This document shows, in pieces, positions 1-64,000 of a DNA stretch of 64,000 bases. The notes under the pieces were generated by a model, which had not been told where the DNA came from, did no database searches, and was given only the letters and a program-made list of their open reading frames with translations. Origin of the DNA: Meghimatium bilineatum (lineage: Eukaryota; Mollusca; Gastropoda; Stylommatophora; Philomycidae). Positions within the stretch are counted from its first letter, which is position 1. Every line of letters begins with the position of its first letter. The stretch is from the NCBI GenBank assembly GCA_034231615.1, contig CM067318.1, forward strand, positions 36,923,382-36,987,381, given 5' to 3'. The translations under genes were made by a program, and so were the position numbers.

Positions 1-1815
1 ATGAGTGCATCCAAAAAACATAAGATTAAAGACAAGTGTCGGGTTTTCAGAGACGAATGAATTACCAAATATTGTTTTATGCAAGTTGGCAACAAATCTT
101 TTTGCTTGCTGTGTCACAAATCAGTGGCTGTTTTTAAAGAATATAACTTAAATACACAATACCAGACAAAACATCCCAATTTTGGACACAATCTAACATC
201 TGAAGAAAGGAAACGAAAATGCATGGAGTTGGTAAAAAGTCTGGAGAAACAACAAACTGTGTTTACAAAACAGTCTTCAATTCAAGATGCCGCAACAGAG
301 GCCAGTTTGGTGTTGTCACACAAAATTGTGAAATACAACAAGGCATTTTTTGGTGGTGAATTTATTAAGGAATGTTTACTAGATGCAACAAATATTCTGT
401 GTTCAGAACAAAACAACAAATTTGACAGTATTACATTATCCAGAAGAACTATGGCCAGACGTGTTGAAAAGATAAGTGAAGATTTGACCCTTCAACTTCA
501 AGATGCAAGTAAGCATTTTTTGTGGTACTCTCTTGCATTGGACGAGAATACTGATGTACAGGATACTGTTCAATTATTAGTTTTTATACGTGGAATAAAC
601 AATTCTTTTAAACTCTTTGAAGAGTTACTGAGTGTTGAGTCAATCAAAGACACTACCACTGGCCTCGATATATTCAATGCTGTTAGCAGCTGTATTGAAA
701 GAGCTTGATTAATGTGGAACAAGATGGCCAGTATTACAACTGATGGTGCTCGTGCTTTAACTGGAAAAAATATATGACTGATAAAGTTGATCAATGATAG
801 GATTAAGTCAGAATATCCTGACCACGTAATATTACCACTTCACTGTGTGATTCATCAGGAAAGTTTGTGTAAATCTGTTTTAAAAATTAAGCATATTATT
901 GACCCAGTTGTCAGTGTCATAAACCTCATCAGATCAAGAGGACGCAATCACAGGCAGTTCAGAGCATTACTAGACGATCTAGAAACTGAACATTCTGATG
1001 TCCTGTACCACAGTACAGTTCGATGGTTGAGTCTCGGAAAGGTTTTAAGGAGAGTATGGAGTCTTAAAGAAGAAATAGTAATATTTCCAGAGATGAAGGG
1101 CATAGAATGTGACTTAAATGCTAACATTGTTGATGCAGAGTGGAAGCTTGACATTATATTTTCCATTGAAATAATGGAAAATTAAATTAACTGAATGTTA
1201 AACTTCAGGGCAATGGTTTCTTTGCACATGAAATGTATGTTCATGTAAAATCATTTCAAGCCAAACTCTCACTGTTTTCCAGACAAGCAAGTAAAAACAT
1301 GTTTTGTCACTTCCCTTTGCTGAAAGAAGAAACTATTTCTGATGAAATGAGTAAATAATTCAAAGCTCAGCTAGATGTATTGGTTGAAGAATTTGGAAGA
1401 AGATTATAAGATTTCAAGAACTTGGAGCAGCCCCTCAGTGTTATCAGTTCTCCGCTCAGTGCAGAAGCTGATAAAGCCTCAGAGCACATACAGTTGGAGT
1501 TGCTTGAATTACAAGCCAATCATTACCTGAAGGAAAAATTTAAGTCTGAATGTTTGTTGGATTTCTATGGTTCTTTGCCTGAACAATCATTCCCAAACTT
1601 AAAAAACTTTGCAGCTAAATTTTTGTCAATATTTGGATTTACATATATTTGTGAACAGGCATTTTCTTGTATAAAAATCAACAAATCTAAGAATAGGTCT
1701 TTATTACCTGATTGCAACTAAATGCAGTCATGCAAATTTCTACAAGTAAACTTGTTCCAGATTTCAAAGGAATTATGCAATTTTACAAGCAATTACATAC
1801 ATCTCATTAGAAATT
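1..1815 (+). pseudogene. hAT transposase pseudogene (ZBED5/GTF2IRD2-like)
   Basis: A hAT-superfamily transposase relic that would have cut and pasted its own element. Frame 1 reads from an ATG at base 1 with in-frame stops at 58-60, 706-708, 775-777 and 1183-1185; the C-terminal part continues in frame 3 (1422-1721), so at least one frameshift is present. Visible parts: a Cys-rich N-terminal stretch (FCLLCHKS, about 105-130), a DDE-core region with SLALDENTDVQD (about 530) and TTDGARALTGK (about 740), the CVIHQESLC block (about 845-870), and a hATC dimerisation domain (NLKNFAAKFLSIFGFTYICE, about 1597-1656, then the NKSKNRSLLPD block). The order and motifs match GTF2IRD2/ZBED5-type proteins. 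It cannot make an intact enzyme. The element's left end lies before the window; its right terminal repeat is at 2175-2189. Confidence 0.88.
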
Positions 1816-2189
1816 AATAATATCAATAAAGTTGTAACTGTTGTGACTGTATGTTTATGGTATTTTTTTTAAAATCTTCATTAGAATTATTGATATGAAC
1901 CCATATTGTAACTGTATGCAACATAATATTTTTCAAATATTGTTAAAATATTTGCAAAATTTGTTATCAATATTAGAAAATACACTTTTATAGTGTAAGT
2001 CTGTTAGAAAAGTAATTTATTTCAGAAGTTATCTACATTATGTAAAACTACCTTTCTTTACAATACAAATATTTAATTGATTACTTACCGAGAATTTTAA
2101 ACAAAAATATACCTAATATTATATTTGGCCCTCCAATAGCTTTACAATTTTCAATGTGGCCCTCTGCACAAAAAGTTTGCCCACCCCTG
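1816..2189 (+). mobile_element. 3' non-coding end and right TIR of the hAT element
   Basis: AT-rich 3' flank of the transposase ending in gtttgcccacccctg (2175-2189). Its reverse complement, caggggtgggcaaac, is a typical Charlie/ZBED-type hAT terminal repeat. The next eight bases, ctatatgc, would be the target duplication; the partner copy lies outside the window. Confidence 0.7.
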
Positions 2190-2329
2190 CTATATGCTAA
2201 TAGTATATTCAGTGAAATCAATGATTAAACAGCTGGAAATTTGCAAATTATTAAAGGTAAGTTCTTCATTTGTGATTATAAAGTATTCCACATGATAAAT
2301 ATATAATATTCAACAGATTTCACAACTTA

Positions 2330-2610
2330 CAATTCATAAAAAATATGGTAGGTCTAGATCGAGATAGGTCTAAATTTGACTTTATCACTTTCTCACACGT
2401 CTCATATCACACACACACACACACACACAAACAAAACTTACACCAATATATGCAGAATTAAATTCTTTATTTATATGTGCAAATATTATTTAAATATTTG
2501 TAACAACGAAAAAGTTATCGCGATTTCAAAACAGCCATCAATGATTGCGTAACATTTGCTAAAACCAATGCCGCGGCAGTCAGCGGCAGAGGAGAATATT
2601 ACGTAATTGT
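2330..2610 (+). repeat. Module F, partial copy
   Basis: Matches the outer end of the ~0.9 kb module seen at 6560-7285, 7958-8545 and 37130-38070: cacacata-type run, then gtgcaaatattattt, acaacgaaaaagttatcgcg, tttcaaaacagccatcaat. Contains a (CA)n tract at 2411-2429. The half carrying the ATG/splice-donor motif is absent. Confidence 0.5.
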
Positions 2611-2974
2611 AAACTACCGCGCTAAAGGTTAAGATTGGATTCATGGAGACAGTTCATTGTCTTGTATAGACAGCTGCACATAGAATACTTGATACACACA
2701 TAGTTTGTATAAGAAGAAGAAAAATGTTAATGAATATATGTTAAAATATCAGTAATCTTGAACAAACAAATTGATTAGTCTGCATATAATTCTTTGGCAG
2801 ACCATATACCTGCCCATGTCCAGGGGCATCATGTAAGTGGCAGGGGTCCCTGGAACAGGTCATGCCTCATCTCATGCAATCTCACAAGAGTATCACCACT
2901 TTACAAGGTAATGAAATAATTAGTTGATTGATCATATATAGACATGTTGCCGTATTTATTGTACACTCGCCTGC

Positions 2975-3290
2975 ATGTTGCCCGAAAACGGAGCAAAGAA
3001 TAGCACCACTGTGGCCTGCCATCCATGATGTAGAGGGAAATTAAAGAGGTTTTGGGTGTAAGATATCATACACCCTCTATTATTATGCCTTTCCTTTTGG
3101 GGATGGGGTTGACTATCACATCCTGTAGAGGGTCATCTGATCCAGCCATGCTGATGTCGGATGTGTCCGACGAAAGGAGAAGATGTTGCAGCTAGCTGTA
3201 AACAATGATGCATATATAGACATGTTGCTATATTTAGACTACATCCTGCTAATCTGCCGAATTTTCAGAATGAGCACAGAAGAATAAGTA
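2975..3290 (+). repeat. SINE family A copy
   Basis: Begins near cccgaaaacggagcaaagaatagc and ends gagcacagaagaataag. Contains the family landmarks catgctgatgtcggatgtgt, ctgtaaacaatg and gactacatcctgctaatctg. About 60 bp of extra sequence lies in the middle (about 3060-3115). Confidence 0.75.
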
Positions 3291-3499
3291 ATCTATACTT
3301 CTGCTATCCTCTATATGTAAGATCCTTGCCGTAACTGTACTTGTGAATCCTTATGACCAGACCAAAATTACATAGTTCCTCAGGGGTTGACTATGAGACC
3401 AACAAGCTCACCTTAGTACTCATTTATAGTAGACTCCAGATGAATAAACTAACTTGTTACAGAGTATTGTAAGAAAATATATATGTATTGTGTGTATAC

Positions 3500-3541
<42 letters not shown>

Positions 3542-3659
3542 CAAATCTCATTCCCTTGTGGTTTTCTAAGGCCATATATGGTTACCATTAATTGAAACCT
3601 ATCTCTTGGTAAAGAAATTTACAGAATTGTAGATTCCTCATTTGTTTATTTAATTTCAG
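3291..3659 (+). other. SIAH intron, 3' part; no gene seen
   Basis: Unique AT-rich sequence with a (TA)n tract at 3508-3536. It ends in a pyrimidine-containing splice acceptor, taatttcag, at 3651-3659. Confidence 0.6.
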
Positions 3660-3852
3660 GTGAAGACATTGTCTTTCTAGCAACAGACATCAACCTTCCT
3701 GGGGCAGTGGACTGGGTGATGATGCAATCTTGTTTTGGCCATAATTTTATGCTCGTTTTGGAAAAGCAAGAAAAAATTGATGGGCTTCAAATGTTTTATG
3801 CCATTGTTCAACTCATAGGGACTCGCAAACAAGCAGAGAACTTTATATACAG
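3660..3852 (+). CDS. SIAH1: SIAH coding exon (penultimate)
   Basis: Acceptor ag at 3658-3659, donor gtaaac at 3853. Enters in phase 1: the Gly codon before EDIVF takes its first base from the upstream exon. The frame is open throughout. Confidence 0.92.
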
Positions 3853-6098
3853 GTAAACATTATCATTATATTATGTAATCTGTTCAACTCATAGGGACTT
3901 GCAAACAAGCAGAGAACTTTATATACATGTAAACATTATCGTTGTATTATGTATCTCATTGTTCAACTCATAGGGATTTGCAAACAAGCAGAGAACTTTA
4001 TATACAGGGGAACATTATTGTTGTATTATGTAATATTACTGTTCTTCTACGTTTTTTGTTTGGTTTAATGTTGAGACATAGAAGTCTTTATAGGGATACA
4101 TTCTGTTTGTGGAAGCCCCACAACATTTCAACAGTTTATTTATGTATTTACTCCTGTTGTTTGTTTATTTCAATCTCCTGGAATTATGAACAATAAAGCT
4201 TTTGTAAAATAGAAAGCTTCTTCAGATCTTGATTTCATACCAAGAAGACCAACTCTCAATGGTGTGGAATACTTTGAGAAGACGCCTAATCAGATGGGAT
4301 AATGCTGAAAGTGGATGTGCTGGGCCGGAAGGTGCAAAATAATGTAGCTCACTGTGAAACCAGCAGCACAACGTGATTCACATTCCCTGGTGGAAATCAT
4401 ACAAACTTTTTTTGTTATCAGAGAACCAACACAGAAGAAGAAGAGGGAATAAATTATGTGTGTTTTGTGGCTTTTCTAATGTTCTGCAACTTGCAGAGTT
4501 GGAGTCATGAGCTTCAGCTTCCAAGCCAAACATCCTTTCCTGCCAGAAGTGTCCATAGCACCCCCAACTCCGGTCCGTGCCCATTCGGGGGGTGTGTGGG
4601 GCAGCCATCTATGCAAATCCCACCTTCCGATTATGCAGGGCTAATTTGTTTGCCCCTTTCAGAACTCTCCCAGGACATTGTCATGTCTTGCAGGAGTTCC
4701 CATATGAACAGTCAAGGGTGAAAGAAGAAGATGAGGTTGGAAAATCCTGGATTGATAACATCAAGGAATGGTCTGGGCATGATTTTCCTAAACAATCCTC
4801 CAAATGACTGAGGATATAAATGTTTAGAGAGCTTTTTGTGTTGATATCTCCAGTGTGACACTCCTATGACACTGACATGTTATGTGTCATGTTGTTAATA
4901 TTATTATATGCCACCAGTCCATACCTGGGGTACCATGTGTACATAGGCAGTTAGGACCATGATCAAAAGACTGGAGCTCATTTCATGTTCTCAAGTTTTA
5001 TATGTAATGATGGGTTCCAGAATGGTGCATCACGTATGAAAATATAATTTTACAGTGAAATTCCATGGGACTGTCACAAGAGGAAGACTCTACTATATTA
5101 GCTTCTCACATACTAAGAGTTTACTGTTGCATAATGGTTGGTCTTCTTCTTCATTCCTTCTCAAACTCCTGCAGATTAGCAGGATGTCCAGAGAATGGAA
5201 TGTGTTGTGTCAGGTCCACACCTGTGCTGCGATATTGGCACCTTTCGGACTGACACATCTGACTTCAGCATGGCTTCTGGTCACTGACTCTATATGGAAT
5301 GGGACAATCAACTCCACACCAGCACAGACTTAGCCATCTCTTATGACTTGCATGGAAGGTAAAGAGTATTGCTGTTTTTTGTGTGCTCCCCAATAACACA
5401 CTGACGGATGGTTGGTCTTATAGGCAGTTGTTCAGACCTTTGAGACGTCGAGATGTGGGTTTTTACCCCTTTGAGTAGAAGACTTCTTCTCAAAGTGTTG
5501 TAGACTGCAGAGAGTTGAAGTCTTCTTCAGCATTCATTCTCAAACTCCTCCTGGATCTCTCTTGTAGCAGGACATTGGTTCTACTAAGTTTCCAGCAGGA
5601 TGTAATCCAGAGAATGGAAATATGTTGTTGCCGTTGTTTTTGCACCAGTGTCCTGACAAATCCATCTTTGGCAGTGAAGAAGCCTTCTGATTATCAAGAA
5701 AGCTGAATAAACCCAACATTACACAAGAGGATGATCTGGGGAACTCTGGAGAAACTAACAAATTGAAACAAACAACATACAAAATGTACACATTGAGCAT
5801 TATAAAGGAATACTGTGCACCATATTTATCTTGAGCAGAATGTTAGTTGTACTGTAATTCATTTTGACATTTAAAATTTGTTCCCCATAAAAGTACATTT
5901 CATATTTTTTGCAGATTGGAACTGAATGGCCATCGACGAAGATTAACATGGGAGGCCGCCCCTCGAAGCATTCACGACGGAATTCAATCAGCAATTGCAA
6001 GTAGTGATTGTCTTGTTTTTGACACAAATATTGCACAGCTCTTTGCGGACCATGGGAACCTTGGAATCAATGTCACTATCACCATCTGTGAAAGATAG
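3660..6098 (+). CDS. SIAH1: SIAH E3 ubiquitin ligase, last two coding exons
   Basis: RING-type E3 ubiquitin ligase (Drosophila seven in absentia; SIAH1/2) that directs substrates to the proteasome. Only the C-terminal substrate-binding (TRAF-like) domain lies here: exons 3660-3852 and 5915-6098, about 125 residues. Exon 1 of the pair reads [18 protein letters not shown], then [19 protein letters not shown] and [15 protein letters not shown]. The second reads [18 protein letters not shown] to [10 protein letters not shown]. All are near-identical to animal SIAH. The 2.06 kb intron splits the Arg codon (AG|A) between cag|gtaaac and gcag|att. The RING and SIAH zinc fingers must be encoded upstream of the window. 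The end is ICER-stop, a little longer than the vertebrate ending. Oddity: the 3' part of the first exon with its donor is repeated twice more downstream. The paralogue (1 or 2) cannot be decided; the symbol is by family. Confidence 0.93.
3806..4030 (+). repeat. Triplicated SIAH exon end plus splice donor
   Basis: Three tandem units of about 76-79 bp start at 3806, 3882 and 3961. Each holds gttcaactcataggga, caaacaagcagagaacttta and the exon/intron junction. Unit 1 is the true exon end (cag|gtaaac). Unit 2 reads cat|gtaaac, so GT is kept but the exon-side base is changed. Unit 3 reads cag|gggaac, so the donor is destroyed. Confidence 0.9.
4031..4149. other. SIAH intron, nothing recognised
   Basis: Short AT-rich stretch between the triplicated exon end and the family C copy. 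Open frames here look incidental. Confidence 0.5.
4150..4265 (+). repeat. Family C repeat copy
   Basis: Shows the family C order: tttcaatctcctggaattatg, gcttcttcagatcttgatttc, ataccaagaagaccaactct, ggaatactttgagaagacgc. Same order as the copies at 18000, 28171, 38215 and 39275. Confidence 0.6.
4266..4445 (+). repeat. Degenerate SINE-A 3' part
   Basis: Has aatgctgaaagtggatgtgc, tgggccggaaggtgcaaaat and a gaagaagaag tail at 4434-4443, in the family A order. Heavily diverged. Confidence 0.4.
4446..4714 (+). repeat. Family D repeat
   Basis: Aligns with 39395-39690: gtggcttttct, gcagagttggagtca, gtgtccatag, gttcccatatgaac. Both copies lie just downstream of a family C copy, so C and D may be parts of one longer element. 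Open frames across it are incidental. Confidence 0.5.
4715..4870 (+). mobile_element. LINE C-terminal fragment
   Basis: Encodes [15 protein letters not shown], then, with frame drift, a LLQMTED.NV.RAF-like stretch. This resembles the tail downstream of the reverse transcriptase in RTE/CR1-type LINEs ([16 protein letters not shown] pattern). Short, 5'-truncated and broken. Confidence 0.55.
4871..5141. other. SIAH intron, nothing recognised
   Basis: AT-rich sequence without a clear repeat or reading frame between the LINE scrap and the SINE-A copy. Confidence 0.4.
5142..5392 (-). repeat. SINE family A copy
   Basis: Reverse orientation: tcttcttcattccttctcaa at the left is the (GAA)n-tailed 3' end, followed by gcagattagcaggatgtcca, the cttcagcatggcttctgg block and the catggaaggtaaagagtatt head. 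Confidence 0.85.
5516..5690 (-). repeat. SINE family B copy
   Basis: Reverse-strand B copy with cttcttcagcattcattctc, ctggatctctcttgtagcag, tttccagcaggatgtaatcc and a diverged gccgttgtttttgcaccagt in place of the gcgcaaataaaacggc block. Confidence 0.75.
5915..6098 (+). CDS. SIAH1: SIAH terminal coding exon
   Basis: Acceptor gcag at 5911-5914. Encodes the last 60 residues of the substrate-binding domain; TAG stop at 6096-6098. Confidence 0.92.
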
Positions 6099-6559
6099 GA
6101 AGATCTTCAGTGCTGAAATCTGGTTGCATTTATTACTTTCTTTCAACACTTCTGTAAACATTTGTGAGATTCCATTGTTAGCACAATCACCACAAGCCTC
6201 ATTCTCTTCAAATGTTTTGTGGTACATTTACAGGAAGTTTCCTTCCTCATTGACATCAGCAAATTATTGAAGATATAGTCATATGTTTATTTTTATTTAA
6301 GAGAGTGTGAGAGAAATTGTGAACATGAGGTAGAATGTAGCATGAAAGCTTGTAAGGGTAATAATTCGTTCAGAGGGCAGAATTAGTACTTGCCAATTGA
6401 CACATGCTTTTTGTATTGTACAATATTGAAATATCTTGATACATTAACTTTTTTCTTAATTCTAGACAGCTCTATCAGAATTCCTTGAATTTTCACCAAA
6501 TATTTGTGAACATTTTGGTTAACCTTACGGACTCTATACGTTACTAGGTGCATAGTACA
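6099..6559 (+). other. Probable SIAH 3' UTR and downstream sequence
   Basis: No coding signal. I found no canonical AATAAA in the first few hundred bases, so the transcript end is not placed. Confidence 0.35.
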
Positions 6560-7285
6560 AGAATTGTTATTTGTTATTGCCTGATTCTTGAGTACGGAAC
6601 TTCATGAAGTAAAGCTCATATGGCATAGAATTCCTGCCACATGACGTTAGGAATATGTCATAGCCTAAAGGTAAAATTGCTTTCCACATTACAATTGTAA
6701 GAAGGGAGAAAGCCAGCTGATTTTGTCAACGTATTTCTGGCACGACTTTGTCCATTTTGGATGCCATATTTTACTATCAAATAGAGTACCGATTGGCATG
6801 GTAAGTGATCATGACTACATGTTTTAATTGTTGTTTTGGTGTTTTATTTGTTGCTATATTATAGAATATTTGTTTTTTGATTGAAAAACAATATGTATCA
6901 GGGGAGTACCACGTCTGTGTGCTTGGAATATTATTACGTTGTATGTAGTTCTAGACTTAGTGTTGGACGTACAGACATTGTATGCGATATCTTCATGTTT
7001 TATTAGTTTGTTCAGTCAATATTATATTAGTTTGGATATGAAACAACATATATACAACAGATATAGGTATTTAAGAGGATTTTATCAATGTTGACACAAT
7101 TTGCTAAGTATTAGGGTTGTCACGAAGTTAAAACGGCATTTAAAAATTCACAAATATGAAATTTTCCCCTCAATTTTTAAAATCACAACTTGCTCACAAC
7201 TGTCATATCACACATACAACAACAAAAACATGATTATATTCATTATTCACTCACGTCCTAAATGGTTAAAAAAATTACAAGCTGG
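6560..7285 (+). repeat. Module F copy (ATG/splice-donor repeat)
   Basis: Collinear with the reverse complement of 37130-38070 over about 0.7 kb: ggaacttcatgaagtaaa, agccagctgattttgtcaac, tatgtatcaggggagtacca, tgttttattagtttgttcag, cacacatacaacaacaaaaa. Contains ATG at 6798-6800 followed at once by gtaagtgatc, a near-ideal splice donor. No transposase frame is visible in it. Confidence 0.7.
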
Positions 7286-7287
7286 TG

Positions 7288-7606
7288 TGTTGTTGAAGCC
7301 TGTAGGGGAGAAAAGAATAGTGATACTATTCATGCTACCAACTATACATGCTGTAAGAGGAGACTAAGGAGGTTTTGGTGGGTGTTGTTGGCTGTCCCAT
7401 TCCTTAGTGACCCAGAAGCTATTGCTAAGTCAGATGTGTCAGGCTGAATATCGATAATAAGTGCGTACAATTAAATATTTATAGACAGGCTAAATGGCGC
7501 TGACGTCACAGCCAGACTGTAAACCATGATACAATGCATTCTGTTCTCAGACTACATCCAACTAATCTGCATGAGTTTGATATTGATCACAGAAGAAGAA
7601 AAAATG
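7288..7606 (+). repeat. SINE family A copy
   Basis: Head gaaaagaatagtgatactat, then gtaagaggagactaaggagg, tcagatgtgtcaggctgaat, ctgtaaaccatgatacaatg and the cagaagaagaaaa tail. About 40 bp of extra sequence follows the gtcaggctgaat block. Confidence 0.85.
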
Positions 7607-7957
7607 AGCTAAACTACATTTGCTTTCTTGAAGCAAACAGGATGGGCAAAACATTGAATGTATTAACAGACTATGGTACATTTAGAGTAACCTTTGATTA
7701 GTTAGTTCTTTATGGGCTAAAGATGGCACATAAGGCAGTAGTCATTTCTTTCTTTGTTGACTGCCTCTGTGCAAGTTACTGTAGTTGTTGCATATTGCTT
7801 ATGTCCAATATTGATCATTCTTTGTTGACTGTTCTTTAAAACTTTTGATTGCAAAGACCATATTGAGTAGACAGTATAGCACTGTAAAGCGATAACACAA
7901 TTTCCCTCCTGGGAGCCCACCATCATTTTTGACAGTTAGCATTATTTTTATGAGTGT
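7607..7957. other. Unassigned spacer between inverted F copies
   Basis: No convincing gene or known repeat. It is the middle of an inverted pair of F modules. Confidence 0.4.
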
Positions 7958-8545
7958 TTGGAAAACTCAATAACTTTTTTTGTTTTTATAGATGTTTAAA
8001 TATTTTTTACACGTATTTAAAGAAATGAATATCCATATGATTGTTTTTGTTTGTTGTTGTATGTGTGATATGAAAGATGTGAAGTTGAAAATTGGGGGAA
8101 AAATCATTAAAGATGTAATAATAGAAATAAAAATAATTTCTTGATGCACCTATACGTGAGCAATGTGTGGCAACACTGATAAAATCCTCCTAAATATCTA
8201 TTTCTGTTGTGTATATATATATATATATATGTTGTTTTATATTCAAACAAACATAATATGAACTGAAAAAAACTAAATAAAATATGAACATCAAGCATAC
8301 AATGTCAGTCCGTTCAAGACTCGACCTAGGTTGATATACAATGTAATTTTATTCAATTCTGATCTGTGACACCCCTGATAAATATTGTATTTGTTATTTT
8401 ATAATTAAATGAATGATCTACAATTTTTATTTTTATATGTTTTATATTTAAACATATAAAATACTAGGAAAATAAGAAAACAAAACACAGATATGTCACT
8501 TACCATGCCATGTCAATCCAGTTCGTTTAACATTAGAGATAGAGA
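7958..8545 (-). repeat. Module F copy, inverted
   Basis: Same family as 6560-7285 but reversed: caataacttttttt end, gagcaatgtgtggcaacact, a (TA)n tract at 8214-8230, and at 8501-8506 tacc-cat, which on the minus strand is ATG followed by gtaagtg. More decayed than the 37 kb copy. Confidence 0.65.
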
Positions 8546-8719
8546 TATTTTGATTGGACACCATCCCAATTACAAGGGATGGTCAAAAAGTAATGCCTCC
8601 TAATTTATAGTTTAATTAAATAGGCATGAAAATAGGTAAAACTCACATTAAAATGTAGTCAGAAGTCTGTGCATCAAAAATTTATTTCTGATAACTTATT
8701 TCTTATGGCTTAAATGTTA
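8546..8719. other. Possible mariner-type terminus, otherwise unassigned
   Basis: The stretch agggatggtcaaaaagtaat (about 8575-8594) has the look of a Tc1/mariner terminal repeat. No partner repeat was found, so this is a weak call. Confidence 0.2.
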
Positions 8720-8727
8720 ATCTAGAA

Positions 8728-8993
8728 CAGTGGTTCTCTTTGTTATTTTTTTTTCCAGTGACCCTCTTTGTAACAGTTATCCTTCCTATAATTAATATAT
8801 CACTAAAAGTAAAAGTAACAATTATCCTTCCTATAATTAATATATCACTAAAAGTAAAAGTAACAATTATCCTTCCTATAATTAATATATCACTAAACAT
8901 CATTGAAGTAGTCACCTACGGCCCACCACTTACAATTTGTTTTTATACATGGGGGTCCTCTGGGGGTCATATAACCCACAATAGGAGTTATTG
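8728..8993. mobile_element. Non-autonomous hAT element (MITE), decayed
   Basis: 266 bp flanked by 8-bp near-duplicates atctagaa (8720-8727) and atctagag (8994-9001). Left end cagtggttctc is hAT-like; the right end, read inward as caataactcct, differs from it only by transitions in the first ten bases. An internal 45-bp unit (attatccttcctataatta...) is repeated about 2.7 times at 8773-8900; because 45 is divisible by three it leaves repetitive open frames on both strands that are not genes. Confidence 0.65.
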
Positions 8994-9001
8994 ATCTAGA
9001 G

Positions 9002-9479
9002 CACATGCAGAATTAAGAAATATATATTGTGCTAGACTACTAGACACACCTTATATTTGAGAATAGAAATCAATCTATTTATAAGCTGAGGATGTGACCA
9101 AAGTCTGAAATCCCTGAATAGACCGATGTATAAAAAATTATTCCGGTAATAATACTGTGGAATCCTATTATTATAAGAATGATTGGAAAAGTGAAATATT
9201 GCTAAAAGGAAAATATCACAAACTTTAGCAACGGTAATATGCTTCCACTTTCCCCACCCTACCTATACTTACATAACATACAACATTCAGGTTAATACCT
9301 TTTCCCAGAGGTGTTGCCAGCTTCACAAAACCTGAGACCAGCAGGAATACATATGTAAAAATTTTCAGTATCTGGTTGTTTCACTATCACAAAAGTTATA
9401 TTTCTTGACCACCAGGTACCAGAGTGTTCTGAGATATTGCATTCATTCATTCAGTGTTTCTCAGCAACACAGATAAGCA
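9002..9479. other. Unassigned; possibly 5' part of the pogo element
   Basis: No clear coding signal. It may include decayed N-terminal sequence of the pogo-like transposase, whose DDE domain becomes visible from about 9520. Confidence 0.3.
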
Positions 9480-9519
9480 TCAGCCATTATGGTAAATTCA
9501 AAACTTAGTCAATGAATGC

Positions 9520-9640
9520 ATCAGGTGACTTTTAGCTTGGCTTTTAGATTTGACTTCAAATCAAATGGTGGAACGGAAAGGAGTGAAGGCAATTTTTGTA
9601 ATTGGATTGGACACAAGAAAGCATGTTTCACTGTTGTTTA
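9520..9640 (+). pseudogene. Pogo/Tigger-like transposase, 5' DDE fragment
   Basis: Across frame shifts this reads FRFDFKSNGG, TERSEG / VERKGVKAIF and ACFTVV, matching the pogo/Tigger DDE_1 pattern (FD.PSN.TVE.KG, then a K.FTVVL motif). It stops at the LINE insertion, and the rest of the domain resumes at 12167. It is inactive. Confidence 0.55.
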
Positions 9641-12166
9641 ACAAAGTTAAACAACAAAAAAACTAAATTTGTTGCATCAAAGTCAGCCCAGACAAACAAC
9701 AGGAGGTTCGAGAGAACCAGCAAAACATTAGACAAGGTGAACCTATACCTGAAGTCATGGAGGCACCAATCACAATGAGAGAACTGGAGCATGCAATATC
9801 CAAATTGAAAATGAAAAAGTCCCTTGGAGCTGATGGAGTGTCCAATGAAATGATTAGAAACCTGGGAAGTGCAGCAAGAGCAAAGCTACTGCAGATCTTT
9901 GACACAAGCTGGTCCACAGGTAATGTACCACAGGCGTGGAGAGAAGCAATAATGATGCCACTCCTCAAATCAGGAAAAGATGGCAACACAGTCTCCAACT
10001 ACAGGCCCATCAGCCTCACAAGCTGTCTATGTAAAACAATGGAACGCATTATCAATCTTGGGATGCAGTGGTACCTTGAAAGTGAAAACCTTCTGGTATC
10101 ACAGCAAGCAGGTTTCAGACAGTGCTACTCTACTGAAGATTAGGCAACCTACCTCTCCCAAGAGATTGAGGATGCCTTCCAAGAAAAGAAACTGGTACTA
10201 GCAGCATGGATAGACCTCAGGAAAGCATTTGATAAGGTCTGGAAAGAAGGGCTCCTAAAGAAATTGCGAAATTGCAGGGTTAGCTCAAGAATGTACAGAT
10301 GGGTAAAAGCATACCTTCATAATAGAAGAGCCAGGGTACAATTAGATGGTCGCAAGAGCAAGAAAGTTCTACTGCGTCATGGAGTCCCCCAGGGAGGAGT
10401 CCTGTCACCCACACTTTTCTTGGTTTACATCAATGACCTAGTTGCTGAACTACCACACGGGATCAGGGTGGCAATGTATGCTGACGACCTGGTGATCTGG
10501 TGCACGGAAGAACATGCAACAGTGGCCACTAAACAAATACAAAGAGCTATTGATGCCCTAACCTTATGGGCTAATAGATGGTGCGTCAGCATTAACACAG
10601 ATAAGTGCAGCACTACACTCTTTACCCTCTCACCAAAACAAAAAGCTGGTCATATCAAGATAGATGGAGAGCTCTTGAAAGAAGACAAACAACCCACATA
10701 CCTCGGAGTTACTTTTGATGATAAGCTGACATGGAAGCAGCACATAAACAAAGCAACAACAAAAGCCAGGAGGAAGCTGGCTATCCTGAGAAAACTAAGT
10801 GGAACCACATGGGGAGCCAGTGGAAATATACTCAGTAAAGTTTACCAGCAAGGCATAAGACCACACCTGGAATACGGTTCAGCTGCGTGGTGTCCTGCAT
10901 CACACACCACATTACAAGATCTAGATAAAGTGCAAAACCAGGCACTTAGAATAATGTTGGGAGCAATGAAATCAACACCCATAGCAGAGATGCAGAAAAT
11001 GGGAAGAATGCAAACACTTGGCGAACGCAGAGACACAAAAGTACTAATTCAAGCAGAAAAGTTTCAGTGTATGCCAAGTCATCCAATGAAGGAAAGATTT
11101 CAAAATCTAGCAATGGGACGACTGAAAAGGAGCAGCTTTATCCATCAAGCTAAACGACTCCGTAGACAACTTACAGACCTACCTGAAGTTGACAGCCCCT
11201 TAAGGTCTGTACCAGAGCAAACCCCGTGGAGTGAAAGCCATGGAATGCCAATATACATTCAGACCCATGTGAAAGGAATACTAAGCGAGGACGAACAGAA
11301 CAGTGTGCAGCGAATGACAGTCACCCTCAGTTTCCTGGATGAGGAATATCCACAAGATATATGGGTCAGAGTGTACACAGATGGGTCAGCACAGAATGCT
11401 GTGAGGAATGGAGGTGCAGGTGTATATATAGAATATCCACACAAGCCTAGAGATACAATCAGAACACCGACAGGAAAATTCTGCAATAATTATGATGCAG
11501 AAATCCAGGCAATTAGTGTGGCAGCTAAAAAACTGCTGAGCTCCAACTCTGACCTACAGCCTGTGGTATTCCTGACAGATGCAAGGTCAGTGCTTCAAGC
11601 TCTCCAGTCTGGAAAACTAACAGACTTAAAAAAACTACTTAGCGAATTGTCTTACCAGTATAGGGTAACCATGCAGTGGATACCCTCTCACTGTGGAATA
11701 CCAGGAAATGAAAAAGCAGACCAACTGGCTAAGGATGGTGCTGCCGAAGACCAACCAGATATACCAATCACCTACCATCAGAAAAAACAAATGATAAAGT
11801 CAATAAGAAAGCCACAAACACCAACACAAGATGACTATCACAATATGAACAGATCAGAACAAGTTATAATTCTACGTCTCAGAACAGGACACAACCGACT
11901 CCGCAGTCACATGTATACAAAATTCAAGATTGGCAACACGGCCATGTGTACATGTGGACAGGCAGCACAGAGTGCCAAACATATACTTCAAGAGTGTTCT
12001 GAGCATGAAACGCTGAGGCAGACATATTGGCCAGAGGAAACAACACTGGAATCAAAGCTCTATGGGACACTGTATGAACTACAAAAGACAGTGAGTTTTA
12101 TTAAGGAGACAGAATTACAGATATAGACATGTTTCAAGTGAACGAAAGAAGAAGAAGAAGAAGAAC
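9641..12166 (+). mobile_element. I-group non-LTR retrotransposon, 5'-truncated
   Basis: A LINE copy inserted in a pogo-like transposase. It starts within the ORF2 region between endonuclease and reverse transcriptase, and ends with gaacgaaagaagaagaagaag, a (GAA)n tail at about 12140-12166. A 7-bp direct repeat, ttgttta, sits at 9634-9640 and 12167-12173 and may be a short target duplication. The 5' truncation is typical of target-primed reverse transcription. Confidence 0.88.
9667..12126 (+). pseudogene. LINE ORF2: reverse transcriptase, RNase H, zinc knuckle
   Basis: One frame is open from 9667 to the stop at 12124-12126, apart from a single TAG at 10141-10143 (GAA GAT TAG GCA) between STED and ATYLSQEI; a Gln codon is the likely ancestor. 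Reverse transcriptase blocks: ADGVSNEMIRN, NYRPISLTSCLCKTMERII, AAWIDLRKAFDKVW, HGVPQGGVLSPTLF and the catalytic YADDLVIW (about 10477-10500), then thumb (PTYLGVTFDDKLTWKQHI, KVQNQALRIMLGAMKS). An RNase H domain follows with its acidic set: VYTDGSAQN, YDAEIQAI, FLTDARSVLQAL, and WIPSHCGIPGNEKADQLAKD. The C-terminal CTCGQAAQSAKHILQEC is a CCHC-type knuckle. RNase H plus this knuckle places it in the I/Jockey group. One stop in about 820 codons means a fairly recent copy. The segment after 10264 alone is 620 codons. Confidence 0.92.
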
Positions 12167-12735
12167 TTGTTTAGGTCACATGACAAATGAGGTACATTTA
12201 TTCTCCCCCTGATCCCCACATGAAAGATTGGTTGGACAGAAGTCACACCCTGGAATGGGTGGATAAAGTGTGGAGGCAGAGGATAGAGGCCATAAAGAAA
12301 AACCATCCATGCTAGTTTGGGACTCATTCCAGGCACATCGAACTGAAAAATTGGGAAAATGGATCTATGAGATGGGACTATATGTATGTAATTCCTGGGA
12401 GACTTATCTCCCTTGTCCAGCCACTAGATGTCTCCCTAAATGTAACCATTTTAGGACAGACTTTGAGAAAAATGGAATTAATACTGTCATCCGATTTAGC
12501 TGTGACAAAGGGTGGTAACGTAAAAAAATATGACATCATTACAATCGCTAAGTGGGTCAAAGAACCATGGTCAGATATTCTGTCTGAAATGAGTGTCAGA
12601 TCTTTCAAAAAGTGCTCCATCAGTAATGCAATGGATGGATGTGAGGACGAAACTGTCTTTGAGCATGATGCTGATAATGTACTGGTAGACAGTGAGACGG
12701 TGACTGATGGCATGCACCTGGAATTTGGATGATTT
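12167..12735 (+). pseudogene. Pogo/Tigger-like transposase, C-terminal DDE part
   Basis: DDE_1-type transposase (CENP-B/Jerky/Tigger relatives). Frame changes are needed: DWLDRSHTLEWVDKVW, then PSMLVWDSFQAHRTEKL with the second catalytic Asp (VWD), then VIPGRLISLVQPLDVSLN with the third (QPLD), followed by KGGNVKKYDIITIAKWVKE and RSFKKCSISNAMDGCEDE. The motif order and spacing fit pogo-like enzymes. A stop within KKNHPC* and at least one frameshift make it dead. The missing middle and 5' part lie on the other side of the LINE at 9641-12166. Confidence 0.8.
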
Positions 12736-12905
12736 TTGCTGCTGGTATTTTTTTACTGTGGCCAGTAGGTCTATTTGACTATTCTGTAATTTTAAAAAGA
12801 ATTTGAGTGTGTTTGTATATAAACTAACACTCCCCCCCCCCCCCCCCACTTCAGTAGCGGAATTTAAAAAAAAATTCTCAGCTTATATTCGGAAATATAC
12901 GGTAC
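12736..12905 (+). mobile_element. 3' flank and likely right terminus of the pogo element
   Basis: Contains a C homopolymer (12832-12847) and, at about 12878-12903, cagcttatattcggaaatat followed by acggta, which looks like a terminal repeat. No left partner was found upstream of 9520. Confidence 0.4.
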
Positions 12906-13370
12906 TCCCATTTTGAAAATGAATTCTGAGATAATTCTAAACACATGTGAAACTCTGTTATGTCGCCTGTTTGTGAAACTCTGTTATGTCGCCTGTTCTA
13001 CAGCTCATATATCATCATGTTTTCAGATAATGTATCATCAGATGATCTCAGTTAATGTATTATGGCACATCATGTTGCCACTTGTTCTCAGCCAATCTGC
13101 TGGACAAGCCTTCGTGCCAGGATCAACACTCCCTCTAATTTCCTTCACTGGTGAGCAAATCTAAGTTGTTTGAGCAGTGAATATTTCCATGTGGGTATCT
13201 GCAACTAAAAAAATCTTTCATGAGTACTTTACGTGTGCGGTTGATACATTTCATGAGCGGTTTCTTTTAGTGACGTACGCGCTTTAGAGGAAACATTGGT
13301 CATGACATGTGTCTCACTGTAAAATTGAACTAATATACTGAAATAACAGCAATTGTAGTTTATAAGTGTG
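12906..13370. other. Unassigned; small tandem duplication
   Basis: A 24-26 bp unit gaaactctgttatgtcgcct is repeated twice (12950-12998). Nothing else recognised. Confidence 0.4.
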
Positions 13371-13849
13371 TCAATATATGGAAGTTATATCAAGTGTGGC
13401 TCATGTGCAAGTTATAGGCAGGTGGTGTTAACATTTCCAAGTTACAAGCGAGTATGTTACATTTGTAAGTTAGACTTATGTGTTATGTTTACAAGTTATA
13501 GGCAGGTGTGTTACATTTGCATGTTATTAGGCTGATGTGTTATGTTTACAAGTTATAGGCAGGTGTGTTACATGTTCAAGCTATGGATATGTGTTTCATG
13601 TGCAAGTTATAGACAGGTATGTTACATGTGCAGGTTATAGACATGTGTGTTACATGACAAGTTATAGGCAGGTTGGTTACATTTACCGCAGTACTGTTAC
13701 TTAAGTTATAGATGGGTGTATTACATGTACAGACTATAGTCAAGTGTGTTACATGTGCAAGTTATAGACAGGTGTGCTACATGTGTAGGTTATAATAGGT
13801 GTGTTACATGTCAAGTTATATGCGGTTCTGTTCCTTAAGTTATAGGCTT
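13371..13849 (+). repeat. Imperfect minisatellite, ~28 bp unit
   Basis: About 16 diverged units around gtgtgttacatgtgcaagtt plus ataggcag. The array continues past the SINE-B insertion and decays by about 14100. Confidence 0.85.
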
Positions 13850-13860
13850 GTATGTTGCAT

Positions 13861-14027
13861 TCCGCCGAAGACGGATGTGTCGGGCCATTGGCGCAAATAA
13901 AACGGCGACACAACGCATTTCCATTCTCTGGACTACATCCTGCTGGAAATCTAGTGCGGCCATTGTTCTGCTACAAGAGAGATCTGGCGGGAGTTTGAGA
14001 ATGAACGCTGAAGAAGAAGAAGAAGAA
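13861..14027 (+). repeat. SINE family B, near-intact, with target duplication
   Basis: Full B unit from tccgccgaagacggatgtgt through gcgcaaataaaacggc, cattctctggactacatcct, and gggagtttgagaatgaacgc to the (GAA)n tail. Flanked by the 11-bp duplication gtatgttgcat at 13850-13860 and 14028-14038. Confidence 0.92.
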
Positions 14028-14270
14028 GTATGTTGCATGTGCTGGTTATCAGTCAGTTGTTTATATGTAACAAAAGAGGTTTTCAGGAATATGTGAATCG
14101 TTATAAGTTATCAGGAATAAGTTATCGGACATGTGAGTATATTAGCAACAGCTTGTGTCACAAGGTAAAGTTATCAGGTACATCTTATATATGTGGAAGT
14201 TAACGTCAGCTGGTGTCACATGTGAAAGTTAGCGACAGCTGGTGTCACATGGGAAAGTTAGCGGACTTAG
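14028..14270 (+). repeat. Minisatellite remnants after the SINE
   Basis: Continuation of the 13371 array (tatgttgcatgtgctggtta), then a ~29-bp unit with gttagcgacagctggtgtca repeated about three times (14190-14265). Confidence 0.6.
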
Positions 14271-14449
14271 AGTTCGCAATCTTAAATAATAGTTTGAGAA
14301 ACACTACACAAATGGATCAAAAATTAGCAGTGATCTCTTCATTATTGTTCAGGTATAACATCCTTTTGCAGCAACTTGTAAATGTGTGTTGATATACACT
14401 GACAATGTGGAAACCAACTAACGAACAAGAGAAAAACTGACTGCTTCAT

Positions 14450-14815
14450 GAAATGAGATTTTTAAGGAAAGCAGCAAACACAAAAAAAGGAAAAGATCAT
14501 ATGAGGAATGAAAATATAATAAGAACTGTTGGAACATCTGTGATCAAATATATTGAAATAAATATATTGAAAAACAGAGACTGCAATGATTCAATCACTT
14601 AATTATACTGAACCCACATTGGCCAGCAGCAAGAGCATACAACATGAGAATGGAAATAAGAGGTAAAGGAAAACCAAGAAGAAGGTGGATAAAAGGAGTT
14701 ACCAACGTTCTGAAAAGTCACAATATTACTGCATATCAAGCGACTAAGCGTGCCATAGCCCAAAAATCGATCGTCATTCAATCCTGCAACAACTTAAAAT
14801 AAAAGCAGAGACACA
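14450..14815 (+). mobile_element. LINE C-terminal fragment
   Basis: Frame-shifted reading gives EMRFLRKAA near 14450, PHWPAARAYNMRMEI with KGKPRRRWIKGVTNVLKS (about 14615-14720), and ITAYQATKRA. This is the post-reverse-transcriptase tail common in RTE/CR1-type LINEs. The 3' end (attcaatcctgcaacaactt) recurs at 54735-54755. Confidence 0.65.
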
Positions 14816-15569
14816 ATAATACTGTCAAGCACAATTATAATCCACTATGTGTGAGATTAATAGTATTTCCTACAGCTACCACAAGTTGATGTTCTATAAA
14901 TGTATATGTCATGGCCAGTAATTAGTACCATTAGTTGTCCTATGTAGTAACTGCAGTTTTATATATAAATATGTACATATATAAGTCTAAACACTTTTAT
15001 AAAATATGAATGAATGGCGCATGTTTGATGTGAAATAAGGTGATCATTACTGTATATAATATTGCCATTAATCTACTATGTGAATTTCTCATTTGTCTCC
15101 TGACCTTATCAGGTCATCCCTCTCACTTAGCCCAGTCACTTCACTTCTCATTTGTCTCAAGCCATCCCTTTCCACTTCTCATTTATCTCAAAAACTTATC
15201 AAGCTAGCCCTCTCACTTCACCTCTGATTTTTTAAAGTACAACCATGCCAATTGTAGCATGGTCACTACAGTATAGGGTTTCGGTACTTTAATGTCATAA
15301 ACCTGTTCCCTCTCCGTTGAACTATCTAATCTTCTGAAATATTGTATCTAGGTTACGGTGATAGTTACTAACTTAACCATGTTATGTTTTATTTAAGCTG
15401 TTATGTTTGTTAATGTTTACTGATTTGTTGCCTGCATCTTCATCCATCATGATTTTGCTCACAATTTTTTCCTTGACATAATTAGACATTTGAAATAGAA
15501 TCTTGTAACTTATTTTGCTAGTGTTTTGCCGACTCTAAAAGGCGAATAAAGAATAGTGAAACATTTACC
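14816..15569. other. No gene; weak ~50-bp repeats
   Basis: AT-rich. At 15090-15230 the phrase acttctcatttgtctc recurs three times at irregular spacing with ccctctcactt. Otherwise nothing seen. Confidence 0.45.
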
Positions 15570-15770
15570 TGCCAGGCATGTTGTAAAAGGTGACTACGGA
15601 TATTTGGGAGATGGAGTTTGCTGTTCCATCCCACAGAGGGTCAAAGTAATTCATAAGCCATGCTGAAGTCGAATATGTCAGGCCAAAAGGTGCATCTAAT
15701 TGCACCTAAAACCATGACACAACACATTCTGTTCTCTGAACTACATTATGAATGCAGAAGAAGAAGAAAT
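15570..15770 (+). repeat. SINE family A copy, head-truncated
   Basis: Begins ctgccaggcatgttgtaaaa, then ccatgctgaagtcgaatatg, aaaccatgacacaacacatt, and ends gaatgcagaagaagaagaaa. Confidence 0.85.
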
Positions 15771-16225
15771 TATTTTTTTTAAATATTTCAATACTGTTAC
15801 AGTTTGTTTTATGTGGTTTTTCTGCCTCATATTCACCCTACAAATGACTCAAGCAAGTACTGTGACAATGTTCACAACTGATGTATCGGATGCCATTTTG
15901 AAACTTCCTACTCCACCCATATACTTTTTGGATTGCATGCATCACTATACTGGAACTTCATTCCCTTATGAATTTCTATGTAGGTGTTACTTGTTCACTG
16001 ATAACAAATGGATAACATAGCGCTGCTCTTTTTTTAGTGCATGTCAATACTTTAAACTACCATTATGACATCACATTTGTCTGCACCAAGATGGCACGTA
16101 CAGGACGTTCTTGATGTCCATAACAACAATAATGACAAGTTAAAAGACAAAGCCATGGTTGTTTTTAATGTATATCACACATTTAATGTTTTTATTTAAG
16201 GCACCCTATGCACTATCTTAGTACA
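15771..16225. other. Unassigned
   Basis: An open frame of 90 codons crosses here but starts in the SINE tail and has no recognisable domain. I do not call it a gene. Confidence 0.4.
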
Positions 16226-16229
16226 TAAT

Positions 16230-16670
16230 GTTCTGTCAACTTGATCTAAACTACTGTATTACCGGTACATAATTGTTCTGTCAACTTTATCTATACTATT
16301 ATAGTACATAGTTATGACAACTTGATCTACACTATTTAGCACATAGTATTGTCAGCAATCTACACTATTATAGTACATAGTTCTGTCAACTTGATCTACA
16401 CTATTATAGTACATAGTTCTGTCAACTTGATCTACACTATTAAAGTACATAGTTCTGTCAACTTGATCTACACTATTAAAGTACATAGTTCTGTCAACTT
16501 GATCTACACTATTAAAGTACATAGTTCTGTCAACTTGATCTACACTATTAAAGTACATAGTTCTGTCAACTTGATCTACACTATTAAAGTACATAGTTCT
16601 GTCAACTTGATCTACACTATTATGTTACATACCTTAGATCTGTCAACCTGATCTAAACTATGATAGTACA
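16230..16670. repeat. 36-bp minisatellite, about 12 copies
   Basis: Unit tagttctgtcaacttgatct plus acactattaaagtaca; inner copies are nearly identical, outer ones diverged. Since 36 is divisible by three, both strands carry repetitive open frames with no gene value. Confidence 0.95.
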
Positions 16671-16759
16671 TAATAGTCTCTCAATATTATCATAGTTAAT
16701 AATAAAAGTAAGACTTTGTAACACTCACTGGCATTTCTCTGTAACATAGTATCCAGCAA

Positions 16760-16922
16760 CCGCCAAAACGGATGTGTCAGGACATTGGCACAAATAAAAC
16801 AGTGACATAATGCATTTTCATTCTCTGAACTACATCCTTCTTGTAATCTAGTAGGACCATTGTCCAGCTACAAGAGAGAACCAGTGGGAGTTTGAGAATG
16901 AACTCTGAAGAAGACGAAGAGT
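16760..16922 (+). repeat. SINE family B copy
   Basis: ccgccaaaacggatgtgtca, ggcacaaataaaacagtgac, tctctgaactacatccttct, gggagtttgagaatgaactc, then gaagaagacgaag. Confidence 0.88.
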
Positions 16923-17021
16923 ATACAGCAAATGATATTATACATTTATCACAAACTAACTGATGGATTCATCTACAATCTAGTGTCAATATCTAATACA
17001 GGGACCTCTAGATTATGCAGA

Positions 17022-17180
17022 TATTCTTCTTCTTCCTCAGTATTAGTTCTCAACCTCTCGCTGGATCTCCTTTATAACAGCATAGATTTCCAGCAGGATG
17101 TAGTCCAGAGAATGTAAATGCATTGTGTCGCCGCTTTATTTGCGCCAATGACCCGACACATTTGTCTTCAGCGAGATGAT
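17022..17180 (-). repeat. SINE family B copy
   Basis: Reverse orientation: ttcttcttcctcagtattag at the tail side, tttccagcaggatgtagtcc, and gtcgccgctttatttgcgcc near the head. It lies 100 bp from the plus-strand B copy at 16760-16922, forming an inverted pair. Confidence 0.85.
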
Positions 17181-17584
17181 GCAGATATAGATTATCTGAT
17201 TCAGGTTTTAAATATAGCTCTTTACAGCATGTACTACTCTGCTTTTCTTTCTCAACTGCTCTTTAGTTTCCTCACCTAAAGAATTTCTTACCTGTAGAGG
17301 GTCATATGCCTTGTGCTCAAGAGGTTGTGACATCTTGTTTACAAGTGAATTTTTCGGAAGAATTCTGGTGGTTATTGCTTAAAACTATGGAGTTACGTGC
17401 TACTAGTGGTACTCTTTGCAGGCGACATGCTGCTGTGTTGAGAAGGGTTGAGTACATATGGGAAACCCATGTACAATGAAGTAAATACTCTATGCCTTGT
17501 GGGCCGCTTTTTCCTGTGGGATTGAATGTAGGTTTTCCAGATTTAAACAAAATACATTCAGTACCTATGCACTTAGCTAATTGG
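17181..17584. other. Unassigned
   Basis: Nothing recognised; a 77-codon minus-strand frame has no domain signal. Confidence 0.4.
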
Positions 17585-17835
17585 TAGTGTCATCATTGGA
17601 ACACATCGGCTTTGTGGCTGTGATACTGGAATAAGCAAATAAACCTGTAAAAATATAATGTATTGGTGCAAATACACTAATTGTCTACCAAAAGTACCAC
17701 TGTGTTAAGGAAACATCATTGGAACACTACACATCAGCTTTATGGCTATGGTACTGGAATAAGCAACTGAGCCTGTAAAAATACAATGTGCTGGTGCAAA
17801 TACACTAATTGTCTACCAAAAGTACCACTGTATTA
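17585..17835 (+). repeat. Direct duplication, ~120 bp unit
   Basis: Two head-to-tail copies containing catcattggaacac, gtactggaataagcaa, gtgcaaatacactaattgtc and taccaaaagtaccactgt. Confidence 0.85.
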
Positions 17836-17999
17836 ATAAATCTCCTCAAGTAGTGTCCATTTCATCTCCACTTCCTGTCATCTGTAGCTGTATTGATTGT
17901 TATCTTGTCTTCTATAAGTCTTATGTTTGCTATGATCTCTAGTCATTTAGTACAAAGTATGTGATACATGAGACTGAGACAAGTCTTGGTGTTTATTTG

Positions 18000-18140
18000 T
18001 TTCAATCCCCATGAATTATGATCAATACAGTTATAAAATTTGTTTGTGTAATGTGGAGATTTCTTCAAAGCTTTATTTCATACCCAGAAGACCCCCAAAT
18101 CTCATGGGTATGCAATGCTTTGTGAAGTAGCCTCCTACTT
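18000..18140 (+). repeat. Family C repeat copy
   Basis: tttcaatccccatgaattat, atttcttcaaagctttattt, catacccagaagacccccaa, then caatgctttgtgaagtagcc and tcctacttag. Confidence 0.65.
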
Positions 18141-18179
18141 AGGGTAAATACATAGTTATATACTTTAGAAGTGCTGTTG

Positions 18180-18300
18180 GGGTTTCCATAAGAGAAAAGC
18201 CTCTCTATATCTGCATGTCATCTTCTGAGGTTTACTGTTGTAAGATTGTTGATATAGGATATTGGTGAGACCTGCTGCATGCAGAACTCTTTTGTGTTGA
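18180..18300 (+). repeat. Family E repeat
   Basis: Shares ctgcatgtcatcttctgagg, tttactgttg and attggtgagacctgctgca with 59660-59755 (cgcatgtcatccactaaggt ... attggtgagacccacagatg). Only these two copies were found. Confidence 0.5.
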
Positions 18301-18486
18301 CTATGTTCAAATTGTAGAAATTCTAACATAAAATGTTAGTTTGTGAAAAGTAAAATGTGTTTCTGTTGAACTATACATGCATGTCTGTGTAATATGAACA
18401 ACATATATAATATTTATTTTGTCCACAAGTAAACTTTGTTTGAACACATGATTCTTTGTCTTTGATTTTTTTTCTGCATTACTAGC

Positions 18487-18690
18487 CACAGTAATCTAGT
18501 GACTAAGTCACTTGCCTGCCATCTAGATGATCAGAGTGTAGAGTTCACTCGAGGTTACAAAATTATGTTGTCCATTCATTCAGAAATGGGTAACAGGGCT
18601 CATGCTTTAGGAAGGATGAAAGAGCTAAGAGCTGAAGGCAACACTAGTCAGGTGGGGTTTCTGGTCATTCACTGGTTAGGAGCTGAGTAC
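18487..18690 (+). repeat. tRNA-derived SINE-like head
   Basis: tagtgactaagtcacttgcc resembles a tRNA A-box region, and gagttcactcgagg about 40 bp later sits where a B box would be. The same layout is seen reversed at 63680-63830. A fused 65-codon frame is incidental. Confidence 0.45.
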
Positions 18691-19069
18691 TTGTGATAAA
18701 ACTGTGCAGTAACACTGGTTAATTTTTCCTCTGCATCATTACCTCAATTAATTCAAAGCTGACCTTTTTTCACTGCTCGTTCATATCAGCAGAGCTTTCT
18801 GGAATGTGGTGGTTAAGTTTTCTCTCCTCATGAAGACACTTTTTCTCAAAATTAAGCTGAGAAATTTGCAGCTATTTTACAGTATTGTGTATTATTTTTC
18901 TGCAATCTATTGACACAATTGTTGAGTATTGATATTTATGTATATTTTCACATATGTCACGTATACTGTTGTCTTTCTCAAGTTATTTACATAGAGGTAT
19001 ATTCTAATTTTTGCCAGGCAATTTATTGTTCTGTCTATTTTTTCTTTCCAGTGTTCTTTATTTTTATCA
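18691..19069. other. Unassigned AT-rich DNA
   Basis: No repeat or gene recognised. Confidence 0.4.
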
Positions 19070-19245
19070 TCCATTCTCAAACTCCCACTGGATCTCTCTC
19101 TTGTAAACTTCCATTGGATCCTCCCACTGGATCTCTCTTATAGCAGGACAATTGTCCTACTAGATTTTCAGCAGAATGTAATCCAGAGAATGGAGACTTG
19201 ATTTATGCTGTTTTATTTGCGGAAATGGTCCAGCACATCCAACTT
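19070..19245 (-). repeat. SINE family B copy with internal duplication
   Basis: Reverse orientation; cccactggatctctct occurs twice (19085 and 19122) because of a short tandem duplication in the tail-proximal part. attttcagcagaatgtaatc and ttttatttgcggaaatggtc follow. Confidence 0.75.
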
Positions 19246-19282
19246 AGGCAGTCCACTATTCTTTGAATGATACTTCATCCAT

Positions 19283-19536
19283 GTGTTGGTATGCCCAAAA
19301 GGGGAGCCAAGAATAACAACACCGTGATCTTTCATGCATGTTGTAAGAAGCTATTACGCAGTTGCATTGGCTTTCCCATCCCATAGTGATCTAAAAGCCT
19401 TGCTGAAGTCAGATGTGTCAGGCTAAAAATACGCAGATGTCATAGTCAAGCTGTAAACCATGACACAACATATTTCATTATCTAGACTACACCATGAAAA
19501 TCAGCAAGAGTTTAAGAACAAATGCAGAAGAAGAAA
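19283..19536 (+). repeat. SINE family A copy, full length
   Basis: Head gcccaaaaggggagccaaga, then gcatgttgtaagaagctatt, tgctgaagtcagatgtgtca, ctgtaaaccatgacacaaca and the aatgcagaagaagaaatg tail. Confidence 0.88.
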
Positions 19537-20059
19537 TGATAGTCATTTCAAGGTCCTATACCTTCTTACATTTCTTTATTACAGAATGGTGTGTTTGGCT
19601 GTCTACTATTACTTGAGATAATCTATCATACTTCTTCATAATAACTCTAGTCTCCATCTTCTTCCCCGTTCTCCTATAAGAGAGATTCTCTGATATTAAT
19701 GTCTTCAATGAACTGTACTGTGGTCACCAGCCCCAAGTTTCTGCAGAATGTCTACAGGGGTATGTGTCCATGTCACCAACCCCAAAGCTCCTATACATGT
19801 GTTGAGTCAGTTGTGGCCTGTTCTCAATCTAAAAATGAATGCTCTTTTCTTCCAAGCTTATAGATGGTCATCTTTTTTTGGCTGCATTAGTGAATTGCAT
19901 TCTATGTCCATGACGTTTTTTATTTTGGAAATGATACTTGATGATGATGGCAGTGGCTTCCGGTTTTAGCTAGATCAGGCATTATTTTTATCTGATTTGT
20001 GAATGATCGGAAATCCATTAGAGAGCTACATCATTTGCTTGGTTATATTTGACATGACA
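19537..20059. other. Unassigned
   Basis: A 73-codon frame at 19748-19969 has no recognisable domain. No repeat recognised. Confidence 0.35.
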
Positions 20060-20165
20060 TTGGATGTGTCAAATATCGACACCTTGCTATAAACCACAAC
20101 ACAGCACATTTCATTCTCCAGACTACATCCTACTAATCTGCAGGAGTTTGAGAACCAAAGCATAA
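20060..20165 (+). repeat. SINE family A, 3' part
   Basis: ttggatgtgtcaaatatcg, caacacagcacatttcattc, ctgcaggagtttgagaacca. Head missing; tail replaced by cataaaagg. Confidence 0.7.
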
Positions 20166-21019
20166 AAGGAAGCTTGATTACTTAGTTAAGATAGGAGTGA
20201 TCTGAAGACGTTCAGATGGAATTTTGTTAGGTTGCAAATGCTTGCAAGGCAGATTTAGCATTGATGAGGATCACTATCTTGGCTTTCTAAAAGTGGCTTA
20301 GTTACAGCAGCAAAAGTGTTGCTTTCTTTGAGAGTTTCACATTGTGTCTTGAAATTTGTAGAATGAACACCAGTGGCTACTGATTTCTCGAGTTTGCTTC
20401 CATAAGGCAGTTCTATATAGATTCACCAAACACTGTTTTCTCACTGCCTCCTTTGCTGAACCACCTGTATATAATCTGATCCAGATTTATTGTGAATAAT
20501 CAGTATGAATCATTTCCAATTTTAATCATTCTAGTCACCATAATATTTAATCATTCATCACCATACTATTTAATCATTCTAGTTACCATAATATTTAATC
20601 ATTCTAGTCACCATACTATTTAATATTTTTGCACCTATGCTGTTGTTACCATGCAGGATGTCATAGGATTTATGATAAATTCTATGTCTACTTTCCAGTG
20701 AAATCTCCCATGTCAGACATAACCTTACAAGTTATGTTTATGATGGTGAGGATATATTTATGATCACACTAACATTGCTGTCAAGAAATCTTAAGTGATA
20801 AGAGATTATTTGATCAGATCAGATGATCATTGAGACAACAGAGACAGTTACGAACATGTAGAAGTTATGGAGTCGACATTACATCCTGCAGTAATGACAA
20901 GTTAGTTGCTGTGTAGTGCTCTTCTAAATATCACTCCTGCAGGGACTTACGGAGATATTTTTCCCAGTTTGTGCTGGAGTTGAAAGTAATGAGAGGGCTA
21001 ACAGACTGCACTGTGCCAG
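20166..21019. other. No gene; one small tandem array
   Basis: At 20520-20625 a ~27-bp unit taatcattctagtcaccata plus atattt recurs about four to five times. Otherwise nothing recognised. Confidence 0.5.
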
Positions 21020-21297
21020 TGTGTTGCCAGGTCTAAGAGGTAAGGGGGGGGGAAGAATAGCAACATGGTTTACCTTTCATGCATGTCGTTAGAAGCGACT
21101 AAGGAGGTTATGAGGTGGAATTGGCTGGCCCATCCCATTTAGGGTCAAAGTGACCCAAAGCTATGCTGAAGTCAGATGTGTCAGGTTGAAAGATGCATAT
21201 ATCACAGCAATGCTGTAAACCATGACACAATGAATTTCGTTCACCGGACTAAATCTGCCAATCTGCACGAGTTTGAGAATGAATGAAGAAGAAGACT
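21020..21297 (+). repeat. SINE family A copy, full length
   Basis: Head gtgttgccaggtctaagagg, gaatagcaacatggtttacc, catgcatgtcgttagaagcg, tgctgaagtcagatgtgtca, ctgtaaaccatgacacaatg, ctgcacgagtttgagaatga and a (GAA)n tail. Confidence 0.92.
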
Positions 21298-22161
21298 GCG
21301 TTCAAGAGCACAGTTGTTGAGATAGATAACAATGGAGATGGAACACATTTTGATTTCTCCATGTATGCTCCTGTTGGATAAGAACACCTTTTAAGAAGGA
21401 ACACTTACAAAAATTCTTGTAGTGGAAGTCTATTATCAAATTACATTGTAAGTACATTATAAATTCACCATATTGTTTTTCATTGTTGTAGAAACATTAC
21501 TGTTTAGTGACATCTCTTCTTTGCTTATTTGATTGGAATTCTTCCAAGTCAATATTCATACGGAGTCAATAAGAAACACATTGACATGTCTACATAATTA
21601 CTTGATTGTAAATTGTAGTTAACCTGACTCTTAAATGTTGAATCTTTTAAGACAATTAACTGTTCATATTTTCCTGATTTGACAATTTATAATTCATCCG
21701 TATGTGCCATATTCCACAGCAATGTTTAGTACCAATCGTCTTGATACAATTGATTTATGTACTGGTGAGTTGATGTTATTCATGTTATTCTCAACCTATG
21801 CACATTCTAATATTAAAAGTGATGAGATTAGAAGTGGCTGTTGTCTTGGTAATCCCTCCAATCATCGTTATCATGTGCCACGTAGACTAGGGTAGGCAAT
21901 CATGGATTTCCACAACTCTCACTTTCTCTAGTATTTCGTATCAGGATTTTGTTGGCCTCTTGACATGACTCGATATTTAGGGACTACTATCTCATATTTA
22001 CTTCAACATTTTTCCTCCATTTCTCTTGCCTTCTATCTTGCTCATTGCAACTATATTCTCCAAGCATCTCATAATGTGTCCAACAAATAATGATTGTCTC
22101 TATGTAATATTATTAAGCAATAATGCATAATGCCATCCATATTTTGTCAATTTTAACCAGT
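21298..22161. other. Unassigned
   Basis: No recognisable gene or repeat. A 63-codon frame at 21704 has no domain. Confidence 0.35.
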
Positions 22162-22378
22162 GTTGCCGGGGCCTGAAAGGGTGCACAGAATAGCAACACT
22201 GTTTACCTTCCATGCAAGTCATAAGAGGTGACTAAAGAGGTTATAAAGGGTTGGAGTTGGTTGTCCGATCCCATATAGGGCCAAAGTGTCCCAGAAGACA
22301 TACTGAAGTCGATGTGTCAGACAGAAAAAGGCACAGATATCACAGCAAAGCTGTAAACTATGACAATGCAATCCGTTA
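22162..22378 (+). repeat. SINE family A copy, 3'-truncated
   Basis: Head gtgttgccggggcctgaaag, accttccatgcaagtcataa, actgaagtcgatgtgtcaga, ctgtaaactatgacaatgca; then poly-A instead of the usual end. Confidence 0.88.
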
Positions 22379-23099
22379 AAAAAAAATCAAAGTTGGAACA
22401 ATGTAACATTATTATCATAAATCTTGATTGGATTTTGTATTTCCCCAACTTATTATTGAGACAGGTACCCATTGACAGCTGAGGTAAAACACGAGTACCT
22501 GTCCAAAATTACTGTACATATATATTGTTATGCCAGCTCTGATTCACTTGTAACCTTTCTATGCCTGGATTTATGAAATAAAAGACCATGTTCTGTATTT
22601 TAATTGTATATTTCTTGCTGCTTTGACATTAAGTTTGTAGTGATTGGAGATGTTAAGTTTCATTAAGAGGTTATCCATAAATTACATCAACACTTTGTTC
22701 ATTCCATCCCGTCATACCCTTGTCAAAAACGTTTTGAGAATTCAGGGATCACCCCTAACCTGCTTAACTATATCCAAAATTTCCCCTCTACTAAAAACTT
22801 TTAGCAGAAAAAGTGAGGAAAAAAACCGACATAATTTTTTCATATATTTAGAAAAAAATTTCAAATTCACATAATTTAATTGTTGTATAACAAGTTTTGT
22901 TGACATCAACTTATATCAAAACTACTGTCAGAAACTCAAAATGTCAAACCCCTTCCCTCCATCTAATTGTTGACATAATTTTTGGAACGCCCCTTATTTA
23001 TCACCATCTACTCTGGGCATTGAGAGTCATTTAACTGAAATCTCTCACAGAGCATGATTTGAAAGGAGTGTTTCACTCATTTCGACAAGACCCATATAT
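22379..23099. other. Unassigned
   Basis: AT-rich; nothing recognised. Confidence 0.35.
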
Positions 23100-24110
23100 A
23101 CTGATAGGAATTATCTTAATGAGTTTGCTTGATCCTGCCAATGTACTCCCACATGAGGTTTCTTAGGCACAGAAGTTGCAAAGAGTTAGGCTATCGGGCG
23201 TGTTTCGCATAGACAGTCCAGGATTACGCAGCATAAAGCAGTGTTGGTAGAACCACTGCACGAAGGCTCCCAAATGCCGAACTAGCGCGAACAATACGCA
23301 GGTCAACATCCTCATCAGTTGTCGTAGTTTGCGATAGAGTCTATTGTCTTTCCCCAGGTGAATGATTGTTGATCGCATTCACACTTGCCGTTAAGCGTAT
23401 GGGTGGGAGCTTAAGCTGTCGTTCTAAGGCCAAATGTGTCGCCAAGGGTTGCGATAGATTGCTGCCGAGATAATACACACTTAATGGCAGCATTGAGTTT
23501 CTGTCCCTCTACAGTGATTACTGGTTCAGTGTAGGGGGCACCTGGTGTTGGTTGATACATTGCTAATGTATTCGCGGTGCTGATGGTGAGATCGAACTCA
23601 TCACAGGCCAGAGAAAAGAGGTCCATGCTGTCATGTATGTCTTTCAGACTGGTAGCGTTGAGTGCACAATCGTCGGTGAATAAGAGGTCGCGAACAATGA
23701 CCGTCTTAGTTTTGGTCTTCGCCTTCAATCTACTAAGGTTGAATAGCCCTCCATCATCTTGATAGTGAAAGCAAATTCCTGCACTGTTATTCCGGAAGGC
23801 ATCATTTAACATGACAGACCATGCTGAGGAGCCAGGATGCAACCCTGGTTGACACCATTAGTTACTGGAAATAAGAGTTGAGTGTGCGCCGTCATCTTGC
23901 ACACAGGCTATCATACCATCATGGAATTGGCGAACCATGTTGGTGAATTTTCCAAGACATCGAAATTTAGCATGATCTTCCTTAGTCTTTCACGATTTAC
24001 GATGTCGAATACCTTAGTTAGGTCGACAAATGTGATATAGAGACCAATGGTCTGTCCGCGACACGTTTCCTGTAGTTGTCTGGCAGTGAATATCATGTCA
24101 ACCGTGCCCG
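23100..24110 (-). pseudogene. RTE/CR1-type LINE reverse transcriptase fragment
   Basis: Minus-strand pieces of one reverse transcriptase in the correct order: FTARQLQETCRGQTIGLYI, FVDLTKVFDIVNRERLRKI (24096-23930), SVMLNDAFRNNSAGI and DGGLFNLSRLKAKTKTKT (about 23820-23700), the catalytic-box region LLFTDDCALNATS (FTDD instead of FADD), then STANTLAMYQPTPGAPYTEP, and by about 23300 RASSAFGSLRAVVLPTLLYA. Frameshifts separate the pieces. It has no RNase H. The same family recurs at 42870-45500. Clade choice between RTE-like and CR1-like is uncertain. Confidence 0.85.
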
Positions 24111-24300
24111 ATTGATGCCAGCACCTTGAATTGTGATGGGGTTTAGTTCAGCCATCAAGGGCTGGAAACTAAGACTGGTCGGGTAGGCCCATTCGAGCAA
24201 AACCTCAGTCCTGCCCATGTAAGCAGGGGGTTGAAGACGGATACAACCAGCCAAAAGGCGCACAATTAATCAGGATATCACGTACAAGACACAATGGGAA
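24111..24300 (+). repeat. LINE 5' UTR-like segment shared with 55545-55655
   Basis: tttagttcagccatcaaggg, ctggaaactaagactggtcg and cagtcctgcccatgtaagca match cttagtccagccaacatagg..., ctggaaactaagattggtca and cagtcctgcccaagcaagct at 55565-55655. Bases 24232-24300 (gaagacggatac, gccaaaaggcgcac, aagacacaatgg) resemble the body of SINE A/B. Confidence 0.5.
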
Positions 24301-25480
24301 CTGTCTATATCTAATAATAGCTATGGTGCATGCCCTGTGACGGACGTTCAGGCAGGGACGGTGCCGGGCCCTATACTTCGAAAGGACTCAACTACAATTA
24401 CGAGGTCCTTCTCAGTCGCTCCAAAGAGCCAGAAGGCAAGAGAATAGAGCTACTGGCCAAACAAACCAACGACTAATAAAAATAATACACTAGCATTCTG
24501 AGGGTGTCAACAGCAAAAGAGATGGATACAGTAAAAATTTGGAGCTTGAAAATATCCTATGTGATAAACAAGTTCATGTATGCTGTATTCAAGAAACGCA
24601 CATCAGCAGCGATATAGCCTAAAAATCAGAGGCTACCATTACTACCTATTAGACCGAAAGGACAGACAAAATGGTAGAATTCTTGTCAGCTGGAAGTGTA
24701 TATGGAGGGGGCAGAATGCTAGATGCTCCACCTAAAAACAGACCGTGCAAAATTCTATCTCCTGAACTACTACTGCCCAAATGATAGACAATTGGAACCA
24801 GACACAATCCCAGAAAAAGAGAGACTTATGGTGTGTGTTGACTTCAACAGTCACTCAGAGCTGGGGCTACGATCACATGGACAGGAGAGATAATGCACTT
24901 GAGAGCTGGCAGGATGAAAATAAGCTCATACTTATTAACCAGCCAGCAGACTCACCAACCTTCTACTCGAGAGCATGACACACCACGTGTACACCAGACC
25001 TGACATTCCACTAACTAGGCCTTGAATGGAACATCGCACAAGTCATTGAAAGCAGCTTGGAGGTAGTGATCACAAACCCTTTTTTTTAAAATCCACAATG
25101 AATTTATCAAGGACCTTGTCAAGGCAACACACTCTAGGTGGAACTATAAAAGGGCAGACTGAAAAATGTACCAGCATTTAACCAGTGTTTTAGCTAAGGA
25201 CATACCGCCGAAGACGGATGTGTCGGGCCATTGGCGCAAATAAAACGGCGACACAACGCATTTCCATTCTCTGGACTACATCCTCCTGGGAATCTAATAG
25301 GACCATGGATCTGCTACAAGAGATATCCAGCGGGAGTTTGAGAATGAACGCTGAAGAAGAAGAAGCTAAGGACATAAACGTGGACCAAGACATCACTAGA
25401 GTAGTGAGTGAACTTAATAGATGCATACTAAATATTGCTAGTAAAACCATACCCAGAAATACAGCTGCTCGTGCTGTGTC
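24301..25480 (+). pseudogene. I-group LINE: AP-like endonuclease region
   Basis: The endonuclease half of ORF2, read with frame changes. Seen: KILYWN-like start lost, then VCCIQETHISSDIA (about 24580-24618), GYHYYLLDRKDRQNGRILVS (about 24633-24692), LNYYCPNDRQLE, MVCVDFNSHSE (about 24827-24860), SWQDENKLILINQPADSPTF and PDLTFH. These match APE-type endonuclease motifs (QETH, DFN..., PDL). Stops and shifts make it inactive. A SINE-B copy interrupts the linker after it at 25205-25363; the reading frame resumes on the other side as NVDQDITRVVSELNRCILN. Confidence 0.8.
25205..25363 (+). repeat. SINE family B inside a LINE, 13-bp target duplication
   Basis: Near-identical to the copy at 13861-14027. 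Flanked by agctaaggacata at 25192-25204 and 25364-25376. The LINE frame runs into the left copy and out of the right copy, so the empty site is obvious. Confidence 0.95.
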
Positions 25481-26290
25481 CCTGGCAAACATTTTTGGGG
25501 ATCGTGTCTGTGAATGTGGAAGTAGTGTAAAACAAGAATTGACTGCAAAAAAGACATGCAATATCTCCGCCACCTTTGCGATAACATATAGCGTCACTGT
25601 CGACACACAGTGATACAAGACAGTCCGGCTGGAGCATTGGAAGGGCAGCCACTAAAAATGTCACGAAATTGGTAGATGTCATGATAAATAGCGAAAGTCG
25701 GTGCACTAGTCTTCATAAAGATAACATATGGAGTACAATGATAGTGAAGCACTGTGTTAGAGGGCATCGCCATGTGCAAATAGAACGGAAGTTTTGTTCA
25801 GCTAGAGAAAAAAAACTTCGAGAAAAAGCTTTTATTCCCCAATGTTCTAAAATATGCGTAGAGATTTAAACTTGGATGAGGGTTTCACAATGTCAGTGAT
25901 TGACACCTCTGCTAAGAGGACGAACGAATCCGCGCCCAACTCTACTGTCGAAGCTCTCATAGATTGGGCATATACCGGAATCATTCTCGCAGAGAAAACA
26001 AGGCTCAGTATCCGATGGGAACAGGCACACCACTTCTAAATACGCGAGACGCATTCATTGGCAGCGGATACCTCGTTTAAGAAAGATGTATTCGGCCCGG
26101 TCTTAATTCATGATTACTGCCTCCTTGGAGATTCCCACCCAGGGACATGTTTTAGCTTGAAAAGTCCAAGGGCACAGTGGATGATAAACCGTCACCGCGT
26201 AGAATCGATTCACATTCGCCGTCATGGTGACAGATAGGAAGACTGTCTCAGGCTAAGGAAGTCCACCCAAATTAAATGCATACCGAAAAC
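25480..26290. other. Unidentified ~0.8 kb segment replacing the LINE RT core
   Basis: Between the endonuclease linker and the reverse-transcriptase thumb, the expected fingers/palm (including YADD) is missing and this sequence stands in its place. It resembles nothing else in the window. A frame at 25854-26037 contains EALIDWAYTGIILAE, reminiscent of a BTB/POZ domain (ALI.YAYTG), but the rest is not convincing. Confidence 0.4.
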
Positions 26291-27900
26291 GGATATGCTA
26301 GGCGTTTTGTATAAAAAATACAAAAGGCAGCAGGCAGCATGGGCAGATAAATGGATGGTAAAGATCAATGCTGAAAAGTCCCCATCAACTCTTCTACTCT
26401 CTCAAATAAGGACAAAGCAGGAGAGATAAAACTCGGAAATGTGCATATCCAAACAGAAGACGAGCCGGTGTACTTGGGCACTGCGCTAGATAAGAGACTG
26501 ACATGGAGGTCTCACAGTGAAAAAATAGAAGTAAAGGCAAGAAAGAAACTTGCCTTCCTGAGGAAATTGGCAGGAACAAACTTGAGGGTCAATGAGGCAA
26601 CCGTAAAGAAGGTATATACAGGTGCAATTAGACCAGTAATAGAATATAGATCAACAGCATGGACTTCAGCAGCCAAATCCCATCGACAAGCCCTGAACAA
26701 GGTACAAAATCAAGCACTTCGCCTTATGACAGGTGCCATGAAGACCTCTCCCATAAATGAAATGGGAAAAAATTACAGGTATCACCCCTTAACAAACAGG
26801 AGAGACACTAAAACCATGGTCCATGCAGAAAAGTACAAGCGCATGCCAGCACATCCAATGAGGTGCAAATACAGTGACCTAGCCAGTGGAAGACTGAAGA
26901 GGAGCAGTTTTATACGCCAATCCAAAAAAAAACTAAGCAGAGAATATAAGGAAGAACTACCAGACATAATAAGAAATATAACACCAACACTTTTTCTAGT
27001 TCCGTGGGAGCAATACCCAAATCTCACTACAAAAAATCTTAGAACCACCATAAACAACTACCACACTATGATAGAACTGAATAATCTCCAAAAGAAAACA
27101 ATAGTATACAACATGATTGAAGATATGTACCCCAGAGAAGCATGGATACAAGTATATACCAACGGATCAGCAATCAGAACAGTGAAGAATGGAGGTGCTA
27201 GCGTGTACATAAATATCCAGAAAAAGAAAATGAATCCACATGTTCACCAACTGGAATATTCTGCCCCAACTATTCTGCAGAAGTACATTCTTTAAAGATT
27301 GCTGCAGACATAATTAAAAACACAACACGCCAATGACAACAGGTGGTATTTCTTACTCATGCTATGTCTGTCCTACAAGCCCTTGAGAGCGGTAAACTGC
27401 TAGACCTGAAGGAAGCCATGCGAGAAGTGAGCGTCCAAAGAAGAGTAATACTACAGTGGATACCATCCCAATGTGACATACCAGGAAATGAAGAGGCAGA
27501 TAGACTGGCAAAGGATGGAGCAACACAAGAACAAAAAGTCCAAGAAATCACCTACCAAGAAAAGAGAACCCTCATCAAAGCCATCAGGAAAGTCGACCAC
27601 CCAAAAGACAATTACCACTATCTCGACAGAGCAGAGCAGAGCAGATCTTTCGCCTCAAAACAGGACACAAACATTCACTTAAATAGACTAAGACTGGTCC
27701 CATCACCTCTGTGCCCTTGTGGACAGGCAGCACAGACCGTTAAACATATCATACAAGACTGCAATATACTAAACCAGTTAAGGGAAGAACACTGACCCAC
27801 GGAGATGGATATTCCACAGAAAGTTGTATGGGAGCACCAGGAGCATTCAAATACAGCAGAATTTATTAAGAAAACAGGACTTGCTGTGTAGACATGTCAA
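26291..27900 (+). pseudogene. I-group LINE: RT thumb, RNase H and knuckle
   Basis: C-terminal half of an ORF2 of the same group as 9667-12126 but another subfamily. Seen: AAWADKWMVKINAEKS, VYLGTALDKRLTWRSHSEKI, KARKKLAFLRKLAGT, KVQNQALRLMTGAMKTSPIN, RRDTKTMVHAEKYKRMPAHP, RLKRSSFIRQSKKK. RNase H is degenerate: VYTNGSA (Asp to Asn), VFLTHAMSVL (Asp to His) and WIPSQCDIPGNEEADRLAKD (His to Gln). CPCGQAAQTVKHIIQDC is the knuckle. A frameshift/deletion lies at about 27235-27340. The 3' end gtagacatgtcaaactgcga, acgagaagaagacg matches the 12.1 kb LINE end. Confidence 0.9.
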
Positions 27901-27935
27901 ACTGCGAACGAGAAGAAGACGATCTATAAGTGCAG

Positions 27936-27951
27936 TGGGGGGGGGGGGGGG
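27936..27951. repeat. G homopolymer
   Basis: A 14-15 base G run, at the 3' edge of the minus-strand LINE fragment that starts at 28760. Confidence 0.9.
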
Positions 27952-28760
27952 GTGGTTGAATTCTGTCACTTTAAGGTACAACCAAACTTGTGCTACCTGA
28001 TGTCGCACTCTAATGCTGGGGAGATGAAGCAGAAATCTCATAGCAGAGATGGGTGTATCTCTAGAACATCCCAGTACCGCTCCCATTGCCTCATTTTGGA
28101 CTTTTTTGCAATCTATCGACCTGTGTTTGTGACAGTGTTAGTAGGCAGTGTTAATAGCACCATCACTTGTGTGTTTGAGAACCCCATGAATTGCGAGCGA
28201 TTAGCTCCTACTTCCTATGTTCAGTTGGGTGGTTTTTCTTAGCTTTCTTTCATACTCAGGAGACTTCAGGTTTCCGCTTAGTGTAATACCTTTTGAAGAA
28301 GCCGTCTACTCAGAGGGAGTCTGCACCATCACTTGTAGAAGCAGAAACAGTACCCATTGCGGCATGTCGAAGGTCGCCATAACCTTGATCCATCTCTTAG
28401 CCTTCTGAATCATATTTGTGATGTGTTTATTGAATGAAAGTCTTCTATCAAAGATTATCCCAAGATATTTAAGGTCCTGTTCTCTTTCAATGAATGAGCC
28501 CATGCAACAGACAGCTGGCAGCGTGTCACTGACCAGATTATTATTTAAGGTGTTCAAAAGGTGATTAAGGTTTAAGAAGAGGGTGGGTGGTTTATTATAT
28601 CCAGTATATCCAAACTGTCAATAACACGACACATAATGTGACACAGCTCATTCCGTTCTGCGGACTACACTCTACATGGTGATGTATCATATGCAAAATC
28701 AAGAGGTTTAACATTGTCGGTAGTGAATTTAGAGTTGTGCATCTACATGGCGTAGTCTAT
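27952..28760 (-). pseudogene. RNase H-type LINE, RT thumb fragment with an insert
   Basis: Minus strand from a decayed F-A-D-D-like box (KPLDFAYDTSP, about 28735-28690) through DLKYLGIIFDRRLSFNKHIT, MIQKAKRWIKVMATFDMPQW (28490-28370) to a post-thumb block GCSRDTPISAMRFLLHLPSI (about 28065-28010). The thumb is interrupted by a 152-bp family C copy (28171-28322). A small SINE-A-like scrap lies at 28630-28680. Confidence 0.7.
28171..28322 (+). repeat. Family C repeat, complete, 14-bp target duplication
   Basis: 152 bp between gcaccatcacttgt at 28157-28170 and again at 28323-28336. Defines the family's ends: gtgtttgagaaccccatgaa at one side, ctactcagagggagtct at the other. Similar sequence at 4150, 18000, 36678, 38215 and 39275. 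Confidence 0.85.
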
Positions 28761-28779
28761 TTATTTACTGTTAGTTAGT

Positions 28780-29645
28780 CGTTGGATCATCGTCACTGCA
28801 CTCTGGACAAGTCCATAGGTGCTCAGATCACTCATTGAGTGTAGCCACCATTACACGTTGACTGACGGTCCCAGTACGCAGTTGATTGACCATCGTTCTT
28901 TCTTGCCCACGAAACCGCTCCTTTCTAGCGACACCATATTTCAAACCAAATTCCTTTATTCTAGTCATGGAACAAGAGTCATCGTCACTTATACAATTTT
29001 GTTCGTGCGTTTTCATGTAGGGCGTTCAAAATATCTGCTCGATCTATATCCACCAACCGGCGTAGTAGCAGCCTGTGCAACCAACTTATCTGCTCTCTCA
29101 TTACCCTGGATTCCCGCATGCCCCGGCACAAAAATTAAAGTCACTTTACGCATACAGGAATTCTTCACTGCATCCAGCCACTGTTCCCGAATGTACCCCG
29201 CCTGAACTCTCACAATCATGCTCATCGAGTCACTGAGTATGCAGGCATGCTCGCAGATTGTCTGTGAGCACACCCATTTCAAAGTTTTGGTTACTGCCAA
29301 AATCTCCATTGGCATACTGCTTGTCGTCTGAGCGAATGCACCACTTTCCTCTGTGATGGTCTCCCCCCACCTTTGAGCCGTGAAGGCTCAGGCACTCCTG
29401 ATGTGTCTCTCAACCGACCTATCTGTATTTATAATCATATAACCCTTTCCTGGAATTTTCACCGATCAGAGCGAGTACCTCCGACTCCACCACTGTCGGA
29501 CACCATTCCCGGCATTCTCTATTGAGTGTTATTATTACTATGAAGGCTGTCGGACAATTTAAGGGCGCACGACTCCATTCCGCACCAGGTAGTACATCTA
29601 ATCTGCATACACTCTGTATAATATCCCCTGCACGTCGCATCCACG
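28780..29645 (-). pseudogene. RNase H-type LINE, linker, RNase H and C-terminus
   Basis: Minus-strand order: linker VLPGAEWSRAPLNCPTAF, ECREWCPTVVESEVLALIGE (29600-29440); RNase H with EILAVTKTLKWV, HACILSDSMSMI, LIFVPGHAGIQGNERADKL (29310-29080); C-terminal tail RFRGQERTMVNQLRTGTVS, ending in a stop at 28828-28830. The first RNase H Asp block is degraded. It is followed on the same strand by the thumb fragment of a second copy (28760-27952), so two truncated copies stand head to tail. Confidence 0.85.
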
Positions 29646-30061
29646 ACTTTCCTCTCTAAGTCGACTGCCTTTCACTTTGAGAATTTCAGGGTGTTGAGGA
29701 TGTTCTTTATCAGCGGTGATTTGTAAGTAGTCCTGCGCCCTGCAGATTTGTATTCTTTGCTTTGCAGTTGGGCAATCCAGTAAGCATCACATAGCCCGTG
29801 CCGACGTATCTTATTTACTGTGTTCAAAGGGAGATAAAAACAATTAAGTTAACAATGCGACTTTTGCCATCATCATCATTAAGTGCCGTTTCCGCAACGA
29901 ATGTTGGCTGCAACAGATTTCCAACATCCCCTGTCTCTTGTTTTGGTGGTGCACTCTGCTAGACTGTAACCTGTCCATCTTGTAATGTTACTCTCCCAGG
30001 CGATTGTATCTCTGTCTACCTCTTGCTCGCTTCCCTTACTCTCAAATAAGGTCTTCCTTCA
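29646..30061. other. Repeat-like, function unknown
   Basis: tgcactctgctagactgtaa, cctgtccatcttgtaatgtt (29950-29990) matches gtgcactaagctagactgta, tctgtctatcttgtgatgtt at 38145-38190. No gene. Confidence 0.4.
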
Positions 30062-30193
30062 ATAATTCTTACAACTGACGGGAATTGAGAATGTGGTTGG
30101 TCAAGTACGGAAAAACATGTTTACTTGTGTTGCAAAGCGATTCGGTGCTGCTAGAACAGACCTGGTTCAATTCCCGTCAGTTGTAAGAATTAT
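30062..30193 (+). repeat. tRNA-like repeat with a perfect 27-bp inverted repeat
   Basis: Arms 30062-30088 and 30167-30193 are exact reverse complements. Inside: ggtcaagtacgg, resembling an A box, and ggttcaattcccg, a good B box partly within the right arm. A related unit without the left arm lies at 57150-57250. Confidence 0.6.
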
Positions 30194-30399
30194 CTTCCGA
30201 CTTTTGTGCCATTCCCTATTTAAAATGCCAGTTTGGCTCCCGACTAAACAAATTGACAATACTATCTATAGTATACCTATACTTTGAGAAATTAGTAATT
30301 AAAATAATCATACTACCTTGTGCATGTGCAAAGCTATTGTGATAATAAGCTTATTTATTTTGAGGGGCTATATAATAAATTTGTATTTTTAAAATACTT

Positions 30400-30534
30400 A
30401 TACTATAATTTGCAACAGCTTAACCGCGAAAAGGTAGTTGTGTACATTGGCCAGTTGGACGAATGTAAGTACAGTTCAGTTACCATTTAATCACGAATAC
30501 ATAATACAGAGATCTTATATCTGAAACCCTCAAG
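30400..30534 (+). other. SKP1: Probable SKP1 5' UTR exon 1 and promoter region
   Basis: The SKP1 ATG directly follows a splice acceptor, so a non-coding first exon is required. The best upstream donor is ctcaag|gtaagtttt at 30534/30535. The transcription start is not determined; no TATA box stands out. Confidence 0.35.
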
Positions 30535-31078
30535 GTAAGTTTTCCGTTTAGATGTTATTGCTTAGGAGTTTGAATAGTAAACAAGTATTGGTAGTATTCA
30601 AAGCGCATGTGTATTGTAAAACTTTGTATGTGTGAGCAGTAATAAACAAAAGGTCAAATTATTTTATGACAATTTGTAACGGTTTTTTGTGTGTATTATT
30701 TGACTTTATTATTATGTATACAAAAATGGCGGTTATCGAGGACACTCCCAACTTAACACAACATTTAACACTCATCAATATTTACTAATTACTGTATTTG
30801 TTTCTTGTATTTGTGTCTTAAAATAATAATATGTTTTCGTTTAGTAAGTCGCATATCAACAAACAACTATTTAATTAAAGATACAAATTAAACCAGGCAA
30901 TAGTCATTCATTGTATTCACACTGACTTAAAAGTAAAAAAAAAAAAAAACAAACTCTTACAACAGACTCATATGGATTCTCATTCATGGCAACATTATTC
31001 ACAGACACCACATGATTCATGAATAGATAGTAAATTCAGAATAATAGTCACAATAGTCCCGTACATACTTCTCATCAA
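30535..31078. other. SKP1 intron 1, AT-rich; nothing recognised
   Basis: Contains an A homopolymer at about 30937-30949. No repeat or gene seen. Confidence 0.4.
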
Positions 31079-31308
31079 CCCCTTCTTCTTCTGCGTTCGT
31101 TCTCAAACTCCTGCAGATTAGCATGATGTAGTCCAGAGAACGGAATGCGTTGTGTCATGGTTTACAGCATTGCTGCGATATCTGCGCCTTGTGGCCTGAC
31201 ATATCCGACTTCAGCATGGCTTTGTGTCACTGACCCTATATGGGATGGGACAGCCTCCTTAGTCCTTTTACGACATGCATGGAAGGTAAACAGTGTTGCT
31301 ATTCCTTG
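31079..31308 (-). repeat. SINE family A, near-consensus
   Basis: Reverse orientation: cccttcttcttctgcgttcg at the tail, gcagattagcatgatgtagt, tggcctgacatatccgactt, and catggaaggtaaacagtgtt at the head. One of the least diverged A copies. Confidence 0.92.
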
Positions 31309-31319
31309 CTATACAATGG

Positions 31320-31362
31320 AGATCTAGCGGGAGTTTGAGAATGAATGCTGAAGAAGAAGAAA
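31320..31362 (+). repeat. SINE family B 3' end
   Basis: gagatctagcgggagtttga, gaatgaatgctgaagaagaa. It abuts the head of the minus-strand A copy, so the pair is bounded on both sides by outward-facing (GAA)n-type tails. Confidence 0.8.
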
Positions 31363-31961
31363 AACCCATAACTCTTCAGGGTTGTAGTGTATCATCATCA
31401 TGATAAAAATTTTGTAGCACAGCTGTATTTTGATGCTACCTTGGTTGCCGACATAGTTAGATCTATGTGAACTTATCTACATAAGAGTTATAAAGAATGC
31501 TAATAATAAGCAGATATGAGCTATTACTGAAAAAAACAACTGATTTCATTAAAATAAAAATAAATGCAAACGGAACAGTTGGGAACAATAAATAGAAGTT
31601 TATTTGTAAACATCCAATTTACTGGTAATTCATATTTTTGTTCATTTAGTTTTTGATTCATAGGACTGATATTTTGAAACATACGATAGTCACTTTTTTC
31701 ATATATGATGGAAAGTTTATTAGCTTACATATGAGGACAATAATAAAGGTCTGTATTTGGTGTGTAGTCAACAAGAAGAGTTGTGTTTGAGGGCAAAATG
31801 ATGTAAAGTGAACAGTTGTGTAAGAGGTCAATATATTTTGAAATATATCTACCATTACATATAACATATATCTTTGCAGAACAACTTTAGCAGGGACTTT
31901 ATAGAAGGAGACCTGCTGTTCTTTACATAAAAGAATGTAACATGCAATTTTTTCCCCCCAG
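31363..31961. other. SKP1 intron 1, 3' part
   Basis: AT-rich, no repeat recognised. Ends with the polypyrimidine tract and acceptor attttttcccccccag at 31961. Confidence 0.5.
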
Positions 31962-40221
<8,260 letters not shown>

Positions 40222-40935
40222 GTGCAACTGGTGCAACACATTAATCTTGATCAAGAACCTCACCTGGTGGAATATATATATATGTATATGTACAGAATGT
40301 GAGATTAAGGATTATGTTTGTATATGACTGCACTGACTGTGTGTGTGTGTGTGTGTGTAAGCATGTGTTCTCATATGGGATTTTATGTGAGTGGAGACAG
40401 TAAACTTTGTAGATATAAAACATATTTCTTTGTGTGTGTGTGTGGATTAATGTCCTTGTGAAAGTTTTGTAGATAGAAACATTTGTGTGTGTGTGTCTGT
40501 GGATTAATGTCCTTGTGAAAGCTTTGTAGATAGAAACATTTGTGCATGTATGAATTAATGTCCTTGTGAAAATTTTGTAGATAGAAACATTTGTGTGTGT
40601 GTGGATTAATGTCCTTGTGAAAGTTTTGTAGATAGAAACATTTGTGTGTGTGTGTCTGTGGATTAATGTCCTTGTGAAAGCTATGTAGATAGAAACATTT
40701 GTGCATGTATGAATTAATGTCCTTGTGAAAATTTTGTAGATAGAAACATTTGTGTGTGTGTGGATTAATGTCCTTGTGAAAGTTTTGTAGATAGAAACAT
40801 TTGTGCATGCATGAATTAATGTCCTTGTGAAAGTTTTGTAGATAGAAAACATATTTCTTTGATTGTGTGCATGGACTGATGCTCTTGTGAAAGTATATGC
40901 TTCATAATACAACCTTGAATATACCTGTATTAAAA
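40222..40935 (+). other. SKP1: SKP1 3' UTR (probable), with GT-rich minisatellite
   Basis: No AATAAA was found nearby; ATTAAA at 40929-40934 is the first plausible poly(A) signal. If it is used, the minisatellite at 40425-40880 would be transcribed in the UTR. Confidence 0.4.
40425..40880 (+). repeat. ~50-60-bp minisatellite with embedded (GT)n
   Basis: Eight units around attaatgtccttgtgaaagt, tttgtagatagaaacatttg, plus a variable tgtgtgtgtgg or tgcatgtatga linker. Two unit types alternate as a higher-order block of about 165 bp. Long minus-strand open frames (up to 223 codons) come from this array. Confidence 0.92.
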
Positions 40936-41009
40936 GAGATTTTACTTCAAATTATTTTATTCACTAGCATCATTATAGTTAACAGAAAACCTGAGATCAT
41001 CAATTATTT

Positions 41010-41285
41010 TGTTGAGGTGTGTTTGCTAGTCTTGCAGTTGGTATAGAGAACAGGAGTTTATTTGTTTGCTAGTCTTGCAGTTGGTATAGAGAACAGGAGT
41101 TTATTTGTTTGCTAGTCTTGCAGTTGGTATAGAGAACAGGAGTTTATTTGTTTGCTAGTCTTGCAGTTGGTATAGAGAACAGGAGTTTATTTGTTTGCTA
41201 GTCTTGCAGATGATATAGAGAACAGGAGTTTATTTGTTTGCTAGTCATGCAGATGGTATAGAGAACAGGAGTTTATTTGTTTCTA
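41010..41285 (+). repeat. 43-bp minisatellite, about 6 copies
   Basis: Unit tttgctagtcttgcagttgg, tatagagaacaggagtttat, ttg. Confidence 0.95.
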
Positions 41286-41374
41286 GTCACAAATTGTAGA
41301 ATGAGATGGGTATTTTGTCAAATTATTGGAATAAAAACTAATCCTAAATATTACATTTTATATGAGATATCTAG

Positions 41375-41580
41375 TTCTATGTTTATTCTCAAACTTGTGA
41401 TTAACAGGATATATATTCTGGACAACAAAATGCTCTGTGTCATAACATACAATTTGGCTGCAATATCTGAGCTGAAACATCCAACTTCAGCAGATGTTTT
41501 GGTAATTGACCTATGGTATGGGATAGCCAATCCCAAATCTCCTTACAACATTCATGGCATGTCATTATTGCTCCTCTTTT
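41375..41580 (-). repeat. SINE family A copy, diverged
   Basis: ctatgtttattctcaaactt, tgtcataacatacaatttgg, aacatccaacttcagcagat, atggtatgggatagccaatc. Confidence 0.7.
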
Positions 41581-42869
41581 GTGCAAGACACTGTCATTGA
41601 ATAAGATTTTTTTAAATGTAAAAGTGCTGTGATTACAGAATAGAACAAGGGACAGTAACAATTCTACATGCAAGTAGCCTTTTATGACATCTGAGAGCCA
41701 CTCTTGAAGAGTACACTCGTTGCACTTCCACAGAATTCTATTTCCTGTGCAGTAGATTTTCATAGACTAACAGAAGCTGCAAAACTTCATGAACAGGAGT
41801 ATCCTTATATCTTTTAGAAGAAAAGCAGCTTCCTTTGTGTGCAGAAGTTTCACAACAGTCGTACATATAGTTGCCATTGCTGTGTGAAATAAAAAATGAC
41901 ATCATAATAATAGGCTCTGTCAGAAAAAAGTTATAGCTAAAAAGTATAAATTTATATTAACATAAAGACACAAATTGTATGTCTGCTGAACAGGGATGTA
42001 CCTAAAAATCATTGACAGGTTCTCAGGTGAGGCACAGTGAAACTATTTCGTCACTGACTGAACACCTAGTCTGAGATATAGGTGATCATCCTAATTTCAC
42101 CGCCTACTCTTACTATTCCAGAAACAACATCTAGGGAAATGTTGGTCTGTAAAGTCATAAACACAGTGCGTGATAAACTGTCATGACAGCGTTTATACAC
42201 TCTCCATGCCTGTAAACAGATTTATGTCAGTCACACCTGAATAAAGGAATTGCTGAAATTGTATGTTCTGGGCTGAAAGATACAAATATCGTAGCTTCAC
42301 TGTAAACTAGTAGTACAACAAATTCATAGAAGCTCAAATTACATGAGAAATTGTGCTGGTTAAGTATAAGTGAATGCAGAAGGAAAGTTGAAACTAAAGA
42401 TTTATTTGAGAGTTTCTAGTCTGAGAACTGCAGATACAATTTTATAAGCAGCAATTTTTTAAGTTTGAGTAATTTCCTTTGTTTATCTTTTGTTGTTTAT
42501 TCAGAAATAAAAATAGTATATTTTTCTGATATCCTGCATGATTTTGTGTTTGTATCTCATGACATTCTACTGAATGTTCTGACATGACATCCATCTTCCT
42601 CTTGTTTGCAAAAATGCTGGTTTGTGCCAGTTTTTGCCTCAGAGTATTGTTTGTACTTCAGCACTGAAATAATTTATTACTTTTTGTTGGTTGTTCACTC
42701 ATGTTGTTTGTCTATCACAACTGATGATGACCATTTGTTAAATCAATTTTTGATATTCAGTTTGTCCTTGATTGTGAGTTCGTAGATAACTACGCCCTAT
42801 TTGAGCCATAAATGTGCTAGGACAGTTCAGCATGGAATGACCACTGTAGACAGTTTTTGGTCTATCCGT
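41581..42869. other. Mostly unassigned; degenerate SINE-A at 42195-42330
   Basis: gctgaaattgtatgttctgg, gctgaaagatacaaatatcg and ctgtaaactagtagtacaac mark an old plus-strand A copy. Nothing else recognised in this 1.3 kb. Confidence 0.45.
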
Positions 42870-43799
42870 GACTTTCTAGCTACTCTCTGCTGTTGAGCTG
42901 CTGCATTTCTCCTCTTTTCACAAGATAATGCATATTTTTTGACTGTAGAGTGCCATTATGTGTAAGTTCTTCCCATGTATCTTGGTCTATTTCAAAGGCT
43001 TTCAGTGAGGTCTTTAATGAATTTTTCTTTTGGCCACCTTGAAATTGTATACTCTTCTGCAACTCACCATAGAGAAGTATCTTTGACAGACCTGATGATC
43101 TGTCTAATGAATTTGTGTCAGCATGAGTGTCAATGCTAGGGAAACTAGATCTGTCTAATGAATTTGTTATTCAGAATCTTGTCTTGCCATCTGATGTTTA
43201 TAACTTTTCTGAGACAAGTTGTGTGCAGGTGATTGAGTTTCTTCGAATAATGTCTATACACAGTTCATGTTTCACTAGCATACAACACTGGGAGTACCAC
43301 TGCTCTGTAAACTTTAAGCTTAGTGGATTAATACCATTTCTATGCCACACATTTCCAATCTGTCGAAATTGCTGCTTGCCTTGATGATCCTTGTATACAC
43401 TTCATCATCAACATTGGCATTTTGTGATAATGTACTACTTAGGTATGTGAATCTGTTCACAACTTTCAATGCTACGCTGTTTACTTTTGCAAGGTGCTGG
43501 TTGTAACATGACTTCTGTTTTCTCCGAGTTAATAATAAGTCCAAAGTTGGTACAGGCTTTGGAGAATCTATCTCTAATATTTTGTGGATCAGCCTCAGAG
43601 TTGGCATTTACGGCAGTCATCAGCAAATCTGGGATCTCTGTGTGTGATTTGACTTTGGATTTTGCTCAGACTTGCAAGAAGGTTAAACAATTTTCCATCA
43701 ATGCGACATATGATGTCTACTCCTAAGTCCAGATCTCTGAAAGCATCATCCAATATAGCAGAGAACACGATACTAAACAGTGTAGATGCTTTTGTTTGT

Positions 43800-43925
43800 T
43801 TGTTTTTCGTTCGCTCCATTGTAACCATCACGGATATCCGTGCGATTTCCGCCGGGAGCGTGATTACGTTGTGCCACCGTTATGCGCCTTGTAGGCCTAG
43901 CACATCCGATTTCGGCATGAGTGTA
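43800..43925 (-). repeat. SINE-body variant inside the LINE
   Basis: On the minus strand gccgaaatcggatgtgctag, gcctacaaggcgcataacgg, tggcacaacg parallels the SINE A/B body (gaagtcggatgtgtcaggc, gcgcagata, gacacaacg). It may be a third subfamily. Confidence 0.5.
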
Positions 43926-44099
43926 GATGCTAAGACACACCTCTGTTTAACTCCATTCGAGACAGGAAACATTTCAGATAATTCTCCATTATCCTGAAAG
44001 CAGTGCTGAAGAATTTTATCTTTCTCGACGATTGTCATTTGCATTAAGGTCGATAATATGTGCTTATTGCACAAAACTGAAATCTAGCAGGTAAAGCCA

Positions 44100-44220
44100 G
44101 GAACAGGTAATGAATTTTGCTAATCACTGGAGACAGAAAATAACACCCACAAATCAACGTTTCAACCAAAAGGTATATCAAGACAAAATACACAACAGAA
44201 AACGACAAGTAAGAACAACT
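44100..44220 (-). mobile_element. Penelope-like terminal fragment with hammerhead-like core
   Basis: On the minus strand gtcgttttctgttgtgtatt, cttgatataccttttggttg and aaacgttga parallel the arm of the palindrome at 50987-51287 (gtcgttttctgttgtttgtc, cttgaaaaaggttcaatttg, agccgatacgttga). The CUUGA...short hairpin...GAAAC layout resembles the hammerhead ribozymes of Penelope-like elements, but the CUGAUGA box is not intact. Confidence 0.4.
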
Positions 44221-44228
44221 CTATAGAC

Positions 44229-44537
44229 CAGGGATCGGGAACCTTTTTGTCTGAAAGAGCCATGGACACCACATATTTTGAAAATAATTCTGTGAGAGTC
44301 ATACATTATGTTTAAAACTAAAAATTCAAGTAAATGTGTGCATTTTGTGTAATTTCAACACTAAAAGTACAAAAATTATTACTGCAGTAGCTCATTTGTA
44401 GAATGAAATATTGATATGCAATTAATATGTATATCAAAGGAGTCTAAAGAAACATTTTTGTAATAATTGAACATTTGTCTGCAAGCCAGATCAATAGAGC
44501 CACATCTGGTTCGCGAGCCATGGGTTGCCGACCCCTG
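44229..44537. mobile_element. hAT MITE, 309 bp, perfect 8-bp target duplication
   Basis: Ends cagggatcgggaacc and ggttgccgacccctg are near-perfect inverted repeats of the Charlie/hAT type. Flanked by ctatagac at 44221-44228 and 44538-44545. No coding capacity. It sits in the Penelope-like fragment. Confidence 0.92.
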
Positions 44538-45500
44538 CTATAGACGTTCACATGGCTGAGTTAACTAATGTGGAGATGAACCAGAAGAGTTATAACTAGG
44601 TCAGAAGTGAAACAACATGGACAAAGAATATACAAATATAGTTACATACATGTGACAGGAGACAAACATAGAAATGATGGAACAACTTGATTCCATGAGA
44701 CAGACGCTCATTGATCCTCAAGGGTTTAAGAGTGTGAAATTGGTATATGTAGCGGTTTTCAAGTGTATGGCAGGTTTGGTCATTAGAGAAGTACAACTTA
44801 ATGGCTGTAACCATTTGTATTAAGAAGAACTAGGCGAAAAATGCCTAGTGAGGTTGAGCCATATAACGTTTTCAATATGTCAAAGAAGTTTGTATCTTGT
44901 CTGCTTTCTTACTCAGCCATGAGTCCCTCATCTGGCATAGTTTATTTTATATTATTTTCCATTTGCATTCCATTTGTCCATCTTTTTTAGACATAAATTA
45001 TTGTAAATTTGTTTTTTCAAATATGCCCAGTTTGTATCCACATCTTACTCTAGCAGTGCAGATTTCAGACATTCATCTAGAGTAGTGGTTAGGGACTGTT
45101 GTGTGTTTTTTATATTTGATATTTTTCTGACGTCTAAATGTTTTATTTGCTTTTTTCCCCTGTTAGCGTCTGGCAGGCTGGATGCACATTTTTAGTTTTG
45201 ACACAATAAGGTGGTCAGTTTTCACCGCACATAGATTTTGTCACTCAAACATCTTGGTGGTCCTTTCTTCTCACAATTGCATAATGTGTAAGATTCTCTA
45301 AGTCTTGATCATGGTTTATCTAGGAAGTCCAGTTTCTGGTTGGAAGTTGGTAAATGGTGTTAGTAATGAGGAGGTCATGTTTGTCACGTGTGTAGAAGGC
45401 GAAGTCCATTACTGTTGTAGTGACCCACTCCATATTTCCGTATTACACCATACCAGGAGATATTATCTGTCCCAACCTGTGCATTGGAATCTCTAACCTG

Positions 45501-46181
45501 TAGACCTGTAGCAACCCAGAGAAAAATAATACATGCTTTCTCTCTGGTACCTTGCCATTTTTTATGACTTCTGGTATTTCTGCATGTGTTTGCTTTTTTG
45601 GCATAACTTTTTTATTTATTAAGTTTTGTATTTCAAATTCGGAGACAATAAAGATAAAAAATGGATGTTGGATATGGTGGTGTTGTTTGTATGATGTTAT
45701 CCAACAAGTATGATGTTAGCACAAAACTTTGAAAACACAGTAGTCCACATGTCAGTGAAAAAAAAATAACACCATATTGGTGTGACATAGAAGTACATCT
45801 CTCATATGACCACAGTGACACTGGCCATGCTTGCCACTGTATTGGATCAATAGATTTAACATGGTTAATGTGTTACAGGATAAATGTGCTAATGTGTCGT
45901 CCACTCAGAAGATTTTCAAAAGTGTGAACCATGGTCTTTCAGGAAACCCTGCAAAGCAAGTAATTGAACTCGTGACAAATAATCCCTGAAATATCCAGAT
46001 GATTCTGCATCATAATATCTTTATATTCTGCAGGCTCAAACTCAATACAATAATAGTCGATCCTCAATAGAGCATCCTGTTTTAAAAAAAAATGTTCCCA
46101 TTTAACACTTTCCAAAATTCACAATATTTATTGTTTGTACTGTGTGTTTGAAATTTCTATAATTGCATACATATTTCATGT
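45501..46181. other. Unassigned
   Basis: No gene or repeat recognised. Confidence 0.35.
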
Positions 46182-46320
46182 TGTTGGGCCTAAAAGGGGA
46201 GCAAGGAATAGTGAGACTGTTATCTGATGTGCATGTTGTAAGAGGCGACTGAGGAGGTTTTGAGGTGGAGTTCGTGTTGTCCTATTCATATAGGATCAAA
46301 GTGACCCAGAAACCATGATT
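46182..46320 (+). repeat. SINE family A, 5' half
   Basis: ttgggcctaaaaggggagca, gcatgttgtaagaggcgact, gaggaggttttgaggtggag, ggatcaaagtgacccagaaa. The 3' half is missing. Confidence 0.88.
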
Positions 46321-46924
46321 AATATTTACTACGCTCAATACAAATTATGTAACTTGCTCCCTGTATACAAGAGTGTTTTAAAAAAAATTTGCCTTATATA
46401 ACAAAATGCATAAAAAAATATTTTTAAAACAACTCACTTGTTCTTTCTTAGCCAATTTATTCTTTCAGCAAATTCCTATGCCTATCTTATTTATAATTAA
46501 ATGTATAAAGTTATTTCATAATGAAAATAAAATATTTAGATGTCACTAGCCTTTGATCCAGTCTTGACTATATCTAAGAATATTTCTCGACTCACTTCAC
46601 AAACAATGTGATTCTTGATTAGAAAATAGCATCATATGGAACATGGGGCATTCCCATAAGTGCTACACACTCTGTTCCAACAGCCAATCGAGTGCATGTA
46701 GACTCAAAGTTCCACTCAGGTGGTGATTACATGATCTTTGTTGTTTTTTTTAAAAAAGAGTACATTTTCTTCACTCACCTCAAACTTTTATGAAAAGTGC
46801 TTACCAGAGATTCTTTTTAAAGTGACATAAGTGTATATAATCACAAGAAGATTTTTGAAGGAAACAACTAGTCTGTAAATCTATTTTGCACATCCCCAAT
46901 CTCCCCAAAAAAATAAAAAAAATT
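46321..46924. other. Unassigned; possible LINE 3' scrap
   Basis: aacatggggcattcccataa (about 46638) resembles the end of the RNase H-type LINE (gaatgccccttgtgc at 33925). Too short to call firmly. Confidence 0.3.
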
Positions 46925-47075
46925 GTCTCAGAACATAGTGAGCTTAAACTTGTACTTAAACTCATGATTGTTGACTCAGAACATAGTGAGCTTAAACTTG
47001 TACTTAAACTCATGATTGTTGACTCAGACAGAACATAGTGACCTTAAACTTGTACTTAAACTCATGATTGTTGAA
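46925..47075. repeat. ~48-bp tandem repeat, three copies
   Basis: Unit cagaacatagtgagcttaaa, cttgtacttaaactcatgat, tgttgact. Confidence 0.93.
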
Positions 47076-47084
47076 GAATAACTT

Positions 47085-47290
47085 CTACATTTTGTTGGTT
47101 AACAACATGTAGTCTAGAGAATGGAATACATCGTGTCATAGTTTATGGCAATATCTGCATCTTTGTCAGACACATCCGGATTCAGCATGATATTAGGTTC
47201 GCTTAGATGTGGGATGGGATCGCAAACTTCACCTTCAAATCCTCTTAACTGCTTCTCATGATAGGTCAGAGCGTTGTTATTATTTGCTTC
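47085..47290 (-). repeat. SINE family A copy
   Basis: aacatgtagtctagagaatg, catcgtgtcatagtttatgg, cagacacatccggattcagc, gatgtgggatgggatcgcaa, gcgttgttattatttgctt. Confidence 0.8.
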
Positions 47291-48089
47291 CCTTATGGAT
47301 CACAACGACATATCGGTTGGAGGAATAACCAATGTGTAGTGGGGAATCTGTTGTAAAATAATACATACGTCCCACTTTACTCAATTGTGCTGTATGCAGG
47401 GTTTCAGCTGTATTTTTCTGTGAAAAATTACAGGATGATGTGGTCAACCACTTTTACTTTCCAAGATTTCCTTAGGCTAGAAGCTGTTTGTGAGAAAAAA
47501 AAGTATCAGCTCTATATGGAATCAAACCTTTTGCCACAGGGCGTTTAAGTAAACACACTACTATTGCTCCCATTCTTTCATATACATGACAATAACACGT
47601 CTAGTAATTCACAAACAAATATATTTATATCAAGAAATACAAATTTAATGACCAGTTAGTTATGCTTGTAGTAGATCTATACAAGAATTATATATATATG
47701 ACATGCATTATGAATTTATTAATAAAATTAAAGTGAAAATAAAAGTAGTAAACAAAGCATATCCTGTATAGAGGACATTGCTTTTCAATTATGTTTGAAT
47801 TTTTGGGCACTAGTTATACATTTAGTAATCTTGCTAGTACTGGGTGAAAGTCATAACTTCCACTGTGCTTAAGTTTAGAGTTAGCTTACAAACGTTAGAA
47901 TTGTGTGAGAATCTCTCATCTCTGCTGCAGAAACTGGCAATGAAAATTGGATGATTACTGTAAAGAAAATAGTTCAATTTGGAAGACAAATTGTAGTTAC
48001 ATATTGATCATAGAAAAGAGTAGTCTATTCATACACATTTTGTGCATTGTAAAAAAAAAATCAAGTGTAGTTATATAAAGTAGTTACTC
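47291..48089. other. Unassigned AT-rich DNA
   Basis: Nothing recognised. Confidence 0.35.
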
Positions 48090-48235
48090 TTCTTCAGAAT
48101 TAATTCCCAAACTCTTCCACTGGATCTCTCTTGTATTCCAAGATTGTTTTACTAGATTTCTAGCAGGATATACAATGATAATGAAAATTTACTGTCACTG
48201 TTTTATTTGCGCATCAGTGCTAAGACACATCACTA
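48090..48235 (-). repeat. SINE family B copy
   Basis: cttcttcagaattaattccc, actggatctctcttgtattc, atttctagcaggatatacaa, ctgttttatttgcgcatcag. Confidence 0.8.
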
Positions 48236-48499
48236 TGTTTCCCACACTACTGCTTGCCCAGGCAAGTTTAATGAGAAATTGCCCTGCCCATTTGCACTAA
48301 CCTCCTCTCAGCTTGTGATTAGTTCCAAGGGATGGGCAATGCCAATATGCTTTAAAACAAGCAGAACTGCTGAAGATTGCTTAAGATCTTCTGTTTTTTT
48401 GTAGGGGTTTACTCCATTAGCACTCCTATGCTAACTCATTTTTCAGACTGTATTTATTGATCACAAATGATTTAGCATTATGCCGTACCATATATGAAG

Positions 48500-48775
48500 A
48501 TATTTTATTCACAACTTTCACAGTTAACATGAAAAAGAAGAAAAAGTGATTCTAGCCAAATTTCATGAAAACAGACTACTAAATGAAATACAAATCAAAC
48601 AAATAGCATTTTGGACATATAGAAAAACATGACACCTTATTTAAGATCTTATTTGAAGGTAAATTTGAGGGGCAGGAAAGAGGCAAACACATGGAAAGGA
48701 AACGGTGAAATAAATAAGACAGCTTATCAGATTGCATGGATATTGGAGGTCCGTTTTAGCTAATTTTTGATATAG
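48500..48775 (+). mobile_element. LINE C-terminal fragment
   Basis: Reads, with shifts, FGHIEKHDTLF, KILFEGKFEGQERGK, then a DSLSDCMDIGG-like end. Pattern of the tail after the reverse transcriptase (GHI.RHDTL.K..LEGK.EG). Confidence 0.5.
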
Positions 48776-49950
48776 ATATGTCACTTGATGTTGATGAATG
48801 GTATTATTATCATATATGACTAAATTATAATATTAATGTTAACATATTTGTATAGTCACCTACCATACATGTTCAAGATGACTGAATGGATCATATGGGC
48901 TATGTAAGAATCTCTAACATACAGGTAAAACTATACATGATCAAATGATGAACAAGGCATGTATGGTCAATAAAAAAGGTATAATAAAGAAGCAATATTA
49001 CAGAACACAAATGGTATTTTATAGTATTTAATAGGGCTATTATTTTATCCACCCAGTTGTATGAGTACCTTACTCATGCTGTTAGGGAAGGTAATCCAGT
49101 GAGGCCTTTTCCCACACCTAGAAAAAGGCAGTCCTATCTACATCACAACCCGATGACATGATATGCCTCTACATGTAGTACAAATATATTACAAAATAAG
49201 AGTAGTAATGCATAATAAGATGTTTATAAAATCAGATTCTTTTATGTGTTATCAATTCGTATAAGACTGACAGACAAATATTGCATATTAGTTCAGCAGT
49301 CAATGAAGGCACTGTGTGATTGGTTTTGTAACAAAATAATAAACATAAACATGGCCAGATTTTTTACTTGATTGCTTTGAAGAATACAGAGAGACTCTTA
49401 ATCATTTCTTCATGGTGCATCCTGAGATTGATAAATTGTAAGTATATGAGCAATGCAATCCACTAAGATGGGAAACTGATGCTTTCAAACTTAATTTAAG
49501 CTGATGTGGGTAAGATGTTCATAGACAAATTCCAAAAATAAATGTAGGATAAATTTGCATGATGTGACAATTTCTTGGAAAAAAGCTCAGAATAATTGTT
49601 AAAATAAACTCACCCCCAATTGATGAAAAGAATTCACAGTATAAGGTACCTTCTTTTTTATACAAATCTATCTGAAAGGTGAATAGGGATTTGTCATTGG
49701 ATTAGTTTTCTTTTTAGCAGTGAATTATGACTTAATATGAAAATACTTTTGAATTAAATTAATACAATGTAATACCTCTATAACGCATCCTTTTATAACA
49801 AATTTCTCTATATAACAACATGTTTCAAAATCCCCAATTATATTTATTCTTTATTGTTTGTACTGTATATAATAAATTTCTGTAATTATATACATATTCC
49901 GTTGGTCCGGATCAAGTTAAGTTGTTATAATGGGGTTTGATTGTATAAAG
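48776..49950. other. Unassigned AT-rich DNA
   Basis: Over 1.1 kb with no recognisable gene or repeat. Confidence 0.35.
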
Positions 49951-49954
49951 TTAA

Positions 49955-50030
49955 TTGTGTCCAAGAGATTTAGAGTGTTGGTCTCACAACCGTGATATCC
50001 AGGGTTCAACTTCTGGTAAGGACTGGGTTT
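49955..50030 (+). repeat. tRNA-like sequence (pseudogene or SINE head)
   Basis: gtgtccaagagatttagagt, gttggtctcacaaccgtgat, then ccagggttcaacttctgg with a B-box-like ggttcaactt. Pairing of the arms is imperfect. Confidence 0.4.
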
Positions 50031-50648
50031 TTTTAATGTTAGAGGGTAAATAAAAACTCACACTGTACATGACATGGCAACAGCAAGGTCATGCAGCCTT
50101 TATCACACAAACCACATACTCTGCAACTCTCTTACGGGATACATGCAGTATTGACAAATTTTTAAACACAATTACAGTTCATTAGTCCATTGTAGTTGCT
50201 TTGTTTTCTGACAGAATTTAGATAATAGCTTAAATTATTGAAGTTAAAAATCATAATTTAAGGGTTCATATAGCAGATCCAATGTGCATGTTACAAAAGT
50301 TAACACAAGAAGTATTTTGTAGTTTATTTGGTGATCTAAATGTTTATGAAGATTATGCTAGATTAATGTTTGAAGAAGTCTGTCTTCACTCACATTGGCA
50401 ACACTGTACAGAAAATCTGATGTACTGTAACAGTATTGCACATAAATTAATGTAATGTAATAGATATAGCTTCCTCATACAATGTAAAAATGAATGTTGC
50501 CCTAAATATAAACTCAAAGAAAACAAAACAAAAATGAAAATACAGTTTATTATACTGGAGTTTCTGGGAACATATAATAGTGATGTAAGAGAAAGATCAA
50601 TGTGTGTAATACCAAGTACATTGTTAAATATAATTAGGGGCTGACTAT
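50031..50648. other. Unassigned AT-rich DNA
   Basis: Nothing recognised. Confidence 0.35.
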
Positions 50649-50657
50649 TCATTACGT

Positions 50658-51287
50658 CAAATAGTAATGCAAAATGATGTAAAAAGGTTACTAAAACACT
50701 TACCTAGCCTATTAATAAAAATATATTTTTAAGAAAAAAAACAAAAAACATACAATAAAACTAAACAGGACAATTCTCAACGTATCGGCTCAAATTGAAC
50801 CTTTTTCAAGAGACAAACAACAGAAAACGACAAAATAAAAAAATAAATAGATGTCTATATTTCATCAAGCCCTCGTCTCCATAATAGCGCAGGGATGGCA
50901 ACGCATCTAGTCAAGGTGAAAATGCGTGCATTCATTATAAACAAACCGAAAGTGGGAAATTAGAGACACTAATGATGAGTGCAAAATTCCCACTTTCGGT
51001 TTGTTTATAATGAATGCACGCATTTTCACCTTGACTAGATGCGTTGCCATCCCTGCGCTATTATGGAGACGAGGGCTTGATGAAATATAGACATCTATTT
51101 ATTTTTTTATTTTGTCGTTTTCTGTTGTTTGTCTCTTGAAAAAGGTTCAATTTGAGCCGATACGTTGAGAATTGTCCTGTTTAGTTTTATTGTATGTTTT
51201 TTGTTTTTTTTCTTAAAAATATATTTTTATTAATAGGCTAGGTAAGTGTTTTAGTAACCTTTTTACATCATTTTGCATTACTATTTG
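50658..51287. repeat. Perfect inverted repeat, 301-bp arms, 28-bp loop
   Basis: Arms 50658-50958 and 50987-51287 match base for base with no gap; the loop is 50959-50986. The arms carry a Penelope-like segment (gtcgttttctgttgtttgtc) and the hammerhead-like core near 51134-51163 (mirrored at 50782-50811). A 12-bp direct repeat, tcattacgtcaa, lies at 50649-50660 and 51352-51363, so the insertion may be 50661-51351, with a 64-bp one-sided tail at 51288-51351. Confidence 0.95.
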
Positions 51288-51363
51288 TTCATTAGGTTAC
51301 TGCGGCACCATCCACTTTGTCGGACACCCTCTGGCCATTTGGTTATTTATATCATTACGTCAA

Positions 51364-52789
51364 CAAGGTTGTAGGACGGGGGGACAGTTGATGTCAACAA
51401 TATTAATTTTTGTACACACCAATTACTGGGTAAATTGTTAGAAGTTGAAACATTTTTCTAAAAAATGTGAAACACATGCAGTTTTTTTTCTTACTTTTTT
51501 CTACTAATTGGTTATGGTGGTTAATGTTATGTTTGTTTGTCATAATTTTTCAGGAAATAGTCTTTGATTTCTTGACAGTTTTTGACAAGGTAAGGTTGGG
51601 GGGGGGGATGAGAATTTGACAAACATTTTTTGACACTTCTGTGGACAGCCTCTTACAGAACCTGTAATCTTGTCTAAAATAAAGTGCTACAGGAATCACT
51701 GCACATCATAGCAAGAACTCCACCATTTCAACCCACATGTTGTATATGTAGATAACCCATGTATCGCTGGCCTATGCTTGTTGAGTTAGTGAATGTAACA
51801 TAGAACAACCAACCACCTTTATGTTCAAACAACAAGTGTAATGCTGTCATTATTTGGTAACCTGACATGATTGTACACTGATAGAACCATAGATGTTCAG
51901 TTCCTCACAGAAAACAAGAGCATGTATATTGATGTCTTAACTCAGAACTACAGATACATTGTCTGTGGGCAAGGGAGGGTTACATAAAAATATAGTAATT
52001 TCTTTATTTTAGTGGAATTTTTGTGACATTTAAAAAAAAAACAATTATGGGAGGGCTGCTTTTTATTCTTTTTAGCTTGCTTCCTAGTAGTAAATCTCAT
52101 AATCTGACTTTCAATGGGTGGGGGGTTTAACAGCCTCCTTCCTCACCCACCTTACTTACAGGCTTGCAATAACTTCCTATTTTTACAGTATCATATGCTG
52201 ATGGACCACCTTTACAAAAACCATCACTACAAGGGCATATACATGATTTTGTAGCTTTTCTGAAAGTATTCCAATTCAAATAATTGTGCATGCTGTGGTT
52301 CTGATTTGCAATTAGTGCCTACTTGCTTATTTTATGGTTAATTAATCTAAATATTATATAAATAATTAATTTAAATATTAATTTTTTAGGGGTAAGAGTT
52401 AGGGTTAGTTATGTTTTACATAAATAACCCTAATATAGTTATATTAAAAAACAAAAATAATAAACATAAACATAGCCAAGGGAAATAATCAAATATATGG
52501 GCAGTAATTCCAAACCAGTTTCTATACTGTATTTGGGGTGAACAAAAGCTACAGCTATTGGAAACTGTACTGGTAATTTCTGCAGTCTTCAAGTTAATGT
52601 AAAGCAGATAAATGGAAATAAGAACTTCAAAAACAGTTATATGAAACAACATTTTGTACATATATTATACTGTCAACATATGGCAGGTTGGCCACACATA
52701 TTTAATTAAAAATGGAGAGTAACCAAAAAAAAATGTTGAAATTAGTGGTATCAATGACAACAGTTGTCCCATCAGTCCAAAACATAAAT
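51364..52789. other. Unassigned AT-rich DNA
   Basis: Contains a G run at about 51599-51608. No gene; no repeat family recognised. Confidence 0.35.
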
Positions 52790-52975
52790 TGGCATTACCG
52801 GTAACTACTCTGGTCCCAACAAAAACATAAACATTCATCAACTTCTTTGGTCCCATCAATACAAACATTCATCATCTACTTTGGTCCCATCAAAACATAA
52901 ACATTTATCAACAATTCTGGTCCCATGAAAATATAAACATTGATCAACTAATTTAGTTTTACAAAAACAAAAACA
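52790..52975. repeat. ~38-bp tandem repeat, about 4 copies
   Basis: Unit tctggtcccaacaaaaacat, aaacattcatcaacttc, decaying downstream. Confidence 0.85.
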
Positions 52976-53892
52976 GGTTCTTTTATAGGAAGGGGCCTAC
53001 ATGTCACATTTTTTAAGAACGCTGTACTGGTTCAAAATTTTATGTAATTTGTGATGTCACTCTGCAGCTGCATTCCTAGTTACAAAATGGATGCCGTAAT
53101 TGTGCTGAACTTTCAACTGATAAAGTTGTTGCTACCATTGTAAAGTACATTGCGTACTCAGTACACTGATTGTTCCCAGATGATAAGATATACAAGGGGG
53201 ACTTACTATGATCTTAACCTACTATGATACAGGATGAGTAGTATAAACAATCTACGCTACACTAAGATTGTGTTGGTGGGGTAAATAATCCATAAAAACA
53301 CGAACAAAATTTTGTTCTCCATTTTTTTGAATATTTTGTCCCACATTCTGGAAAATTGTAGGCCTCCTCCTAGGAAAGAGCTCATAAACATTTTAAGTTG
53401 GTGGCTACAGCCCTGGTGTAGATGATTCAGTTAATTACTGTACAAACTCTATAATTTCAATATTTTGTGTTTCTGATCATAGTTAAACATTTTCTCTCTC
53501 TCCGATACATCGGTTTTAAATGTAAGGAAAACAATAACAAATAGGCATGAAAATGTCAGATAAAAAAAAAAGAAATAAATCAGGCATGAACTAAGTAAAG
53601 AGTTCATAATCTGTCATTTTGCTCCACGTGTATAGAAAACAAAGTGAAAATTTGTTGACACATGCAGTAATAGTTTACAATCCTATATGTTCATAAATAA
53701 TTGAGGCTCTACTCCAATTGAAATTGATGATCTTCATTCATTGGTGAATGTCACATGTGTGAATATCAGTGATTGGTTGTAGATGTTGCCATGTTTGTCA
53801 AAGAGAGGGAAGTGTCTATAACCTGAAAAATTGATGTACACAAATATAAAGTTTGACACTATAAATATTATAAACATATTACAATTTTGGAC
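52976..53892. other. Unassigned
   Basis: Nothing recognised. Confidence 0.35.
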
Positions 53893-54175
53893 AGATTCTT
53901 CTTCTATGTTCATTCTCAAACTCCTACAGAGTAGCAGGATGCAGTCCAGAGAACAGAATGCGTTATCATGGTATCATGGCTTAGCTGTGATATTGACATC
54001 CTTCAATCTGACACACCAACATAGTGTGACTTCATTGTCGCTTTGACCGTATATAGGATAGGACAGCCAAGACTACCCTGTAATGTCCTTAGTCACCTCT
54101 TAGGATATGCACAGAAGGTAACAGTGTTGCTATTCTTTGCTCCCCTTTCAGACCCTGGCAACACACCGACAAGTG
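53893..54175 (-). repeat. SINE family A, full length
   Basis: tcttcttctatgttcattct, acagagtagcaggatgcagt, cagagaacagaatgcg, ggataggacagccaagacta, cttagtcacctcttagga, gtgttgctattctttgct, tttcagaccctggcaacaca. Confidence 0.92.
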
Positions 54176-54192
54176 AACAGCTAAATCTAGAC

Positions 54193-54514
54193 CTGTTATT
54201 CTCAATTAGAGCCATATGGCCCACAGTTTATTTCTAGGGGATGGAAAGAAGAACTGAGACAAATGGAGGCAGGGGATGAAGTACAAATTGTCTGAAAAGT
54301 CACAGTATGAAAATATTTAAAATATAAAAAATACTGAAACACAACTTCTCTTAGAATACAGGTATAATCACCAAGTGTGAACAATGAAACAGCTAAAAGA
54401 AAATAAATGAAAAATGTTTCCTAGATTAACAATACCTATGATGTCACCTGCTGGTGTTACACAGATAAATTTAGCTCAAAAGAGAACCACAGATAAACAG
54501 CTTGGGAAGCACTG
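54193..54514. mobile_element. hAT MITE, 322 bp, perfect 8-bp target duplication
   Basis: Flanked by atctagac at 54185-54192 and 54515-54522. Left end ctgttattctcaattag and right end, read inward, cagtgcttcccaagctg are imperfect hAT-like inverted repeats. Non-coding. Confidence 0.8.
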
Positions 54515-54639
54515 ATCTAGACCACTGAATTTCAACATTCTTCTTCCTGCTCTTCTCTTTCCTCCTCTTATTTTTCTCTTTCAGTGTTTGCTCGAGTATA
54601 ACTAAATAGGGGATCTTTGTGATGTCAGCCATTTGAATG

Positions 54640-54775
54640 TAAGTTGTATTGGAGTTACCAACATTCTGACATGGCACAGTATTACTGCGTATCAAGTGAC
54701 CAAACGTGCAATAACCAGAAAACTGATCGCCATTCAATCCTGCAACGACTCACAGCATAATCAGAGAAAAGACAA
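54640..54775 (+). mobile_element. LINE 3' end fragment
   Basis: ggagttaccaacattctgac, attactgcgtatcaagtgac, attcaatcctgcaacgactc align with 14697-14790. Confidence 0.75.
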
Positions 54776-55424
54776 TAGATATGTAGATAGAATGTATGTT
54801 GTGACCTAGTGTTGAAGTTTGGCAAGGTCTCTCATTCCAATGGTCATGACTAAAGAGAGAAAATTCTTGACAGTCTTGTGAAATTAAATGAAAGATGTTC
54901 AGTGGTGAAACTTATATCTAATGCTAGCAAAAGAGAGTGGTTATGATACTTGATTTGATTGCTTACATCGACCAGTATGACACTTGCTGGTGATGATGAT
55001 GAGGTTAAGATATCAGTGAGACAATTCAGGGATACTTTAAAGTGACCCCTATCATTCTTATTTTATCTGGAGCTGTGAGTTTTCACTCTTGGACAGCCCA
55101 TGCCACTGAGTAAGTAGATATATAGGTAATTCAAGTGTGATAGATTTCTATATAAAGTATTTGGATGGACATGGTTGGAGGAGAGTCTTTTGTCTAATTT
55201 GATGTAGATTGATCATGCATGTTATGAGAGGTAACTAAAGAGATTGGGTATGGAATTAACTACACCATCTTATGATTTTCGCTGTGATGAATCCTGTTGA
55301 AGACCAATGCTTGGACTGTTAAAATGAACCATTTTATCTCAAGTATGTTACAAGGCAAAGATATTTTTTATGCCACAAGGATGCAGGAAAGTTACAGCTA
55401 AATTCCCTCTAGATCAGAAGACTG
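54776..55424. other. Mostly unassigned; SINE-A scrap at 55205-55265
   Basis: gatcatgcatgttatgagag, gtaactaaagagattgggta is a short piece of the A head. Nothing else recognised. Confidence 0.4.
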
Positions 55425-55835
55425 TCCAGCTCATGGCATTGCATCCTACCCTCATTGAGAGACTGTCCAGTTTGTGACAATGCATATTGCAGCCACATTG
55501 AGAGACTGTCCAGCTCATGGCATTGCACCCTGCAGTCACATTGAGAGACTGGGACTTAGTGGAGATGGGGCTTAGTCCAGCCAACATAGGCTGGAAACTA
55601 AGATTGGTCAGGCCAATCAAATATCGAGCTGGGCCACAGTCCTGCCCAAGCAAGCTCATGGCATTACATCCTGCAGTCCGATTGAGAGACTGTCCAGTTC
55701 ATGACATTACATCCTGCAGTCCCATTGAGAGACTGTCCAGTTCATGACATTACATCCTGCAGTCCCATTGAGAGACTGTCCAGTTCATGACATTACATCC
55801 TGCAGTCACATTGAGAGACTGTCCAGCTTATGGCA
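55425..55835. repeat. ~43-bp minisatellite interrupted by LINE-like sequence
   Basis: Unit gagagactgtccagctcatg, gcattgcatcctgcagtcac, att; about 8 copies. 55550-55655 is foreign and matches the LINE 5' segment at 24140-24230. Confidence 0.9.
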
Positions 55836-55879
55836 TTGCATCAAAAATAATGCCAAAAAAACTACCAATCTGGAGCTGA

Positions 55880-56225
55880 CATTCAAAATCTACAGTCTGT
55901 CATGAGATCAAATCTGGAGCTAAAATTCAAACTCTACAGTCTGTCATGAGAACAAAATCTGGAGCTGAAAGTCAAACTCTACAGTCTGTCATGAGAACAA
56001 TATCTGGAGCTGAAAGTCAAACTCTACAATTTGTTATGAGAACAAAATCTGGAGGTAAAGTCAAACTCTACAGTCTGTCATGAGAACTAAATCTGGAGCT
56101 AAAGTCAAAATCTACAGTCTGTCATGAGAACAAAATCTGGAGCTGAAAGTTCAACTCTACAGTCTGTCATGAGAACAAAATCTGGAGCTAAAGTCAAACT
56201 CAACAGTCTGTCATGAGAACAAGAG
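55880..56225. repeat. ~46-bp minisatellite, about 8 copies
   Basis: Unit gaacaaaatctggagctgaa, agtcaaactctacagtctgt, catga. Confidence 0.95.
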
Positions 56226-56754
56226 TGAAAAATTCATACTCCTTCAGGATCTGTCATCATCAACATGGATAATCTGAAGAGAACCAATTACAAAGTTTGC
56301 TGAAGTTCTTGCTGATGTGGCCTGGTGACAAACAGAAGTACAGATGAAAAGAAATGATGTATATATATGAACCTGTCATGCATCATATCGTATAAAAGCC
56401 TCAGACTGACCTTCCTGAATGCTAAGTACAGGCAAGCAATAGTAACCAATAAAATCATCCCTTCCCCGATCTTCATCTTTGACTGTAAATCTGAGCAGAG
56501 CTAGTTCAGGGACTCGCACTTTGAATGTGAAAGTTTCAGACCATCTGGGATTAAAACCTACATCAAAGTATTAACAATAATTGTCAGCAAACATTAATCT
56601 ATTACAGTTAGCTAGAATCATTTATATTTCTCTGGATATTCTAATGATGTACAAATGAGATATTTTATTAGAAGCATATAACATTGAATTTGTGAGATAA
56701 TTTTTACAATTGTCAGGAATTCAAGGCAACATTGTTCTGTCTCTGTGTTATTTA
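56226..56754. other. Unassigned
   Basis: Nothing recognised. Confidence 0.35.
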
Positions 56755-57145
56755 TGTTTACAAGAAGACCTTTAGGTCCTTGTAGTTAGTTTGTTCCTTT
56801 TGTGCCGCAGGCGGAACATAGGGCAGAGGTTTTTATTCTCCATGTGCTGCGGTCCGGTTCTGCCTGCAGTTTTATTTCTTATATGGTCTTGCAGCCTATT
56901 ATTTTCCCTTCTTTAAGTATGGTGTTTTTTTAGTGTTGCTTCAGACCTTCCCCATTTTCTTTTGCTGTCAGGTGTCCTTGTAGTACAAATATGCATGTTC
57001 TATGTCTGTGTTCCTGAGGTTACTTCAATACTTGTACAAGATTGTTGTTGTTGTTGTAATAGTATTTGTCTCGATTGGTCTGTTCTCAGTGCCTTGAGTA
57101 TACAGGTTGAATATCTTGATGAGATCACTTTTTTTGGGGGGGGGG
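56755..57145. other. Repeat-like, GC-variable, unidentified
   Basis: tgtgccgcaggcggaacata, gggcagaggtttttattctc stands out in composition from its neighbours. It looks like part of a dispersed repeat, but no second copy in the window was confirmed. Confidence 0.3.
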
Positions 57146-57149
57146 GGGA

Positions 57150-57250
57150 TGCAGTTTGTCAAGTACAGAAAAGCTGATTACTTGAGTTGTAAGACGGTTC
57201 AGTGCCGCTATAATGGACCTGGTTCAATTCCTGTCACCTGTAAGAATTAT
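57150..57250 (+). repeat. tRNA-like repeat, second copy
   Basis: tttgtcaagtacagaaaagc, cggttcagtgccgctataat, ggacctggttcaattcctgt parallels 30100-30180. B-box-like ggttcaattcc retained. Confidence 0.55.
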
Positions 57251-57334
57251 TTTAATTTATCCTCATGCTTCCTACTTGAAATTAATTTGTGAGATACTTT
57301 ATTAGAAACAAAATCCACCATACTTATGTGGTTT

Positions 57335-57840
57335 TTCATTAGAAGCACCTGTCACTGTACTTGTGAATAATTTCATTTCCAACACCTGTCACTGTACTTG
57401 TGAATAATTTCATTTCCAACACCTGTCACTGTACTTGTGAATAATTTCATTTCCAACACCTGACATTGTACTTGTGAATAATTTCATTTCCAACACCTGT
57501 CACTGTACTTGTGAATAATTTCATTTCCAACACCTGTCACTGTACTTGTGAATAATTTCATTTCCAACACCTGTCACTGTATCTGTAAGGTATTTTATTA
57601 CAAGTACCTGTCATCATACTTGTGAGACATTTCATTACAAGCACCTGTCATTGTACTTATGAGATTTTTCATTAGCATCACCTGTCACTGTATCTGTGAG
57701 GTATTTCACATGTTACTGTATCTGTTGCTATACCTGTAAGTATTTCATTACAAGCATATGTCACTGTATCTGTGAGGTATTTCATTACAATCACTTGTCT
57801 CCATACTTGTTAAGTATTTAATTTGATTTTATTGTTTAGG
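57335..57840. repeat. 37-bp minisatellite
   Basis: Seven tight units of cacctgtcactgtacttgtg, aataatttcatttccaa (57342-57590), then diverged units to 57840 and scattered relatives at 58100-58160 and 58930-59050. Confidence 0.93.
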
Positions 57841-58110
57841 AATCAGCATCTCTGCACAAGGGGCATTCACATAAATGCTCTGCTTGCCATTCAGTCATCC
57901 ATCTAAAATTATAGAAACTCAGTGTCCTAGTCAGTTGTTGGTTCTTCTGATCTTTCCAGTGAGGATGCACTTTCTTCCCTCTTCTCTACTATGTCCCATT
58001 TTTATCATTCTCTGAACATGTACATTGTCTTTTCTCAGCATCATTTTCATAATTTTGTAATGTATTCATGATTGCTCTAATTAATTATGTCCGGTCTCTC
58101 TTCACTGTAC
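57841..58110 (-). mobile_element. RNase H-type LINE, C-terminal end
   Basis: On the minus strand it carries agagcatttatgtgaatgcc, ccttgtgcagagatgctgat, the cysteine-bearing tail also seen at 33905-33960 on the plus strand. Confidence 0.6.
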
Positions 58111-58239
58111 TTTTGAGGTATTTAATTATAAGTACCTTTCATTGTACTTATGACAAATCCCATTATGACAACTTGGTCAGGACAAATGAAATATGTATGT
58201 AATAACATACATTTGCTATATACATTAAACACAATAAAG

Positions 58240-58690
58240 AATAAATATAATTGTTTTGAAAGGTGTTATTGCTGAGAAAAGAATGGCAGGACTTACTGAA
58301 TAACTCAGTTGTCCAAAGAAATTACATGGATAAACTGCTGGGGTCAGAGGAAATGAGAGAGCCTACTTATTGGCAGGTAATGCTGTGATAGATGGAACAA
58401 TGCTGAGAAGAGATACAGCAGATTTGATCAAGGCAGTAATAAACTAATTTGAAGATGATGTCAATGAGGCTGAGAACGTACACATACAGAGAATGTCAGA
58501 AATGGAGTATATAGAATGAAGGAAAGGAAAAGTATTTTTTTGGAAGGGTCCAAAGATCATGTAATCAACACCTGACCGGGACTCTGAGTCTGCATACACT
58601 GGGATGGTTGCTGGAACGGAGAACTTCAGGGAGTGCCCCACATGCTGTAAGCTATTTTCTAATCAAGTTTATATATATAGTGACATATTC
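58240..58690 (+). pseudogene. RNase H-type LINE, RNase H end and tail
   Basis: With frame changes: INCWG, then AYLLAGNAVIDGTMLRRD (about 58355-58415), ENVHIQRMSEMEYIE, and CPTCCKLFSNQV. It corresponds to the last RNase H motif and the C-terminal cysteine motif of the 28-33 kb LINE family. Confidence 0.65.
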
Positions 58691-59639
58691 TTTTCAGAAC
58701 ATTGTCTGCATCATCAATATTCTGAATGCCTCTCTGTCTTGGTCAAGCAGGCCTGCATTAGCCAGAGACATGTGCATACATTCTTTGATGTCGCTGATCC
58801 TTGGTCTTCCTCTTCTTCTCTCGCTTGGCACTTCTCCAGAATCATCTATAATGGATACAGTGGTGCTGTTAAATAGGGAAATTTATTATAAAAAGAAATG
58901 CAATAGAGGGAATCCCTTGTAGTTAATTAGAAGCAACTGTCACTGTACTTATGAGGTATTTTATTAGAAACACTTTTCACTGTATGTATGAGATATTTTA
59001 TTTGAAAGACTTTTCACTGTACATATGATAAATTTGATTAGAAGAACCTGCAGCTACTGTTGCTGCTACACCTTTCTGCTCAACACATCTATCTACAGTG
59101 TTGAATTTTTTAGATGTCTGGTTGCTATGATTATTCAATCCCTACTCCTTGACAAGACTACAATTTTGCAGACTATTGTCTGGGGTCACCATGAATGGTT
59201 GGTTGGTTGCTGATCCAGCGGTCCATGGGCTCATGCCCTTTGACCTAATGGCATTATATTGCTGGGAAGTCTGGATTTTCAGCCCACCCTGGGACAGAGC
59301 CAGAGAATAACTATCACACCTACAGGTAGGTTTCAACCTATACACTGCTCCGAGCCACTGCAGCCAAGATAGGGTTCACTGTGCTCATTCCTCGCCACCA
59401 ATTGATTACTGGTTATGCCGAACTTCTCTATTGCTCCAGGCATGCAACCAAATGTTCAAGTCAAAAGGATTGTCATGTCCTGAGTTTCAGCCATAGGAAA
59501 AAACAGTGCTGTCAGTTTCCTCCTCCCCACTGCTGCACAGTATATCTCTGGCTCTTTCCCAACCACAGAGGGTGCATACATATATATTCAGGTAAACATG
59601 AAATACATTTCAACAACAAAATAAAAGTATGTTGTATAG
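58691..59639. other. Unassigned; weak minisatellite relics
   Basis: 58930-59050 has diverged units of the 57.3 kb array. The open frames of about 100 codons at 58604-58922 overlap in different frames and show no domain. Confidence 0.35.
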
Positions 59640-59775
59640 ATGACGTGCCATGAAGCTTCTCTAAGAAGATAACCTCAATATAACCGCATGTCATCCACTA
59701 AGGTTTTCTGTTGCATGGGTGGTATGTCTAGTGGACCATTGGTGAGACCCACAGATGCAACCATATGCGTGGGTC
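59640..59775 (+). repeat. Family E repeat
   Basis: accgcatgtcatccactaag, attggtgagacccacagatg; pairs with 18180-18300. Confidence 0.5.
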
Positions 59776-60714
59776 ACCATGAATAGGAATCATAGTCTTG
59801 GCAGTTATTATTTACTGGCCCTGATACCAGCAGACAGCCAAGAGTTGTTAACTATTACAACTCACCTTGATCATATGTTCCTATCTGATGTTAAGTAGAA
59901 TATGGTTATCACCACTAAGTTTTCTATTATTGACATGTCCTAGTTGAAACTGAGTATTTAGGAAATGCTGTGAAGCAGAGATATCAATTTTGACAAGTTC
60001 TCAACTGCTTTGAATGGGAACAACTTACCATTATTTTCAATAACTTTTGTTCTGTACTCAGCAGCATCAGATGGCACTCCAAATAATTCAAGTTTTACAA
60101 ATGGATCTATAACCTCACCCTTGGTGCTGTCATTAGGTTTAGGAATTTGACATCCACTGATGATCTGGAGGCAGGAAACACAACTGTCAAGAGGTGCTAT
60201 CTTTCATATGATAATCAAGAGATAACATCATTCATAAAAGGAGTTTAAACAAGGAAAACTTTAAAATAATGGTCACTTACAGAAATAATGAATAGCTGGA
60301 GAAAAAGAGGTTAATGAGATTTATAATGGAAGTAAGTTAACTATCACATCAAGGCGATCGACATTGTTAGAACCACCTTGAGGACAGGTCTATCAAACAA
60401 GGATTTGAAGCCAGATCAAAACATGTTCAAACTTTCATCTTTACACAATAAGTCTGCAAAAACCAAGAACGGAAATGAAATGTTATAGAATGGTCTTAAG
60501 AGTATCATAAAAGAAAAGATGAACCAATGCAGATGGCCAGGAAAGAGATGATAGACACAGGATATGAAAGACTTTCTGAACATGACACTGGAAGAGACTG
60601 GGCGGCTCACACAGAATGGAGAAGCTTACAGTGGCAGTGAGGACAATGTCTGCAATTATTAGATAGAGAGAGAGAGAGAGAAGTTGGCATTAAAAAAGGA
60701 CATGTGTTGTACAT
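59776..60714. other. Unassigned
   Basis: Includes a (GA)n tract at about 60665-60682. Nothing else recognised. Confidence 0.35.
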
Positions 60715-61175
60715 GGAAGAGGTTTGTTGCTAGAACTGTTCTAAGATGACACTTTTTGCTAGGACTGTTATAAGATGACACTTTTTGCTAGGACTGTTAT
60801 AAGATTTACACTTGTTGCTAGAACTGTTCTAAGATGACACTTTTTGCTAGGATTGTTATAAGATTTACACTTGTTGCTAGAACTGTTCTAAGATGACACT
60901 TTTTGCTAGGACTGTTATAAGATGACACTTTTTGCTAGGACTGTTATAAGATTTACACTTGTTGCTAGAACTGTTCTAAGATGACACTTTTTGCTAGGAC
61001 TGTTATAAGATGACACTTTTTGCTAGGACTGTTATAAGATTTACACTTGTTGCTAGAACTGTTCTAAGATGACACTTTTTGCTAGGACTGTTATAAGATT
61101 TACACTTGTTACTAGAGCTGTTCTAAGATGACAATTTTTGCTAGGATTGTTCTAAGATGGACACTTGTTGCTAGA
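60715..61175. repeat. ~28-bp minisatellite with higher-order structure
   Basis: Unit ttgctaggactgttataaga, tgacactt; about 16 copies. Two variants (aggactgttataag and agaactgttctaag) alternate in blocks, giving a higher-order period of about 57-85 bp. Confidence 0.95.
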
Positions 61176-61264
61176 ATGAAGAATAGAAGACTAAAAATGC
61201 CATGGAGGAGAACAGTGGAACAGGAAATGAAAGAGATGAATCATATCTGTGGCACAGAAATAAT
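61176..61264 (+). mobile_element. Possible LINE tail scrap
   Basis: Reads like RMKNRRLKMPWRRTVEQEMKEM, the GRPR.TWRRTVE.E pattern of LINE C-termini; short and uncertain. Confidence 0.3.
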
Positions 61265-61690
61265 ATCCATCAATCACAAGTGGTGATGACAATAGTCTCA
61301 GATGTCTTGTGTTGTTACATCTCTTAGGTGTGTGTGTGTGTGTGTGTGTAGCCATGAATCACAGGTCAGGATGACAACAGTCTCAGATGACTTGTATTGT
61401 TGCATCTCTTAAGTGTTTATGTATCCATTAATCACAGGTCAGGATGAAAATAGTCGCAGATGACTTGTGTTGTTACATCTCTTAGGTGTGTGTCCATCAG
61501 TGACAGGTCAGGATGACAACAGTGTCAGATGACTTGTGTTGTTCATCTGTTAGTCGTGTGTAGCCATCAGTCACAGGTTAGGATGACAACAGTCTCAGAT
61601 GACTTGTGTTGTTCATGTTAGTTGTATGTAGCCATCAGTCACAGGTGATAATGGCAACAGTCTCAGATGACTTATATTACATCTCTCTAG
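61265..61690. repeat. ~65-95-bp imperfect minisatellite, about 6 copies
   Basis: Units contain atcacaggtcaggatgacaa, cagtctcagatgacttgtgt, tgttacatctcttag and a variable (TG)n; (TG)n at 61327-61350. Confidence 0.9.
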
Positions 61691-62282
61691 TGTTTGTATG
61701 AATGTGATTGAAAGTACAATTCTGGTAAAAAATCCTACCATATTTTGGGACATGTAAGGTCAGAGATGGACATCTGTTTTTTTTAAATTCTATCCTTTCA
61801 GGCAGTATGCTTTCTCTGCATCTATGAATTTGTATGCTTCTCAGTGATGCAAACACCGTTGCTCGTATTGCTGCTGCATGGCATTAGGTGATTCTGAGAG
61901 GTTTTCCAGGAAGTGATATTCATGTTGAAAAATTTAGAGACACTTTGAGACAAGTGTTATTTTTTGTCCACTGATTACTTGTTTGCCTGGAAATCACTAT
62001 ATATCAACTGTTTTGAGATTCTTTTGTCAGGCATGCCCATGTGCAACGCATCTCAGTTGAACCTTCTTTAGCATTGTATAGATACTTGGGAGGTATGAGG
62101 TTGAAGTCCTTCTGTTCTCACACATTTTCATGCAGTCTACCAAATACAAAAGTTGTTTTAGACATCTGCATGAATTCCTTCTGTTCTGAAGAGAATATTA
62201 TCAAGATAGATGAATCTGTCAATGGATGTGCATGTGACACAACACAGAAAATAGCTAAGGACAGAGAGAAAGGGCATGCTTT
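61691..62282. other. Unassigned
   Basis: A 115-codon frame at 62041-62388 runs into the SINE and has no recognisable domain. Confidence 0.35.
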
Positions 62283-62530
62283 TTTGCTTTCTTCTGCATT
62301 CGTCCTAAACTCCTGCAGGTTTTCAGGATGTAGACCAGAGAGTGGAATGTGCTTTTTGTTTATATCTCATTTACACTTTTTGGCCTGACACATCTGATTT
62401 CTGCAAAGCTTCATGCTTACTTTGACCCTTTATGGGATTCAACAGGCATCTCCACCCCCACAATCTTGTGAATCACCTCTTACAACATACATAGCATGTC
62501 ACAATGTTGTTATTCTTGGTACTTTATGGT
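62283..62530 (-). repeat. SINE family A copy
   Basis: ctttcttctgcattcgtcct, ctgcaggttttcaggatgta, ggcctgacacatctgatttc, ccctttatgggattcaacag, cacctcttacaacatacata. Confidence 0.88.
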
Positions 62531-63040
62531 GAGTAGTGACATTTTTAATGAAACAAACCATACATTATTTAGCAAAATAAACTTTTGATAGATGCATAAA
62601 CTGCAGCATCCAACATTGTACATGTTACGCACTTAGAGGCCCTCCACTGCTCCCTCAGAAGACTTGAGGGAGGGACTCTCAGTGTATTGTATACATATTG
62701 ACTCATCGACAACAGAAGTTGTGAATTTTCAATCTCTAGGTCACAAAAGCTGTATGAAATTACGCAAAATATTAAAAAGTTGGAATGTAGACACTTCTCC
62801 CCATAATGAACCTTATTCTTTGCTCCACTTTTAGCATCCAGAATAACACAATATTAATGATGATTTGATAACCAAGGATAATAAAGGTAACAGTAATTGA
62901 GTTATGAACAAGCATCATAGAACACAGTTTTCCTATAAGTGCTCAGCGGACTAGGCAGTTGTTGACCAGAAACCTCCTGACTAGCATCACCTTCAACAGT
63001 TAGTAGCAATGATCATGATGATGAAATATCCCTTTAACTG
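62531..63040. other. Unassigned
   Basis: Nothing recognised. Confidence 0.35.
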
Positions 63041-63110
63041 TGAGCAGGTAGCACTTAACAGCCAACAGGTAGCACTTAACAGCCCAAAGGTAGCACTTAA
63101 TAGCCCATTA
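63041..63110. repeat. ~25-bp tandem repeat, three copies
   Basis: Unit aggtagcacttaacagccaa plus c-type linker. Confidence 0.88.
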
Positions 63111-63679
63111 TCTTTCTGACAAAGCACAGGATCATCTCAGTTTGTAACTGAGACAACACCAAGACTCATATAACGTTGTCTCCAAGGCATCATTCTGTAA
63201 GGGGGGGTTCATAGATGCATGTATAGTCCCTGAAACAAGGCATTCCAGTGTACCAGTATCCCAGGGTTATCACATCCTGCCAGGAGCATATCATACACTT
63301 CTGGGCCAACTATCTCATCACTCTTCTGTCAGATTTTTTGACCCACCAGCAGTGATCACACATCGAACATTCCCCGCCACCTATGAGTCTGCCACAAAAT
63401 TACAAAAGTGCAATTTCCACTGACCAGCATCTTTCTGTCATCCATGGGGATGCCTTGATAGAAGACAAATGTAAGAAATTGAAACAAGATATGATTATGA
63501 TTTTTTTCCAGATGACAGGTTGTCAGCATATCCTCCAACTTTCCTTAGTTTCCTCCTAGAACATGCCTGGAAAGAAGACAGTGACCCTGTTTGCACCTTT
63601 AACTAAAATTTCAGACCCCTGTTTCCACATGACTGAGTGATGATCATATTCTAGACCTTTCCAGAGTGTGAGTTCTGTA
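63111..63679. other. Unassigned
   Basis: Nothing recognised. Confidence 0.35.
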
Positions 63680-63830
63680 CTCATTTGATGATGACTTTAT
63701 CAACCACAATAGTTATGTTTCTTGCAAACCACAAGTGATGAGTGAACTTGAAACCAGAGTCACCAGATTAGTGGGCCAATGACTTATACACTTTACTATC
63801 CTGGTTCCCTAGACACTAAGGCTGTACCAG
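63680..63830 (-). repeat. tRNA-derived SINE-like head
   Basis: Minus strand: ccaggatagtaaagtgtata, agtcattggcccactaatct, ggtgactctggtttcaagtt. It resembles a tRNA with A-box (tagt..agtgtataag) and a weakened B box (ggtttcaagttc). Same layout as 18487-18550. Confidence 0.55.
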
Positions 63831-64000
63831 GATAAAAGATCATGATGATTAATGTCTGGCATTCTATGTGGGGTGTGGTGAGCATAATCTTTTGCTTCAT
63901 AAATTTATTCTGGTACTCATTTCTTGAGGCTAGGTAAACTTCTGAGTCTTGTTAAAAAATATCACCTCATCTGCGGACAGAATATAGACCACCAGACTGG
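63831..64000. other. Window end, unassigned
   Basis: Nothing recognised. Confidence 0.4.

Follow-up and report, generated by a model that had tools for sequence, protein, structure and literature searches.

Penelope-like elements (PLEs) are a third class of eukaryotic retroelements, and their insertion pathway is described as poorly known (PMC11167929). In Penelope elements, inverted pseudo-LTRs (pLTRs), one-sided tails and target-site duplications (TSDs) have been described, and palindromic junctions were ascribed to self-priming (PMC3846280). A PLE protein assayed in vitro cuts both strands and extends them, and its reverse transcription starts at two adjacent internal sites on the RNA with a 'tail' between them (PMC11167929). 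PLEs are also suspected to be the helper of metazoan retrozymes (PMC7229834, PMC7761336). Here, we analyzed a palindrome within a stretch of 64,000 nucleotides, the whole of which we refer to as the window. The palindrome is probably one recent PLE insertion, in which two short cDNAs meet in head-to-head orientation.

The family to which the palindrome belongs resembles Pen2a_Av and related Penelope elements of Adineta vaga in having an ORF with reverse transcriptase (RT) and GIY-YIG domains, pLTRs, an adjacent inverted pLTR that completes the insert, a short tail on one inverted pLTR and a TSD, which is 9 bp in Pen2a_Av (PMC3846280). The tail is 64 nt here versus 31 nt in Pen2a_Av. Unlike Pen2a_Av as presented in that report, the present family has many near-identical copies, with head-to-head pairs at 30 of the 38 loci first examined, and some copies, the window's included, comprise the mirror pair only, with no ORF between the arms (PMC3846280). 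PAc, a Poseidon element from Anolis carolinensis studied in vitro, shares the two adjacent internal RT starts whose interval is the tail, the cutting and extension of both target strands, and an upstream hammerhead motif (PMC11167929). However, the PAc start sites are inside the ORF, whereas in our family 114 nt separate the end of the tail from the first ATG of the ORF, and the PAc hammerhead overlaps the start codon, whereas the motif described below lies in the 3' UTR/pLTR and has a degenerate core. Each insertion here has one start site per side, unlike PAc in the published account (PMC11167929). L1 twin priming is similar in that the second target strand primes internally on the RNA, producing an inverted 5' part, and in having TSDs (10–20 bp), yet in our family the second start is confined to a narrow zone of the element and both primers copy the same RNA region to give duplicated arms, unlike twin priming as described (PMC4245944). 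Metazoan retrozymes, which carry type I hammerheads, have in common with the present locus a hammerhead-like motif and a small non-coding insertion. Relative to the published retrozymes, the window insert lacks tandem ribozyme repeats of 150–300 bp and stems from the 3' end of a PLE family that has an ORF (PMC7229834, PMC7761336). The present family joins both sets of published PLE observations, the inverted pLTRs, tails and TSDs on the one hand and the two-site, two-strand activity on the other.

The palindrome is by far the longest near-perfect inverted repeat of the window, the reported runner-up being 149 nt at 83%. Its arms (50658–50958 and 50987–51287) are exact reverse complements of 301 bp each (100%). 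Walked inwards, the pairing ends at 301, and the outward extension is 0, while tolerating one A/A mismatch gives arms of 304 nt with 22 nt between them. The 28-nt centre comprises 26 nt in which the left copy simply continues into the element (50959–50984) and 2 extra nucleotides (50985–50986) where the two cDNAs meet. The left cDNA (50661–50984, minus strand) is antisense to the 3' region of the element, consists of the arm and the 26 nt further upstream, lacks the tail, and is 100% identical to a PLE copy elsewhere from reference position R 4337 down to R 4014. The right cDNA (50987–51351, plus strand) is in the sense orientation, comprises the 301-nt arm and the 64-nt tail, and also has 100% matches elsewhere. 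The tail (51288–51351, plus strand), present on one side only, lies between the proximal and distal reverse-transcription start sites, and the fetched tail-bearing copies end at or near the same place before unique flank begins. A 12-mer direct repeat, the TSD, bounds the insert at 50649–50660 and 51352–51363 (plus strand). The last 3 nt of the left copy (50658–50660) are common to the arm, hence the insert proper is 50661–51351. Direct repeats of at least 12 nt arose in 0/2000 random placements of the same geometry, the longest being 11 nt. The exact 301-bp palindrome, 28-bp loop, 12-bp direct repeats and 64-bp one-sided tail of the original prediction were all confirmed by this recomputation.

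Both flanks belong to a single MITE-like repeat (approximately 50634–51655, plus strand, boundaries by eye) with imperfect terminal inverted repeats, and the insertion lies in its left terminal repeat. A second MITE-like copy in the window (approximately 22994–22660, minus strand, boundaries by eye) is uninterrupted and provides an empty site. The joined flanks aligned to this copy with a local score of 147 (200 shuffles, mean of 35.5, maximum of 51), most of which comes from the right flank; the repeat occupies only ~27 nt of the left flank, and the score was 140 even without joining. Because the second copy crosses the site with the duplicated word present once, the palindrome is an insertion, and the TSD on either side of the insert bears out the earlier proposal of a single event.

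We searched the genome (1.61 Gb, 32 contigs), which is eukaryotic and, judging by its LINEs, probably that of an animal, for the arm and for the tail. With 40 of 1214 initial candidates scored, the arm query listed 41 matches, including the window's two, all at 100% over 301 bp. A query of the arm end plus tail gave 100% identity in 40/40 scored matches, from 948 candidates, all on two of the 32 contigs. Thirty-seven stretches were fetched to cover the arm matches outside the window, giving 38 loci with the window included. In these, the arm forms the 3' terminus of an element that extends further and has its ORF upstream of the arm. Locus L092 reads, in order, partial ORF, pLTR, tail, leader, an open frame of 951 codons (936 counted from the first ATG) and pLTR. 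The pLTRs of L092 and L104 stand in direct tandem, as in PLEs, and the L092 frame carries RT and a C-terminal GIY-YIG in a single ORF, as PLEs do. RVT_1 was matched at 437–606 of the frame (E 0.0024 with the whole frame and 4.5e-4 with a fragment, under the Pfam curated cut-off) and GIY-YIG at 855–892 (E 0.0015 with the whole frame, under the cut-off), the GIY-YIG fragment reaching E 7.8e-05 and 23.3 bits, over the curated 22.6. NCBIfam, searched with the same frame to E 1, returned no match, and solved structures offered nothing relevant (two matches, E 0.17 and 0.32).

The RT and GIY-YIG ORF of other copies, together with inverted pLTRs, a one-sided tail and a TSD (at least 9 bp in 25/26 complete pairs), identifies the family as PLE. 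The original prediction had offered a young inverted pLTR pair of a PLE as one reading, and the siblings with their ORF, direct tandem pLTRs, inverted pLTRs and one-sided tail bear this reading out. A Penelope RT is present in the sibling copies, but the window itself yielded no PLE coding sequence by tblastn with the L092 frame at E 1, and no ORF start was seen within the arm or tail when translations were inspected by eye. Right-hand cDNAs of different insertions differ by a mean of 0.36% (2290/632887), in a sample picked by perfect arm match and thus biased to young copies, and on this basis the compared copies are young. In one flank of each of L082, L089, L090 and L100 we also observed diverged (69–75%) kin of part of the PLE 3' UTR, and an older repeat related to this UTR may be common in the genome.

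The 38 loci comprise, in our own grouping, 22 complete head-to-head pairs, 8 pairs whose left end is outside the fetched stretch, 5 single 5'-truncated cDNAs and 3 shortened or complex loci. All 22 complete pairs, including the window, have exactly one tail-bearing and one tail-less arm. Four further loci, drawn from the 40 tail-query matches independently of this hypothesis, followed the same rule (4/4) with TSDs of 12–14 bp, and three of the four are short symmetric mirror pairs like that of the window. The one-tail rule was therefore observed directly in 26/26 complete pairs, among fetched copies that were picked by full-length arm match or by tail and are enriched in tail-bearing arms. Of the 41 full-length matches to the arm, just two were identified as tail-less, one being the left arm of the window and the other lying in L094, and each has a tail-bearing partner. 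Insertions with two tail-less arms are thus probably not common, because more tail-less full-length arms would then be expected among these matches. The kind of element is known, and what is new is the pattern over its copies, in their tails, TSDs, arm agreement and break-off points.

Tail ends lie at arm position 356–365, and the tail-less arm stops ~65 nt earlier, at 297–302 in the 22 pairs and at 280, 295, 297 and 300 in the four new pairs. TSDs were at least 9 bp in 21 and 12–16 bp in 18 of the 22 pairs (12–16 bp in 22/26 overall), whereas pairing the left and right flanks of different loci gave at least 9 bp in 1/462. For L073 the search returned 4 nt, with a 13-nt repeat seen by eye ~9 nt beyond the tail, and L093 reached the search maximum of 30. 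Two of the three shortened or complex loci, L069 and L102, which are outside the 26 complete pairs, have 12-bp TSDs, but their left parts end at R 1972 and arm position 211, respectively, short of the proximal start. Because of these two, the proximal start is not absolutely fixed; it is a strong preference and not a law. Among the single-cDNA copies, a TSD was found in L071 (12 bp) and L090 (9 bp) only, while L068, L087 and L101 gave 4–5 nt.

We examined the two start zones for pairing between target and RNA, dropping L073, L092 and L093 from the 22 pairs. Inexact matches at the boundary further removed L084 (6 nt), L089 (0) and L103 (0) from the left side and L083 from the right. The tail side starts at RNA position 363–367 in 15/18 copies (366 in 7), and its microhomology is marginal, with at least 1 nt in 12/18 (p 0.13), at least 2 nt in 8/18 (p 0.019) and at least 3 nt in 4/18 (p 0.045). 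At the tail-less junction, microhomology of at least 1 nt was present in 15/16 (p 5e-4), at least 2 nt in 8/16 (p 0.012) and at least 3 nt in 6/16 (p 0.0013). The search for the longest TSD may favor overlap at the junctions, and the null counts overlap on both sides to compensate. In the window, the microhomology is the CAA common to arm and target. An RNA hairpin at 51246–51308 (plus strand) spans the arm/tail boundary and brackets the proximal start in its loop; 51244–51310 folds with a z of -3.8 (0/200 shuffles as stable) and the longer stretch 51240–51351 containing it with a z of -2.1 (7/200).

The two arms of each insertion were compared with one another at six polymorphic sites. The comparison covered 31 insertions; L080 and L069 were left out for their complexity or shortness, as were the five copies with a single cDNA, which have no left arm. 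L072, L086, L099 and the window had no informative site, in the case of the window within the overlap of its own arms. Left and right arms of one insertion differed in 2/102 comparisons, both in L077, so 26/27 informative insertions were fully concordant. Since two of the six sites are adjacent and probably represent one event, this per-insertion count is the safer figure. Between insertions, arms were discordant at 1335/3009 sites (44%). This agreement, observed directly, indicates that both arms of an insertion share the sequence of their source RNA, though it does not strictly show the same molecule. The absence of divergence between the window's arms would follow from one common RNA template and a young insertion. 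Conversion between arms, proposed earlier as a cause of their identity, is not needed if both copy one RNA.

We then defined X and Y as the element positions at which the left and right cDNAs break off, for all junctions except the complex L080; the single-cDNA copies L068, L071, L087, L090 and L101 have no junction, and the values of the four new loci are unrefined BLAST end points. The two positions lie within 40 nt of one another in 17/36 junctions, against a mean of 1.7 and a maximum of 8 on permuting partners (0/20000 as high). Leaving aside the four new loci and the window, the figure is 13/31 against 1.5 expected. The window has its X at 4014 and its Y at 4040. Some end points recur across insertions, namely R 1814 (L072, L099) and 1816 (L086), and 2848 (L078, L085), and the shared end at R 1814–1816 suggests that the RNA has a fixed 5' end or that copying meets a strong stop there. 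In the other 19/36 junctions the arms differ by more than 40 nt (left longer in 12, right longer in 7), and thus the shorter arm did not serve as template for the longer one. L091 and L092 are among the junctions whose insertions repeat adjacent sequence, as in polymerase-theta-type end joining.

The strongest alternative is a snap-back, in which there is only one cDNA, with its primer on the tail side, and its 3' end folds over and uses it as template to produce equal arms and a short loop. Self-priming on an antisense template has been proposed for palindromic PLE junctions (PMC3846280), and the 17/36 junctions with arm lengths equal within 40 nt are what such copying predicts. The window's loop contains short complementarity, the centre of L099 has a very short loop, and that of L082 is self-complementary and has no match to the element reference; both of these centres are hairpin-like. 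However, self-copying should traverse the tail, whereas the second arm stops before it in 26/26 complete pairs, and the stop zone of tail-less arms is the same in symmetric and asymmetric insertions. Moreover, the 12 junctions with a left arm longer by more than 40 nt are at odds with self-copying, and in the eight of these whose left arm was seen complete to its end (L067, L077, L079, L081, L093, L100, L103 and L108) the longer arm is the tail-less one and so was not copied from the tail-bearing cDNA. A snap-back is therefore an unlikely origin for the window, although it may contribute to some symmetric copies. The window belongs to this symmetric class and can be assigned to either two-strand priming or a snap-back, in neither case with certainty. 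Given that tail-less arms share one start zone whether the insertion is symmetric or not, we read the left arm in all cases as a reverse transcript made independently, and the agreement of X with Y as reflecting a common template end.

Two separate head-to-head PLE insertions, homogenized by gene conversion, would account for arms that are closer within an insertion (32/27092 mismatched positions over all overlaps) than right-hand cDNAs are between insertions (0.36%). This is very unlikely given that a single TSD encloses the whole pair, that junctions fall at very different element positions, and that the one-tail rule holds. An assembly foldback, which the original prediction had raised and which perfectly identical arms would fit, is extremely unlikely, as the TSD and empty site are both within the window and the same architecture recurs at many loci with differing breakpoints, flanks and TSDs. 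A foldback or MITE-type DNA transposon with no relation to PLEs, also raised earlier as a new foldback element, would show long perfect terminal inverted repeats with TSDs as here, but has practically no probability, being refuted by sibling copies that follow the same plan at many loci with their own breakpoints, flanks and TSDs, carry an RT and GIY-YIG ORF, vary in arm length and truncation and include direct tandem pLTRs, and by termini that are not symmetric, one end being the 64-nt tail outside the arm.

We consider two-strand priming on one RNA, with each strand using its own start site and the cDNAs then being joined, to be the best and a likely reading. In this scheme, an element endonuclease would cut both target strands, ~12–14 bp apart. 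One free 3' end would prime reverse transcription at the distal RNA start, generating the tail, and the other would prime at the proximal site, aided by 1–3 nt of RNA pairing (CAA with UUG in the window). Both primers would copy the same RNA towards its 5' end and, in the window, break off at nearly the same place, after which the host would join the two cDNA ends, with the 2 extra nucleotides seen there. Priming by both target strands on one RNA is what the one-tail rule and the concordance between arms indicate. A bolder proposal, on which our own judgment is evenly balanced, is that PLE insertion in vivo is obligatorily asymmetric, the two strands priming distally and proximally on the same single RNA molecule, which outlasts its first copying and is then read again. 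If so, each dual insertion would record one template twice, and short mirror pairs like that of the window would result from both reads running to the same 5' end of the RNA. In the open-licence PLE literature we found no description of a single RNA serving as template for both arms, although this is only weak evidence that none exists. The palindrome is a very clear record of PLE insertion, a process that is poorly understood, and models of insertion can be told apart using a young family whose many copies are nearly identical.

The arm also contains a hammerhead-like motif (51130–51172, plus strand; mirror copy at 50773–50815, minus strand) with a short stem I, a stem II hairpin and degenerate cores. 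These 43 nt fold as two stems with a z of -2.5 (4/200 shuffles as stable), and the enclosing 81 nt (51100–51180) with a z of -0.4 (64/200). Both core strands deviate from the canonical hammerhead consensus. Rfam hammerhead models gave no match in 50300–51800 at E up to 10, nor at E up to 5 in L092, the stretch that bears the ORF. The hammerhead part of the original prediction is partly supported, the layout being present in the arm, and we term the motif hammerhead-like only. Rfam microRNA-type matches in the window were mostly the palindrome itself fitting hairpin models, under gathering scores, and were set aside. A probable older relative of this part of the arm (44155–44208, minus strand) shares the upstream word and the downstream core of the motif, and its local score of 48 exceeds the highest value, 43, among 60 shuffled queries. 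It was not found with the long element reference at E 1e-3, and it folds no better than shuffles.

Short arm and tail patterns were also compared with viral contigs (25, 5, 28 and 0 stretches). Among the matches listed, none exceeded 34 nt and most were hardly longer than the pattern, so that they were treated as chance, and one viral-contig locus inspected by eye had no further likeness. A distant phage search returned short pieces only, at E 0.06 or worse (20 listed of 22 records).

Several other repeats are present in the window. A short hAT-like element (44229–44537, minus strand), with similar inverted ends and an 8-bp TSD (GTCTATAG), adjoins the hammerhead-like relative. A SINE-like insertion (approximately 43791–43919, minus strand), with an A-rich end and a 12-bp TSD, lies by eye inside a LINE reverse transcriptase fragment. 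A LINE remnant at 9667–12126 matches RVT_1 and RNase H, and a second at 26375–27795, whose frame 26375–27295 has no Pfam match, resembles it by look only. Tandem-repeat arrays are abundant in the window (48 rows, some overlapping), with units that are mostly minisatellite-sized.
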